Below, one piece after another: positions 1 through 64,000 of a stretch of DNA of 64,000 nucleotides. The position numbers and the translations under genes are program-made. The DNA comes from Alphaproteobacteria bacterium (GTDB taxonomy: Bacteria > Pseudomonadota > Alphaproteobacteria > Rs-D84). Each line of letters starts with the position of its first letter. Position 1 is the stretch's first letter. The notes below the pieces were generated by a model. The model had not been told where the DNA came from. It was given only the letters and a program-made list of their open reading frames with translations, and made no database searches. The stretch covers positions 1 to 64,000 of the forward strand of contig WRKW01000004.1 of assembly GCA_009777955.1 (NCBI GenBank), given 5' to 3'.

Positions 1-699
1 GATAATCTCCCATATCGCGGGCTGTATACCGGTTACAAGCATCTTGCAGTTCGACATTTCGGATTGATCCGCAGCTATCAGCAGTACGCGGAGTCCGGCG
101 CTTGACACATAATCTCGGGGTCTGGGAATGTCATTCTGCGTCGTCCAATCCAATCTGTTAATCATAAATTCCGAACTTGCCGGCAGTACGCCGATTGGGT
201 CCGTGCCGAATAAAGTTTTCTTTGTGCTTTCTATAATCAATTCCGGAATGCCGCCATTTTCCGCATAGCCATACATCAGCGAAGGGCTGTAAAAAGAACC
301 AAGCCCCGCCTTGAAGCACATAAAGTGATTCGTTGTCGTATCGGACATTCCCAAAAATACTTTTGGATTGTTTTTGATAATTTCGAAATGCCCTTCATTC
401 ATGTGCCGTAACAATCGGATTGTTTCATCGCCACCGATGTTGGTCAGTATCGCCTTTATATCGGGATTTTGAAAAGCTTCCATCAAATCGGCCAGGCGCA
501 GTTCCGGGTGTTCGTAAATTTCGGCAGGCGATTTCAAGGTATTAGTCATTTCAATAATTTTCACGCCGAACGCGTCTTGGAATTGTCGCTTTCCCTGTTC
601 GTATCTTTCGCGCAAAAGCCCCGCTCCACCCCATGACAAGGATACGGTCGCAACGATGTCGCCCGGCTTTAATGCTTTTGGTTTGATCAGGTTTTTCAT
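1..699 (-). CDS. LD-carboxypeptidase (peptidase S66 / MccF-like), 3' end truncated by window edge
   Basis: My reverse-strand translation from ATG at 699: MKNLIKPKALKPGDIVATVSLSWGGAGLL...ILTNIGGDETIRLLRHMN...FLGMSDTTTNHFMCFKAGLGSFYSPSLMYGYAENGG; typical S66 N-terminus; RBS gaggtg upstream. Not in ORF track because it runs off the window. Confidence 0.85.
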   Translation of the reverse strand, partial: MKNLIKPKALKPGDIVATVSLSWGGAGLLRERYEQGKRQFQDAFGVKIIEMTNTLKSPAEIYEHPELRLADLMEAFQNPDIKAILTNIGGDETIRLLRHMNEGHFEIIKNNPKVFLGMSDTTTNHFMCFKAGLGSFYSPSLMYGYAENGGIPELIIESTKKTLFGTDPIGVLPASSEFMINRLDWTTQNDIPRPRDYVSSAGLRVLLIAADQSEMSNCKMLVTGIQPAIWEII

Positions 700-703
700 G
701 TTG

Positions 704-1141
704 TCACCTCTGTTTTTGTTTTTCCCAAATTGCTTCGAATTTTTTATTCCGCGCAAAACCCCGCAAGTGCGGATACTTTGCGAATATCGGGTGAGTATCA
801 AAAATTTCCACAATCGGACAGCCGATTTCGCGTTGCAGTCGCGCGACGTCGCGTTTGTTTCTTTCATAATACTCGTCGCCGCCCAAAATATGAATAACTA
901 TATTGAAGTCCAGCGGTTTTTCAAAGAACTCTGCAAACGCCCAGTCGGAAATACGCGCGCGCGAATCCGCCCCGATGGCCTGCAGCGTTGCCGCGCGGCG
1001 TGATTCCTTTATATTCAAAATCCACGGCACCAAAGCGCGCGCCGTACGCGGAGCATAAGCCCATAATATAAGATAGCAAAAAACCGCGCGGCGAAATTTC
1101 TTCATACCGGTCAGCGTAGTAAAAAATGCCGTGAAGGGCAA
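704..1141 (-). CDS. hypothetical protein (start uncertain; an internal Met at MKKFRR is possible)
   Basis: 145 aa ORF directly upstream of and co-directional with the S66 peptidase. Confidence 0.45.
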   Translation of the reverse strand: MPFTAFFTTLTGMKKFRRAVFCYLILWAYAPRTARALVPWILNIKESRRAATLQAIGADSRARISDWAFAEFFEKPLDFNIVIHILGGDEYYERNKRDVARLQREIGCPIVEIFDTHPIFAKYPHLRGFARNKKFEAIWEKQKQR

Positions 1142-1180
1142 TGTAAATAATAAAGCTGGACTTGCCCCGCCAAAATTCCT

Positions 1181-1396
1181 ATGATAAAAGCGTACAAAGC
1201 AAAGGAGGTATCTATGAATAACTTTGTAAGCAAAGCATGTCTGCCGGTCGTTCTGTTCGGAGCGATTAACTATGGGCTTGTCGGCCTGTTAGGTTTGGAC
1301 TTGCTTTCGTACCTGGGCAGCCTGGCACGGATAGCCCAAATCATAATCGGACTGGCGGGCTTCGGCCTTGTAACCGGCTGGTTCGGAAAGAAATAA
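1181..1396 (+). CDS. DUF378-like small membrane protein
   Basis: INYGLVGLLGLDLLSYLG...IAQIIIGLAGFGLV pattern; RBS aaaggaggt; an in-frame ATG at 1214 after the RBS is the likelier start. Confidence 0.65.
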   Translation: MIKAYKAKEVSMNNFVSKACLPVVLFGAINYGLVGLLGLDLLSYLGSLARIAQIIIGLAGFGLVTGWFGKK

Positions 1397-1420
1397 AAAA
1401 TGGGCGAAAGCCCATTTTTT
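1395..1420 (+). terminator. rho-independent terminator
   Basis: aaaaaatgggc-gaaa-gcccatttttt hairpin with T tract immediately after the DUF378 stop. Confidence 0.85.
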
Positions 1421-1851
1421 ATTACGATTTAAGACGCCGCAAGGGCATTTTTAATTTGGCGATAATCTGTTGCCGGCTTTCCAATACTTCAATCCAAAAT
1501 CTTTGTGTCAATCCCGCAGAAGTGGATACTATTTCACCGACATGATCGACGATCGCAGTTTTTTTGGTGTGGATGCCATTCGTAATAGCATCTTTCGCTT
1601 TTCTTGAATTTTACATAATAGTCATTGTCGTGATGTCTGCAATTGCTGCAAAAAGGAACCGGTTGCGTGATAAATTCAACAAGCTGTTGTGTATCTTGTA
1701 TTTCATCTAGAGTCGTATAATCGCCTGGGTGTACTTTTGGCGGCAAAAAGGCACTTTCGAACACCATACAAGAGTCAAGGCAAACGCGAAGGCCGTTGTG
1801 TGCGGGCTTTATACGAAAAAAGGGCGCAAGAATGCGCCCCTACGAATCCAA

Positions 1852-1928
1852 TGGTCGGAGTGGCGGGGTTCGAACCCACGACCTCTACGTCCCGAACGTA
1901 GCACTCTACCAGGCTGAGCTACACTCCG
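1852..1928 (-). tRNA. tRNA-Pro (anticodon CGG)
   Basis: Reverse strand CGGAGTG...ctacg-ttCGGga-cgtag...GGTTCGAACCC...CACTCCG-A-CCA; cloverleaf and encoded CCA. Confidence 0.93.
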
Positions 1929-2057
1929 ATGGCCGAAATTATGCCCCGACGATGGCGAAATTGCAAGTTTTTTTATTGATAATTATACGTTTCGCAAATT
2001 AAAGATTAAGATGCACCATTAGGGCTTTGTCCTGCAAAATGCGCATAGCGCACGATA

Positions 2058-2107
2058 CAAAATGGATTCCCGCCTTCGCGGGAATGACGGCAACGAAGTT
2101 GCCGTTA
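2058..2107. repeat. composite palindromic repeat (ATTCCCGC..GCGGGAAT hairpin plus ACGGCAAC..GTTGCCGT hairpin)
   Basis: Related hairpins at 34465-34495, 41764-41810, 51759 and 53215. Confidence 0.75.
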
Positions 2108-2394
2108 AGAATTTGTCTACGAAATTTTTGACTTGTACAATATTTCATTTTTGCTGGACTCTCGTCCAGAAGCAGGTAATAATGTATCTTGCTATAAAAA
2201 GCTTTAACATCAGGAATATATCTTTCCACTACCATTATTGTTATTCGGTGTTGCCAAGGATAGCGGGATCTATATCCGTACGAATGGAACATTTGCTTTA
2301 TTACCCGAATTTCATGTCGGCACCAAAGGTTCCGCAACAGAATGACATTAAAAAGATACATTTTTGTTACCTGATCAAAATAAAAGGAAGGAAT

Positions 2395-4041
2395 ATGTTT
2401 GCTAATAAATTCTTGAAGAAGACAGAGTTTTCGTCTTACCAAGACTATCTGGAAAATGGTACGCCAATCGTGCCAGAAAAATTTAATTTTGCATTTGACG
2501 TAACCGATGAAATCGCGGCAGAAACGCCCGATAAGACAGCGATAGTATGGGTCAGTGATACCGGTGATAAAAAAGAAATTTCTTTCGGCGAATTGCGTGA
2601 TATGTCCAATCAGATCGCGAATGTTCTGACCGAATGTGGAATTCGCCGCAGCGATACAGTAATGCTGTTTCTGGGACGCAGATGGGAATATTGGATCATT
2701 ATGATAGCATTGCATAAAATCGGTGCGATTGCGATTCCATCAATCAGCCAACAGAAAGCCCACGATATTTCGTATCGTATTGATATAGCCGATATAAAAA
2801 ATATTATCGCATTTGACGATGGACAGATAATGACAGAGATAAAAACCGCCATAGGCAATCGTCCCATCGCACTTATGACAAACATGGACATTACAGAAGC
2901 CATGAAGTCGGCATCAAAGACTTTCGGTCGCGATGAAAATATCGATAATTCTGACACCATGCTGGCATATTTTACCAGCGGAACAACCGACATGCCAAAA
3001 ATGGTAGCACATGATTTCACTTACCCACTGGGTCATATAAATACCGCGGTTTTTTGGCAGCGGTTGGACGATTCGGATATTCATTTCACATTGGCGGAAA
3101 CCGGTTGGGCAAAATGTTCATGGGGTAAGATGTACGGCCAATGGCTGGCCGGTGCCGCAGTTTTTGTTTATGATTTTTCCGGAAAATTTGCCGCCGAAAA
3201 CATGCTGTGTGCGATGTCGCAAAACAAAGTCACCTCATTCTGCGCACCACCGACAGTGTATAAAATGATGCTGGCAGACAACAATGAAATTAATCTGTCC
3301 GCATTAAAAAAAGCCGACGTTGCCGGCGAAGCATTGAACCCGGAAGTATTTCGTAAATTCTTGAACTTGACGGGGGTCAAGATATACGATGGATTCGGAC
3401 AGACAGAAACCACCGTGATGTTGTTTACCAATAAATGGATAGAACCAAAACCGGGCAGTATGGGCATGCCCGCCGCCGGTTGGGACATCCGATTGTTGGA
3501 CGAATCTGGTCGCCAAGTGCCCGATGGAGAAGTCGGTGAAATTTGCGTTGATCTAAGGCTTCATCGGCCAGTCGGATTGTTCAAAGGATATCTTAAAAGC
3601 GATAAATTGAATTCAAGGGCTTTTCGCAACGGACATTATCATACCGGAGACATGGCGTATCGCGATGGTGATGGGTATTATTGGTTTGTCGGGCGTAATG
3701 ACGACCTTATCAAAAGTTCCGGTTACCGTATCAGCCCGTTTGAAGTCGAAAGTATTCTATTGGAACATTCGGCAGTACGCGAAGTCGCGGTTACCGGGGT
3801 ACCGTGCGAAACGCGCGGTATGGCGGTAAAGGCCACAATCGTCTTAAACAAATATTTTCACGGCACGGACGCGCTGGTCAGCCAGATACAGGAATTCGTA
3901 AAACAGAATACCGCATCATACAAATATCCGCGTGTTATAGAATTCGTAGAAAAATTGCCACTTACCATCAGCGGTAAAATCAAACGCGCAGTGATACGCA
4001 AGATAGATTTGGAAAAGATAAAAAAGAAAATAATGGGATGA
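2395..4041 (+). CDS. AMP-dependent acyl-CoA synthetase / acetyl-CoA synthetase-like ligase
   Basis: TSGTTDMPKMVAHD, GFGQTETT, YHTGDMAYRDGDGYYWFVGRNDDLIKSSGYRISPFEVES, SGKIKRAVIRK; start reassigned to 2395 with RBS aaggaagg. Confidence 0.88.
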   Translation: MFANKFLKKTEFSSYQDYLENGTPIVPEKFNFAFDVTDEIAAETPDKTAIVWVSDTGDKKEISFGELRDMSNQIANVLTECGIRRSDTVMLFLGRRWEYWIIMIALHKIGAIAIPSISQQKAHDISYRIDIADIKNIIAFDDGQIMTEIKTAIGNRPIALMTNMDITEAMKSASKTFGRDENIDNSDTMLAYFTSGTTDMPKMVAHDFTYPLGHINTAVFWQRLDDSDIHFTLAETGWAKCSWGKMYGQWLAGAAVFVYDFSGKFAAENMLCAMSQNKVTSFCAPPTVYKMMLADNNEINLSALKKADVAGEALNPEVFRKFLNLTGVKIYDGFGQTETTVMLFTNKWIEPKPGSMGMPAAGWDIRLLDESGRQVPDGEVGEICVDLRLHRPVGLFKGYLKSDKLNSRAFRNGHYHTGDMAYRDGDGYYWFVGRNDDLIKSSGYRISPFEVESILLEHSAVREVAVTGVPCETRGMAVKATIVLNKYFHGTDALVSQIQEFVKQNTASYKYPRVIEFVEKLPLTISGKIKRAVIRKIDLEKIKKKIMG

Positions 4042-4119
4042 TTGTTCTAAGACACCTAGTATCGTGCACTATGCGCACGATGTCCGCCTTTTGCCGCGGC
4101 ATGACGGGTCACAAGCATG

Positions 4120-4143
4120 ACGGCTCTCGTGTAAGAGAGCCGT
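4120..4143. repeat. ACGGCTCTC...GAGAGCCGT hairpin repeat (possible terminator)
   Basis: Same hairpin family at 23035, 52012 and 56451. Confidence 0.65.
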
Positions 4144-4194
4144 TCAAGTTATAAAGTTATACATATTTGATTTGTACAGATGTGACGATACTTA

Positions 4195-6762
4195 TCACAA
4201 CCGACCAGTATTATAAAGGACTATTTCTTCGGTTGTTGTTTCTTGGTCCGCCCATTGCTTACAACTTCTTCTTTTTGGTTTCTTGCAATTTTGCGTTGTA
4301 CGCCTTAAAGTACAAATCCCGGTTTCTGCGCTAAACGTTGAAGTAACAGTTTCCTTGTAATTATGGTTCTCGATAACATTTCGTCCGGAATCAGCTGCTT
4401 TAGTAGCAGCGATACCGCCCACAACCAGACTAAGACCACCAGTAAAAGGAGCCGCCAAAACCCCAGCACTTAATGCGAAAAAAGATTTACCCAAAGGTGG
4501 CGGTGCCGGTGACTTTGGCAAAGTCGATTTTCCTGGTAATTCTTCACACGTTCTTGCGGCAGTTTCGGCTGCAGCGGCTCTATCCATTGTTTGGGCAATA
4601 GATACACGATCTTCTGATATTTGATTCAGGTATTTTTGATATGCCTGCGAATAGTTCTGCATTGCGGAACTTAGTGCAGAGATGGCGATTATCGCACGCA
4701 TCTGATCTGTTATATTCGGAAACCGGGCATCGCTTTGGTTACGGGCATTACTTAAAGTAGTGGTACTGCCCATTCCCTGTACTTCCCGCCCTGTCATGCA
4801 GAATTGCACTTTTGGATCGGTTTCTATAGTCTTTATGGCATTTTCAACTGAATTAGCCATTTGCCTTACTTCTAATTCAAACCCTTCGCGGGCAAGATCA
4901 TAAGTTTCATCATCCGTTGAAATCCCAGCGTGTGTCTTATATTCTTCCCAGGTAGTAAACTTATTGTTTTCAAAATCATAAGATATATTTCCCCAGAACA
5001 AGGTGTTCTTTATAAAACCAGCCAATCCGGGAGCATTTTGATCAAGTAGCCTTGCCATCGGAATCGCATCCGCAGATGGAAAACAAGCACTTGTGGGAAC
5101 AAGGGTATCAGCCTTGCCCTCTTTGAATTCACATATTTCATATTTCAAATGCTTTCCGCCACCTTCAACCAGCAACCTGTCGCAGTTTTCTGTATCACCG
5201 CATACTTTTATCATTGCTTCATCCACAGCTTTTTGACATTCGGCCAAGAAACTGTTGTCGATGTTCAAGAATATCCCCTGGACGATTCTTGCAAGTTCAT
5301 CATATACTGCTTCCCCTGTAATTTTCTGGTTACCATGGACTTTCTGACATGCAACCAACTTATCATGAGGGCACATGCGTACGATAGTTTCGGTATCCAA
5401 ACCGATACACTGGGTATAGTCTTTTCCACAACGGTCATCAGCAGTAAGACAACTTTTTACTTCTTCGGTACATGCATCAACACGCATGGCGGCCAGCCTT
5501 GCAACTACATATTCCCAAACAGACGGATCCATACGTTCACACGGGTCTATTTGTACCTTACAAAAACTGCGCGCCATATCGGGGCGGGAAAGACAGGCAT
5601 CCATAGTATCAACACCCTTTCCAGCTATATCATCTTTACAGGCCTTTTGGATACATGTCGCGATGTCACCCAAACATGATTGTCGCATGTTGGATTCAAG
5701 ATTCAATTCAGCAACCTTTAATTCCGGTGCAATGTCACGCAGAAAATCCGGCCATATATTATCGCGCACGGCCATACATTGATCCAGAATTTCTTCACAC
5801 ATGTTGCGCTTTGATTCCAGCATTTCCAAAGTGCTGGTCGTCAGTTCGAATTTATCGACAGTCGATACCTTGGTATTGGCTGTTGATACTGCCCGGTTGT
5901 TCTGCATATTCTCGGATGCTACACTGGATGCGCATCGACCCCAATCCGAACCACAAACCTCTGATCGAACCATACATTTTTTAAATTCGATAAGGCATTG
6001 TCCACGGTTGAATTTATTTGCCTCGTTAAAGCTGGCAAGACGCGCATCACGCAATTCTTTATTAGCATCAGCAATCTCATCCTTGGCTTCGCGCTGCATA
6101 TTTTTTATGGCCAGATCAAATGCTTTACAATCGTTTTCGATCTCCATTGGATAAAGCGGACCTATCATTGACATTTCTTTCTGGCACGATTCCGGCATCT
6201 GTTTTTCGCATAAGTTACGCGCGGCCGCATACAACGCGTCGCCCTTGTGGTCGCTTATCTTTGCTTCGATCTCTTCAAAATCTTCATCAAACTGATCGGA
6301 ACCAAACATTTGATTGATTCTATCACGCCTTGCTTGCGCCCTTTCTTTGGCGGACATGGTCGGGCCTGATGCAACATTTCCTTCTGAGTCATATTCACGT
6401 CCCCCGCCGAATATTATGTCGGCTCTTGCGCCTGCTTCTACTTTTTCAACTTCTATTGTACGGATGCGTTCTGCTTCATCCATTTGTTTTGTAACTTCTG
6501 CCAGTTGTTTTTCAAAATCCGCATTTTTATTGCTACAAATGCATCGACCACCCTGTGCATTGTCAGATACGCAAAATTGATCCATACAACCAAAATATGA
6601 TTCCCAACATTCCGTAGAATACAGATTCGTAGTCGGCGCAACACGCCCCCGGACACTGCTGGATACATTCAGAACGTTTGCCCTGCGTGCCGCAGCCGCC
6701 GAATACGCTTCCTGTGCAAACATGGCACACAACACAAAGCATAGAGTGGATATTTTTCTCAT
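4195..6762 (-). CDS. secreted Cys-rich repeat-module protein (CMDQFC family)
   Basis: Signal peptide MRKISTLCFVLCAMFAQEAYSA; module ECWESYFGCMDQFCVSDNAQGGRCICSNK; shares blocks with ORFs at 6778, 12347 and 53536. Confidence 0.85.
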   Translation of the reverse strand: MRKISTLCFVLCAMFAQEAYSAAAARRANVLNVSSSVRGRVAPTTNLYSTECWESYFGCMDQFCVSDNAQGGRCICSNKNADFEKQLAEVTKQMDEAERIRTIEVEKVEAGARADIIFGGGREYDSEGNVASGPTMSAKERAQARRDRINQMFGSDQFDEDFEEIEAKISDHKGDALYAAARNLCEKQMPESCQKEMSMIGPLYPMEIENDCKAFDLAIKNMQREAKDEIADANKELRDARLASFNEANKFNRGQCLIEFKKCMVRSEVCGSDWGRCASSVASENMQNNRAVSTANTKVSTVDKFELTTSTLEMLESKRNMCEEILDQCMAVRDNIWPDFLRDIAPELKVAELNLESNMRQSCLGDIATCIQKACKDDIAGKGVDTMDACLSRPDMARSFCKVQIDPCERMDPSVWEYVVARLAAMRVDACTEEVKSCLTADDRCGKDYTQCIGLDTETIVRMCPHDKLVACQKVHGNQKITGEAVYDELARIVQGIFLNIDNSFLAECQKAVDEAMIKVCGDTENCDRLLVEGGGKHLKYEICEFKEGKADTLVPTSACFPSADAIPMARLLDQNAPGLAGFIKNTLFWGNISYDFENNKFTTWEEYKTHAGISTDDETYDLAREGFELEVRQMANSVENAIKTIETDPKVQFCMTGREVQGMGSTTTLSNARNQSDARFPNITDQMRAIIAISALSSAMQNYSQAYQKYLNQISEDRVSIAQTMDRAAAAETAARTCEELPGKSTLPKSPAPPPLGKSFFALSAGVLAAPFTGGLSLVVGGIAATKAADSGRNVIENHNYKETVTSTFSAETGICTLRRTTQNCKKPKRRSCKQWADQETTTEEIVLYNTGRL

Positions 6763-6777
6763 TTTTCTCTCTCCGTA

Positions 6778-8964
6778 TTACATCGCATAGTTTTCAGGCA
6801 CATCGATATCCTGACATTGCACTTTTTCGCCACCGGCAGACATGCCGGCCGCTATGCCGCCGCCTATACCGACCACACCACCGATAACCGCACCCCAGGG
6901 ACCCGCCATTTTACCCATTGATGCACCGGCAACAGCCATTCCAGCACCAGCTTTCAGCGCATTTGTTGCCTTTGATTCACCGCTGGATGCGCATACCCTT
7001 TGATGGCGCATAACTTTACAGTTCATAAGGGCTTCTTCAAACACCATGCTGGAAATCCATGTTCCATTTTTATCGCCAGCTGGCTCCTCACCCTTATTCA
7101 GACCCATCTTATTATTTTCACAGTATTCTCTTTTTTCTGCCGCACTTTCGCTTTTCGCCAATTCGGCACGCTTTGTCTGGTATTGTCTTTTAAGCCTTGA
7201 TCTTGCCTGCATCCTGGCGGCTTCTCTGGCACCGGCAAAGACTTCGTTACCAATGCTACTTCTGCAATTTGCGCTTGTCGCATCTTCTTGCAATCTTCCG
7301 ACTATCGCTTCGACTTGGGCATCCGCATAATCTTCCAGCTGTGTTGTTGTCATCCCATCCTTGGTGCTGTGGGTAAGCAATGCTTCCAATTCTTGAAGTG
7401 TTGATGCGCTGTCAATTTGCGGCATGCTATTTACACAATTCACCATATCGGGCGCACAAATATTACCCAACTGTTCCGAAAACAGGTTTATACAACCTTC
7501 GCGCAACTGCCACTCCAGTCGCCATACGGCACCACTTTGCATAGTAGAGAATTGCGAATCGGATATATTTTTACATGCCGGGGTACGATCTTTCGGGCAC
7601 AGAGCAGTAATTTCGGACAACTTTCGCCCAATACATTGCGGCGCAGTAAAGTCTTCACCACACGCATTACGCAGACATTTTCCAATATCGTTTTCGCAAA
7701 AGTCTATGGCAAATGATTTCAGCTGGTCTTTAAAGCTATCTTCAAATCCCGGTATCAATTCGTTGCATCTGGTTATTATCGGACAGATGCCAGCGGCGAT
7801 TCTTATGTTATCAAGACACTGTGAACTGGTCGAATAAGAACAGTTGTCTTCTAAACATGCCCAAGTACGCGAACGGCATGTGGTCGCAAAATTTTCCGCA
7901 ATATACCTTTCTGCCCCACGTATGAATTGTGGTGTTTCTGATTTGAATTGTGCCTTGACCGCAGCCGAAGATCTTTGGCATTCTTCCAGAACATAGTCAC
8001 ACGACTCTTGACGTCTGGCCAACATTTTTTCATCGTCACAGGTACCTTCTATATTTCCAACAGGATCCCTGTCGCAAATGCAGTTTTCAAAATTATCCCC
8101 ACATCCAGCTATGACCCGCATGCAATCTGTATAAACCGTAAAGCATTGGGCATGATTGTATTTGTTATCGCGATCCCAGTGCTGGACACGCTTTGCACGG
8201 ACAGATTGTTCCGCGATCCTTTTATTGGTTTCAGCGGTTCTTTTTTCGTCTTTAAGGTATGTATCATACGCCTTGCAGTCATTTGCTATCTGATTCTTAT
8301 ACAAACTTATCTGCATGCTTTTTTCATTATCGGTACATTTATCCAGCTTTGGTTCACACAGCTTATGCACATCCCTGTAACTTGGTTCATCAAGATCGAT
8401 TTCACCGGAATCAAAATCATTGTTTAACAGGCTTGGCCTGCGACATCTTTGCCGTGATTCATCCCAATTCCATCCCCTTTTTTCACAGTCTCTTTTTTTC
8501 GCAAGATCCTTGTCATTAAAGACTTCGCTGGCCTTTGCACCCAGTTCTGCGCGTTCTACATCTTCGCTGTATATCCGTTGCGCTTCGGACTGGATCTTTT
8601 CGGTTTCCTGGATTATTTTTTGGAACGCAGAAAAATTTACGGTTTCAGAGCATACGCAACGCTCGCCCTCTGTTGCATCACGCAGACAGAATTGATCCAT
8701 GCATTCGCGGTAATCTGCCTGACAATTAGCGGCCTCTACCACAGTTTCTTGTTCGGTTTCAATTTCGACCTGCTGTGCCGGAGCCGCCGCCTGTACGGTT
8801 ACCCCGCTGCTGGCCTGAGCCGATGGTACACCGGCGGCAGAACTACGCGATTGCGGCGTTGCGCGGCTTGCCGCACCACTGGGGCGCGCCGTGGCGGCAT
8901 TGGCCGCATCAAACAATATAAATACGATGAAAATCGGCAGAACAGCCGCTGTGAATCTCTTCAT
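6778..8964 (-). CDS. secreted Cys-rich repeat-module protein (CMDQFC family), tandem paralog
   Basis: Signal peptide; NCQADYRECMDQFCLRDATEGERCVCSE; C-terminal Gly-zipper segment GAVIGGVVGIGGGIAAGMSAGG; 15 bp before the next gene. Confidence 0.85.
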   Translation of the reverse strand: MKRFTAAVLPIFIVFILFDAANAATARPSGAASRATPQSRSSAAGVPSAQASSGVTVQAAAPAQQVEIETEQETVVEAANCQADYRECMDQFCLRDATEGERCVCSETVNFSAFQKIIQETEKIQSEAQRIYSEDVERAELGAKASEVFNDKDLAKKRDCEKRGWNWDESRQRCRRPSLLNNDFDSGEIDLDEPSYRDVHKLCEPKLDKCTDNEKSMQISLYKNQIANDCKAYDTYLKDEKRTAETNKRIAEQSVRAKRVQHWDRDNKYNHAQCFTVYTDCMRVIAGCGDNFENCICDRDPVGNIEGTCDDEKMLARRQESCDYVLEECQRSSAAVKAQFKSETPQFIRGAERYIAENFATTCRSRTWACLEDNCSYSTSSQCLDNIRIAAGICPIITRCNELIPGFEDSFKDQLKSFAIDFCENDIGKCLRNACGEDFTAPQCIGRKLSEITALCPKDRTPACKNISDSQFSTMQSGAVWRLEWQLREGCINLFSEQLGNICAPDMVNCVNSMPQIDSASTLQELEALLTHSTKDGMTTTQLEDYADAQVEAIVGRLQEDATSANCRSSIGNEVFAGAREAARMQARSRLKRQYQTKRAELAKSESAAEKREYCENNKMGLNKGEEPAGDKNGTWISSMVFEEALMNCKVMRHQRVCASSGESKATNALKAGAGMAVAGASMGKMAGPWGAVIGGVVGIGGGIAAGMSAGGEKVQCQDIDVPENYAM

Positions 8965-9118
8965 CCCTTTAATCCCTCTAGATTATTTCTATTTTACCAG
9001 AGAATCATAATAAAGAAAAGTGAAAAATCAGGTCAATGTAGATTTGTAAATTAAAAATAGAACTGCGGCACTATAATCTCTATTTTGCAACAGACATTAT
9101 TATATCCCGGAATAATTT

Positions 9119-9454
9119 TTAATTTTCAGGCACAGTCGGGGTAGATATTGGCGGGACAGATTCAGTGGGCTGGACAGGCGCAACCAGTTCCTGACGCAAT
9201 TCAGAATTTCTGTGCATTTGATCGGTCTTTGATACAACCAACGCCAACAATGCGCTGATTATAAAAAATGCCGTGGCCAACCAGGCGGTCGTTTTGGTCA
9301 AGAAATTCCCGGCACTGGCACCAGTCAAAGCCCCGCCAAACATGCTTGCGGCGGAAGATCCCGACATTCCAGAACCCTCGGATTTTTGTAAAAGAATAAC
9401 ACCAACCATCATTATGGCCACTATTACCAAAAGAGCAAGAAGAATTGAAAACAT
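9119..9454 (-). CDS. secG: preprotein translocase subunit SecG
   Basis: VIVAIMMVGVILLQKSEGSGM...FGGA...FLTKTTAWLATAFFIISALLALV. Confidence 0.92.
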   Translation of the reverse strand: MFSILLALLVIVAIMMVGVILLQKSEGSGMSGSSAASMFGGALTGASAGNFLTKTTAWLATAFFIISALLALVVSKTDQMHRNSELRQELVAPVQPTESVPPISTPTVPEN

Positions 9455-9477
9455 AACAAACCCCGAAATTAAATTTA

Positions 9478-9554
9478 TGGCGCGCCCGCAAGGATTCGAA
9501 CCCTGAGTCTTCTGATCCGTAGTCAGATGCTTTATCCAGTTAAGCTACGGGCGC
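9478..9554 (-). tRNA. tRNA-Arg (anticodon ACG)
   Basis: GCGCCCG...tctga-ctACGga-tcaga...GGTTCGAATCC...CGGGCGC-G-CCA on reverse strand. Confidence 0.93.
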
Positions 9555-9590
9555 ATAGCGGGGTTTATATTAGCTTATTCGCGCCAAAAA

Positions 9591-10577
9591 TCAAGCTGAA
9601 AATAAACTTATTGTCTTGTACGGCTTTCCGTTTGCAAACGCAGACAATGTTTCAAACGTAGCATCCAAAATCCGCGCATTTGCTTCGGCCGAATTAAATG
9701 CCGCATGCGGGGTAACTATAACATTGTCCATATTCAACATCTTCTTATTATAAAGAACTATCAAAGCATCGACACACGATAAACCGTGCATTCCGGCGGT
9801 TGTGGTCAAAGCTTGCTCTTGCTCTAACACATCCACAGCCACACCACCAACCTTTCCCGACAACAGGGCATTATACAATGCCCCGGCATCTATCAGCTCT
9901 CCGCGAGCAACATTCAGCAATATGACACCGCGTTTCATCTTTTTTATCGCGGCCGCATTTATTATATGGTAATTGTCCGCGTTCGCTGGAATATTCAAAG
10001 CAACTATGTCGGATTGTCTGTAAAGCGTGTCCAGATTCACATATTCCACAATCTTGGACAGTTTGGGGTTTTTGTTGCGATCATGGGCAATCACATGTGC
10101 GCCAAAAGCATGCACAAGCTTTGCAAAGTGCGACCCTATGGCACCGGTTCCAAAAATCCCTATGGTTTTGCCGGATATGTCATGCCCCAAGTATTTTGGC
10201 ATGTCTATTCGGCCAGCACGCAAATCTGATGCCGCAAGAAAAATTTTCCGCATCAAAGCCAATAACAGACCAATGGCAAACTCTGCAACCGCAATTTCAC
10301 CATATCCGGCAACATTTGCTATCTTTATTCCATGCTGGCGACAATAATCCGCATCTATATGATCAAAGCCGGTCGAACGCGTAGCTATTAGCTTTAGATT
10401 GGGAAACTTTGCAATCATTACCGCATCCATCTTTGACTTCACGTCAATCGATATTGCAACAGCATCCTTTGAACCCTTGGCAGAACCAGGAACAAATTCT
10501 ATCTTTGCCCGTCCAAATTTTTTTTCTTTGTAAAAATCGCGAACACGCTTGTCTGAATCAAAGAATATTATTTTCAT
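9591..10577 (-). CDS. D-isomer-specific 2-hydroxyacid dehydrogenase (D-lactate dehydrogenase-like)
   Basis: GKTIGIFGTGAIGSHFAKLVHAFGAHVIAHD; INAAAIKKMKRGVILLNVARGELID; VIVTPHAAFNSAEA. Confidence 0.9.
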   Translation of the reverse strand: MKIIFFDSDKRVRDFYKEKKFGRAKIEFVPGSAKGSKDAVAISIDVKSKMDAVMIAKFPNLKLIATRSTGFDHIDADYCRQHGIKIANVAGYGEIAVAEFAIGLLLALMRKIFLAASDLRAGRIDMPKYLGHDISGKTIGIFGTGAIGSHFAKLVHAFGAHVIAHDRNKNPKLSKIVEYVNLDTLYRQSDIVALNIPANADNYHIINAAAIKKMKRGVILLNVARGELIDAGALYNALLSGKVGGVAVDVLEQEQALTTTAGMHGLSCVDALIVLYNKKMLNMDNVIVTPHAAFNSAEANARILDATFETLSAFANGKPYKTISLFSA

Positions 10578-10770
10578 AATTGAATCCCTTATTATATGCG
10601 CATATAATAAGATTATAGCATAAAATTATGGTGTATTCCCGAAATTTTTTGCGGATTCCTATTCGTTACGCGATAAGAAGCCGGATTATCGCGATTCTAA
10701 ATCACAATTCACTTAAATTTATCGAACCTTTAATTATAAAACTTTCCGTCTTTTATTTCATGCTTATTTG

Positions 10771-10779
10771 TGATAAAAT
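10771..10779 (+). promoter_or_regulatory. extended -10 element TGATAAAAT
   Basis: About 20 bp upstream of ATG 10797 with agagagaatc leader; recurring arrangement. Confidence 0.5.
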
Positions 10780-10796
10780 ATTCAAAAGAGAGAATC

Positions 10797-11927
10797 ATGC
10801 CTTTTCGCAATTTGATTTTGCCGATGCTTGTCTTTGCTGTGCTTTACGCGCCGCATGGCGCGGTTGCGGACGAAACCGAACAGCAACTTCAAACGCTTGG
10901 TGAACAATACATAGCGCAAATATTAGAACTATCCAGAAATCCAGAATTCAGCGCGGTTTCCGAAGCAGATAAAGATCTTGCAAAAAGCACTGCAACAGAA
11001 GACGTAAGAAAAGCATCTCAAAGCTTTAGTAGCGCGCAAAGCACCCCACCCCCATCTGACACCACAGAAAATACAACCGCCGAAGAACAAACCATCGACC
11101 AAACCCCTGTTGATAATGAAAGATCCGAAGCAGATAAAAAGGCCGAAATCGACCGGTTGACCCAAGCGCGCGACGATGCCAAAGATCGAGAAAATTCACT
11201 TGCCAATCGTGGGTTGAATGCGGTTACCACAGCTGCGGTGGGATACGGTTTATCGCAAGCATTGCAAGGCAGAGCAGAACAACGTTCCGACGATAGATGG
11301 GCTGCCGAAATCAACAGGCTGACAAATTCCATCCGTTGCGGGGTCACGGGTCAGGCACACAATGTCCCGTATAACGAAATGGGTCAGGCACCAAGAGAAT
11401 CAGAAAATCTTAGAAAACTGCGCGATGAATACAAAGATGGATATTATGACGATAATGGCAACTTTGTTGAACCCCTTATAGCAAGATTGAAACGTTTCAA
11501 AGAGCGGTTGGGTCTAAGCCCGGGAATAGAATCAGAAATAATAATGGATCAAAGCGCGGCCGTTACCGGGGGAACGGGAAGAGCCGCCACAGAAAGCGAC
11601 GTGGTACAACGATCCGAAAATAATGAAGGTGGTAACCGTTTAAGAACCGGCGCAATGATCGCAGGCGGCGGGGCAATTGTCGGACTTGCTGGAAACTGGG
11701 CAATCAATAACAAATGGCCACAGATTGGCAGCGGAAAAAAGAATGATTCAAAAGACTCTTGGATTGGCAAGTTTACAAACAGCAATTCAGGCTTGATGCA
11801 GGGAATTGATCTACAAGACCTGACCAAAGTGGCAAATGATGCCAACATAAATTTGAACCAGATGAATGATAAACAGCGCGAAGATTATATCAAAAGCTAT
11901 AAAGAAGCAACACAGCAAGGACAGTAA
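10797..11927 (+). CDS. secreted hypothetical protein with Gly-rich hydrophobic segment
   Basis: Signal peptide MPFRNLILPMLVFAVLYAPHGAVA; hydrophobic AMIAGGGAIVGLAGNWAI; start reassigned to 10797 after RBS agagag. Confidence 0.75.
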   Translation: MPFRNLILPMLVFAVLYAPHGAVADETEQQLQTLGEQYIAQILELSRNPEFSAVSEADKDLAKSTATEDVRKASQSFSSAQSTPPPSDTTENTTAEEQTIDQTPVDNERSEADKKAEIDRLTQARDDAKDRENSLANRGLNAVTTAAVGYGLSQALQGRAEQRSDDRWAAEINRLTNSIRCGVTGQAHNVPYNEMGQAPRESENLRKLRDEYKDGYYDDNGNFVEPLIARLKRFKERLGLSPGIESEIIMDQSAAVTGGTGRAATESDVVQRSENNEGGNRLRTGAMIAGGGAIVGLAGNWAINNKWPQIGSGKKNDSKDSWIGKFTNSNSGLMQGIDLQDLTKVANDANINLNQMNDKQREDYIKSYKEATQQGQ

Positions 11928-11948
11928 GCGGCCATTTTGTTAAAGTTA

Positions 11949-12236
11949 TCACTCCGCTGATATTGGTGTATCGATAGTTGTTGCAGATTCGCCCGTCGGG
12001 GTTTGGCCACCACCCCTGTTCCGTTCTGCCCGCGTGATACGGCCTTTATTCAAATCATATGGTGTCATTTCTACCTGGACCTTTTCGCCCACATTAACCC
12101 AGATACGATTCTTTCGCATTTTGCCGCATACGGTTGCCAGTATCTCGTGTCCGTTTTCAAGCTTTACCTTGAACATGGTATTTGGCATTTTGTCTATAAC
12201 TATGCCACCAAAAACAATAACGTCATCTTTCGCCAT
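11949..12236 (-). CDS. infA: translation initiation factor IF-1 with C-terminal extension
   Basis: [62 protein letters not shown]. Confidence 0.94.
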
Positions 12237-12330
12237 TTAATAATTCCTTTTACGCGGGGATTTTATATGCGCAAACACAAAAAAGCAAGAAAAAACATGA
12301 TAAAGTGTCCTTGCCCGCGATACATAAATA

Positions 12331-12339
12331 TGGTAAAAT
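12331..12339 (+). promoter_or_regulatory. extended -10 element TGGTAAAAT
   Basis: TTGCCC at 12311, 17 bp spacer, TAAAAT; 8 bp before ATG 12347. Confidence 0.5.
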
Positions 12340-12346
12340 AAGAACT

Positions 12347-14809
12347 ATGGATACAAAACTGATTTCTGCTGTTTTCATTACGGTTTTGCTTTGCGCGCCC
12401 GCCTTTGGCGCGACACGGTCTGATATGTCACGCAGCGCGGCACAACGAACAGAAAGCAGAGAACACAGAGGATCGGCAGAATCCGCACGGACAGCAACAA
12501 CCCCACGAGCAACGGCCAACAACGCCACAGTTCAGTCACGGACTGCAACGGCAATGCCAACAACACGGACAACTATGCCGCGGACAGCAACAAACACAGC
12601 TGTCCAACAACGTGCAACAGCAGCAACCGCAACCCGGTCGGTAACATCGCCACGCTCTGCGCCAGCTTCTGTAATTTCGTCCACAGTAGCACGATCGGCA
12701 CTTGTACCGACGGGCGCATCCATGGGCGGAGAATACAATCAATGCAGAGATGCCTATTTTACATGTATGGATCAATTCTGCGGAACTCTGGATGATACTT
12801 ATCGCCGATGCATGTGTTCTTCTCGTTTGGACAGAATTCGTGAGCAAGAACGAAAACTGAAACAAACCGGTGATCAATTACAGGATTTTTCCGCATATAA
12901 TATTGAAGCGATCACAAAAACCGCCGCCGAAGTAAACGCCATGGTAAAGGCCACTGTCGGAGAGCAAGCGGCATCAAACAGCAAAGACAAATCCGATAGC
13001 GCATCGGCTTTGGCCGGGGTATCATCTGTACTGTCTGGGGCAAAGACAAAAGCCTTATCAAATTCTGGCAGTTTGGACATCGCAGGCGATGTAAACCAAA
13101 TATGGTCATCCAGCGACATGCTTGGTGCCGCCGACCTGGCCAATATGGATGGAATCAAACTTTATGAACAGGTTCATGCACAATGTCTTTTGTTTTCGAC
13201 AGAGGCCTGTCCACGTAGAGCCACAATGAACATGGTTGTATCGGCGTATGGAATGTATATCGAGAACGACTGCAACATCGTATCCGGTGCCATAGAAGGA
13301 AAACGTGTTCAGGCCCAAGCCGCTGTCCGACAGACATCGCGCGATGTAGGCTCGGCACGACTTGAAAACTATGATGCACACAATTCTGCCGCAATCAATG
13401 ACTGTATAGCCCAGGTGCGAACCGACATCACAGATCCATCGGCTTGCGGATCTGATTTTACACATTGCCTGGATGCAACAGGGCTGTATCTGAACCGCAC
13501 CACCGGCGCACCGATATATTCCGCAGAATTTTACAAGCTGGAAAATCAGATTTCATTAGAAGGAAATATTTTGAAAAACAACCAGAATGTTGGCTATCTT
13601 TCGCTGTTGGAAAACGTAAAACAATCGGCAAAACGCGGATTGGACACTTGTCGTGATCTGTCTGCCGGGGTGTGGGATGAATTCAAGCGGCAAGCCATTA
13701 TTGAAATCTATCAGGGTCAGCAGAAACGCATCCGCCAAGTAAAGGAAGAATGTCTGGACGTATTAAATGCATGTTATGACGAGCAATTAAGCCAGTTAAA
13801 AGACTTCAGCAATGTGCCAGAGCATCTACTTTTGGGTCAGCGCGTGGAACTGTCGGAAGAATTATGCCGGATACAGCTGGACACATGCAGTAATCTGTAT
13901 GGCGGCGGATCGACAGGTAAAACAGAACTGGTAACTCTTTTACGTAGTATCGGATCAAGTAAAATTTCGGATAATTGTCAAGCCACGCTTGAAAATTTTG
14001 TAAAAAATTTATGTACACCGCCTGCATATGATATAGAAAACGTGTATCCTTATTCCTGCCGCATATTCTCACCAGGAGAAATAATATTCGCATTGAGACC
14101 AAAATGCAATGAGAGTGAGTTGATTTGCCCGTCATCAACCCCGTCATCAAGCTCTTCTCAAATAAGATACTTAACACGGACGCTGACGCGACGCCAAACC
14201 AATAGCAGCGACGGAACTGTATACACGTGCCAATGTAATTGCGTTGACAATGCCACTGGACCATGTACTGATTGCCCCTCTCCGTGTGAGCCTAAATATA
14301 ATGGCTCAGAGTGTGGATGCGAACCGGATCCATCTAATGAAGATGATACTTGTGAATGTTCAAACAAAAACTATTCCGAATTTGAATTGTCGTGTGATGC
14401 CGGCTTTGAAGTTAGCTCTTGCAGCAATAATGGCAATAGTGTAGAAAGGTGCCTTCCTAATGGACAAGGATGTGGTGTTGGGTATAATAATAGTCTGCTT
14501 AAAAAACTTGTTATTTATGCCAGAGATTTTTGCGAGCGTCCTTCTGAGGCAGAAAAAGATAATTTCAAAATATCTTCGAAGGTTATGCGAGATGTCAGCG
14601 AAGTATTTGCCAATGTTTCAGTCGCACTACAAAAGGAATTAAAGAAAGTGTGTGAGAGTGATAAAATGAATTGTATATCCTATACTGATTTTGGAAACTC
14701 CGAAACAAAAGGAATATGGATTAATTCCGGAGGTTCAGAACATCCATGCGATAAGTTCCGAGAAGTAACCAACGCGAATCCCCTGTGGGGGCGTTGTGAT
14801 TTCAGATAA
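12347..14809 (+). CDS. secreted Cys-rich repeat-module protein (CMDQFC family) with extra EGF-like Cys-rich segment
   Basis: Signal peptide MDTKLISAVFITVLLCAPAFGA; Thr/Ala/Arg-rich linker; QCRDAYFTCMDQFCGTLDDTYRRCMCSS. Confidence 0.85.
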   Translation: MDTKLISAVFITVLLCAPAFGATRSDMSRSAAQRTESREHRGSAESARTATTPRATANNATVQSRTATAMPTTRTTMPRTATNTAVQQRATAATATRSVTSPRSAPASVISSTVARSALVPTGASMGGEYNQCRDAYFTCMDQFCGTLDDTYRRCMCSSRLDRIREQERKLKQTGDQLQDFSAYNIEAITKTAAEVNAMVKATVGEQAASNSKDKSDSASALAGVSSVLSGAKTKALSNSGSLDIAGDVNQIWSSSDMLGAADLANMDGIKLYEQVHAQCLLFSTEACPRRATMNMVVSAYGMYIENDCNIVSGAIEGKRVQAQAAVRQTSRDVGSARLENYDAHNSAAINDCIAQVRTDITDPSACGSDFTHCLDATGLYLNRTTGAPIYSAEFYKLENQISLEGNILKNNQNVGYLSLLENVKQSAKRGLDTCRDLSAGVWDEFKRQAIIEIYQGQQKRIRQVKEECLDVLNACYDEQLSQLKDFSNVPEHLLLGQRVELSEELCRIQLDTCSNLYGGGSTGKTELVTLLRSIGSSKISDNCQATLENFVKNLCTPPAYDIENVYPYSCRIFSPGEIIFALRPKCNESELICPSSTPSSSSSQIRYLTRTLTRRQTNSSDGTVYTCQCNCVDNATGPCTDCPSPCEPKYNGSECGCEPDPSNEDDTCECSNKNYSEFELSCDAGFEVSSCSNNGNSVERCLPNGQGCGVGYNNSLLKKLVIYARDFCERPSEAEKDNFKISSKVMRDVSEVFANVSVALQKELKKVCESDKMNCISYTDFGNSETKGIWINSGGSEHPCDKFREVTNANPLWGRCDFR

Positions 14810-14887
14810 ACATGTTTAACAATACTTTCAATACCCACAGTCAAAATGAGCGATATGTAATATAAAATGTGTGCGATCGTTAAAAAA

Positions 14888-16642
14888 TCACGGCCCACGA
14901 GCAGGCTGTCCCGTATCGCTTAGAATCCTAAGACTACTACTATTAATAAAGGATAGATACAAATCACTTAGCGTTTTTGACACAACTTGCTGAAGGGCTA
15001 CATTACTAGTCCCCCCCCCGGTTTCGCTAGCATGTACAGTAAATCCTATTTTTGCAAGATCTATAAATATTTCCGTACCGTTAATCGCCCCCCAATTAAA
15101 TCCATCAGAACGATTTCTGAAAAACATATTTTTATAAAATGTTTGACCACCATTTACATAAGCTGGAAAATACCCAGGAACAAATTCTATCTTATTGTCG
15201 GGGTTGCCGCTGATTATACGCGGAGCCAGATTTGAATTATTAACCTTTGCATTTGATGCACGCAAATGTTGCAATTCGCTTCCCCAGTCCGAATCGCCAA
15301 GCTTGGTAAATACCGCAGGCGGCGGATTTCCACCACCAACGGGGGCGCGGGCTGCATCGTTTCTATAAAAGTATGGTGCTATGATTGGATCGGATAATTG
15401 ACCATTTTCATCAACTATTCTGATCGGTGCCATACTATTTATGACACTTTTCGTCCATAAAATCCTTGCAATTTCACTGGTAAATGCCAATGGTTCTTCC
15501 CCACCTGGACGTGCGGGATTTTTCGGCATAACCATGGACATTGCCCCGGTACTGATATTGCTGTTATTCAGTTTCGCAAAAACTTCCATATCAATTGCCC
15601 CGCCGGTCAAATGCTCTGGCACAGTATATTCGAACTTTGCCATATTGCCCCTTACCATTTTCGCAGTATCGGTTGCGACATACGATAGTCCAAGACCATT
15701 CAACAAATGCACATCATCTTTGCCAGTAACAAAGAAATAATCGTCCGATGTCGATTTGGTACCGTTTGTTGTTTCGCGAAAGCCCAATTTGGCCAGAACC
15801 GCACCGTGAGCTTCAACCCTTGGCGCGCCTGCGACCAGCATGTCCTTTGTGACTATAACAATTTTATCGTCCAATAATTTTTTCAAATCTTCCATATTCG
15901 CCGCCGTAACCGTAATCGGGGTGCCAGCCTGATCGTTGCCGAAATATATTTCAACAGACTTGCCAGCCTTTGCAAGATCTTCAGCCTGTTGCGCTTTTGC
16001 CGCAATTTCACCAGCACTGGCGATTATTATCTTTTCTTTAGTCGGAGGTTCCCCGCCGTTACCATTATCATTGCCGTTTCCGTTGTCATTCCCGTTACCA
16101 TTATCGTTTCCATTACCATTGTCATTGGATAAAACTTCCAATCTGCTTACATACAGCTTACCCTTTTCGTCTTTTTCAAACTTTTCTTTATCCGCCGCAG
16201 ACACCATCCATTTGAAACCAGCATCATCAAACAATGGCGGCTTGCCAAGTTTTTCCCATTCTTCAAATGTAATTTCCGTGCTTTTTTCAACCGGCCAAAA
16301 ACCTTCGAAGTTTATAAAAACATTGGATTTCACATATTGCTCGGCAGCATATTCACGGATAACGGTAAGTTCAGTTTTTAAAAGCCCCATTTTCTTAAAA
16401 ACAACGACTACTTTAACATCTTTGCTTTTTGCCGCTTCGTTTATTGCCATAAATTGCTGCAACAAATCATCAAATGTAACAATAGTGAATGTCTTTGTAT
16501 CGGAATATTCTGTTGGGTTGTCCGGATCAATATTTTCCGGTTTATCGGTACAGGATGGAGCCGTCAGCAATAATGATAAAATTACCACACTGGTTAAGAA
16601 ACTATATTTTGTTCGACTAAACAGATTACGGGCTTTATTCAT
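14888..16642 (-). CDS. putative lipoprotein with NDNGNG tandem repeat
   Basis: Lipobox-like SLLLTAPSC; start reassigned to 16642 with RBS aaaggag. Confidence 0.7.
   Translation of the reverse strand: MNKARNLFSRTKYSFLTSVVILSLLLTAPSCTDKPENIDPDNPTEYSDTKTFTIVTFDDLLQQFMAINEAAKSKDVKVVVVFKKMGLLKTELTVIREYAAEQYVKSNVFINFEGFWPVEKSTEITFEEWEKLGKPPLFDDAGFKWMVSAADKEKFEKDEKGKLYVSRLEVLSNDNGNGNDNGNGNDNGNGNDNGNGGEPPTKEKIIIASAGEIAAKAQQAEDLAKAGKSVEIYFGNDQAGTPITVTAANMEDLKKLLDDKIVIVTKDMLVAGAPRVEAHGAVLAKLGFRETTNGTKSTSDDYFFVTGKDDVHLLNGLGLSYVATDTAKMVRGNMAKFEYTVPEHLTGGAIDMEVFAKLNNSNISTGAMSMVMPKNPARPGGEEPLAFTSEIARILWTKSVINSMAPIRIVDENGQLSDPIIAPYFYRNDAARAPVGGGNPPPAVFTKLGDSDWGSELQHLRASNAKVNNSNLAPRIISGNPDNKIEFVPGYFPAYVNGGQTFYKNMFFRNRSDGFNWGAINGTEIFIDLAKIGFTVHASETGGGTSNVALQQVVSKTLSDLYLSFINSSSLRILSDTGQPARGP
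15011..15019 (-). repeat. homopolymeric G9 tract (coding strand) within the lipoprotein gene
   Basis: agtcccccccccggt on the + strand. Confidence 0.9.
16056..16127 (-). repeat. 18-bp minisatellite, about 4 units, encoding NDNGNG
   Basis: Direct reading of attaccattatcattgccgtttccgttgtc... Confidence 0.85.
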
Positions 16643-16761
16643 ACTGTATCTCCTTTGGCAATTTATATGTAAATTATACAACAACAACCAAGTGTTTGTC
16701 AAATTTATTATAAAGAAAAACATTCGCGAAAGTGCGGAAATGTACCCTTTTTGATACAATA

Positions 16762-17568
16762 TTACTTTTTGATGCCACCATTGCCTGCTATTGGATTTTT
16801 ACAGAATTCCAGCACTCTTTCCGTTCCGCTTAAATCGTTTTTCGAAGCAACAAAATACCAACCTTTTTTCATGAATATATTCCGCACGGCATTACCCTGC
16901 CCCTGCCCTATTTCTAAAAACAGCCGTCCCCCGGATTTTAATGCGTCATATGCAGAACAAGCAATTATCCTGTAAGCATCCAATCCATCAGATCCCGCGT
17001 ACAAGGCAACCGTCGGATCATGCCAGGCCTTTGAATCGACACGCTTATCACCAAATGCTATGTACGGAGGATTGGAAATTATGACATCAAAAACAAAAGC
17101 GGAATATGCAAAATCTTTCTTTAATATTTTTATCCTGTCTTCCAATTCCAAACGTTTTACATTCCTTCGTGCTATGCGGCACGCACCCCCGGAAATGTCA
17201 ATACCGATACCTGTTGCACCGGGAATATTTTTCACAAGCGAACAAATCAAATTTCCGGTTCCGGTACCCATATCCAAAATTCTGGCCGGTTTTTTATCTG
17301 ATGCAAGAACAGCTTCTATCAATGTTTCACTTTCCGGCCTGGGATCCAGTGTTGCATGACCTGTTTCAAATTCTAATCCATAAAACCATTTGCGGCGGAT
17401 GATTTTCGCAACGGGTATTCCACGACGCAACCGCCACGCGGCAAGCCACACTCGCACGAAGTCTGCAAGCGATAATTTGTCATTTTTACAAAGCCCTTTC
17501 AATACAACGCGCGCATCATGCATGTTACTGGATCGCTTTAAAATTTCAAAAGCTTGATTTATGGTCAT
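16762..17568 (-). CDS. prmC: peptide chain release factor N5-glutamine methyltransferase
   Basis: LDPRPESETLIEAVL, ILDMGTGTGNLICSLV, IISNPPYI. Confidence 0.92.
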   Translation of the reverse strand: MTINQAFEILKRSSNMHDARVVLKGLCKNDKLSLADFVRVWLAAWRLRRGIPVAKIIRRKWFYGLEFETGHATLDPRPESETLIEAVLASDKKPARILDMGTGTGNLICSLVKNIPGATGIGIDISGGACRIARRNVKRLELEDRIKILKKDFAYSAFVFDVIISNPPYIAFGDKRVDSKAWHDPTVALYAGSDGLDAYRIIACSAYDALKSGGRLFLEIGQGQGNAVRNIFMKKGWYFVASKNDLSGTERVLEFCKNPIAGNGGIKK

Positions 17569-17580
17569 AAAGCGATTATA

Positions 17581-18861
17581 ATGGATTTCATGAAAAATGC
17601 AAAAATTACCCTGCCAAATATTTTAACCGCGCATAATATTGCAAGCATCACACTTTTGTTCGCCCTGCTTTTGCTATTCGTTGTTATTGCCATTGCTATG
17701 GCCGACAGACGAATTTCACCGGGCACGCGGCGGGCGGCGGCGAATACCTGTGAAACAACCGTCGCTGTTCAATCGGGCGATACGCTGTCTAAACTTTTAA
17801 CTGCCCAGGGATTATCCGGTACTGACGTGCATGAAATCGCGGCACGCTTGAAACACGAATGCCAAATATCCCTTCTTCGTGCCGATGCAGATCAGCTTGT
17901 CTTTGCACGCACCGCAGAATCCGCGCCGGTAGATAAAATAATCCTGATTTCCAGTCCTTGGAAACACATTGAAATTACGCGCGGCGAAGACATGGGCTGG
18001 TCTACCAAAATAATCGATATAGAGCGCGATACATATCTGGTTCGCAAGTCGGGCGAAATAGAAGAAGGCGATTCGTTTTATGTCGCCGGCACCCGTGCGG
18101 GAATTCCACCCGGAGTCCTTGCCGATGTATACAACCTTTTGGCATTTGAAATTGACTTTGAACGCGATGTCCGCGTTGGTCAAGAATTTTCAGTCCTATA
18201 TGAAGAATACTTTGCGGACGGGGAAAAGGTCAGCAACGGTGCAGTAATAGCCATATCATTCGATGCATTGCGCGGAAATGTAAAAATGTACCGGTTTAAA
18301 ACAAATGAAGGCAGGGTCGGATATTACGATGAAAATGGTAATGGCGCGGTCAAAGCGTTAAAACGCACCCCAATAAACAACGCGCGAGTATCCAGCAGCT
18401 TTGGCAACAGACGGCATCCGATCTTGGGCTTTACCCGTGCACACAAAGGCGTGGATTTCCGCGCAGCCCATGGAACACCGATACCTTCGGCCGGTGCCGG
18501 TCGCGTTATTCGGCGCGGATTTGACAACGGGTACGGCAACTTTGTAAGAATCCGTCATGGCGGGGGATTTGAAACACTTTACGCCCACATGTCAAAATTC
18601 GCACCCGGTGTTGGTACCGGAACACAAGTGCGTCAGGGTCAGATTATTGGATATGTAGGTTCTACGGGGCTGTCCACAGGCCCACACCTGCATTACGAAA
18701 TCATAAAAAACGGTGTCCATGTGAATCCTATGACAGTAAAATTTCCCGCGATAGATAACCTTAACGAAGAAAATAAACAAGAGTTCATTGTGCTTCGTGA
18801 AAAAATTGATGATGCAAAGCGAATGTTGGGAGAATATCCGAATCTATTCGTAAAAATGTGA
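17581..18861 (+). CDS. M23 family metallopeptidase (murein DD-endopeptidase-like) with LysM-like region
   Basis: NRRHPILGFTRAHKGVDFRAAHGTPIPSAGAGRV...GNFVRIRHGGGFETLYAHMSKF...VGSTGLSTGPHLHYEI; start refined from ORF start 17554. Confidence 0.92.
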   Translation: MDFMKNAKITLPNILTAHNIASITLLFALLLLFVVIAIAMADRRISPGTRRAAANTCETTVAVQSGDTLSKLLTAQGLSGTDVHEIAARLKHECQISLLRADADQLVFARTAESAPVDKIILISSPWKHIEITRGEDMGWSTKIIDIERDTYLVRKSGEIEEGDSFYVAGTRAGIPPGVLADVYNLLAFEIDFERDVRVGQEFSVLYEEYFADGEKVSNGAVIAISFDALRGNVKMYRFKTNEGRVGYYDENGNGAVKALKRTPINNARVSSSFGNRRHPILGFTRAHKGVDFRAAHGTPIPSAGAGRVIRRGFDNGYGNFVRIRHGGGFETLYAHMSKFAPGVGTGTQVRQGQIIGYVGSTGLSTGPHLHYEIIKNGVHVNPMTVKFPAIDNLNEENKQEFIVLREKIDDAKRMLGEYPNLFVKM

Positions 18862-18876
18862 ATTTTTGATTTCAAT

Positions 18877-18902
18877 AAAAAGCGCATAAAATGCGCTTTT
18901 TA
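18877..18902 (+). terminator. rho-independent terminator
   Basis: aaaaagcgcataaaatgcgcttttta after the M23 stop. Confidence 0.8.
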
Positions 18903-18922
18903 TATATGCACGTTCGGAATAA

Positions 18923-19558
18923 TCAGAAAAAATACCGCAGTCCCAGCTTTACTTCACCATAGGTCACATCCGTATTGTAACGAACATATTCCGAAGCATC
19001 AACTATAGTGCTATAACTTAGACGGCCACCGTTGAAATATCTGTACCCCAGATCCGCCGTCAGGCTGTTTGTAAGACTGAATGCGACGCCCGCGGATGCC
19101 TGCCATGCCAGTCCACCGCCACGCAGATCGATTCCAATACCATCGGTGTCTTCTGTGCCTGATATTTCCATAAACGCGTTGTTATAACCAAAACCAAGCC
19201 CCCCATACAACCAGAATTTTCTGGAAAGCGGAAAATCGTAGTACCCGTTTAACAAGATGGAAGTATTGGATATTTTTACATCGTCATGCTTGTCCGATGA
19301 ACTGGCATGCATGTTGCTTTCCACCTCTACACGAAAGTCTGAAAACTTCGCACCAAACGCGGCACTGAATCCCGGGGTCATACCCATATTCGTGTTTTGC
19401 TTGATTTGAATAAGATCGCCATTATCTCTGGTTTTCAAATTTTCGCCCAGGACGGGCATTACCAACGCTATCTTTCCCGAAACATACTGTTTTGTCTGCG
19501 CGTTGGCAACACCTGTGAAAGCAACGCACAAAGTAATACAAGTCAAAGTTTTTTTCAT
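18923..19558 (-). CDS. outer-membrane beta-barrel protein (OmpA/porin-like)
   Basis: Signal peptide; alternating barrel strands; GLGFGYNNAF, LTADLGYRYFNGG, C-terminal YGEVKLGLRYFF with terminal Phe. Confidence 0.82.
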   Translation of the reverse strand: MKKTLTCITLCVAFTGVANAQTKQYVSGKIALVMPVLGENLKTRDNGDLIQIKQNTNMGMTPGFSAAFGAKFSDFRVEVESNMHASSSDKHDDVKISNTSILLNGYYDFPLSRKFWLYGGLGFGYNNAFMEISGTEDTDGIGIDLRGGGLAWQASAGVAFSLTNSLTADLGYRYFNGGRLSYSTIVDASEYVRYNTDVTYGEVKLGLRYFF

Positions 19559-19700
19559 TTTTTATCCTTTCAGCTCGGTAAAAACTTAAACAGATTATAA
19601 ACTTATTCTGCACAACCGGTCAACGATAAAACTATATTTGACAAAACAATTATATTGTTTATGATATGGTAAATTCTTAACAAAACCAAAGGAAAAAATA

Positions 19701-20063
19701 ATGATGAGCTATCTATTAAACATGTTTAATGCCCCAAAATTCAGAATACAACCCAAAAGAAACCTCGATACATATTCGGATCAGAAAAACAACGAAGAAC
19801 CCGAATTAAAAGAAGTCAATGGAATCAAATTAGTTCTTGTATATGGCAATTCATTGAATGTTGAACGTCTGGATTGTGGCATGTGTACAGAAAACCACGG
19901 ATGTGACAGAAAAACTTATTGTCTGCCGTCGATCGAGCTTAGGAAAAAGATTGAACCGAACAACACTTCAACAAAACCCGGTAATTTCAGAGATGAATGT
20001 TTCCCACAGCATCAAGACGATTTGTTTGAAATACTGCGCAAATTCAACGGATGGACAAAATAA
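19701..20063 (+). CDS. hypothetical protein
   Basis: 120 aa ORF with upstream aaaggaaaaa; no recognised family. Confidence 0.5.
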   Translation: MMSYLLNMFNAPKFRIQPKRNLDTYSDQKNNEEPELKEVNGIKLVLVYGNSLNVERLDCGMCTENHGCDRKTYCLPSIELRKKIEPNNTSTKPGNFRDECFPQHQDDLFEILRKFNGWTK

Positions 20064-20204
20064 GCAAAAGACAATAAATGTCGATTATAGACAAACTGAT
20101 AAGCACAAGTGGTATAAAAAACCAAATAAAAACGTGCAAGGAATCAAACGTTAATACCTGGACACCCAGTCATATAGTATGTGGAATTTGAAAGAACAAA
20201 CACA

Positions 20205-20245
20205 AAACCCTTGCAAAGCCAATGCCAGCAAGGGTTTGAATTTTT
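20205..20245. terminator. putative terminator between convergent genes
   Basis: aaacccttgc...gcaagggttt followed by gaattttt. Confidence 0.7.
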
Positions 20246-20260
20246 GATTGATTTAATTAT

Positions 20261-22519
20261 TTATTTTCCGAATTTTCCATTTCGCGGAAAGCCGACTGGA
20301 ACCGTCTGACCCTGGGATGCACGGTGTCCCAGCCACGGCGACCAATCATCCAATTTTGTCGTACCGCGACCTGTCGTCCAGCCAAAGCCCTCACCCTTTG
20401 TAAAAAACATCACGTCAAGTACATAGGTGCGTTCTGCATTGTATTTCTGCAAAATAACCCCTTTGCCGCGCGCCATTTCCGGGATTTCTGATGCCGGGAA
20501 AATTAAAAGCTTGTCGTTGCTGCCGATAATTGCACAATATAAGTCATTGCTAATTTCTGATTGCTGAACTCCGACTTCAACACACAGTACCGCCGATACT
20601 TTTCCATCCACATTCATGACCTGGCGGCCATTTTTTGTCTGGGCCAGGCAATTTTCACCCGCAACAATAAATCCGTTTCCACGATGTCCCACCAATAAAT
20701 ACTTTCCCGCTGGATTCAGAACAAATGCGCGGATAATCGCTTCTTCCGCGCCTATGTCCGCCAGCATGCGAACCGATTCGCCAAAGCCACGGGCGGACGG
20801 CAATGCGTTCGCGGATAAAGTATACATTTTTCCGCCACTGGTAAATAAATTAATCTTATCGGTAGACATGGCATGAAATGCGAATTGAAGCTCGTCACCC
20901 TCCTTGAACTTCATATCCAGTACCGATAAATCCAGATGTCCCTTTGCCGCACGTATCCATCCCATGGTCGACAAGATTATTGTAAGTGGCTCTTTTTCTA
21001 TAAATTCGTCTGGATTGATTACAATTTCATCTTCTGTGCTTGCCGCGGCCCACACAGACCGTCTTCGCCCCAATGGGGTATTTTTCGCATACTGTTTCTT
21101 TACCTCGGCAAACCAGGCTTTTAATTGATCGTTCTGAGCATCTTCCGATGCCATCAGTGCCTTTAACTCTTTTTGCTCTTTATGCAAAGCGGCATCTTCA
21201 CGCTTTATTTCCATTTCTTCAAGCTTGCGCAAACTACGCAGGCGAGTATTCAAAATAGCCTCTACCTGAATTTCAGTCAAACCAAATTCCGCAATAAGCG
21301 CAGCCTTTGCATCGTCTTCTTCACGGATTATTTGGATCACTCTATCCAGGTTAAGATATACTATCAGCAATCCGCCCAGTATTTCCAACCGCCGCGCGAT
21401 ATTTGCCAATCGCCAACCCGTCCTTCGTAGCAACACAGATTTTTGATGTGCGACAAATTCGCCCAAAACTTCGCCGATTTTCATAACCCGTGGTGCACCC
21501 TGGCTGTCAATTACATTAAAATTCATATTAAACCGCGATTCAAGGGCAGTCATCGCGAACATGTGTGCCATTAATTTTTCGGGCTCTATATTTCGTGTCT
21601 TTGGGGTAATCACTACACGGACATCGGTCGTGGATTCATCTATAATATCATCTGTCAACGGCAGTTTTTTTGCGTCGATTAAAGTTGCAATCTGTTCCAC
21701 CAAAGTAGATTTCGTAAGGCCATAGGGTATTTCAGTAACGACAATCTGGTATTGACCCTTGCCCATATCTTCGACTTCCCATTTCGCACGGATGCGAAAC
21801 GCACCCTTGCCCGTTTCATAATTCTTTACAATAGTATCAAAATCGTCGATCAAGACACCACCGGTCGGAAAATCCGGTCCGGTCAGCTTTTTCATGATTT
21901 GGGCGGTGGTGGCATCTGGCCTGTCTATTATTAATGCCAGCGCATCGCAAATTTCGGCCACATTGTGGGTCGGAATATTGGTCGCCATTCCAACCGCGAT
22001 CCCCATGCTGCCGTTCGCAAGCAAGTTAGGAAACGCGCCGGGCATTACGACCGGTTCCAATGTAGTGCCGTCAAAATTCGCCATCATATCGACAGAATCT
22101 TCGTCCAGCCCGTCCATAATCATCATGGCCGCCGGGGTCATTTTGGATTCAGTGTATCGATACGCAGCCTGGGGGTCGCCATCTATATTTCCAAAATTAC
22201 CCTGTCCATCAACCAGCGGATAACGTACTGAAAAATCTTGAGCAAGGCGAACCATAGCATCATAAACCGAAGAATCGCCATGCGGATGATAATGCCCCAA
22301 AACGTCACCGACAACGGTTGCGCATTTACGGAATCCAGAATTCGGCCCCAGCCTTTGCCGCAACATTGAATATAATATGCGTCGTTGCACGGGTTTTAAT
22401 CCGTCCCGAACATCTGGCAATGCACGTGCGACAATTACCGACACAGCGTATGACAGGTATCTTTCGCTCATCGCATCGGCAAGCTGTTGGGTATCTATGT
22501 TTTGGATAATTTCCTTCAT
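20261..22519 (-). CDS. parC: DNA topoisomerase IV subunit A
   Basis: [74 protein letters not shown]-terminus [23 protein letters not shown] favours ParC over GyrA. Confidence 0.9.
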
Positions 22520-22677
22520 GACGGGGGTTAATTTATTTCATTTGATAGAAAATTGCAAGTGAGAAAAGTTTTTACAACAACAAAATAGATATACATTACC
22601 GTAAAACATACTTTAAACTTGAAAAATTGACCACCGTAAAAACGGTGGTCGTTCAGAACCAGTAAAGAATCCAATAT

Positions 22678-22890
22678 TCAGAATCCAAACACCATTCTTT
22701 GTTTTGATTGGCGCTTTTTTTCCTTTCGAACAGCTTCTTCTTTAAGGCGTTTCCGCGCTGCGGTCGGCTTTTCATAACGCTGACGCTCTTTCATTTCGCG
22801 GTAAAGCCCTTCCTTTTGGGACTTTCTTTTCGCAACGCGCAACGCCTGTTCGACGTTATTGTCACGAACCAGAACTTTTACCATGTACAC
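22678..22890 (-). CDS. rpsU: 30S ribosomal protein S21
   Basis: [54 protein letters not shown]. Confidence 0.92.
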
Positions 22891-23034
22891 TCACCCCCTT
22901 TAAGGATTCTGTAATCAATTGCGCCGATTATTACGGAAAGATTGGCATAAATCAAGTTTTTTTCTTTCAAAACGACAAACCCATGAATAATGCCGACCGG
23001 AGAGCGGGGAAGCTTTGGGCGAAAGGCAGGCATA

Positions 23035-23058
23035 ACGGATCTCTGACGAGAGCCGTTT
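23035..23058. repeat. ACGGATCTC...GAGAGCCGT hairpin repeat
   Basis: Same family as 4120, 52012 and 56451. Confidence 0.6.
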
Positions 23059-23137
23059 AGGTTATAATTATACCAACGGAGTCATTGGCCTGCGCCAGAG
23101 TGACAATGCTATGGGGACAATTGTATTCCAATATAAC

Positions 23138-23310
23138 ATTTCGTGTCATTGCGAGTCGCGGCACCGCTTGCGGTGACGGACGAAGCAATCTTTTCCAACA
23201 GGGGAAGTATAATAATTCCATTGTCTGGAAAGATTGCTTCGTCCGCCTGACGGCGTGACTCGCAATGACAACTGCAATGGCATCAAAGACCGAGAGCCGC
23301 AAACAGCGCC
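23138..23310. repeat. long inverted-repeat element (gtcattgcgagtc...gactcgcaatgac)
   Basis: Arms gtgtcattgcgagtcgcg...ggacgaagcaatctt / agattgcttcgtccgcc...gactcgcaatgac; second copy at 41828-42085. Confidence 0.88.
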
Positions 23311-23786
23311 GACCGGGAGGTGGCTGCCCTGGCTTCGAACCCGCAATAGTACGCGCAGCGATTTGTGCAATTGGACGGAGTAACGTCATCGATAATGAAA
23401 ACCCAAGCCGACGAAGCGACACTAAACCCGGGAATACTTGTTATCTTACACCAACAGTATTGGCCACCATCTGCAACAGGGTTGCCGGGATGACCCCTGC
23501 TTCCGTTCGTACTTGAACACAGGCTTGTGCCACTGAACTCTGATACATTACTTCCGGTACAATTCGTTAATTTCCAATCCCCAAGGGATAGGTTGGTGCA
23601 ATCTCGATATGAGCTCCAACCACTCATACCATTAGCAGGACAGTGAGTGAAACCATCACTTTGACAACTCGTCGGACTTATGGGTCTTGCCATACACGCA
23701 ACAGCGGCAATAGACCCATGCAATGGGATTATCGTTAATACAGCAAGGATGCTTGTTAGCTTTATTGTTTTGTTAAATGTATTCAT
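23283..23786 (-). CDS. small secreted Cys-rich protein; C-terminus lies in repeat element
   Basis: Signal peptide MNTFNKTIKLTSILAVLTIIPLHGSIA; GGQYCWCKITS...NCTNRCAYYCG; start refined to 23786; RBS aaggagaga. Confidence 0.72.
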   Translation of the reverse strand: MNTFNKTIKLTSILAVLTIIPLHGSIAAVACMARPISPTSCQSDGFTHCPANGMSGWSSYRDCTNLSLGDWKLTNCTGSNVSEFSGTSLCSSTNGSRGHPGNPVADGGQYCWCKITSIPGFSVASSAWVFIIDDVTPSNCTNRCAYYCGFEARAATSRSALFAALGL

Positions 23787-23813
23787 GATACTCTCTCCTT
23801 TGGGTATATTTAT

Positions 23814-23842
23814 ATTATACCACACCCCATGACAAAGGTCAA
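23814..23842 (-). promoter_or_regulatory. promoter TTGACC-17-TATAAT with extended TGG
   Basis: Reverse strand ttgacc-tttgtcatggggtgtgg-tataat upstream of ATG 23786. Confidence 0.65.
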
Positions 23843-23876
23843 TTTGTATTTAGTCATGTAAAGAGAGAAAAATGAA

Positions 23877-24971
23877 TTATATCCGCCCCCAACGACGGTG
23901 CATCCATAGATATTCCGATGGACTTTGTCGCGCGGCACGTTCCAACGCATCGTTTACAAGCTGCATCCCGTTAATTTCGTCCGCGCGCGCATCGCCGGTC
24001 TTTGGCAGTTTTAAAATTTCATCAAACACTATTTCGTGACGCACCCCACCTATTCTGTGTATATGCGCAATTAATATGGGTATATCCAGCTTCAGGGCAA
24101 TCCTTGCAACCCCGGTCGATGTCATTGCGGGTCGCCCAAAGAAAAATAAAGATTCCCCCTCTTTTACCCGCTGATCCGAATTGATGTTAATCACCCCACC
24201 CTGATGCAGAATGCGGAAAAGCTGTACCGGGTTGCCAACTGGTATAAACTGAACCTCCTTTACCAGTTTTTGCCCGTAATTATCCAGCATGACATCATTC
24301 ATCAAAGGATTGTTTGGAAATCTGTATGTTATTCCGACCGGCGCGTCAAACCCAAGAAAAGACAAAGTCGTCACCCCCATGTTTCCAGAATGCGGCACAG
24401 ACACCAGATACGGTTGATTAGCCCCGTTTATATCATCAAACAGATGCTGGTTTTTGAATGAAATATATCTATGCATATATTTTTTATAAGTATCGAATTT
24501 CAGCCCTTCACCAAAAGTACGTCCCCAGTTATTCCACATTTTATTTAAGAAATCCCTGTTATTATTCTGTGGCATAATTATTTCCAGATTGCGCTGTGCT
24601 ATCTTGTGCGCTTTTGTAAACGGACCGACAATTTCCAATAATTTACCGGAAAGCCACGAAAGCCAGGAAAGCGGAAGAAGTTTGAAAAACCATACGGTCG
24701 CATGATATGCCAATGATTCCGCCGGATGTGAAATCCATTTCTTTTTCCATGTACGGTTCTTTTCCACCGGATATTTGCGCTGTGGCACGAATATCGCGTA
24801 AACCGCAAATACAAAAAAGACCACCAGCGGAAAAAATAAAAAAAATCTGTCGATATCGAATATCGCGGTCATTACCAGAAAAACGGCAAAAACAAGACGC
24901 AAAGACATTACCGCACGCAAATCTTTCGCGGTGGCTATCCAAAGGAAAATAAACATAAGAAATGTAATCAT
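23877..24971 (-). CDS. LpxL/HtrB-like lysophospholipid acyltransferase
   Basis: LVSVPHSGNMGVTTLSF...GVININSDQRVKEGESLFFFGRPAMTSTGVARIALKLDIPILI. Confidence 0.82.
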   Translation of the reverse strand: MITFLMFIFLWIATAKDLRAVMSLRLVFAVFLVMTAIFDIDRFFLFFPLVVFFVFAVYAIFVPQRKYPVEKNRTWKKKWISHPAESLAYHATVWFFKLLPLSWLSWLSGKLLEIVGPFTKAHKIAQRNLEIIMPQNNNRDFLNKMWNNWGRTFGEGLKFDTYKKYMHRYISFKNQHLFDDINGANQPYLVSVPHSGNMGVTTLSFLGFDAPVGITYRFPNNPLMNDVMLDNYGQKLVKEVQFIPVGNPVQLFRILHQGGVININSDQRVKEGESLFFFGRPAMTSTGVARIALKLDIPILIAHIHRIGGVRHEIVFDEILKLPKTGDARADEINGMQLVNDALERAARQSPSEYLWMHRRWGRI

Positions 24972-25070
24972 ATTATGCCAGTTTATATCGCAAAAGGCCG
25001 AATATCAAGCAAAAAACTCTACTTGATTTGCTGCCTTATTTACATATATAATCTTTGCCAGAGGTAAAAA

Positions 25071-26858
25071 ATGTTGAATAAAATTAAGTCTTTCTTTAAA
25101 AACGACAACCCGGAAACACAAATCAAGTGGTCACTATACAAACGCGTCTGGAATGAAATTGGACGACCGTACTGGAAATGGCTGGCCGGCGGCATTGTAT
25201 GCACAATCATAGCCGCATCGGCAGAAGGATATTCAATACTTTTGGTAAAACAAGTAATAGACCAGGGATTTATCGAAAAAAGTATGGATTCGCTGTATAT
25301 ATTCGGATTGTTGATAGTTGCAACGTTCAGCATAAAAAGCGTGTTCACATACGCCAAAACGTTATTGATGTCAAAAGCCGGGCTGTTGGCCGCAACGGGG
25401 TTACGTCGCCGGATATATCGGCACATGGTTCGGCTTAACATAGGTGCGTTCAATGCATCGCGCACCGGTGCATTGATGAATTATTATGGACTGCATGCTG
25501 GTGCGGTGCTGGGTCTGGTTACCAATACCGTAATAACTGTCGCGCATAACGTCGCCACAATTATCATAGCAATGAGCATAATGTTATGGGTCGCACCGCA
25601 AATGTTTGCAGTACTTTTATTCCTTGTCCCCGGCATAATGATACCGCTGGTACTTATAATGCGGCAAAAACGCAAACTGACACGCCAGTCATTCGGTATA
25701 GCGAATGATTCCACAAATCATGTAACCCAAACCATACAGGGAATAAAGACAATACAGTCGTTTGGCGCGGAAAAGGCGGAAGCATTGAATTTCGACGCAA
25801 TCGAGGACGCAGGTATAAAAAACGCATACAAACATACTAAATTAAACGGTCTTCAATCGCCATTGCTTGAAATCATGATTTCCGTAGGACTTGCGATGGC
25901 ACTTATTGTCGGCGGACATTTTATTACTTCTGGCCAAATTACAACGGGTGATTTCGCAGCATTCATGCTTGCGCTTTCCGCGGCCTATGCCCCCGCAAAG
26001 AAAATCACAGGCATAAGCGGGGGAATCCAAGCCGGGTTACTGTCGGCGGAAAGATTGTTCGATTTCCTGGATAGCCGTTCGGAAATAATCGATGCTTGTA
26101 ACGCGGTAAAATTAAAAAGCAACTCCATAGGGATAAAACTGGAAGACGTGTCGTTTGCTTACAACTTGAAAGATGGACCGGTTTTAAACGGGGTAAGCCT
26201 TGACGTGCCAGCCGGACAAATATGTGCTTTTGTTGGTCCCAGCGGTGGCGGAAAATCAACTATATTTAATTTGCTGGAACGGTTTTACGACCCACAAAAA
26301 GGCCGGGTGCTTATCAACGGGAAAGACATTCGTGATTTTACATTGGAATCGTTGCGGCGCAATACAGCTATAGTGTCACAAGACGTGTTTCTTTTCCACG
26401 GCTCTATCGCGAACAATATAAAGTATGGCGCACCGAATGCCACAAGAAAGCAGATAGAAACAGCCGCAAAAGCAGCCAACGCGCATGAATTCATAAAAAC
26501 ACTTCCAAAGGGATATGACACCAATGTTGGGGAACGCGGCGTGCTTTTATCCGGCGGGCAAAAGCAACGGATTGCAATCGCGCGCGCCATATTGAAAAAC
26601 GCCCCGATTTTGCTGTTGGACGAAGCGACCAGCGCACTGGACACCCAGTCAGAAAAATTGATCCAGGCGGCACTGGCAAAACTTATGAAAGGCAGGACAA
26701 CTTTTGTAATCGCGCACCGGCTGTCAACCATTCTGGATGCTGATCAGATTTGCGTTGTGAAAGATGGAAAGATAGTAGAGCGCGGCACAGACAAACAGCT
26801 TTGCGCCATGAATGGCGAGTATAAAAAATTGCGCGATGTCCAATTAAAGAAAAAGTAA
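25071..26858 (+). CDS. ABC transporter, fused permease/ATP-binding (MsbA-like)
   Basis: Walker A GPSGGGKST, LLSGGQKQRIAIARAILKNAPILLLDEATSALD; N-terminal TM domain. Confidence 0.93.
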   Translation: MLNKIKSFFKNDNPETQIKWSLYKRVWNEIGRPYWKWLAGGIVCTIIAASAEGYSILLVKQVIDQGFIEKSMDSLYIFGLLIVATFSIKSVFTYAKTLLMSKAGLLAATGLRRRIYRHMVRLNIGAFNASRTGALMNYYGLHAGAVLGLVTNTVITVAHNVATIIIAMSIMLWVAPQMFAVLLFLVPGIMIPLVLIMRQKRKLTRQSFGIANDSTNHVTQTIQGIKTIQSFGAEKAEALNFDAIEDAGIKNAYKHTKLNGLQSPLLEIMISVGLAMALIVGGHFITSGQITTGDFAAFMLALSAAYAPAKKITGISGGIQAGLLSAERLFDFLDSRSEIIDACNAVKLKSNSIGIKLEDVSFAYNLKDGPVLNGVSLDVPAGQICAFVGPSGGGKSTIFNLLERFYDPQKGRVLINGKDIRDFTLESLRRNTAIVSQDVFLFHGSIANNIKYGAPNATRKQIETAAKAANAHEFIKTLPKGYDTNVGERGVLLSGGQKQRIAIARAILKNAPILLLDEATSALDTQSEKLIQAALAKLMKGRTTFVIAHRLSTILDADQICVVKDGKIVERGTDKQLCAMNGEYKKLRDVQLKKK

Positions 26859-26916
26859 AAAGTGCCATTTTTTGGCACCGTAACATAGACCGGCGGCAAT
26901 CCAAATGCAGCCAAAA

Positions 26917-28029
26917 TTACGCGGCTTTTTTCATTCCCATTTTAATCTCGCGCGCGTATTTGCGGATTGTGTCTATCGAAACCAATGTGCCGTCGCGCTT
27001 TTCGGCCGACCAATAATCCCAACCATTGAATGACACGCTGCCCTGTATCTTCGCGGCCATGACATGAATCGATGCCTTGCCCAAAAGAGTATGTGATAAC
27101 TGTGCGTCTTTTGTAATCATGACGCGATCGCCCTTTGGCCCGACCAGTGTCTGGCCTATATACAACAGATGCGATTCTATTAATTCGCGGAAAGCTATTT
27201 TTATTTCTTCGCGCTTTGGCGCGACTTCAATTCCAGATAAATCAACGGGTTGGATTGCGTTAATTCTTTTTGTCGCAGCCGCAACATATTCCGCATTACG
27301 CTCTATGCCGATAAAATTCCGGCCCAGCTCTTTCGCAACTGCACCTGTGGTGCCACTTCCAAAAAATGGATCAAGTATCACATCGCCGGCCTTTGTGCTG
27401 GACAAAATTACCCGCCGCAACAGATCCGCAGGCTTTTGCGTAGAATGCAATGACTTTCCGGCATCATCTTTCAAACGTTCATTTCCCAGACATATATCTA
27501 TACACCAATCGGAACGCATTTGTTTTCCGCCCGCCAGTTTTTTCATGGTGTCGTAATTAAAAGTGTATTTTCCGGTCTTGACCGGCATAGCCCAAACAAG
27601 TGTTTCATGTGCATTCGTAAACCTTGTCCCACGAAAATTCGGCATTGGATTGGTTTTTACCCAGATTATATCGTTCAGAATCCAGAATCCCATATCCTGC
27701 ATAGCCGCACCCAATTTAAATATATTGTGATAACTTCCGATAGCCCACATGGCTCCATTGGGTTTTAATATGCGCTGACATTCGGCCAACCATTGTCTTG
27801 TAAACTCATCATACTCGTCCGATGATCCAAAGCTGTCCCATTCGTCGCGAACAGCACGGGCGGGGGTCTGATCTTCGGGTCTGTATAGTGTCTTTGCACC
27901 CAATTGTAAATTATAGGGCGGATCGGCAAATACCGCATCCACGCATGAATCCGGCAACTGCCGCATGCGTACTATACAATCCCCCTGTAAAACGGTATTC
28001 AGGAATTCTCTCACCTTGCATTTTACCAT
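26917..28029 (-). CDS. ccrM: cell-cycle DNA adenine methyltransferase (CcrM-like, GANTC)
   Basis: DAVFADPPYNLQL, HSTQKPADLLRRVILSSTKAGDVILDPFFGSGTTGAVA; C-terminal domain GSVSFNGWDYWSAEKRDGTLVSIDTIR typical of CcrM. Confidence 0.92.
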   Translation of the reverse strand: MVKCKVREFLNTVLQGDCIVRMRQLPDSCVDAVFADPPYNLQLGAKTLYRPEDQTPARAVRDEWDSFGSSDEYDEFTRQWLAECQRILKPNGAMWAIGSYHNIFKLGAAMQDMGFWILNDIIWVKTNPMPNFRGTRFTNAHETLVWAMPVKTGKYTFNYDTMKKLAGGKQMRSDWCIDICLGNERLKDDAGKSLHSTQKPADLLRRVILSSTKAGDVILDPFFGSGTTGAVAKELGRNFIGIERNAEYVAAATKRINAIQPVDLSGIEVAPKREEIKIAFRELIESHLLYIGQTLVGPKGDRVMITKDAQLSHTLLGKASIHVMAAKIQGSVSFNGWDYWSAEKRDGTLVSIDTIRKYAREIKMGMKKAA

Positions 28030-28232
28030 ATTTTGAACATCTAAAAAAGCACTTGTCCCATCCCGGAATAAAAATAAATTTCTTGATTTTTTTATTTTTT
28101 ACACTTTTATCTTGTATAAATAAAAAATGAACATGTCGAAACAATCGTCCGACCGGGCAAAACAGCAATTTATCCAACTATGGGAACGATTATCTTGACC
28201 TCTGTTTTTTTTTCTATTACTCTTTTCCCACA

Positions 28233-28748
28233 ATGAGATGCCCCTATTGTAATAGCAACGAAAGCCAGGTAAAGGACAGCCGTCCCAACGAAACGGACGG
28301 AACGATTCGCCGCCGCCGTATATGTAATGAATGCGGCGCGCGATTTACCACTCTGGAGCGTGTGCAGTTGCGCGATCTGATGGTACGCAAGACCAGCGGT
28401 CAAATAGAACCATTTGATCGAGATAAGCTTGCACGCAGCATACGGGTTGCCTGTCGAAAACGCGAGGTTTCCGACAAACAGGTAGAATCTATAGTAACAA
28501 GTATCCACAGACGAATGGAAACCGAGGCACCCGATGATATCATAACCAGCGAATATATCGGACAGCTTGCGGCGGAATCATTATTGTCGCTTGATCCGAT
28601 CGCATTCGTGCGATTTGTATCAGTGTATAAGAAGTTTACAAAGATAACGGATTTCAAAAAAATCATAGCCCAGATTCCAGAGGCAGAACCGAATGCAGAA
28701 GCATGCGACCTGCCCCCCCCGAAACACCCGGCCGGAAGATTGTTTTAA
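28233..28748 (+). CDS. nrdR: transcriptional regulator NrdR
   Basis: MRCPYCNSNESQVKDSRPNETDGTIRRRRICNECGARFTTLERVQ plus ATP-cone. Confidence 0.95.
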   Translation: MRCPYCNSNESQVKDSRPNETDGTIRRRRICNECGARFTTLERVQLRDLMVRKTSGQIEPFDRDKLARSIRVACRKREVSDKQVESIVTSIHRRMETEAPDDIITSEYIGQLAAESLLSLDPIAFVRFVSVYKKFTKITDFKKIIAQIPEAEPNAEACDLPPPKHPAGRLF

Positions 28749-28757
28749 GGTAAAAAA

Positions 28758-30500
28758 GTGATTTATATAAAAAAACATTTTTTTAAAATTTGCTCTTTGT
28801 GCTTTGCACTTTGTATTTTGTTCCCGGCACCAGCATCTGCTTTGCTGTTGCCAAGCATTCTGTCCGATGCCGATGCTGAGGTATATACAAAAATTTTTGA
28901 ACTGCAAAGTCGCGAAAATATAGCAGCAGCACAAAAACTGGAAAAGGATATTTCCGACCCTTTGCTGATGTCCGACGTTCTGGCACAACGATACATGTCA
29001 AAGACTTATAAGACATCTGGCAAAGAACTGGCCGAATGGATGCGCAAATATTATGATATGCCCGGAACCGGCGCATTATCCAATCTGGCCAAAAGACGGA
29101 ATGTAAAGGTACGCGAAGCCGTTCTGCCCGATACAGCATCGCTGACCGGTGACGATGTCGCCAATTCCGAATATTGGACATCAAAGACATACGGCGGCGA
29201 TACGGGACGGAAAATCACACAATTCCGCGCGGCACTGCGACGCGGCAATACAAAGAATGCGCGGCATATTCTGGAAGACAGCGCGTTTCGCAAAAAACTA
29301 ACCCGGGAAGATTATGGTCGTTTATGCGGTCGGCTGGCGTTTATATATTACACTGGGGGCGAATTTGAACTGGCTGAAAGATTCGGTGAAATCGCCGCAG
29401 AATCAAAATCCGAATACGGGCTTTGGACCATGGGGCTTTTGCACTATAAAATCGGTGAATTTGCAGTTGCCGAATCGTACTTTACTTCGCTGGCCAGTTT
29501 GGATCAAATAAATGCCGCAAGAAAGCAAGAGGCTGCATTCTGGGCCGGTCGCGCGGCATGGGAAAACGATGACCGGTACGCTGCACGTAAGTTCTGGAAA
29601 ATCGCCGCCGAACGCCCACAGACTTTCTATGGGGCATTGGCAAGCGCATCATTGGGCCGGGTTCCGAAATACGAATTTTTTGATTCCGACTGGTCCCGGG
29701 AAGATATTGCAGAGCTGATGAAGACCGGGTACGGGATACGCGCGCTTGCCCTGGTTCAAATCGGCGAAAAGACCCGCGCAGAATATCATTTAAGATATCT
29801 GATTTCGGAAAAGTCATCTGACCGTTTGCTGCACGCGGTACATGCGGTGGCGGATGAATCCAACCTTCCCCGCACTGCAATGCAGTCAGCCGCCATGATA
29901 CGCGAACGGGGCATTGCCGAAATAGACAATAATGTCATAGCCAGTGCCCAATATCCCCTTCCCGATTGGGAACCAAAGGGGGGATGGAGCATAGACCGCG
30001 CCCTGTTATTCGCCATAATGCGCCAGGAATCGGGATTCAAAAGAACGGCCAGATCACATGCAGGCGCAGGCGGCGTTATGCAGCTTATGCCTGGAACCGC
30101 CCGGCTGGTCGCGCGGCAAAATAATGTAAGGATGGCAGATCTGGACATTCACGATCCGGAACATAACATGTTCTTGGGGCAACAGCATATAGTAGATCTT
30201 TTGTCACAGCCGCAGATAGACAACAGCATAATAAAAATGCTGGCATCATACAATGCCGGCATGGGTACCATGACAAAGTGGGAAAGAAGATTCAAAACCG
30301 ATGATCCTTTATTGTATATAGAAAGCTTTCCTGCGGTAGAAACCAGGGGGTATATAAAGCGGGTACTCTCTAACCTTTGGCTTTATCGCGCGCGCCTGGG
30401 TCAGCCCATGACAACCATCAGCGATTTGGCCGACGGTAAATGGCCAAGATACGAAGCATCAGACCAATATGCCCAGACCAGACGGAATAGAGAAATATAA
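28758..30500 (+). CDS. soluble lytic murein transglycosylase (Slt-like)
   Basis: AIMRQESGFKRTARSHAGAGGVMQLMPGTARLVAR...MLASYNAGMGTMTKW. Confidence 0.92.
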   Translation: MIYIKKHFFKICSLCFALCILFPAPASALLLPSILSDADAEVYTKIFELQSRENIAAAQKLEKDISDPLLMSDVLAQRYMSKTYKTSGKELAEWMRKYYDMPGTGALSNLAKRRNVKVREAVLPDTASLTGDDVANSEYWTSKTYGGDTGRKITQFRAALRRGNTKNARHILEDSAFRKKLTREDYGRLCGRLAFIYYTGGEFELAERFGEIAAESKSEYGLWTMGLLHYKIGEFAVAESYFTSLASLDQINAARKQEAAFWAGRAAWENDDRYAARKFWKIAAERPQTFYGALASASLGRVPKYEFFDSDWSREDIAELMKTGYGIRALALVQIGEKTRAEYHLRYLISEKSSDRLLHAVHAVADESNLPRTAMQSAAMIRERGIAEIDNNVIASAQYPLPDWEPKGGWSIDRALLFAIMRQESGFKRTARSHAGAGGVMQLMPGTARLVARQNNVRMADLDIHDPEHNMFLGQQHIVDLLSQPQIDNSIIKMLASYNAGMGTMTKWERRFKTDDPLLYIESFPAVETRGYIKRVLSNLWLYRARLGQPMTTISDLADGKWPRYEASDQYAQTRRNREI

Positions 30501-30553
30501 CTATTGCGGGTTGCTGATTTGGTTCAGCGGATAAAAATCAGCAATCATAAATC

Positions 30554-31174
30554 ATGAAAACCTTTCCCGATTTTTCATTAGAGATAGAATCCGGATTCCA
30601 TATGGTGGCGGGATGTGACGAAGCTGGTCGCGGGCCGCTATGCGGACCTGTTGTGGCCGCGGCAGTTGTTTTTGAAAACAGATCCATCGTCCTGAACCAA
30701 CAAATCAAAATAGCCGATAGCAAGCAAATGTCCCACAGCCAACGTGCCGCGGCATACGACTGGATTACCGAAAACACCATCTGGGCGGTGGGGCAATGTT
30801 CGCCCGCAGAAATAGATGAATTGAATATTCTGAAAGCATCGATGCTTGCAATGAAACGTGCGATTGATGCATTATCCTGTATTCCAGAATTCGTACTGGT
30901 CGACGGAAACCGTATGCCGGATGGGATCGTCGGCCAACCTGTTGTAAAGGGTGATAGCAAATCGTTATCAATCGCCGCGGCAAGCATTATTGCAAAAGAA
31001 CACCGCGATAAAATAATGCGCGCGCTTTCTATGGAGTTTCCACAATACGGCTGGGATAAAAATGCGGGTTATCCGACCGCGGCACACTTGCAGGCAATCG
31101 AAAAATATGGTATAAACCAGCATTATAGAAAGTCTTACGAACCAGTAAAAAAAATAATAAAGGATAGTTTATGA
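30554..31174 (+). CDS. rnhB: ribonuclease HII
   Basis: VAGCDEAGRGPLCGPVVAAAV, DSKQMSHSQR, VVKGDSKSLSIAAASIIAKEHRD. Confidence 0.95.
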   Translation: MKTFPDFSLEIESGFHMVAGCDEAGRGPLCGPVVAAAVVFENRSIVLNQQIKIADSKQMSHSQRAAAYDWITENTIWAVGQCSPAEIDELNILKASMLAMKRAIDALSCIPEFVLVDGNRMPDGIVGQPVVKGDSKSLSIAAASIIAKEHRDKIMRALSMEFPQYGWDKNAGYPTAAHLQAIEKYGINQHYRKSYEPVKKIIKDSL

Positions 31175-32358
31175 AAATCCGTACAATATCCGATCTTGGC
31201 GACATAGCCGGCAAGTATGTGCTTTTGCGCGATGATTTTAATACAAAGATAATCGACGGAAAAGTAAATGACACTTTTCGAATCGCACAATCATTGCCGA
31301 CAATCCGCACGCTGGCGGCAAAAGGCGCGCGGATAGTTATACTGGCGCATTTGGGTCGTCCGGATGGTAAACATGAACCCAAATATACATTGGCACCGGT
31401 GGCAACAGCATTGTCGGAATTGCTGGGAAAACAGATAATGTTTCATACGGACTGTCTGGATGCACCGATTTCTGATATGAAAAACGGTGATATAATGCTG
31501 CTTGAAAATGTCCGCTTTTATGCCGAAGAAGAAAATAACGACCGCGAATTTGCATCAAAACTGGCAGCGGGATTCGACATATTCGTAAATGACGCATTCG
31601 CGGTTTCACACAGGGCGCATGCATCAACAGTGGGCGTTGCGGAATTTTTGCCATCCTATGCCGGCGAGCTTTTGGCATCAGAAATTTACGAATTGACCAG
31701 GGTAATGAAAAATCCAACCCGGCCTTTGATGGGTGTGGTAAGCAGCTCTAAACTGGATACAAAAATCAAATTATTGGAATCATTGGTAACCAAGTGTGAT
31801 ATTTTGGCGATTGGCGGGGGACTTGGGACTGCTTTTGTTCTGGCGGGCGATAAATATAATTTCACAGACATGCTTTATAAACCCGAATATAAAGAACCCG
31901 CCCAAAGAATCATGCAATTGGCCGAACAACATGGATGCAAGATACTGCTTCCGCTGGACAAGGGTGTCGGACCAGAATTTGATCGGGCTGCGCCACGCAC
32001 AGACAAACCATTATCTGAAATAAAAGACGGCGACATAATAATGGATGACGGACCGGCAAGCGTCGCGCAGTATATAAATGCAATTGACAGTGTCCGGACT
32101 GTTATATGGAACGGAACCTTGGGTATGGCCGAATGGCATCCGAATTGGAGCATATCCAGCTTTGCCCTGGCACGGCATATCGCGGCACGCACCCGCGAAG
32201 GCAAATTGGAATCCATAGTGGGTGGTGGCGATTCGGTCGCAGCAGCGGGCATGTCCGGAGTAGAAACCGATATGACATACGTTTCCACCGGCGGCGGTGC
32301 CTTTCTGGAATTTATAGAAGGACGCGATCTTCCGGGTATAAAAGCATTAGAGAATTAG
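31171..32358 (+). CDS. pgk: phosphoglycerate kinase
   Basis: VLLRDDFNTKI, ILAHLGRPDG, IFVNDAFAVSHRAHAS, GTLGMAEW, VGGGDSVAA; ATGA overlap with rnhB. Confidence 0.96.
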   Translation: MKIRTISDLGDIAGKYVLLRDDFNTKIIDGKVNDTFRIAQSLPTIRTLAAKGARIVILAHLGRPDGKHEPKYTLAPVATALSELLGKQIMFHTDCLDAPISDMKNGDIMLLENVRFYAEEENNDREFASKLAAGFDIFVNDAFAVSHRAHASTVGVAEFLPSYAGELLASEIYELTRVMKNPTRPLMGVVSSSKLDTKIKLLESLVTKCDILAIGGGLGTAFVLAGDKYNFTDMLYKPEYKEPAQRIMQLAEQHGCKILLPLDKGVGPEFDRAAPRTDKPLSEIKDGDIIMDDGPASVAQYINAIDSVRTVIWNGTLGMAEWHPNWSISSFALARHIAARTREGKLESIVGGGDSVAAAGMSGVETDMTYVSTGGGAFLEFIEGRDLPGIKALEN

Positions 32359-32397
32359 TTTATCTCTTCCGCGACCCGCGCTTTACGTACGCTCACG

Positions 32398-32790
32398 CTA
32401 TCTGTACCAAAAGCGTGCAAATACTGTTGGCAAAAAGCCATAGGGGCGAATCTGTTCCATTCGCCGATTAATTTTTTTCTGCTTTTCAAAATATTCGTTT
32501 ATTTCCGATTCGGTTTTTGCCCTGGCCGCACACAATTTCGATATCTGTTTTGCCAATTCAAATCTTTGTTTTAACAATATGATGGCAAAGGTTTCTTTAC
32601 CCGTTTCACAGTGACATTTCAGCATACATTCAGACATGCCCCGTTTGTACCGTATGTCTTTATCTAACAAAGACAGTTTGGCATTTATATCCGCCAGATT
32701 ATCTTTTAAATCACTGATTTCCCAGTGTATTTGTATACTTAAAGAAGCATCTGAAAAGTCTTCTGCCATATTAAACCCATGAACTTTCAT
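32398..32790 (-). CDS. hypothetical coiled-coil protein
   Basis: Tail of a longer ORF, from Met MKVHGFNMAED; the upstream part is antisense to ftsY. Confidence 0.45.
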   Translation of the reverse strand: MKVHGFNMAEDFSDASLSIQIHWEISDLKDNLADINAKLSLLDKDIRYKRGMSECMLKCHCETGKETFAIILLKQRFELAKQISKLCAARAKTESEINEYFEKQKKINRRMEQIRPYGFLPTVFARFWYR

Positions 32791-32914
32791 TTTACCGCAA
32801 TTCATTACTCCCCCGCAACAAATTGACAAACATACTACCACCCTACCACAGCCGGACGATTTGTCAATATATTTATTATTGGCTTTATCAAAAGCGACTG
32901 ATATAATCCAGATT

Positions 32915-33793
32915 ATGGGAATATTCAGTAAATTAACTTCATTATTCGCACGTCGGCGGCTGGATGCCGCTGTACTTGGAAACATGGAAGACGCACTTAT
33001 AAGTGCCGATATAGCACCGGATTTAGCTGTTTTGATATCTGCAAAATTACGCGCAAAATTCAAACCAGACGCAGATACTACAGAAACAGATATAAAATCT
33101 GCCCTTTTCGATATATTAAAGCCATACGCGGACAAGTTATCAAATTCCAACAAACAAATATCAGCTATCGAATCACAAAAAAAGCCTTTGGTATTCCTGG
33201 TAATCGGCGTAAATGGCGCGGGAAAAACAACCACCATCGGAAAATTGGCAAAACTTTGGACTGGAACCGGAAAAAAGGTCATTATCGGGTCTTGCGATAC
33301 ATTTCGCGCGGCAGCGGGCGAACAGCTGGCCGAATGGGCAGAACGTGCGGACGCAACACTTGTCTGCGGGGATAAAGACCCAGCGGCGGCGGCATATAAA
33401 ACGATCGAAATTGGCAAAAATGAAAAAGCCGATATAGTTCTGTTGGATACTGCGGGAAGACTTCACAACCGAACAGACTTAATGGACGAATTGGCCAAAA
33501 TAATCCGGGTCGTAAAGAAACTGGATCCGGATGCACCGCACGAAACCCTTTTGATCCTGGACGGAACTGCCGGGCAGAATGCGCTGGCCCAGATAGAGTA
33601 TTTTGATAAAGTCGCGCCCCTTTCGGGTCTGGTAGTTACAAAAATGGACAGTACATCAAAAGGCGGTTTTTTAATCACATACGCATCCCGCACAAACCCC
33701 CTGCCCGTATTTGCCATCGGGGCGGGGGAAAGAATTTCAGATCTGCATGCATTCAACACAGACGAATATTTGCAAAAATTATTAGATTTATAA
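32915..33793 (+). CDS. ftsY: signal recognition particle receptor FtsY
   Basis: VFLVIGVNGAGKTTTIGKLAKLW, GSCDTFRAAAGEQL, VLLDTAGRLHNRTDLMDEL; start refined to 32915. Confidence 0.94.
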   Translation: MGIFSKLTSLFARRRLDAAVLGNMEDALISADIAPDLAVLISAKLRAKFKPDADTTETDIKSALFDILKPYADKLSNSNKQISAIESQKKPLVFLVIGVNGAGKTTTIGKLAKLWTGTGKKVIIGSCDTFRAAAGEQLAEWAERADATLVCGDKDPAAAAYKTIEIGKNEKADIVLLDTAGRLHNRTDLMDELAKIIRVVKKLDPDAPHETLLILDGTAGQNALAQIEYFDKVAPLSGLVVTKMDSTSKGGFLITYASRTNPLPVFAIGAGERISDLHAFNTDEYLQKLLDL

Positions 33794-33846
33794 TCTTGAC
33801 AAAACAAATTTAAATTAATATAATTCCGCAAAACAGGAGAATTATA

Positions 33847-34395
33847 ATGAGTACAAATATCATAGAAAAACCATTCGATGTAAGATCAGCAAAAGACGGG
33901 GTAACCGTACACTATAATTCAAAAATCATAAGCGAGTTTCCCGCCGACACCTATGTTCCTTGTGCGCGGATGCTGAACGCAAAATTCGGGGTTATCGGGG
34001 CAGAAATCGGATCCAAAGCAGGATATAGCATTTACAAAATGCAAAACGGTGCTTTTGTAAAAAATGCCGGCAACGAGATTTTTAGAATTGTATCCATCGA
34101 CATAACCGGCAGGATTACAGCCACCAATAGTATTACCGGATCCCGAACCATTATTTACAGCAATCCGCCAAAAGAACCAATACACCTTGTTTTCAAACAA
34201 AAACCGACAATAGGACAGGAAGCAAATTCCACAACTGCAAAACAAACAGAACAAACAGAATTCAGGAAAGAGTTTTTGTTAAGCATGACCGCAAATAGTG
34301 GCAAAATCGACGATGAAACTGCAAAAAAAATCATGCGGGAATTGCGAGAGCTTGAAATTCAGCATAATATGAAAATGAAAAAAAGACAAAAGTAA
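33847..34395 (+). CDS. hypothetical protein
   Basis: 182 aa ORF, RBS caggag, no recognised family. Confidence 0.6.
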   Translation: MSTNIIEKPFDVRSAKDGVTVHYNSKIISEFPADTYVPCARMLNAKFGVIGAEIGSKAGYSIYKMQNGAFVKNAGNEIFRIVSIDITGRITATNSITGSRTIIYSNPPKEPIHLVFKQKPTIGQEANSTTAKQTEQTEFRKEFLLSMTANSGKIDDETAKKIMRELRELEIQHNMKMKKRQK

Positions 34396-34464
34396 CGTTT
34401 CCAGCCACTATCATTTAAAATTACCGTCATGTCCGCTTGTGCAATTCAAGTATTTTGTAGACCG

Positions 34465-34495
34465 TTTTTAACGGCAACACAGTTGCCGTTAAAAA
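34465..34495. repeat. perfect hairpin TTTTTAACGGCAAC-aca-GTTGCCGTTAAAAA
   Basis: 14 bp perfect stem; shares core with 2087, 41764, 51759 and 53215. Confidence 0.9.
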
Positions 34496-34610
34496 TTTGT
34501 ACACGAAATCATTGACCTTTACAACCCTATTGAAGTCGCTGGAAAATTCCCTATATAAATTCGCGAATCGGTTTTTTATGTGATAGAATCGAAAAATAAA
34601 AGGATTCGTT

Positions 34611-35192
34611 ATGGCTTTGATACCTGTGGTCGTTGAAGAATCGCCAAAGGGCGAACGTTCGTTTGATATATATTCCCGTCTTTTACGTGACAGAATCATA
34701 ATGTTACAGGGTGAATTTAATACCCAGATGGCAAATGTTATCATAGCCCAGCTTTTACTGTTGGAATCGGAAAACCCCAATGCCGATATTTCCATGTATA
34801 TTCAGTCACCCGGCGGCAGCGCGGATGCATGCTTTGCAATATTGGACACGATGAATTATATAAAATCGCCGGTTTCTACAATCGGTATGGGAATGGTGGC
34901 AAGTGCGGCATCAGTAATTTTGGCCGGTGGCACAAAGGGAAAAAGGTTCGCGCTTCCAAATTCAAGAATTATGATTCATCAACCCTTATCCGCCGCACAG
35001 GGTCAGGTAACCGATCTTGAAATACATATCAAAGAATCCGTAAAACTGAAAGAAAAACTGATCGAAAGTTATGCCGAAATGACAGGAAAGCCAAAGGAAG
35101 TCATCGCCGCATCAATTGAACGCGACAACTATATGTCCGCATCGGAAGCAAAAGAATTCGGCCTGATCGACGATGTTTTGGAGAGAAAATAA
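34611..35192 (+). CDS. clpP: ATP-dependent Clp protease proteolytic subunit
   Basis: [52 protein letters not shown]. Confidence 0.95.
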
Positions 35193-36452
35193 ATGTCCGA
35201 AGAAAATCAAACACCGGCCACCGCCGATTATCAGATTTGCAGCTTTTGCGGCAAGGCCGTGTACGAAGTTAAAAAACTGGTAAGCGGAAGAAACGTCTGT
35301 ATATGCGACGAATGCATCGGGCTTTGCAACGACATAATGGCCGACGAAGAAAAGGGTAAAATTACCCGTGACGCGACCGCCCTGCCCACCCCCAGCAAGA
35401 TTTACAAAATCCTGAACGATTATATCATCGGCCAAGATGAAGCAAAGAAAACCCTTGCTGTCGCCGTTTATAATCATTACAAGCGTCATAGTGCCGGAAT
35501 ACGCAACGATGTAGAAATCCAAAAATCAAACATATTGATGATAGGACCGACCGGAACCGGAAAAACATTATTCGCGCAAACATTGGCACGGGTGCTGGAC
35601 GTACCGTTCGCAATCGCGGATGCAACCACGTTGACTGAGGCCGGTTATGTCGGCGAAGATGTCGAAAGCGTTTTGACACGTTTGTTACAAAGTGCCAATT
35701 TTGACATAGACCGTGCGCAGAAAGGCATAATCTATATTGATGAAATTGACAAGATCTCACGCAAGAGCGAAAACCCATCTCTTACACGCGATGTATCCGG
35801 CGAGGGTGTTCAACAAGCATTATTAAAACTTATCGAAGGTACAACCGCAAATGTTTCGTCGTCCAACGGTGCGCGAAAACATCCGGGCGAAACCGCCGTT
35901 ACCATAAATACCAATGGTATATTATTTATATGCGGTGGGGCGTTCGATGGTCTGCAAAAAATAATTGCGAATCGCACGAACGACCGTGCGGGCATAGGAT
36001 TCGGTGCGAAAGTTGAATCAAAAAAAGAACGTGCTTCAAAATACAATCTCCAAGACATCCAGCCCGGAGATATTGTGAAATTCGGAATCATCCCTGAACT
36101 TATCGGTCGACTTCCCGTTATTACCGCCCTTACCGAACTGGATGAAGACGCGCTTGTGAAAATATTGACTGAACCGAAAAATGCGATCGTAAAACAGTAT
36201 AAAGCTATGCTTGAAATGGAAGGTGTGATTCTGACAATAAAACAGGATGGTCTTTCCGCGATTGCAAAAAAAGCACTTGAACGCAAAACTGGTGCGCGTG
36301 GACTGCGCTCTATTTTGGAAAAAATACTTTTACAACCCATGTTCGATGCGCCGGACAAACCAGAATTAAAAGAGATTGTAATAGATGCGGATGTGGCGGA
36401 TGGTAAAAAACCACCGGTGGAAATTTTCGCCGATGTGAAAAAGGCGGCATAG
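35193..36452 (+). CDS. clpX: ATP-dependent Clp protease ATP-binding subunit ClpX
   Basis: [14 protein letters not shown]...CDECI zinc finger; [35 protein letters not shown]. Confidence 0.96.
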
Positions 36453-36481
36453 ATAATAAGTCAATAAACTAATTATATCTG

Positions 36482-37426
36482 CTATCCATGCTTTATCCTG
36501 GCGTTGCGAAGAAAATTTTTTACAGTCCGACGCAGATCGTGATTCAGCTCTCGCGATTCCAATTCAGCCCATATCCTTTCATCAGAATATCCCAACTTTA
36601 CCATTTTCGGTATCAGACCGCTGTATAGCACATTATTTCTGTTATCCGGGGTGAATCCATTCAAAAGATTATCGACTTCGTTTTGTAGATCTTGTTTCCA
36701 TTTCGCATCGTAATAATTACCCAGCCCAAGGCTTTTGTAATATGCCGCCCGCTGCTTGGACAATTCATATTCTTTTTGCTGCTTTATTTTGTATCCCTCG
36801 TAAACAGAACGCCAGTCAAAATCCAGTCGGACACCGCTTTGATGTATTAATGTCTGTTCTATACAGTGGGTAATACCATCTATTTCAATCCGTCGCGCCG
36901 CACCAGGGGCACGCAATTTACGGCCATTGTTTTTACAGTTACCGTCGGCACCTTTGATATCATAAGCTTTGGTAATATAGGTCCAAAGCCATTTGTATTC
37001 TTCTTTATTCTTTGGAACATCTTTTACAGTAACCCGCATGTGAAGGGATTTTCCGCCGGAAAAAACAATCATGTTAACGACATTCAGCGATACCAGACGC
37101 GATGCCTGGATTATCTGGTCTTGCAATGATAAATTATCGCTTTCATACAAAAAGCTTATAAATCCGAAATTCGCATCGTGTCCTGTTACCGCCGGTTTAC
37201 CATTCGCCAACGGCCGGAACGGAATGGCAAGCTGGGCACCGTTTGCAACCGGATTTACCGATTCGTGCAGGCCACGGGAATCGTTATACCAGCCTGTTCC
37301 AGTTTCAAGAAAAGGCGTTCCACGCGGTATGGTGGTTGACGCGATGGAAAACCCGCTGTCGCCATTCGGGAATGTGTCCATTACCATCGGACTGATTATA
37401 TCAAATATATTACCGGCGGCGTTCAT
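36482..37426 (-). CDS. archaeo-eukaryotic primase (AEP/PrimPol)-like protein
   Basis: FLYESDNLSLQDQ (acidic motif), NMIVFSGGKSLHMRV (sGGkSxH motif), NNGRKLRAPGAARR; typical of mobile-element AEPs. Confidence 0.68.
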   Translation of the reverse strand: MNAAGNIFDIISPMVMDTFPNGDSGFSIASTTIPRGTPFLETGTGWYNDSRGLHESVNPVANGAQLAIPFRPLANGKPAVTGHDANFGFISFLYESDNLSLQDQIIQASRLVSLNVVNMIVFSGGKSLHMRVTVKDVPKNKEEYKWLWTYITKAYDIKGADGNCKNNGRKLRAPGAARRIEIDGITHCIEQTLIHQSGVRLDFDWRSVYEGYKIKQQKEYELSKQRAAYYKSLGLGNYYDAKWKQDLQNEVDNLLNGFTPDNRNNVLYSGLIPKMVKLGYSDERIWAELESRELNHDLRRTVKNFLRNARIKHG

Positions 37427-39113
37427 ATATCGGCCTTTGTATTAATCCGTTTGGTGTCAGTTTTTGCGGAATACCTGTAAATACCTGTAATGCTGATCCG
37501 TAAAGATCTTCGCTTGCTATACGAAGTTCTTCTTCATGTTCGAATATTTCTTTTTTTATCTGTTCATTGTCCGGGGCAGCCTGTAATTTTTTATACAGTG
37601 GCTGAAGATTTGCTTTCATGTCTCGGATTGTATAATAGCAAATGCTTTCTTCTTCATTCCGATCGAATAATATCTCTGCAATTGCTTCGTCCAGCACACC
37701 AAGCTTTTCTTTCCTTATCTCTCCCGTCCATTTGCTTTTTTTCTTTGATCCTTTGCCGAATTCCGTCGTCTTTATGAAATCATAACATTTGCTATAAGAT
37801 TCATCCAAAAACATCGGGCTACTGGAAATTTCCGGTCGCACAGCCGCCATCCTGTCCCAAGCGATTCGCAAAGATATGAAATATTCCATCGTTAACAGCT
37901 GGATTTCCCGGAATCCTACACTGCCGGGAATTACAGAATTTTTTATCTTGTCCGATTCGGTTGCATTAAGGCTGTATTTGTTTTCTTTTCCCGATCCAAT
38001 TTTTTCATGTAACCATTCTTTGAATTCTGCTGTTTTTTCTTTATCATCGACCAGATCGGCCAACAATCCCATATGCTTTGCCAGAAAGAACATGTGTGCC
38101 GGCGATATCAGACTTCCGGGTGCCTTTGGCACACTTATAATTTTATCTGGACATTCTGGTTCCTGTTTGCACCAGTATATTTGCTCTTTACCATTGGTAA
38201 GTATCTTTCTTCTTTTTCTGTATCCGAAATCATTATACAGGGCACTATCATATTTACTCTGGAATGAAACTATATTTTTAATTCCATGGCCGTCGGTTTC
38301 AATATTGGCGAACAACGGATTAAAAACACAATTGTCCAGGAATATTCCTATCATTCCCCATCTTTTTGTATTATCGGATTTGATTTTCGGATCCATATAG
38401 CTTTCTATTATCCGAATTAGTTTTTTTTTCGCAGGTTCGAACTTTTCCTTTAACATGCTGCCACGAACGAAATGCCAGAAAGCTTTTGTTACCTTTTCCA
38501 CCCCGCCATCCGGAAATGCAAAATAGTATCTGGCAAATATGGTTTTTACTTCTTTTTCGAAATCGGCTTTTAACCTGTTTTGCAGTATGGCGTTCGCCTG
38601 GCGAACGGGTTCTATTTCTTCTTCACACCATGCGCGAAAAGGCGGCAGATCCGGGGCCATGTCGTTTTTAAACGAATCAGTTCTCCGCCAGTGTTCTTTC
38701 ATGGCCAGATACATTCCATACCGGGATACATAGATTTGTTCAGACGGGAACAGCTCGTATTTCGTCTTTTCGTTCACCAGTCGTATATGACCCTCGGGAA
38801 TTTTATACTGCCTTACCAGGCATGCCAATGTTTTCGATATACTTTTTGGGACAAAGCCTGGGTCTAGGATACGCATTACAGAATCGTGATGCCAGCAATC
38901 CCGGTATCTTATAGTTTTTTTCGCGGTAACAAGCGCGTTGTGCAAACTGTCAAACAATCCGTCCAATGATTGCGGATTTGAATAAGCGAAAAATCGCAGG
39001 GGAAAATTATACTTGTCATCAAACTGTATGGATAATGCGAAATCGGGGTTTTCCCACAACGCATATTTCAGTTTTTCCAACTTTGAAAATTTTTTTTCAA
39101 ATACTTCGGACAT
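37410..39113 (-). CDS. large protein of unknown function, coupled to the AEP-like gene
   Basis: MSEVFEKKFSKLEKL...; overlaps the next gene by 17 bp; start refined to 39113; no recognisable Walker or nuclease motif. Confidence 0.75.
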   Translation of the reverse strand: MSEVFEKKFSKLEKLKYALWENPDFALSIQFDDKYNFPLRFFAYSNPQSLDGLFDSLHNALVTAKKTIRYRDCWHHDSVMRILDPGFVPKSISKTLACLVRQYKIPEGHIRLVNEKTKYELFPSEQIYVSRYGMYLAMKEHWRRTDSFKNDMAPDLPPFRAWCEEEIEPVRQANAILQNRLKADFEKEVKTIFARYYFAFPDGGVEKVTKAFWHFVRGSMLKEKFEPAKKKLIRIIESYMDPKIKSDNTKRWGMIGIFLDNCVFNPLFANIETDGHGIKNIVSFQSKYDSALYNDFGYRKRRKILTNGKEQIYWCKQEPECPDKIISVPKAPGSLISPAHMFFLAKHMGLLADLVDDKEKTAEFKEWLHEKIGSGKENKYSLNATESDKIKNSVIPGSVGFREIQLLTMEYFISLRIAWDRMAAVRPEISSSPMFLDESYSKCYDFIKTTEFGKGSKKKSKWTGEIRKEKLGVLDEAIAEILFDRNEEESICYYTIRDMKANLQPLYKKLQAAPDNEQIKKEIFEHEEELRIASEDLYGSALQVFTGIPQKLTPNGLIQRPIYERRR

Positions 39114-39249
39114 GGGCTGTATTAAATCACAAAAATATTGTTTGTCAAGATTACTACAAAAACATGATAAATGTTTTACGCCTTTATGCCCCACGATTTA
39201 CGCCCCATGCTTTACACATCACTTATCACTTTTCACATGGGGCGTTTTC

Positions 39250-39258
39250 TGGTATAAT
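39250..39258 (+). promoter_or_regulatory. extended -10 TGGTATAAT with TTTCAC at 39231 (16 bp spacer)
   Basis: tttcac-16-TATAAT upstream of ATG 39275. Confidence 0.6.
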
Positions 39259-39274
39259 TCCCATAGAGAGAATC

Positions 39275-40180
39275 ATGCAAATTCACAAAGTTTCATTATT
39301 TGTGCTCTGTGTCCTGTTTGTCGTATGCACAATGCAAAGCGGCCTTGCCGCCGCGTGCAATTCGCCGAACCTGGTTCGATGTATGGATTCCGCCTGTGTC
39401 GCCGAAGCTTCCATGGAAACTGGTGCCCGTTGCGCCCAATGTTATTCAGCCGAAGCCCAGGCCGTCATAAACGAAAAATCAACATATAAGTTCGGCGGAA
39501 GGTCAAGAGCAGTGATGCGGTCTTTGGGCAGATCCAATGCCACTTCGCTGGATATGTCCGATGCCCCCGACGATCCGGCCACCCGATACCAATGGGCGGT
39601 AGCCGAATGTATCAAAAAGATTACCGGCTGTACTTTGAATGATGTGTCGAAACACTATGACCAGCTGATTGAACAATCATGTATCGCGGTTGGCGCAAAA
39701 ATGGATGTAACAAAAGCATTAAAAGAATCCGAAGCGAATAAGAAAAATGAAAATTCATGTACGGCCGACATTAATATGTGCCTTATGACAGACAATGGAT
39801 GTGCGACAGACTGGTCCAGATGCGGCGAAGATGCGGAATTTGACAGGGCGTTTTCATCCTGTGTGTCCAGCACCGAGTGCGGACATTTAACAACCCTTAG
39901 CGGAATAAAGGACACAGCGAAAAAATCGCGCGACGATTTTGCCGCGGCAAAGGCTTCCAATATAGAGGCTTTGGCCGCCAGCTATGCCACAGCACGCAAA
40001 GCGGAACTGGATAAAGTCATGCAAGGATGTCAGAACAATATGCTAAAAACAGTTTGTATAGCAAAGTTTTGCAGCAGCATGCCGGGAAAATGCGGCGAAG
40101 GAGAAACAGAAGCCAACAGGATAAGGGAATTCTGCAAATACGTGGATATAGCATGCGACAGACTTTTGATGAGCAGGTAA
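39275..40180 (+). CDS. secreted Cys-rich protein (divergent CMD family)
   Basis: Signal peptide MQIHKVSLFVLCVLFVVCTMQSGLAAA; CMDSACVAEASMETGARCAQC; CLMTDNGCATDWSRC. Confidence 0.8.
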   Translation: MQIHKVSLFVLCVLFVVCTMQSGLAAACNSPNLVRCMDSACVAEASMETGARCAQCYSAEAQAVINEKSTYKFGGRSRAVMRSLGRSNATSLDMSDAPDDPATRYQWAVAECIKKITGCTLNDVSKHYDQLIEQSCIAVGAKMDVTKALKESEANKKNENSCTADINMCLMTDNGCATDWSRCGEDAEFDRAFSSCVSSTECGHLTTLSGIKDTAKKSRDDFAAAKASNIEALAASYATARKAELDKVMQGCQNNMLKTVCIAKFCSSMPGKCGEGETEANRIREFCKYVDIACDRLLMSR

Positions 40181-40182
40181 TA

Positions 40183-41697
40183 ATGAAAAATTTGAAACAA
40201 ATCTTTTTCAAATCGAACACTTGCAAACTGCTTGTCTGTTCGTTATTCATTATCCAATATTCATTATTTATTATGCCGCAGGTTGCAGAGGCGGCACGCG
40301 CACAATCACGTGCGGCACCGACATCTCGCATGGCAATAGCAAATACAGCCGCGCCCGTCGCCCAACCGATTGAAGAAATACCCGAATCGGTGCCGGAACC
40401 GGTTGCACCCGAACCGGCACCCGTTCCACAGATGCCACGACTTGATCTTTCACACATATTCGAAGAAGTAGTCGGAAATAAAGAAACTGCCCTTGCAAAG
40501 ACGATTCGGGCACAACGCGAAGCATTTGCGGCGGCGGCAGCTATGGAAAGCTATCAGGCGGATCTTGCCCGGTTTTCTAGCGGTACCGGAAATACATGCG
40601 ATTCCGGTCTGCGCAAGTGTATGGCAGAAAGATGCGGAAAAGATTTTTCCGATTGCACGGGGGATGGCGACACCGTATGGGGAAACAAAATCGAATCCTG
40701 TGGCCGCACGACAAATTGCAGCGGCCGGGAACTGATACTATTCTCTGCGGAAATAAAGGCGGATCGTGACCAGAATGCCCTGCTCGCACGGTTCGAAGCT
40801 GTCGAAAGATGCGGCCGCCAATATAACGAATGCATACTTGGGAACTGCAGCGATCCGACCTGTAATGAAACAAATATTCGCGCCGGCAGATGTAATTTTG
40901 ACAAATGCCTTTCCAAATCAGAGGGCGATGCCGTCATAGCCAAATGCCGCGACATCGCCGAAAGATGCCGCGAACAGGACAGCGGGCTGGCCGGTCGTGC
41001 GATGACATTATTTGCGGAATTGCGTGTAGATGTGGAAAAAGAAATTGTTCGTTGGGAAGAACAGCTTTACAAAATGCGCGAAGATATGCGCAACGAATGC
41101 AGAAGCATCAGTGGTGTTTTTGACGATCGTTCGTTATCTTGCGTATTCCATGTCGAATTAACGGCAACAGGTTTCGAATCCGCCGCCGCGACAAGAACAC
41201 TTGCCGCCGGCGACGAATATATGTGTACACCAGAATGGTTCGGGGTGGATATCAGCACATACATAGAAAACGCGGCACGTTATGAACGCGAACAGCAAGG
41301 TGCCATAAATGCAGTCATGGGTGCTGGCATGGGTATGGCGGCGGGTTCTATTTTAAGTGGCGAAATGTCACGCAACACTGCGACACGGAACGCGCAAACC
41401 GATCTTGATAAAGAAGTATGTGAACAAGCGGGAAAAACTGAATGGAAAAGCCAGCTTATTGGTAACGGTAAATGCGTATGCACGGAAAAAGATTTCAAAT
41501 GGAATAAAAAAGAAAAGAAATGCATAGAACAAAGCCAATGCAAGGGCAACGACTGCGATGATGACGACGATGAAGACGAAACGAAAACCAGTGGCACAAG
41601 AAACACGGATAGTACAGATGGTGATAAAGATGAAAAGAAAACCGGTGGTCTAAGAAACGCAGCCAGCGCAGTGGGAAATATACTTCGAAGAAATTAA
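40183..41697 (+). CDS. secreted Cys-rich protein (divergent), Pro/Glu-rich linker, charged C-terminus
   Basis: ATG 2 bp after upstream stop; CDSGLRKCMAERCGKDFSDCTGDG; Gly-rich AINAVMGAGMGMAAGSI; acidic DDDDDEDE tract. Confidence 0.8.
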   Translation: MKNLKQIFFKSNTCKLLVCSLFIIQYSLFIMPQVAEAARAQSRAAPTSRMAIANTAAPVAQPIEEIPESVPEPVAPEPAPVPQMPRLDLSHIFEEVVGNKETALAKTIRAQREAFAAAAAMESYQADLARFSSGTGNTCDSGLRKCMAERCGKDFSDCTGDGDTVWGNKIESCGRTTNCSGRELILFSAEIKADRDQNALLARFEAVERCGRQYNECILGNCSDPTCNETNIRAGRCNFDKCLSKSEGDAVIAKCRDIAERCREQDSGLAGRAMTLFAELRVDVEKEIVRWEEQLYKMREDMRNECRSISGVFDDRSLSCVFHVELTATGFESAAATRTLAAGDEYMCTPEWFGVDISTYIENAARYEREQQGAINAVMGAGMGMAAGSILSGEMSRNTATRNAQTDLDKEVCEQAGKTEWKSQLIGNGKCVCTEKDFKWNKKEKKCIEQSQCKGNDCDDDDDEDETKTSGTRNTDSTDGDKDEKKTGGLRNAASAVGNILRRN

Positions 41698-41763
41698 GCA
41701 ACAGTAAAAACGAATAGTTGCTGTCATGCATGTAAAAATCAATTAATTCACATACAGAATTAT

Positions 41764-41810
41764 AACGGCAACGCAGTTGCCGTTGTTCCTGTTTTGGGCG
41801 GGAATCCATT
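41764..41810. repeat. composite palindromic repeat (AACGGCAAC-gca-GTTGCCGTT ... gggcgggaatccat)
   Basis: Inverted counterpart of 2058-2107. Confidence 0.7.
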
Positions 41811-41827
41811 GTTTATATAAGCCATTA

Positions 41828-42085
41828 TAACATTTCGTGTCATTGCGAGTGGTCGAAGACCGCGAAGCAATCTTTTCAGGCATTCCGTGTCATTGCGAGT
41901 CGCGTCACCGCTTGCGGTGACGGACGAAGCAATCTTTCCAGACAATGGAATTCTTATACTTCCCATTTTGAAAAAGATTGCTTCGTCCGCCTGACGGCGT
42001 GACTCGCAATGACACCAGACCAGAATGACATCAGACCGCAATGACATCAAAGGCCGAGAGCCGCAAACAGCGGCGACCGGAAGCC
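41828..42085. repeat. gtcattgcgag inverted-repeat element, second copy plus extra partial unit
   Basis: Matches 23138-23310 including gaccgagagccgcaaacagc tail. Confidence 0.88.
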
Positions 42086-42117
42086 GGAAGGGTTTGTGGC
42101 GCAAAGCGCACGATACA

Positions 42118-42157
42118 TACATTATTCACTATTCATTATTCATTATTCATTCAAAAA
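42118..42157. repeat. TTATTCA tandem repeat
   Basis: cattattcactattcattattcattattcattcaaaaaa; also at 51964, 53130 (inverted) and 56400. Confidence 0.8.
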
Positions 42158-42223
42158 AGGGATGCCTGCACCGGAGTGACAAACAGAATGAAAAATATAC
42201 TTACTTGATAATTAAGCAATCAA

Positions 42224-42697
42224 TCACTTTGCGACTATTACCATCGCGGTTCTTAAAACAGTATCACCGAACATGTATCCGGTTTGCAGCTCTTCGGTAA
42301 TTATTCCAGATTCGGCATCATCTGTTTCAACAGTCGACACCGCGTTATGAAACTGTGGATTTAATTTCTGTCCAACAGATTCTATCTTCAAAATTCCGAC
42401 TTTTGCCAGCGCACCACCAGCAGCAGAAGCCATCGTCTGTATCCCGGAATCATCGGGGGCATGGGCAAATGCCGCATCAATAGCATCAATCAAGGGCAGG
42501 AAATTTTCCGCAACCAACATCGCCCGCGTACGCGCGGCCGCGTCACAATCTATGCTGGCACGCCGTTTTGTATTTTCAGCCTCTGCCCGCGCGCGAAGAT
42601 ACTTGTCCGATAATTCCGCTATTTGTTCCCGCAGTTGCTGAATCTCATCTGCGGATACTGTTGTTTCATCCGCAATTTGTTCTTTTACTTCTGTCAT
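42224..42697 (-). CDS. grpE: nucleotide exchange factor GrpE
   Basis: YLRARAEAENTKRRA, NPQFHNAVSTVE, EELQTGYMFGDTVLRTAMVIV. Confidence 0.92.
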   Translation of the reverse strand: MTEVKEQIADETTVSADEIQQLREQIAELSDKYLRARAEAENTKRRASIDCDAAARTRAMLVAENFLPLIDAIDAAFAHAPDDSGIQTMASAAGGALAKVGILKIESVGQKLNPQFHNAVSTVETDDAESGIITEELQTGYMFGDTVLRTAMVIVAK

Positions 42698-42731
42698 ATA
42701 AAATCACCTATAAGTTATATCATCCCAATAA

Positions 42732-43436
42732 TCACACTGCCTGTATAATGGGTAGAAAATCTTCGGCTTTCAACGACGCACCACCCACCAAAACCCCATC
42801 AACATTCGGAATTGACATGATTTCCGCAGCATTACCCCCCTTTACACTGGCACCGTATAAAATCGGCGTTCCGCCAAGACCCATGGATTCCAGAATTTCT
42901 GCTATGAAACCATGTTCCCTTTTTATCTCTTCATTTGACGGTGTCATACCCGCGCCGATTGCCCAGCGCGGTTCGTACGCTATTATTGCGCCTTTGCCGG
43001 GAACACATTCGCGGATTTGTTTTTCTATTACCGTATTCGTTTCGCCAGCCTGTTTTTCTTCCATAGTTTCACCGACACATATAATGGGAATCAGTCCTGA
43101 TTTCAAGGCCTGTTTTGCTTTTTCAGCTATGACCAGATTGGTTTCATTATGATACTGGCGACGTTCGGAATGTCCTATGATTACATATTTCGCGCCGATT
43201 TCCGATATCATTCTGGCCGAAACTTCGCCCGTATATGCACCAGATTCGTGTGCGCTGCAATCTTGGACACCGGTTTCCACCGACAATATCGCAGATGCGC
43301 CGACAAAAGGCATCGGCAGACACAAAACTATTGTGACATGTGATAAATCGATGTTCTTCAAAGCATCCGCCATAAGGGCGACCGCATCCATGTTGCCGTT
43401 CATTTTCCAGTTTCCGGCTATTATTTTCTTATCCAT
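42732..43436 (-). CDS. tpiA: triosephosphate isomerase
   Basis: IAGNWKMNG, VIIGHSERRQ, IAYEPRWAIG, ILYGASVKGGNA. Confidence 0.95.
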   Translation of the reverse strand: MDKKIIAGNWKMNGNMDAVALMADALKNIDLSHVTIVLCLPMPFVGASAILSVETGVQDCSAHESGAYTGEVSARMISEIGAKYVIIGHSERRQYHNETNLVIAEKAKQALKSGLIPIICVGETMEEKQAGETNTVIEKQIRECVPGKGAIIAYEPRWAIGAGMTPSNEEIKREHGFIAEILESMGLGGTPILYGASVKGGNAAEIMSIPNVDGVLVGGASLKAEDFLPIIQAV

Positions 43437-43540
43437 GTTTTATCCTTTGTTTTGCTGGAATAACCTAGCATTTTCCACTTGCGGTGGCAAGCGAAAGTTT
43501 AGTAAAGTGTCATTGACAATTATCATAAAGGGTTCAAAAA

Positions 43541-44971
43541 ATGTTAAAAAACTTTCGCGACGCATCAAACAAGCCTGTCGCAAAAATACTTATAGCCATA
43601 CTTATGTTTTCATTTGTCGGATGGGGTGCGGCCAATTGGATTCTTGACCGGAACAATGTCGACGATTCAATAGTTCGCATAGGACGCGAACCGATAAAAC
43701 TGGCCCAATTCGAGCAAGAGCGCAGCCGCCAAATGGCCCAGATGAGCCGGGAACAACAAAAGGCAATATATACAGAACGCGCGACCGGAATTAATTTCAG
43801 CCAACAAATACTCTCAAAGCTGGCATCACAGCTTATGCTGGAACAAAGGGCATACGATCTGGGGCTGGCCGTATCCAACGCTTCGATGGCGAACGCAATA
43901 CGGGCAGAGCCCGCGTTCCTGGAAAATGGCAAATTCTCCCCGATAAAATTTGATTATGTCCTGGCGATGAGCGGGATTTCCGAATCAGATTTTGCAGAAC
44001 ATATTCGACGTTCTCTTTTGCGTGAAATGGTATTATCCGGGGTATCGGCCGGCATTACTGTTCCTGATTTTGCAGTCGTTGCGACATACAATTCACGGAA
44101 TGCAAGGCGCAATATAGAATTTTCGACCGTACGATTTGCAAATTTTAAAATTTCCGGCAATCCGACCGAAGAACAACTGCGCGATACTTATGCAAAGAAT
44201 CCAAAAATTATTCCCGAATTCAGAACTGTTTCATACGTGCTTGTACCCGCAGATATGTCCAAACCCGATCTGGTTGACAGGGCTTATACAACTGCGCAAA
44301 GGATAGAAGACGCGCTTATCAGCGGCGATGCCATGCAGGGTGTTGCGGCAAAGCATAATGTGAAATTCGTGACTATGCCGGCCATAAGCACGGATTGGAA
44401 AACGTCAATGGGTACGACATTAAATGATTCTGTGCTGAACGAAGCCGCACGCAGCGCGGTATGGAACCTGGATCAAGGAATGGAAAGTGAAATCTTTGAA
44501 ACAAAATCCGGATTTGTAATATTAAGGGTGGAAAAGGTCGCCCCGGCACATGCGGCGGAAATGGATTCTATGCGCGCCGAATTGGTCGGATTATGGAAGA
44601 TCGCGGAACAAAAAAAACAAGCGTATGAAAAAGCGAATGAAATCTTAATTTCGGCGCGTACGAACGAAAAATCCATTGGGTCGGCCACAATGGTAACACG
44701 CGCGAACGGCGCACCGCTGGAGGTCTTGTCTGCGGCGTTTTCTCTTCCCGTTGGAACAAAGACAATTGTTCCGGGGGTCGATTCTTTCCATATAATACAT
44801 GTGATTAACTCCACCATGCCAAAAATGGATAAATCCGCATCCACAGCATTGAATGCCGAAGTCGCAACAATGCTTTCACGCACATTAAACGACGATTATT
44901 CGTCATTCCTTTCCCGAAAATATCCGATGAAAATTAACAATCATCTGTTCAAAAGATTGTTCGGGGAATAA
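43541..44971 (+). CDS. PpiD/SurA-like periplasmic peptidyl-prolyl isomerase
   Basis: N-terminal TM anchor, SurA_N-like region, degenerate PPIC-like C-terminal region. Confidence 0.78.
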   Translation: MLKNFRDASNKPVAKILIAILMFSFVGWGAANWILDRNNVDDSIVRIGREPIKLAQFEQERSRQMAQMSREQQKAIYTERATGINFSQQILSKLASQLMLEQRAYDLGLAVSNASMANAIRAEPAFLENGKFSPIKFDYVLAMSGISESDFAEHIRRSLLREMVLSGVSAGITVPDFAVVATYNSRNARRNIEFSTVRFANFKISGNPTEEQLRDTYAKNPKIIPEFRTVSYVLVPADMSKPDLVDRAYTTAQRIEDALISGDAMQGVAAKHNVKFVTMPAISTDWKTSMGTTLNDSVLNEAARSAVWNLDQGMESEIFETKSGFVILRVEKVAPAHAAEMDSMRAELVGLWKIAEQKKQAYEKANEILISARTNEKSIGSATMVTRANGAPLEVLSAAFSLPVGTKTIVPGVDSFHIIHVINSTMPKMDKSASTALNAEVATMLSRTLNDDYSSFLSRKYPMKINNHLFKRLFGE

Positions 44972-45058
44972 TTAACGACCATCTACTACCGACTGACGAC
45001 TATTTTCCCCTTGCCTTGTATTTTTGTTTTACTGTATGATAAAAGGCAAGAGAGAATA

Positions 45059-48000
45059 ATGTTAAAGAACTTTCGCAGAATATTTGCTGTTTGTTCTCTG
45101 CTCTGCGCCGTTTGCGCGGGCATGCCTGCACGCGCGGCATCAAATGAATTCCAACTTGCAACACAGCTTTTGGCGGCGGCGCGCGCCGGTAATGTCGGCC
45201 AAGTGCAAAGCCTGGTAAATCACGGTGCCAACGTGAATTACATCGACAGCACGGGGCTTTCCATCGTATGCACCGCACTTATGAATAACGATTTGCGTGC
45301 GGCGCAAATTTTACAGACATACGGCGCGGATGCCAGCCGGTGCGACCAACAGATAAGACGATTCAACCAACGACAGCCCAGCGAAGAAACCGAAGGATTG
45401 TTCAGCGGACTTTCCACAGCACAGACCATGGCATTGGCAATCGGCGGTGCTGCGGTGGCAATCGCCACGGTTTGGTATGTCAGCGGTCTTTTGGGCGTTC
45501 GCAGCAACAATAATAATCCCGGCGACAGCGGAAGCAGACCAAAGTCCGGAAATAATAATCCCGGCGACAGCGGAAATACTTTCAACAGTTGGACATACGG
45601 TGCCTTGCCATACGGCCCGTCACAAGCGTTCGGTTCAGAATTCGTAAGCGGCACCGGCGATAAGTGGGACTATTTCAGTGCCCAAGACAATTTCCTTAAC
45701 GCGAACAGCCCCGTCAGCGCGACACCCGGTCCAGACTTTCAGCTTTTGTCTTCCACCCTGCCCTTTGGATTGAATCTTCAAAATCATTTACTGTTGATGC
45801 AGGGATACGGTGCACTCGCACGCGGATATATGGGAATGACAATCCTGCGTTCGACGGGTCAGCCCTTTGCCCCTTTGCGCGCGGATGTAACCAGCAACGG
45901 CACCCCGGTCACATTCGACGGCCTTCCACCTGGCGGTGGAAAACCTGTATCGGTCGCACTGATTTCAACAAATGGAATTAATGCCGGCGCACGTGCAGTT
46001 GGCGACCCGAATTACGCGACAGATCCGGCGGTCGGCGGTGGAAGCTCTATTGAAGATGGTTGGCTATTCTGGGCGGCAAGTCAGGGCGACGCGACGAAAA
46101 ACTCTACTTCGCGGCGGTTTTACAATAACAAGATAACGCGCATAGCCCCGGCATCAACTGTCGCAAATGATATAATAACAGAAGATGAAAGATTTGATCT
46201 TGCCGGGGAAAACAGTGCCATTTACAATATAAACGCATCATGGTACGACGATCTTTTGGCAAAAACAATTATAGGCGGAATGTCCAGCGAAACAGGCCGC
46301 GCATACGGGGACTATACGGGCTTTATGCCGAACGGACAACTGATGGTTTTCAGAACCGGCGGTGGCTGGTCATATTCGCTGGATACCACCGGCGGCACGG
46401 TCAAAGCCACAGATGCAGTTTTTACAAATTCCACTGAATCATTGCAAACATTGGATTCGATTGAAATTGGTGGTGTGGTATACAAAGCATTTTATGATTC
46501 TACACGAACTATATTGACCCTTACCGCCGATGGCCATCCGGCACTGACATGGTACATAGGCAATGACGGGCTGGCATACACTGATCCGGGTAATCCGGCA
46601 CAGGATATATACGCGCTGAACGGTACAGATATCGTGAATGTTATTGTTACGAAAACAAGACAGGATTATAAGAATTATACAGCCATGCTTTATTCCCTGG
46701 GTGCGGCGAACGAAAACGGGGAAAGGATGGTTAATACCAGCGTGACCCAGCAAGACCAGGGACTTACGGCCCAGGTTGGGGTCATAGCGAATGCGGCACC
46801 GGTGATAGAAATGTACGGCACCGACACCCAAACTGCAACAGAAATTACAAGATATACCGCCGGGGCAAACAGAAGAACCGCATTTGAAAACTGGATTAAC
46901 GATTATTACAACCTGACGGATGATGCGGGAAGAACAGAAGCCAATAACGCAAGGGCATTCTTTGGTGGATTGGGTTCCCAGTATAACCCAATTACAATAT
47001 TTTCAACTGGCGGATATTTGCTGGGCACCATGGCCGAAATCACCAACCCGGGATTCAGCATAGGCAGTACCCAAGAAGCAACCTTTGAAAATGCCGCGCC
47101 GCTTGTTTATGACGGATTGAATCATTTATTCATGTCTGTTGTCGCGGTACAGCTGGGCAACGGAACGCCGGGTTCTACAAGTACCGGCATCTCTGGATGG
47201 GTTCCGGCCTCGTCCCAAAAGATCACATTATCAACCTGGATTGATCCATACGCAGATCCAAACGATCCAAATATAGAATTTTATGGCGCGCGTACATGCG
47301 GTATCGCTGGACGGGGTTCTTCGACTGTCGATCCCTGGTGCTTTGCGGCGGCCGGCGTAACAGATCAACTTGCTGTGGCATCAATGGCCGGGGCAGTCGG
47401 TGCCCTGCAAAGCGCGTTCGGAAGTTATATGAGCAACGACCAGATATTCGTACTTTTGGCACTGACCGCGGATGGTCGCGCAATGCCGGAATTGGATCTT
47501 ATGGATCTGTACCAGTTACCGGGGGAATATCAGTTCAAGGTGGATAATAACCTGATGACATTTGCAGATGCATTTGCCGAAGTGTTTGGATACGGGCTTG
47601 TCAATCTGGATCGTGCGACACGTCCGGGAACCAGTGTCAATTATTATGTCACGAACAGGATTAATTCTTCACCGAATGCCGCATTTTGGCGAACCGCCAG
47701 CATAAGCCCGAATTTTGCCGCGCGATCGGGGATGTCATTATCCGGTGCGTTCGGAATGCGTTCGGCTTCGATAAAAATACCGGTATTTGATATCATAAAA
47801 TCCGCCGACGGAGAAATGTCAATGCCACGCATATTCGATAATTCGGTATCACTTGCGTCCAGTCGTCGCGGAATGTGGCTGGGCGATGTTCTTGGTGAAT
47901 TCAAAGTCGCAAATAACGATTCACAGTTGGGGTCTGACGGTTCCCGCCTTGCAGCTGTCATGTCGTTGCGCGAAAGCCATATTGATGACGGATACGGCAA

Positions 48001-48895
48001 TATTGATAAATTAAAACTTAACTATCATTTTGGCGCATGGAATTTTGGCGCAAGATACGAACGTAATTTCGGCGATTCAAATATTCTGCGCGGCGATAAT
48101 TCCAATCCGGTGCTTAGCATCGCATCGCATGCGGTATCAACCGATGCATCATTTAATTTCGGCGGCGATGAAGACAAAGGCGGATGGAAATTTCATGCGC
48201 GCGGATTTACCGGATCGATTACAGAAGAAGGCCTGCTTGCCAATGATCCCGCCCTTTCCGGACAACGCGAATTGATGAAACTTGGTTCGGTTCAGGGCTT
48301 TGATACCGGCACGACCTATGATGCGGGTATATTCTCGTTCGGTATAAGCGGCGGTCTTTTAAATGAATCCGATACCATGCTGGGCGCGTATTCCGATGGT
48401 CTGCTTTCGATTGGCGGTGGAAATACTGTCTATGTTGATAATATGCTTACATTGCGGGCGGGCGAAAAGCTGAAATTCAATGCGCGTTACACAGCCGCGC
48501 GCACAGATGCGAATAGGGTCGCTGATACGGTAATTATCGGACTGTCCGGATTGCGATCGGATGCGATGTCTGTCGGTGCAGAATACGGTGGATTTACATT
48601 AAGCGTTTCACAGCCGTTGGCACTGGTAAACGGGGCGATGGAATATGTGACTGCGGATTATCGGATTGTCGAATCGGAAAATGGATTTGATCTGGCGGCG
48701 ACCCCTTATATCAACAGCCTTGATTTATCGCCCGCGCACCGCGAAACACGAATCGGCGCGGCGTACCGTACCGCTCTTGGCGATTTTACCTTTGGCGCGG
48801 TGGGATTTGTATACCGCATAAATCCGAATCATACCACTGAATTCGGAAACGAAACCCTGTTGATGTTTAAATTGAATCATCGACTGGGGATATAA
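45059..48895 (+). CDS. autotransporter-like protein: ankyrin N-terminus, S8-like passenger, C-terminal beta-barrel
   Basis: Signal peptide; AARAGNVGQVQSLVNHGANVNYIDSTG; ASMAGAVGALQSAF...FGYGLVNLDRATRP; C-terminal barrel ending in FKLNHRLGI; start refined to 45059. Confidence 0.75.
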   Translation: MLKNFRRIFAVCSLLCAVCAGMPARAASNEFQLATQLLAAARAGNVGQVQSLVNHGANVNYIDSTGLSIVCTALMNNDLRAAQILQTYGADASRCDQQIRRFNQRQPSEETEGLFSGLSTAQTMALAIGGAAVAIATVWYVSGLLGVRSNNNNPGDSGSRPKSGNNNPGDSGNTFNSWTYGALPYGPSQAFGSEFVSGTGDKWDYFSAQDNFLNANSPVSATPGPDFQLLSSTLPFGLNLQNHLLLMQGYGALARGYMGMTILRSTGQPFAPLRADVTSNGTPVTFDGLPPGGGKPVSVALISTNGINAGARAVGDPNYATDPAVGGGSSIEDGWLFWAASQGDATKNSTSRRFYNNKITRIAPASTVANDIITEDERFDLAGENSAIYNINASWYDDLLAKTIIGGMSSETGRAYGDYTGFMPNGQLMVFRTGGGWSYSLDTTGGTVKATDAVFTNSTESLQTLDSIEIGGVVYKAFYDSTRTILTLTADGHPALTWYIGNDGLAYTDPGNPAQDIYALNGTDIVNVIVTKTRQDYKNYTAMLYSLGAANENGERMVNTSVTQQDQGLTAQVGVIANAAPVIEMYGTDTQTATEITRYTAGANRRTAFENWINDYYNLTDDAGRTEANNARAFFGGLGSQYNPITIFSTGGYLLGTMAEITNPGFSIGSTQEATFENAAPLVYDGLNHLFMSVVAVQLGNGTPGSTSTGISGWVPASSQKITLSTWIDPYADPNDPNIEFYGARTCGIAGRGSSTVDPWCFAAAGVTDQLAVASMAGAVGALQSAFGSYMSNDQIFVLLALTADGRAMPELDLMDLYQLPGEYQFKVDNNLMTFADAFAEVFGYGLVNLDRATRPGTSVNYYVTNRINSSPNAAFWRTASISPNFAARSGMSLSGAFGMRSASIKIPVFDIIKSADGEMSMPRIFDNSVSLASSRRGMWLGDVLGEFKVANNDSQLGSDGSRLAAVMSLRESHIDDGYGNIDKLKLNYHFGAWNFGARYERNFGDSNILRGDNSNPVLSIASHAVSTDASFNFGGDEDKGGWKFHARGFTGSITEEGLLANDPALSGQRELMKLGSVQGFDTGTTYDAGIFSFGISGGLLNESDTMLGAYSDGLLSIGGGNTVYVDNMLTLRAGEKLKFNARYTAARTDANRVADTVIIGLSGLRSDAMSVGAEYGGFTLSVSQPLALVNGAMEYVTADYRIVESENGFDLAATPYINSLDLSPAHRETRIGAAYRTALGDFTFGAVGFVYRINPNHTTEFGNETLLMFKLNHRLGI

Positions 48896-48919
48896 ATGAC
48901 ACAAAAATATTAAGCAATC

Positions 48920-49219
48920 ATGGGCGAAAGAAAGTATTATGTTTATATGCTGGCGAACAAATACAATAATGTTCTATACATCGGAGTTACCGGAAATATC
49001 AAAAATCGTACTATTGCACATAAAACCCATATAAATAAAGGCTTTTCATCAAAATATAATTGCGACAAACTGGTTTATTATGAAGAATTTAACGAAATAA
49101 CCGAAGCGATAATACGTGAAAAACGATTAAAAAAATGGAAACGAGAATATAAAGATGCGCTGATTAACCGGATAAATCCACTATGGGAAGATATGTGGGA
49201 AAATGTTATGATGCAATAA
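48920..49219 (+). CDS. GIY-YIG nuclease superfamily protein
   Basis: YYVYMLANKYNNVLYIGVTGNIKNRTIAHK...REKRLKKWKREYKDALI. Confidence 0.92.
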   Translation: MGERKYYVYMLANKYNNVLYIGVTGNIKNRTIAHKTHINKGFSSKYNCDKLVYYEEFNEITEAIIREKRLKKWKREYKDALINRINPLWEDMWENVMMQ

Positions 49220-49373
49220 TTCGGAAAAGACAGGTATACGTGTCATTCTGGAAATTTTGCAAAGCAAAATTTCCGGAATCTGGAACGGATCGGGATTTGT
49301 CTTTACGAAAGGCGCGACGAAACAATCTTTTGCAACAAGCGTTTTTTTTACTCCCCTGTCCTTTCCAGATCCC

Positions 49374-49572
49374 GGATAATTTTGCTTTGCAAAATTTCCG
49401 GGATGACACGTTTCACACAAATATATGTTTTTTTATACACGACGCATAAAAAAACATTCTCACTTAACGGATAATTTTGCTTTGCAAAATTTCCGGAATG
49501 ACACGTTTTACACAAATATATGTTCTTTAAATTTTTATATACGATCCATAAAAAAACCATTTTCACTTGACG
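49374..49572. repeat. two tandem ~95-104 bp units, each starting with a palindrome
   Basis: ggataattttgctttgcaaaatttccgg(g/a)atgacacgttt(c/t)acacaaatatatgtt... repeated at 49374 and 49469; partial inverted copy near 49240. Confidence 0.85.
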
Positions 49573-49590
49573 GGAAATTATGATATAATA
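49562..49590 (+). promoter_or_regulatory. promoter TTTCAC-17-TATAAT with extended TGA
   Basis: Upstream of ATG 49624. Confidence 0.6.
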
Positions 49591-49623
49591 GTTTCAAACA
49601 TTAATAAATAATGGGAGAGGATC

Positions 49624-51681
49624 ATGCGCAAAAACATTGCAATGTTGTTGATGACCGTCGGATTTGCGATTCCGACAAGCTGGCTGGTACTTAATGATGC
49701 GATCGCGGTAAGCCGCGCACACCCCGGCGGGGTAAGTGCCGCGCGTGCACCCGCGATGCCCACTTTCCCATCAAACCCGAACATGGGCGGTAATATAATA
49801 CCCCCGTCTGGCGGCATAACACCCCCCAGTGGCGGCGGTATTGTTCCCCCCCCACCCGGTAACGGCGGTGACGATATACCACCGGATGTTACACCCCCCG
49901 ATCTGGGACTATGCGAAGACGGAACATCAAAAAATAATCCGTATTCCATCGATGCATGTATGAACGATGTATTAAGATGTGTGAACAGCGGACAGCTTCC
50001 AAACGGATTAAACGACCTTTACAATGCCGATATGCGGCATTCGATCATGAACGGCATGGGACTTTGCGCAAGCCAGGTTGACCGTTGCATGGGCATGACA
50101 CGAAAAGATTGTAACGTAGTTTATCGTTCTGCATCCGATGTATGGATTGATTTCAACAGCCGTATGATACAGCCGAACTATTTTTCATTCGTGCTGCGCA
50201 AGACCGGCCTTACCCCGAATCAGGCGGAAAATACATGTATGCTGATTGACAAGAATACCTATGGAAAATCATTTGCCGCAGTATCGGGCAACGATAATGT
50301 AACCGGCGAATATAACCAAACCATCAATGCGTACAATGATCAACAATCTGGTGGCAAAAATAATCCTATGGGGGTTGATCCCAACGACGACCCGGCAAAG
50401 AACAGGGGTGTTGATGCTTCGCGTGGACATTATGCACGCTGGGACGCGACGACCGGCGAATGTCTGGTTCGTGTTGCGGCATATAACGACGGAAAGCTTA
50501 TTACAAACCAATGGATGTTCGGTGCATTCGGCGACGACCGTGCTGCAGAACAATGGGTGCCAGCGGGAACTACATTCAGCTGTAACAAATCATTATTTGA
50601 ATTTGCATTGCGTACCACCACAAAAGATGTGGCGACACTTGGCATAGCTGGTGGCGCAGTGATCGGTGCGGGTATTGGTGCAATCGCAGGAAGGCAACGA
50701 AAAGAAGAGTTTGATATAGAAGACATTGGGCAGCTTTGTAATAGCGATGGGTTTATTAATGCTTTCAATGGTGTTATAGAAGGCACTACTATAAACAAAA
50801 GTAATTGTGCTTCAGAAATAGCCAAGTTAAAAAATGAATGCAAACAAACCACTTGGTTCCAAAAAATTGAGAATGGCGAAATTATAAACCTTATCGCAGC
50901 ATTCGGAAAACACACTACTTGCACTAATAAAGATGCTGTTTGGTGTGAATTGGAAAGTAAGATTTCTGAATTCTTTCAAAAAACAAACGCCACTATAACA
51001 GATTGTCCCATAGTGTTAGCTCATCTTAACGACATGCAAGGTATTTTAAATGATACAAATCATAGTGATAAAGAGAAAGCAAATCAAGGAACCATTGATG
51101 CTGCACTGGCTGCAATAAGTGCTAGATGCGCACTTTTGAGTGGTGAATGCGAAACACGGGTACAAACTGTAATATCAAGCTTGGCGGGCAAATATGTTGT
51201 ACAAGAAAGAGACTTATCAAAAGTCGCTTGGGGTGCGGGTATAGGCGCAACTGCTGGTGTACTTGCAACCGCTATAACGGCGTTCATTGAAAAGAATCAA
51301 ATTTCTTGCCGGGTTGGCGATGACCTTTCCCGCGTTGCCTTTAACAAATCCAGCAAGATTGATTCTTTGAAAGACTATTATGTAAAATGGGCGTTGCAAT
51401 TGCCGGAAACCATATTGCCAACTGCCCAAGTCACAGATTGTACCAGCTGGCGGAATGCATGCGGAACGTTAAGAGATCTGGTTCAATGCGCCAACGCACA
51501 GATACATTACAAGGAAAACGATGGCAAAGTGACCCTTATCGAAGCGGCATGCGCCCCCAGCGGAAGCGTATGTATCGAAAGCCGCATAGCCCATACGAAT
51601 TTCGTATGCACGGACAATCAACACATGACACCCGGAAGCCTTCCTATACCACAGGTCTGGCAAGCGGGCGCACATCAGTAA
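49624..51681 (+). CDS. secreted Cys-containing protein with Gly/Pro-rich linker and two Gly-zipper segments
   Basis: Signal peptide; GGITPPSGGGIVPPPPGNGGD; LGIAGGAVIGAGIGAIAG; AGIGATAGVLATAITAFIE. Confidence 0.8.
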   Translation: MRKNIAMLLMTVGFAIPTSWLVLNDAIAVSRAHPGGVSAARAPAMPTFPSNPNMGGNIIPPSGGITPPSGGGIVPPPPGNGGDDIPPDVTPPDLGLCEDGTSKNNPYSIDACMNDVLRCVNSGQLPNGLNDLYNADMRHSIMNGMGLCASQVDRCMGMTRKDCNVVYRSASDVWIDFNSRMIQPNYFSFVLRKTGLTPNQAENTCMLIDKNTYGKSFAAVSGNDNVTGEYNQTINAYNDQQSGGKNNPMGVDPNDDPAKNRGVDASRGHYARWDATTGECLVRVAAYNDGKLITNQWMFGAFGDDRAAEQWVPAGTTFSCNKSLFEFALRTTTKDVATLGIAGGAVIGAGIGAIAGRQRKEEFDIEDIGQLCNSDGFINAFNGVIEGTTINKSNCASEIAKLKNECKQTTWFQKIENGEIINLIAAFGKHTTCTNKDAVWCELESKISEFFQKTNATITDCPIVLAHLNDMQGILNDTNHSDKEKANQGTIDAALAAISARCALLSGECETRVQTVISSLAGKYVVQERDLSKVAWGAGIGATAGVLATAITAFIEKNQISCRVGDDLSRVAFNKSSKIDSLKDYYVKWALQLPETILPTAQVTDCTSWRNACGTLRDLVQCANAQIHYKENDGKVTLIEAACAPSGSVCIESRIAHTNFVCTDNQHMTPGSLPIPQVWQAGAHQ

Positions 51682-51758
51682 AAAATCTGATAAAACTGTT
51701 ATTCCCCCGCCCCATGGCGGGGGTTTTTGGATTATGATTTGAAGTAAAGCGGGGTTTA

Positions 51759-51956
51759 AACGGCAACACAATTGCCGTCATGACAATAATCTTTTGTCAC
51801 TCCGGCGCAGGCCGGAGTGGGGCTATAAAGTGCGACACAGGTATAGTCCGGGGAAGTACATCTAATCGCACAAAACGCAACTTTGGCTGGTTGGCAACGC
51901 TTCGCGTTGCGGTTTTAAGTCCCACTCCGGCCTGCGCCGGAGTGACAACATGCTTT
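51759..51956. repeat. 198 bp interspersed repeat, copy 1
   Basis: aacggcaacacaattgccgtcatgacaataat...gtcactccggcgcaggccggagtgg...acaacatgcttt; near-identical to 53215-53412. Confidence 0.92.
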
Positions 51957-52038
51957 GCGCGACGTATTAATTATTCATTATTCACTATTCATTCAAAAAA
52001 CGGAAAGCATGACGGCTCTATGACAAGAACCGTTTAGG
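51951..52038. repeat. composite repeat: TTATTCA run plus ACGGCTCT hairpin, copy 1
   Basis: tgctttgcgcgacgtattaattattcattattcactattcattcaaaaaacggaaagcatgacggctctatgacaagaaccgtttagg. Confidence 0.85.
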
Positions 52039-52109
52039 GCATAACACAGTTTTTTTGATGTTTTTCTTACATCTTGACAAAAAATATAAATATGATACGA
52101 TAATCACAA

Positions 52110-53111
52110 ATGTTTACTGTGATTAAAAAATTCTTGATCCCGATAAAAATTGCCATCATTTGGACGGCGTTATACTTCACAACAATTTATTCGCTATTCA
52201 TATTCATGTTCCGATTCGACCCACTTGTATTTGCACACTGGGCACGTTTATCCAATATAGTTTTGCATGGTATTCCGGGTTTGGCGTTTGGGGTTTTGAT
52301 TCTGGGAACATTGCCGATATATTTCGCGGTACTTTCGTTTATAATAAAAAATAAAAAAACGCCGGTTCCCCTGCCCTTTTGCAATGAAGAAAAAAAGAAA
52401 AAAGAAGAAAAACCAACCACACCAGAAACCGATACAGAACCAGACATAATCCTTCCGCCGGATATGCCACCAGAAATGAAAGGGCCGTACAGTCGCGCCA
52501 TGCGAAACAAAGCATTCGCACAACCACAATCCGCATACGAATTAAAATTAGACCCCAGGAAAGATGATACTATTCCCAGTCACAGCACGGAATCTTTCCC
52601 AAATCCTTCCCGGGATGACATCGTTTCCAAATCATCTTTTCCCATACCGGATTTTGACAATGTGCCGGAACTGGAATCGGATACACCGGTATTTCGTGAA
52701 ATTACCTTTGGCGGCAACGATAATGATTCCCAATATGAACAAAAAACAACAAATCCCATAGATGATAAAACAGCAGAAAAGCTTCAATCCATGGGATACG
52801 ATACCAAAACCGATGATGATATTATAATAGCAAGAAACGATTCGTCAGTATTTGCAATCGCCGTTCATTCTGATCCTGATTTTTGGATTGCCGATAATTT
52901 ACCAATATCCGATGACAGTGATACGGCTGTCTGGTTCGCAAGCGGAAAGCAAAAGCCCTCACCAATAACGGCGGTATTGGGTACGGCAAAAAAACATGGT
53001 GCGACACCGGTACTTTATCTGGCAGAAAAAAACATCATGGATCTGGACGACAGACAAAATAAATGGCAAACGGCTGGTGTACGGGTAATTGATGATCTGG
53101 CGGGGTTGTAA
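52110..53111 (+). CDS. membrane-anchored protein of unknown function
   Basis: Two N-terminal TM segments, acidic/Pro-rich linker, C-terminal folded domain. Confidence 0.75.
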   Translation: MFTVIKKFLIPIKIAIIWTALYFTTIYSLFIFMFRFDPLVFAHWARLSNIVLHGIPGLAFGVLILGTLPIYFAVLSFIIKNKKTPVPLPFCNEEKKKKEEKPTTPETDTEPDIILPPDMPPEMKGPYSRAMRNKAFAQPQSAYELKLDPRKDDTIPSHSTESFPNPSRDDIVSKSSFPIPDFDNVPELESDTPVFREITFGGNDNDSQYEQKTTNPIDDKTAEKLQSMGYDTKTDDDIIIARNDSSVFAIAVHSDPDFWIADNLPISDDSDTAVWFASGKQKPSPITAVLGTAKKHGATPVLYLAEKNIMDLDDRQNKWQTAGVRVIDDLAGL

Positions 53112-53214
53112 TCCATCCGTCATGATAAAATGAATAATGAATAATTAATGCGTCGCGCAAAGCATGACAAGGCGCGGGAATATTACAAGCCAGGTAATTC
53201 GTAGACAAATTTTT

Positions 53215-53412
53215 AACGGCAAGGCAGTTGCCATCATGACAATAATATTTTGTCACTCCGGCGCAGGCCGGAGTGGGGCTATAAAGTGCGACACAGGTAT
53301 AGTCCGGGGAAGTACATCTAATCGCACAAAATGCAACTTGGGCTGGTTGGCAACGCTTTGCGTTGCGGTTTTAAGTCCCACTCCGGCCTGCGCCGGAGTG
53401 ACAACATGCTTT
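53215..53412. repeat. 198 bp interspersed repeat, copy 2
   Basis: Near-identical to 51759-51956, same orientation. Confidence 0.92.
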
Positions 53413-53535
53413 CCGCCTTCGCTGTCGCGCCAGAGCGATAGCGAAGGGGGAAGGCATGACGGCGATTTTATTACAGTCAAAAAACTGAACTGTACACTAA
53501 ATAGAGTGTACAGTTCAGTTATCAGTTAATGAACC

Positions 53536-56232
53536 TTAAAACACTGTGACTTCTTCACAAGTTTCTTCCGACCATCCGTGCCAAGTTCTGCATGTACCCT
53601 TTTTACCGCTAAATGCGCCCCATGTCTTGCTACAAGCCGCTGTGCTTGTACAGATACGGCAGAGTTCTGTGTTGGAATTGAAAGTCGTTTTAACCAAAGT
53701 TCTTTCAGAAACACACTGCAGATTCTTTTTAAAACTAAGCCACCAGTTTCTGGTCTTTTGCGTCAAGCATACTCCGTCGGCGGGTGATGCAATTTCATTA
53801 CATTTTTGTCTTGCTTCGGCAGTCCACTTATCCTTTAATTCTCTCTGTGCGGCTTCGTTTACCAAGCTCATGATCCTGTCTCTTTCAGCTTTGTTCAAAT
53901 TATCGACTTCTTCTTGGAGTTCAATCCGCTTTGCATTAAAGTTTGTTATAGCATGCCTTAATATGGAATGGAATATAGCCCTTTCAGCTTCATCCAACAG
54001 GTTCGGGAAGTTTGCTTCGCTTCCTCCCCTTAAAGCTGAGCCTTCGCGGAATCTTGCTGTATCCCGTCCACTGACACACTGGCTGACAGTTGCATTTGCT
54101 CTAAGCCTGCCAAACGCTTCGTCTATAAGTCTTTTTACAGCATTCAATTCCGTAACTATTTCTGGCTCAAGTCCTTCGGCAGCAATAGAAACATTACCAG
54201 GAGTAACTGTCTCCCCACTCCTGACAGCAGGATTATAGCTTATCTTATCCCAATCAATATCGCCAGATAGAGTATGAAGCACATGTGGAAGAGGTGTCGT
54301 GTTACCACCACCAGCGGCCGTACCACCGCCCGCGCTTATTATCCAACAACCACCAGCCGCGCTTGTACCTGTACATGATCTCTCGGACTTTTTCAACGCC
54401 GACACCCCTATGGTTTTATTGTCTTGCGCTATCGATGAACAATCTTCACTACTTCCACATATAGTTGTCATTGCTGCTTCGGCCGCGGCTTGGCATGCCG
54501 ACAGTTGATTGTTGTCTATACCCAGCAATATTCCCTGAATCATACTTTCTATGTCTTCGACCGTTTTGGATTGAGCACCATCCCTGCACGCAACAAGACT
54601 TGCCGCCGGACACATTTTACCTATTGCATCCAAAGATAATCCTATGCATTGTCCATAATTTTCCCCACATCTATCTTCATTTTGCAGACACGATTTGACT
54701 TCTTTGGTACAACCGTCAACCCTCATCGCGCCCATTCTTGCCACTACATAATCCCAAATCCTTGATTGCGTTGGCTGCGTGTGACTTATCCCACAGTTTT
54801 GCAATGGTATTCTGCATACATCGGTCATAGTTAACGGGTTGGTAATACACATGTCATAAGAAGCTTCTTCCCGTCCCGGATCGAATCGTTCGCCGCATGC
54901 GTTTTGAAAACATTCAACTACGTTACCAAGACAGTTCTGTCTGGCTTTATCTTCGGCAATTATTTCTGCCGATTTGATAGTTGGCGCGATATCACGAAGA
55001 AAGACATCCCATACCTGGTCTTTAAAGCGTACGCATTGGTTGGTAACGTGTTCGCACAAAGGCTTTTTTGCAGAAAGAGTGTCAAACGAAGAAACCGCTA
55101 AGTCAATACTTGTACCTGGAACGCGGCGCGTAGAATTACGTACATTGCTTGTGGACAATGCGTTAGTAGTCGCGCTAATTCCGACACAGTTGGTAAAATC
55201 AGATCCGCATCCGCCATCCCCGGCCATACATTTGCGAAATTCTGCTACACAGGGACCAAGTTCAAATTTATTGGAACTTTCATACGATTCGCGTGCGGCT
55301 TCACGAACGGCACTTTGCGCCGCTTGTAATCTTTGCGTAGATTGTTGCTGGCGGGCTTTCAGGGCGTTTTCATACGCGCGGCAATTATTAGTTATTTCCG
55401 CACTATACATGGTCTGGAGCATGCGAATGTCTTTTTCACAACCGGAAATCTGCTGTGTACATATTCCGCGGACAGTAGTATGCAAATCGTCACCAACTTT
55501 TCCAGCCAATGGATCCGGAGCTATTTCATCCTCTTCTCCAAAGGCATTTATATTCCAAAGCGCGGTATTGACGGTAGAGCTGCGTCCACGATTACTTCTT
55601 GTGTTCGTTTCTTCTGTTTGTGTCGCCGCTTCTGCCAATCTTTGTTGTTCCATTACAAATTCCGCACTGGCACCCATTTCTATCATTTCGACACGTTCTG
55701 TCGCCATTTTTAAAGATTGTGCGTCAAGCTTTTCAATTTCGGCCAAAATCTTGTCCAGTTCTGATTTTCTGTTGCTGCAAATACAACGACCACCATGATC
55801 GTTATCCGTCATACAGAAACTGTCCATACAACCAAACCAACGTTCGCGACAAACCGGATCAACAACACCGGCAACGCTTGCCGCACCGGCGACGTTAAGT
55901 GCACCGCTTCCGGCCATAGCCCTTTGTGTGGTGCCGGCACGTGCGGCAGATACAGCAGGCGCGGCGGGCGCAGCACCGCTTGTCGGGGTAGTGCCACTGC
56001 GTCCACGGCTGACCGTATTGCCACCGGCAGGTGCGGCGGCAGCGGGCGCGGCGGCCTGGGACATGCCCGCAGTAACTGTGCCACTGCGTCCACGACTGAC
56101 CCCGCCACCAGCAGGCGCGGCAGCAGCAGATGCTGAACCACCACCACCCTGGGAACGTCCACGTGGTGCGGCCGCATCAGCAAAGTTAGCAAAAAGCAGC
56201 CCGAACAAAGCAAGCAAAGAAATTTTTTTCAT
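53536..56232 (-). CDS. secreted Cys-rich repeat-module protein (CMDSFC family)
   Basis: Signal peptide; Ala/Gly/Arg-rich linker with SRGRSGT repeats; VCRERWFGCMDSFCMTDNDHGGRCICSNRKSELDK; extended -10 TGGTAAAAT upstream. Confidence 0.87.
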   Translation of the reverse strand: MKKISLLALFGLLFANFADAAAPRGRSQGGGGSASAAAAPAGGGVSRGRSGTVTAGMSQAAAPAAAAPAGGNTVSRGRSGTTPTSGAAPAAPAVSAARAGTTQRAMAGSGALNVAGAASVAGVVDPVCRERWFGCMDSFCMTDNDHGGRCICSNRKSELDKILAEIEKLDAQSLKMATERVEMIEMGASAEFVMEQQRLAEAATQTEETNTRSNRGRSSTVNTALWNINAFGEEDEIAPDPLAGKVGDDLHTTVRGICTQQISGCEKDIRMLQTMYSAEITNNCRAYENALKARQQQSTQRLQAAQSAVREAARESYESSNKFELGPCVAEFRKCMAGDGGCGSDFTNCVGISATTNALSTSNVRNSTRRVPGTSIDLAVSSFDTLSAKKPLCEHVTNQCVRFKDQVWDVFLRDIAPTIKSAEIIAEDKARQNCLGNVVECFQNACGERFDPGREEASYDMCITNPLTMTDVCRIPLQNCGISHTQPTQSRIWDYVVARMGAMRVDGCTKEVKSCLQNEDRCGENYGQCIGLSLDAIGKMCPAASLVACRDGAQSKTVEDIESMIQGILLGIDNNQLSACQAAAEAAMTTICGSSEDCSSIAQDNKTIGVSALKKSERSCTGTSAAGGCWIISAGGGTAAGGGNTTPLPHVLHTLSGDIDWDKISYNPAVRSGETVTPGNVSIAAEGLEPEIVTELNAVKRLIDEAFGRLRANATVSQCVSGRDTARFREGSALRGGSEANFPNLLDEAERAIFHSILRHAITNFNAKRIELQEEVDNLNKAERDRIMSLVNEAAQRELKDKWTAEARQKCNEIASPADGVCLTQKTRNWWLSFKKNLQCVSERTLVKTTFNSNTELCRICTSTAACSKTWGAFSGKKGTCRTWHGWSEETCEEVTVF

Positions 56233-56383
56233 GGTACTCTCTTCCTGTTTAATCTTTTCTATTTTACCATAATATACGAGGTGTTTCCAATAGAAAAAAA
56301 TATATTTTTGAAATTTATACTAACAGGGCTTTTTTAGCTGTCACTATGTTGTTATCATTAAGCGGGCATGACGATGGTGTCGC

Positions 56384-56477
56384 GCTTTGCGCGACGCATT
56401 AATTATTCATTATTCACTATTCATTATTCATTCAAAAAACGGAAAGTATAACGGCTCTCTGACGAGAGCCGTTTAGG
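56384..56477. repeat. composite repeat: TTATTCA run plus ACGGCTCTC hairpin, copy 2; hairpin may terminate the rplQ operon
   Basis: gctttgcgcgacgcattaattattcattattcactattcattattcattcaaaaaacggaaagtataacggctctctgacgagagccgtttagg. Confidence 0.85.
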
Positions 56478-56492
56478 AAAACATTGGAAAAT

Positions 56493-57032
56493 TTAACTGC
56501 CGGTTGCACGGCGTTTTATTGCAACAGTCTTGGCACCGCCACTGGCTTTTGCCACCGCCCCTGAATCACGCGCAACCTTTGCCGTCGGGGCTTTTGGTGC
56601 TTTTGCCGGCATATTAACTTTTTTATCTGCGGATTCGTTGCTTTCTGCTTTTTTACCCGCTCCCTTTGCGCCTATGTCGCGTCCGACCAATTCAATTATC
56701 GCCATAGGTGCGGCATCACCATATCGAAAGCCTGCTTTAAGAACACGGGTATATCCCCCGGGACGACCGGCATAGCGTGGCCCCAAAACTGTAAATAATT
56801 TTTTTACCAATGCGGCATCCTGTAATTCCGCCATCACCAAACGGCGATTTGCGACAGAATCTGTTTTCGCACGCGTAATCATTTTTTCAACAACGCCGCG
56901 CAAGTCTTTTGCCTTTGGCAACGTGGTTTTTATCTGTTCACGTTCAATCAAACTTTTTGCCAATCCTTGGAACAATGCTTTTCTTGCATTGCAATCACGA
57001 TTGAATTTTCTGCCCTTGTTTTGATGTCTCAT
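56493..57032 (-). CDS. rplQ: 50S ribosomal protein L17 with C-terminal extension
   Basis: [45 protein letters not shown]...[32 protein letters not shown]. Confidence 0.96.
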
Positions 57033-57139
57033 CTTGCGCTCCTTTGCGTTTATGCCCCTTTGGGATTAATTGCAATCATAACCTGGTAAAATCAGAATCA
57101 TGATTTTTAATCCATCACAAATAATTTTGCCCCGCAAAA

Positions 57140-58171
57140 TTATTTGTAAGGATCTTCGTATTTTTTCGCCAATTCCGTTATATTTTCGGGCGGCCAGCCA
57201 GGAACTTCCATACCCAGACCAAGTCCCATCGCTTCCAGCTGTGCTTTTATTTCGTTCAAGCTTTTGCGGCCAAAATTCGGTGTTTTCAGCATGTCATTTT
57301 CGGATTTCTGCACAAGCTCTCCCAGCCAGTTAATCTTGTCATTCTTTAAACAATTGTTTGCACGAACAGAAAGTTCCAGCTCGTCCACATGTTTCAGCAA
57401 CTTTGGATCAAAAGGCAAAGCTTCTTTCTTTTTATCGTCCTCTATCGGAATGTTGACTTGTGTCGGATCTTCAAAGTTTATAAACAAGTTTAACTGGTCG
57501 GTCAATATACGCGAAGCAAGTGCGATGGCATCTTCTGGCGTAACACTGCCGTTGGTTTTTACAGTCATCTCAAGCTTGTCATAGTCCATACTTTGACCGA
57601 CGCGTGTTTCGGAAACCGCAGTAGCAACATTCAAAATCGGGGAATAAATAGAATCTACCGGAATAGTGCCCAGGGCAGTATGTTCACCGCGATTGGCACT
57701 TGCCGGAACATATCCACGACCAGTGTTCAGCGTGATTTCAATATCAAGCGATGCGCCTTTGTCCAGATTACAAATTTCAGCGTCTTTGTTCATTATTTCA
57801 ACACCAGCGGCTGTTTCAATCATGCCCGCAGTCACAGTGGCAGGACCTTTGACTTTAATGGTCGCCTTGTGCTGACCCTCGCTGTGTGCTTTGAAATAAA
57901 CGCTTTTCAAATTTAATATAATATCAGTAACGTCTTCACGAACACCCGGAATTGAAGAAAATTCGTGCTGAACCCCATCAATTTTTATAGCAATGGGTGC
58001 GCAACCCTGTAACGATGACAACAAGACGCGGCGCAAAGCCGTACCTATCGTCAAGCCGAATCCTTTTTCCAAGGGCTCTGCCATAAGGGTTGCAATATTT
58101 GGATTTGCTTCATCGACTTTGACATGCAGTCTTTTCGGCTTTATCAGCGATAGCCAGTTTTTTTCAATCAT
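57140..58171 (-). CDS. rpoA: DNA-directed RNA polymerase subunit alpha
   Basis: [58 protein letters not shown]; alpha-CTD; ggag RBS supports Met at 58171. Confidence 0.96.
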
Positions 58172-58299
58172 GGTTTGCTCCATAGTTTAGTTTATTATTT
58201 TCACTTATGGAGTGATAAGCGACAAGTGACAAATGATACTGTTTTATCAATAACGACAAGATCAGTATCACTTATCACTTATTACTTGCCACTGTATTC

Positions 58300-58683
58300 T
58301 TAGACGCGACGAACCTTTTTCGGACGACAGCCGTTATGCGGAATGCGCGTGGTATCCGTAATGGTTTGGACTATAATTCCGGTGTTGCTTAATCCCCGAA
58401 CCGCGGCTTCGCGCCCGGATCCGATGCCACGCATAAGAACGTCGACGGTTTTCATACCGTGTTCCAACGCTTTTTTTGCGACATTTTCCGCAACCACTGT
58501 CGCAGCGTATGGCGTTGATTTTTTCGCGCCCTTGAAACTGGCCGCACCGGCAGTAGCCCAACACAAAACCGCACCCGATGCGTCTGTGATGGTAATGCGG
58601 GTATTGTTCATGGTCGCCAAAATATGCGCAATCCCATGAGAAACTTTTTTGGTAATTTTCTTTTTGGTGTTTTTAAGTGCCAT
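58300..58683 (-). CDS. rpsK: 30S ribosomal protein S11
   Basis: GIAHILATMNNTRITITDASGAVLCWATAGAASFKGAKKSTPYAA...HNGCRPKKVRRV. Confidence 0.96.
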   Translation of the reverse strand: MALKNTKKKITKKVSHGIAHILATMNNTRITITDASGAVLCWATAGAASFKGAKKSTPYAATVVAENVAKKALEHGMKTVDVLMRGIGSGREAAVRGLSNTGIIVQTITDTTRIPHNGCRPKKVRRV

Positions 58684-58736
58684 ACTATTTTGCCTTTGTA
58701 TTGCTGATTGCTGATTTTCTGGATATAAATCGGCAA

Positions 58737-59114
58737 TTATTTACCCTTGGTTGCCGATCCTGCGACAACAACCCTTTTGCCCTTGCGGGTGCGGGCGTTT
58801 GTCTGGGTTCTTTGACCACGCACCGGCAAACGGTTGCGATGACGCAATCCGCGGTATGCCTTTAAATCTTGAAGTCGCTTTATATTCATTTGAACTTCAC
58901 GGCGAATATCGCCTTCGACTTTGAAATTTTCTTCAATATAATTTGAAATATTGATGATATCAGTATCATTAAGATCTTTTGCGCGAAGCGAGTCCTTGAA
59001 CTGCAAGGCCTTGCATATTTGTTTCGAGCGCATCTGCCCGATACCGTAAATATATCGCAGCGCGATTTCCACACGCTTTTCCATCGGGATATTAACGCCT
59101 GCTATACGTGCCAT
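58737..59114 (-). CDS. rpsM: 30S ribosomal protein S13
   Basis: [26 protein letters not shown]...[26 protein letters not shown]; start refined to 59114. Confidence 0.96.
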
Positions 59115-59280
59115 TTTTCTTTTTCCTTTGTATTGCTGATTGATGATTTCGGATTGCTGATTTGAACCAGCGGCCAACCATCATAAATCAGGAATTAATT
59201 TTACCTTTGTTGTTCCAAAAGTCAAATGATTTAGAATTAAACATGCAAATTAGCAATCAGAAATTCTAAATCAGCAATCC

Positions 59281-60597
59281 CTATACTCTAAACCTGCTTT
59301 TCTTATTCGCTTTCTTTATGACGCTGGCATATTGCTTTGCGACCAAGTAAGACTGAATCTGATTGGTGGTATCCAATATCACACCAGCGGTGATCAATAC
59401 AGATGTCCCACCGACAACTATCGGAACCCCAAAACGGGTATTAAGCACTATCGGAAGCACACACACAACAATCAGATAAATAACGCCGATAGAAGTGGTG
59501 CGCGAAACTATGTCGTCAAGGAACTTCATTGTTTGTTCGCCAGGACGCACACCCGGAATATATCCGCCCGCGTTCTTTAAATTGTTTGATGTATCTTCCG
59601 AATTGAATACCACGGCCGTCTGGAAAAACGCAAAGAACGCGATCAAAACCGTAAACATGACCATATATGACAATGTACCATATGTGAAAAATGCAGCGAC
59701 ATGTTGAGCCCACAAGGCTTCGGTCGGCAGAAACCGCAGGATAAACGCCGGCAACATCATGATACTTGACGCGAACACAGGTCCCATGACACCAGACATA
59801 TTAATCTTTATTGGCAAATAACTGGACTGTGACGCGGGCATTCCATTCGCGGCAACCTGGCGCGGATACAGGATTTGAATACGACGCTGGGATTGTTCTA
59901 CAAGCGCGATAAGCGCGACGATTCCAATTACAAATCCGACTATAAGGGCAATCATGGCGGGCGACACCTGGCCAACACTGCCCAGAGAAAATATTTTTGC
60001 AATACCACTTGGGACTTCGGCGATAATACCGGCCATAATAAGCATGGAAGCACCCTGCCCCACACCACGCGCAGTAATCTGTTCCGCCAGCCACATTACA
60101 AACGCGGTTCCACCGACCAGCGCGACCACCGTCGTTATTTCAAACAACAATCCCGGATTGACCACAGCCATCTGGCCGTTTACCGGTGCCATTGCCGACA
60201 GACCCTTTGCTATGGCATATCCCTGTATCATGCAAAGCACAATAGCCAGATAGCGGGTATATTGATTAATCTTTATGCGGCCAGATTCACCCTCTTTGCG
60301 AAGTTCCGCCAGACCTTTGCTGGTCGCGGTCAATAACTGAATAACGATGGAAGCAGATATATATGGAAATATATTCAATGCCAGAACCGACATACGGGAC
60401 AAAGACCCACCCGAAAATGCATCGAACATTCCGAACATTCCGCTGTCCCCCTGGAACAAGTGTACAACAGCCGAAGCATTAACCCCAGGCAACGGAATGA
60501 AAGATCCGATGCGATAAACAATCAATGCAACCAATGTGAAAAGAATCCGCTTTTGCAAGTCGGACATTTTGGTAAAGAGTTCTGTTATGTGTTTCAT
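59281..60597 (-). CDS. secY: preprotein translocase subunit SecY
   Basis: KRILFTLVALIVYRIGSFIPLPGVNA; multi-TM; GGYIPGVRPGEQTMKFLDDIVSRTT. Confidence 0.96.
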   Translation of the reverse strand: MKHITELFTKMSDLQKRILFTLVALIVYRIGSFIPLPGVNASAVVHLFQGDSGMFGMFDAFSGGSLSRMSVLALNIFPYISASIVIQLLTATSKGLAELRKEGESGRIKINQYTRYLAIVLCMIQGYAIAKGLSAMAPVNGQMAVVNPGLLFEITTVVALVGGTAFVMWLAEQITARGVGQGASMLIMAGIIAEVPSGIAKIFSLGSVGQVSPAMIALIVGFVIGIVALIALVEQSQRRIQILYPRQVAANGMPASQSSYLPIKINMSGVMGPVFASSIMMLPAFILRFLPTEALWAQHVAAFFTYGTLSYMVMFTVLIAFFAFFQTAVVFNSEDTSNNLKNAGGYIPGVRPGEQTMKFLDDIVSRTTSIGVIYLIVVCVLPIVLNTRFGVPIVVGGTSVLITAGVILDTTNQIQSYLVAKQYASVIKKANKKSRFRV

Positions 60598-61169
60598 TTT
60601 ATACAGCTTGCTTTTTTCCAGTATTCCTTTGTAAATGTTTCAACTGTGATTTTCCTTGCTTCGTATTCCTTTATATATCCTTCTATCAGCCACGCTCTTT
60701 GACAATCGAAACCATTTAAATCCAGTTCTTTACATTCTTTTACATAGGCTTTTATTTTTTCGATACTTTCACTGCCATTATCAAGCTTTTCTTTTAACTT
60801 AACAAGCCAGTCTTTATAATCACAGCCCATACATCTTTCAATTCTCGACCTGATATTCTGTTCTTTGATAAAATCCCTGCAACCTTTTATTACCGGACAA
60901 GTTTCAGCGATACCTATATTTGTGTGTTCACACCTTTTAATAAATTCTTCTACACCTTTTATCGAACATTCCAAAAGCGCCGTTTTAATGTGCCTGCCAG
61001 TAATATTCTTGTAACCACATATTGCCTTGCAAGAGCATTGTTCTTTTTCCAATTTCCGCTTCCTATCTGCGTTGCCCGATTTGCGAGAGCCAAGCCAACA
61101 TTTCCAGCTTCCCAAGGCAATCATCCATGCGCCTTTCGCAAAATTTTTTACCAAACCGCGCTTTTGCAT
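60594..61169 (-). CDS. Cys-rich ORF of unknown function inserted between rplO and secY
   Basis: ATGA overlap with secY start; CSCKAICGYKN...CEHTNIGIAETCPVIKGCRDF...CMGCDYKDW. Confidence 0.55.
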   Translation of the reverse strand: MQKRGLVKNFAKGAWMIALGSWKCWLGSRKSGNADRKRKLEKEQCSCKAICGYKNITGRHIKTALLECSIKGVEEFIKRCEHTNIGIAETCPVIKGCRDFIKEQNIRSRIERCMGCDYKDWLVKLKEKLDNGSESIEKIKAYVKECKELDLNGFDCQRAWLIEGYIKEYEARKITVETFTKEYWKKASCIK

Positions 61170-61242
61170 TTCTGCTTTTATAATATTTAACCCGTTCTTC
61201 GTAAAATTCCTGTCTAAGTTTTTTATTTACAACCATTTTCAT
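61063..61242 (-). pseudogene. 59 aa overlapping ORF in another frame; may be the true N-terminus of the 60594 ORF (frameshift)
   Basis: My translation: MKMVVNKKLRQEFYEERVKYYKSRNAKARFGKKFCERRMDDCLGKLEMLAWLSQIGQRR*, starting 10 bp after rplO stop. Confidence 0.4.
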
Positions 61243-61251
61243 ACACTTAAC

Positions 61252-61707
61252 TTATTTCTTTATCGAACCACCGGCTTTGACTATTGCTTTTTCCGCACCT
61301 TTTGACCATTTCACCGCAACAATATTTACCGCTGTTTTTATTTCGCCATGTCCCAGAATTTTTAAACCGTTCTCTCTGCGATTCAATACTTTTGCCGCCA
61401 GCAAAGAATCAATGGTTATAGTCTGCAAAGCGTCTATGCGGCCTGTTGTTATGAATTTTTCAATATCACCCAAATTAATAGTCGCATAATTTTTAGCAAA
61501 CAAATTCTTGAATCCGATTTTTGGAAGACGACGGAAAAACGGGGTTTGCCCACCTTCGAACGTAGCCAATTGCTTGGCCCCGGATCGGGCTTTTGCCCCC
61601 TTGTGTCCGCGTCCGGCGGTCTTGCCGTATCCCGAACCCATTCCACGTCCAACACGCTTTATATCCTTGCGTGCACCGGGATTATCAAAAAGTGAATTTA
61701 GTTTCAT
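61252..61707 (-). CDS. rplO: 50S ribosomal protein L15
   Basis: RVGRGMGSGYGKTAGRGHKGAKARSG...FEGGQTPFFRRLPKIGFKN. Confidence 0.96.
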   Translation of the reverse strand: MKLNSLFDNPGARKDIKRVGRGMGSGYGKTAGRGHKGAKARSGAKQLATFEGGQTPFFRRLPKIGFKNLFAKNYATINLGDIEKFITTGRIDALQTITIDSLLAAKVLNRRENGLKILGHGEIKTAVNIVAVKWSKGAEKAIVKAGGSIKK

Positions 61708-61728
61708 TACCATAACCTTTTATTGCTG

Positions 61729-61750
61729 ATTGCTGATTTAAATCAGCAAT
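61729..61750. repeat. 22 bp perfect palindrome ATTGCTGATTT/AAATCAGCAAT in rpmD-rplO gap
   Basis: Direct reading. Confidence 0.95.
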
Positions 61751-61923
61751 TATTCTACCGTTATCAAATGCTTTACCTTTGTAATCATTCCACGAACAAC
61801 CGGGCAATCGGTAAGTTCTTTCTTTTTGCCCAGCTTTCCCAATCCCAATGCTTTCAAAATCTTTACCTGTGATTCTGGACGCGAGATCGTGGATTTGACT
61901 TGTTTTACGACTATCTTTGACAT
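61750..61923 (-). CDS. rpmD: 50S ribosomal protein L30
   Basis: MSKIVVKQVKSTISRPESQVKILKALGLGKLGKKKELTDCPVVRGMITKVKHLITVE. Confidence 0.94.
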   Translation of the reverse strand: MSKIVVKQVKSTISRPESQVKILKALGLGKLGKKKELTDCPVVRGMITKVKHLITVE

Positions 61924-61959
61924 AACGTTAACCTTATTTATTATTGCTGATTTAAGCAA

Positions 61960-62511
61960 TTATTCCGCTGTTGCGGTTTTTTCTTTTCCATCGCGACCAG
62001 CGATGATTTCTGCCACCGATTTTCCACGCCGCGCCGCAACACTCTTTGGAGAATTCATTTTACCGAATGCCAAGAATGCTGCACGCACCATGTTGTGCGG
62101 ATTATTGCTGCCCTGGGATTTGGCAACAACATCTTGAATACCCAGACATTCAAACACAGCACGCAAAGCACCGCCCGCGATTATCCCGGTTCCTGGAACC
62201 GCACTGCGAATTACAACCTTGCCCGCGCCATATTTTGCCTCGGAATCATGGTGCAGTGTGCGGCCTTCTTTCAATGGCACACGTATCATTTTTGCCTTTG
62301 CCGCTTTGGTCGCTTTCTGGACAGCGGATTGGACTTCCAATGCTTTTCCTTTGCCGAATCCGATACGACCCGCTTTGTCCCCAACAACAACCAGTGCGCT
62401 GAAAGACATGTTGCGACCGCCCTTTACGGTTTTGGAAACGCGGTTAATTGAAACCAGCTTGTCCACCAAACCCATGTCATTTTGCAAATTCTTGTCATTT
62501 ACTCTTGCCAT
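61960..62511 (-). CDS. rpsE: 30S ribosomal protein S5
   Basis: [39 protein letters not shown]...[40 protein letters not shown]. Confidence 0.96.
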
Positions 62512-62535
62512 TTTTTTGCCTTTTACTAATTCGGA

Positions 62536-62553
62536 TTCCGATTTAAATCGGAA
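62536..62553. repeat. 18 bp perfect palindrome TTCCGATTT/AAATCGGAA in rplR-rpsE gap
   Basis: Direct reading. Confidence 0.92.
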
Positions 62554-62554
62554 A

Positions 62555-62908
62555 TTAAAACTTTAATCCACCTGCCCGTACCGCATCAGCCAATGCTTTG
62601 ATGCGACCATGATATCTGTATCCGCCACGGTCAAAGTAAACTTCGCCCAGCTTTACCTTTTTTGCACGCTCTGCAAAGTTCTTGCCGATAAGCTCTGCCC
62701 CTTTTGTATTCCAGCCTTGACCTTTGAAATCTTTCTCTTTTGACGATGCCGCACAAACAGTATGCCCCTTGACATCATCGATAGCCTGTATTTCAATGTG
62801 GCGACCAGAACGAAAAACACACAAACGGATTTTACCCGGGTTTTTCTTTTTCAAAGCACCGCGATTCGCCAGCTTGCGTCTCTGTTCGGTAGTCAGGTGT
62901 TTTAACAT
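62555..62908 (-). CDS. rplR: 50S ribosomal protein L18
   Basis: [28 protein letters not shown]...[28 protein letters not shown]. Confidence 0.95.
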
Positions 62909-62982
62909 TGCCTTACCTTTATTTCTTATTTCTGATTACTGACCGCTGATTTAATTAAAAATCTGCAATCATAAATCAGCAA

Positions 62983-63543
62983 TTACTTTTTCTTGCCTTC
63001 TTTCCGGCGTATTTTTTCTTCTTTATAGAATATTCCCTTGCCCTTGTATGGTTCAGGTTTGCGGACTTTGCGAATTTTGTCCGCAAATTGTCCGACCATA
63101 TTCTTGTCTATACCGCTGATTACCAGCGGAACAATACCGGCATCAACCGGCTTTATCTCTACCAACAGGCCATCTGGAATCGGCATTACAACTTCGTGCG
63201 AAAATCCGGCGATTAACACCAAGTCTTTACCCTTTACGGATGCCCTGAATCCTACGCCTTTCATGCCCAACTCTTTTTGAAATCCATCCGTGACACCGAT
63301 TACTGCCTGTTTTATGTTGCGGGTCATGGTGCCCCACATTGCGCGCGCAGCTTTGTCGTTTGCATCTTTTGGTGCAACGGTAATCTGGCCGCCATCTATT
63401 TTCACATCTACCAACCCGGCATTTTTGGTATCAAGGCGCACGGTCAAAACCCCCTTTGGCCCTTTTACAGTCAGCGCGTCAGCAGTCATCGACACGCTTA
63501 CGCCGTCTTTGATTTCGACTGGATATTTTCCCGCTCTCGACAT
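62983..63543 (-). CDS. rplF: 50S ribosomal protein L6
   Basis: MSRAGKYPVEI...VKGPKGVLTV...GVGFRASVKGKDLVLIAGFSHEV...IRKVRKPEPYKGKGIFYKEEKIRRKEGKK. Confidence 0.95.
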   Translation of the reverse strand: MSRAGKYPVEIKDGVSVSMTADALTVKGPKGVLTVRLDTKNAGLVDVKIDGGQITVAPKDANDKAARAMWGTMTRNIKQAVIGVTDGFQKELGMKGVGFRASVKGKDLVLIAGFSHEVVMPIPDGLLVEIKPVDAGIVPLVISGIDKNMVGQFADKIRKVRKPEPYKGKGIFYKEEKIRRKEGKKK

Positions 63544-63563
63544 ATCTTAACCTTTTTATTTTA

Positions 63564-63962
63564 TTACACGACCCTGCACAAAACTTCTCCGCCAACATTG
63601 GCGATGCGTGCCTTGTGATCAGTCATTACACCTTTCGGGGTAGAAACTATTGAAATTCCAAGACCGCCCAAGGTCTTTGGCATTTCAGCCGCGCCAGAAT
63701 ACATGCGGCGACCCGGCTTTGATACAACTGATATTTCCTGAATCGCGCCCTGACCCCCGACGTATTTAAGATCAACTGTGATATCAAAGCGACCCTTGCC
63801 GACATCAATGCGGCGAAAATCATTGATATAACCCTCGTCTTTCAATACGGCTAAAACGGATTCGCGCAACTTGCTTGCAGGAACGCACACTGATTCTTTA
63901 CCTGCGCTTTGCCCGTTGCGAATTCGGGTCAGCATGTCTCCGATTGGATGTGTTAATGCCAT
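63564..63962 (-). CDS. rpsH: 30S ribosomal protein S8
   Basis: HPIGDMLTRIRNGQSAGKESVCVPASKLRESVLAVLKDEGYI...GLGISIVSTPKGVMTDHKARIANVGGEVLCRVV. Confidence 0.96.
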   Translation of the reverse strand: MALTHPIGDMLTRIRNGQSAGKESVCVPASKLRESVLAVLKDEGYINDFRRIDVGKGRFDITVDLKYVGGQGAIQEISVVSKPGRRMYSGAAEMPKTLGGLGISIVSTPKGVMTDHKARIANVGGEVLCRVV

Positions 63963-64000
63963 TTTTTCCTCTTTATTGCTTACTATTGATTCCCGACTGC

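Follow-up and report, generated by a model that had tools for sequence, protein, structure and literature searches.

Archaeo-eukaryotic primases (AEPs) in bacterial chromosomes are reportedly almost always the cargo of mobile elements (PMC5862659). Members described from such elements include RepB', RepE/RepS, the all3500-like proteins, and PrimPol-PV1 (PMC5862659). Like them, the gene described here has a predicted AEP fold, an acidic motif I, and the SxH signature of motif II, and is fused to other domains; relatives of the gene carry a PriCT-type helical tail. However, it is chromosomal and syntenic across genera, mobile-element genes were not recognised beside it, and its N-terminal partner is DinD-like rather than a helicase. 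Marks of the PrimPol-PV1 supergroup are a position inside an integrated mobile element and, besides clustering with PV1 families, an arginine motif IV in the flange. No mobile genes were recognised around the fused or split copies of this gene, and two arginines of its AEP (R169 and R172) are invariant. LigD polymerase, the PrimPol repair enzymes, and CAPP also have the AEP fold in common with it and provide a precedent for roles beyond mobile-element replication, but their partners differ, and the gene has no ligase, CRISPR, or helicase domain.

The second described relative is DinD, DNA-damage-inducible protein D, which is known to modulate RecA filaments (Uranga 2011, cited in PMC4457935). 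DinD and the N-terminal part of the gene (hereafter the N-domain) have a common core with LSRYA and FA..YF signatures, and stand-alone DinD-like proteins are also present in the small-genome alphaproteobacterial family that carries the N-domain. The N-domain protein differs from DinD in being twice as long, in not matching the DinD model itself, and in its link to a primase.

Results

Within the window, the whole 64,000-nucleotide stretch that was analysed, the gene is represented by two minus-strand ORFs beside clpX. The AEP primase ORF (36482..37426, 314 aa, ATG start) corresponds to the C-terminal half, and the N-domain ORF (37410..39113, 567 aa from the ATG at 39113, or 594 aa if an upstream GTG is taken as the start) corresponds to the N-terminal half. 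The two overlap by 17 bp in different frames (37410..37426, minus strand). The left neighbour clpX (35193..36452, plus strand) ends 29 bp from the primase ORF, tail to tail, and the right neighbour encodes a cysteine-rich secreted-type protein (39275..40180, plus strand). This is the arrangement reported by the first-pass annotation, which had also seen no integrase, capsid, or partition gene nearby; we likewise found nothing resembling these near the pair in the window. Neither protein reached the cut-off of any Pfam or NCBIfam family, and PHROG DNA primase 2597 matches the 314-aa protein (1e-6).

Six other genomes of the family (G005, G006, G008, G009, G021, and G022) have counterparts of both proteins in a single ORF of ~690-880 aa, with the order of the two parts unchanged. 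In a further genome (G017) the two halves are on two contigs, each ending inside the gene. The window pair had been described as a two-gene cassette; compared with these homologues it is instead the split form of one gene. The overlap lies at the linker position of the fused homologues, and the frame change falls inside this variable linker.

We assign the 314-aa protein to the AEP superfamily by predicted fold and by motifs. The motifs first read from the letters (E95-S-D97-N-L, S123-GGKSLH129, and R172-APGAARR179) are real, and across 18 homologues their key residues vary little or not at all, a conservation that is far beyond chance. In motif I (37136..37144, minus strand), E95 is invariant and D97 nearly invariant. 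In motif II, SGGKSLH at residues 123-129 (37040..37060, minus strand), S123, S127, and H129 are invariant. D161 (36944..36946, minus strand) is nearly invariant and is a candidate for the motif III acid, a label given from its position. Within the basic R172-x-PGAARR motif (36890..36913, minus strand) R172 is invariant and P174 nearly invariant, and R169 is also invariant. The AlphaFold model has a confident core. Its best PDB fold match is the plasmid primase RepB' (3h20, E 4e-4, probability 1.00), and other matches include cyanophage S-2L PrimPol, LigD polymerase, CAPP, and PriS. All of the 17 best matches are AEPs, although RepB' alone has an E value under 0.001 and the TM-scores are low; the query included a long disordered start and a helical tail. 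The AEP identity proposed earlier is thus borne out by conserved acidic and SxH motifs and by the modelled structure. Residues 240-314 (36485..36709, minus strand) are modelled as a PriCT-like helical tail; the tail of the window copy has no Pfam match, and PriCT_2 is matched at the same place in the G017 homologue (2e-22).

While viral contig scans with a single protein or with one alignment (A3) gave 0 confirmed homologues, a closer alignment (A5) found nine in IMG/VR loci, all stand-alone proteins of ~300 aa. At one of these nine loci (L066), a DnaB-type helicase gene lies a few kilobases from the AEP homologue. These phage primases are the closest stand-alone AEP homologues found and have the same motifs as the window AEP, but they have no N-domain and sit in phage gene clusters. 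A tblastn search of phage genomes found no homologue, plasmids gave only four weak cyanobacterial matches, and a PDB sequence search with either the AEP profile or the N-domain profile gave no meaningful match.

The 567-aa protein had been called a large unclassified protein. Profile comparison instead assigns it distant homology to DinD, mainly over residues 69-221 (38451..38909, minus strand), a core that matches both DinD and the family's own DinD-like proteins. The hhalign score against DinD is 51.7, compared to at most 22.7 for 150 column-shuffled controls, and against the DinD-like proteins of the family it is 60.9, compared to at most 23.7 for 150 such controls; the DinD alignment spans 84-159 aligned columns. 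Because these scores are far above the column shuffles, the relationship is real though distant. The family's DinD-like proteins themselves match DinD with 98% probability. The N-domain protein does not match the NCBIfam DinD model (NF008573, cut-off 242 bits), and the N-domain profile weakly finds a 324-aa protein of genus g12 (G079) that matches that model at 3e-12, below its cut-off. The AlphaFold model of the N-domain protein (pLDDT 78, pTM 0.77) gave no PDB match and no significant fold match overall; the best hit in a viral fold library, a phage antirepressor (E 0.012), was not counted as evidence. Stand-alone DinD-like proteins below the DinD cut-off were also seen at two g12 loci (L061, 3056-4030; L082, 1474-2430), and these proteins are a possible source family of the N-domain. 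In G013 the N-domain occurs alone, as a 507-aa protein with no primase module (L037, 3978-5501), and its gene adjoins one for an HTH protein of 201 aa that weakly matches a transposase-type HTH.

The primase behind the N-domain is not constant. The G010 gene joins this N-domain to Prim-Pol (1.8e-8) and PriCT_2 (3e-20), and the G012 gene joins it to an apparent TOPRIM-type primase (6e-5 to subfamily PRK07078), a call that also draws on an EGAKTADA-type motif read by eye in an ORF cut by the contig end. Both fusions have the N-domain and clamp-type linker of this system, but their primase modules are unrelated or only distantly related to the AEP forms. The N-domain tree pairs G006 and G012 as sisters, strongly supported, and the ClpX tree pairs the same two genomes, although their primases are unrelated, so the N-domain was inherited and the primase changed. 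The AEP tree groups G005 with G006, which again points to module exchange; all of these trees are small, the gene is fast-evolving, and the G017 row of the ClpX tree was ignored (wrong ORF, long branch). As judged from the protein families, priming is the common denominator of the exchanged C-terminal modules.

A QLDIF-type motif lies just after the N-domain at 7 of 11 loci, compared to a maximum of 4 in 2000 shuffles. The variants (QLDIF, QIDIF, QTTLF, KLDLF, and QLSLNF) resemble the beta-clamp-binding consensus QLxLF (PMC4549789). Loci with QLDIF-type linkers include those of G006, G009, G012, and G021. The linker of the window copy has no QLxLF-type motif.

AEPs of three further genomes were left out of this system because their N-parts differ. 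Two of these genomes (G015 and G067, genus g12) carry nearly identical, mobile-looking elements (L035 and L036), each encoding a distant AEP with a different N-part together with a 1579-aa protein and a resolvase-like protein. The third (G116, L033) has a phage-like region in which a DUF5906 helicase is fused in front of the AEP, so that the usual primase-helicase order is reversed.

The N-domain profile has matches in only 12 of 184 genomes of the family, yet in about 11 of its 14 genera, a count that includes g12 solely through the weak match to a stand-alone DinD-like protein. Neither g4 nor the large genus g12 has the gene, and four genomes of g1 lack it as well, so it is dispensable. Among 399 genomes sampled across the phylum, the N-domain was found in the window genome only (0/398 others). 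Most of the genomes compared are metagenome assemblies.

Several genera have the gene at a common chromosomal site. It lies between lysS and tgt in four genomes (G006, G008, G021, and G022) and two genes from lysS in G010. In G017 one of the contigs carries tgt and the other htpX, and the gene is probably in the lysS-side neighbourhood there as well. In g12, the lysS-tgt interval does not contain the gene. Elsewhere it adjoins parC and an M23 peptidase gene (G005 and G013) or lies between tyrS and serS (G009). In G001 and G005, clpX directly precedes the homologue of the window's right neighbour, so these genomes represent the empty site. No integrase, capsid, conjugation, or partition genes were recognised beside the copies when neighbouring ORFs were inspected by eye with a few Pfam scans, and only short, chance-level terminal repeats bound the cassette. 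Foreign base composition was not seen either (GC 0.40-0.44, compared to 0.45 for the window). Common sites among genera, empty sites in relatives, and the lack of recognised mobile genes support the earlier suggestion of a stand-alone gene over a mobile element. Trees indicate that the gene evolves much faster than ClpX. In a separate observation at lysS, the LysRS proteins of G005 and G011 (L140 and L139) are 41-43% identical to the query, compared to 62-87% in other genera, suggesting replacement of the lysS gene.

The N-domain ORF in the window is preceded by a TTGACA -35 box (39143..39148, minus strand) and a TTAATA -10-like box (39120..39125, minus strand) that lies 6 nt before the ATG, a leaderless-type arrangement. 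Every one of the 11 N-domain genes has a TTGAC box ahead of it; the distance to the start codon is about 35 bp in all but G009 (about 79 bp), and a TATAAT-like box usually lies almost against the start codon. A strict scan for this arrangement found it in 5 of 8 N-domain genes but in only 4 of 171 other ORFs, for a pattern that was noticed after the sequences had been inspected. The arrangement points to a strong transcript without a leader and speaks against a dead remnant. A simple pattern search found no SOS box upstream of the N-domain genes. The TTGACA promoter at the start codon (window 39120-39148) is common to copies at different chromosomal sites.

DnaG was found in 19 of 19 genomes tested and RecA in 10 of 11. 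Replacement of DnaG by this primase was considered and rejected, as DnaG is present in all genomes tested; the primase is thus additional and not a substitute.

Discussion

We give about an even chance to the gene being a chromosomal accessory primase, adopted by the host from phage-type primases, with the two window ORFs forming one functional unit. The DinD-like N-domain would be the lasting part, targeting the protein to DNA or to a recombination or replication structure. Where present, the clamp motif in the linker may tether the protein to the replisome, and the C-terminal module, in the window an AEP with a PriCT-like tail, would make the primers. A likely use would be extra priming or repriming alongside DnaG, perhaps where forks are stalled or coated with RecA, and a role in repair may be part of this. 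In the window lineage, the gene lies beside clpX and has no clamp motif, and it would have been split in the linker into two overlapping ORFs. Several observations serve as its foundation: the AEP fold and motifs, the fusion, the DinD homology, the interchange of primases, the chromosomal sites, and the presence of DnaG. Because a single type of domain is found with primases that are unrelated to one another, priming is the activity most likely under selection. The swapping of non-homologous modules behind this conserved domain and its clamp-type linker suggests, more precisely, that what is selected is priming at a chosen place, and that place is most likely set by the domain together with the linker.

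A more general proposal is that these genes form a chromosomal priming system not described before. It would be built around an unchanging DinD-derived domain tethered to the clamp, with primases from non-homologous superfamilies (AEP, Prim-Pol, and TOPRIM) swapped behind it, and would serve either repriming at damaged or RecA-coated forks or the fight against invading replicons. We put forward this version tentatively, at somewhat less than an even chance. In either case, an AEP is kept here at chromosomal sites in several genera with genomes of ~1 Mb, besides a normal DnaG, and its partner domain is related to a modulator of RecA. This opens the question of a bacterial repriming enzyme to direct test.

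Some observations count against a host primase: the gene is dispensable, the window copy is split and has no clamp motif, the link to DinD is distant, the N-domain has no significant fold match, no SOS box was found by a simple pattern search, and evolution that is fast relative to ClpX is more like that of a conflict gene than a housekeeping gene. A serious rival is that the gene is an anti-phage or anti-plasmid factor, in which the DinD-like domain directs a phage-type primase that disturbs invader replication and modules are swapped to keep up with different phages. Such interference would account for rapid evolution and swapped modules about as naturally as accessory priming does. It also fits the patchy presence of the gene, the phage primases (one beside a DnaB-type helicase) that are its closest stand-alone AEP relatives, and the DinD homologue reported among the cargo of a streptococcal phage-like island (PMC4129442). 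However, PADLOC returned only a marginal Specificity_I match (E 0.0015) over a helical stretch, no defence genes were recognised among the neighbours, synteny looks vertical in several genera, and the catalytic residues are kept, which a mere decoy would not need. We favour accessory priming and give invader interference roughly one chance in four.

The missing clamp motif and the splitting of the window copy could also mark the decaying replicase of a former integrated mobile element that is now being lost, as could the four genus mates without the gene and the different sites in different genera. Sites common to several genera do not fit such a replicase, though, and the fused copies have no recognised integrase, capsid, conjugation, or partition genes around them, no notable terminal repeats, intact catalytic motifs in long open frames, and similar promoters, so we consider decay improbable. 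The first-pass annotation had left the choice between a remnant and a repair or defence cassette; the findings speak for a gene that the host maintains rather than for a remnant, with a role in either repair or defence. The split itself might be an assembly or sequencing error, with the window gene really being a normal fused gene, which would be compatible with any of the proposed functions. The species is represented by a single genome, and a single-base indel within the short doubly open stretch would join the frames. That stretch has no homopolymer longer than three bases, though, and a Shine-Dalgarno-like AAAGG site (37434..37438, minus strand) lies 7 nt upstream of the primase ATG. For these reasons error has only about one chance in five by our estimate, real fission with translational coupling is likelier, and the two ORFs are probably translationally coupled.

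Two other features of the window can be mentioned. The region to the right of the pair (39275-41697) encodes two cysteine-containing secreted-type proteins beside clpX that have no Pfam match; their homologues follow clpX in G001, G003, G004, and G005, and they look like a conserved pair specific to the family. Farther along, a 1294-aa ORF (45011-48895) has weak ankyrin-repeat matches and possibly encodes a large host-interaction protein.
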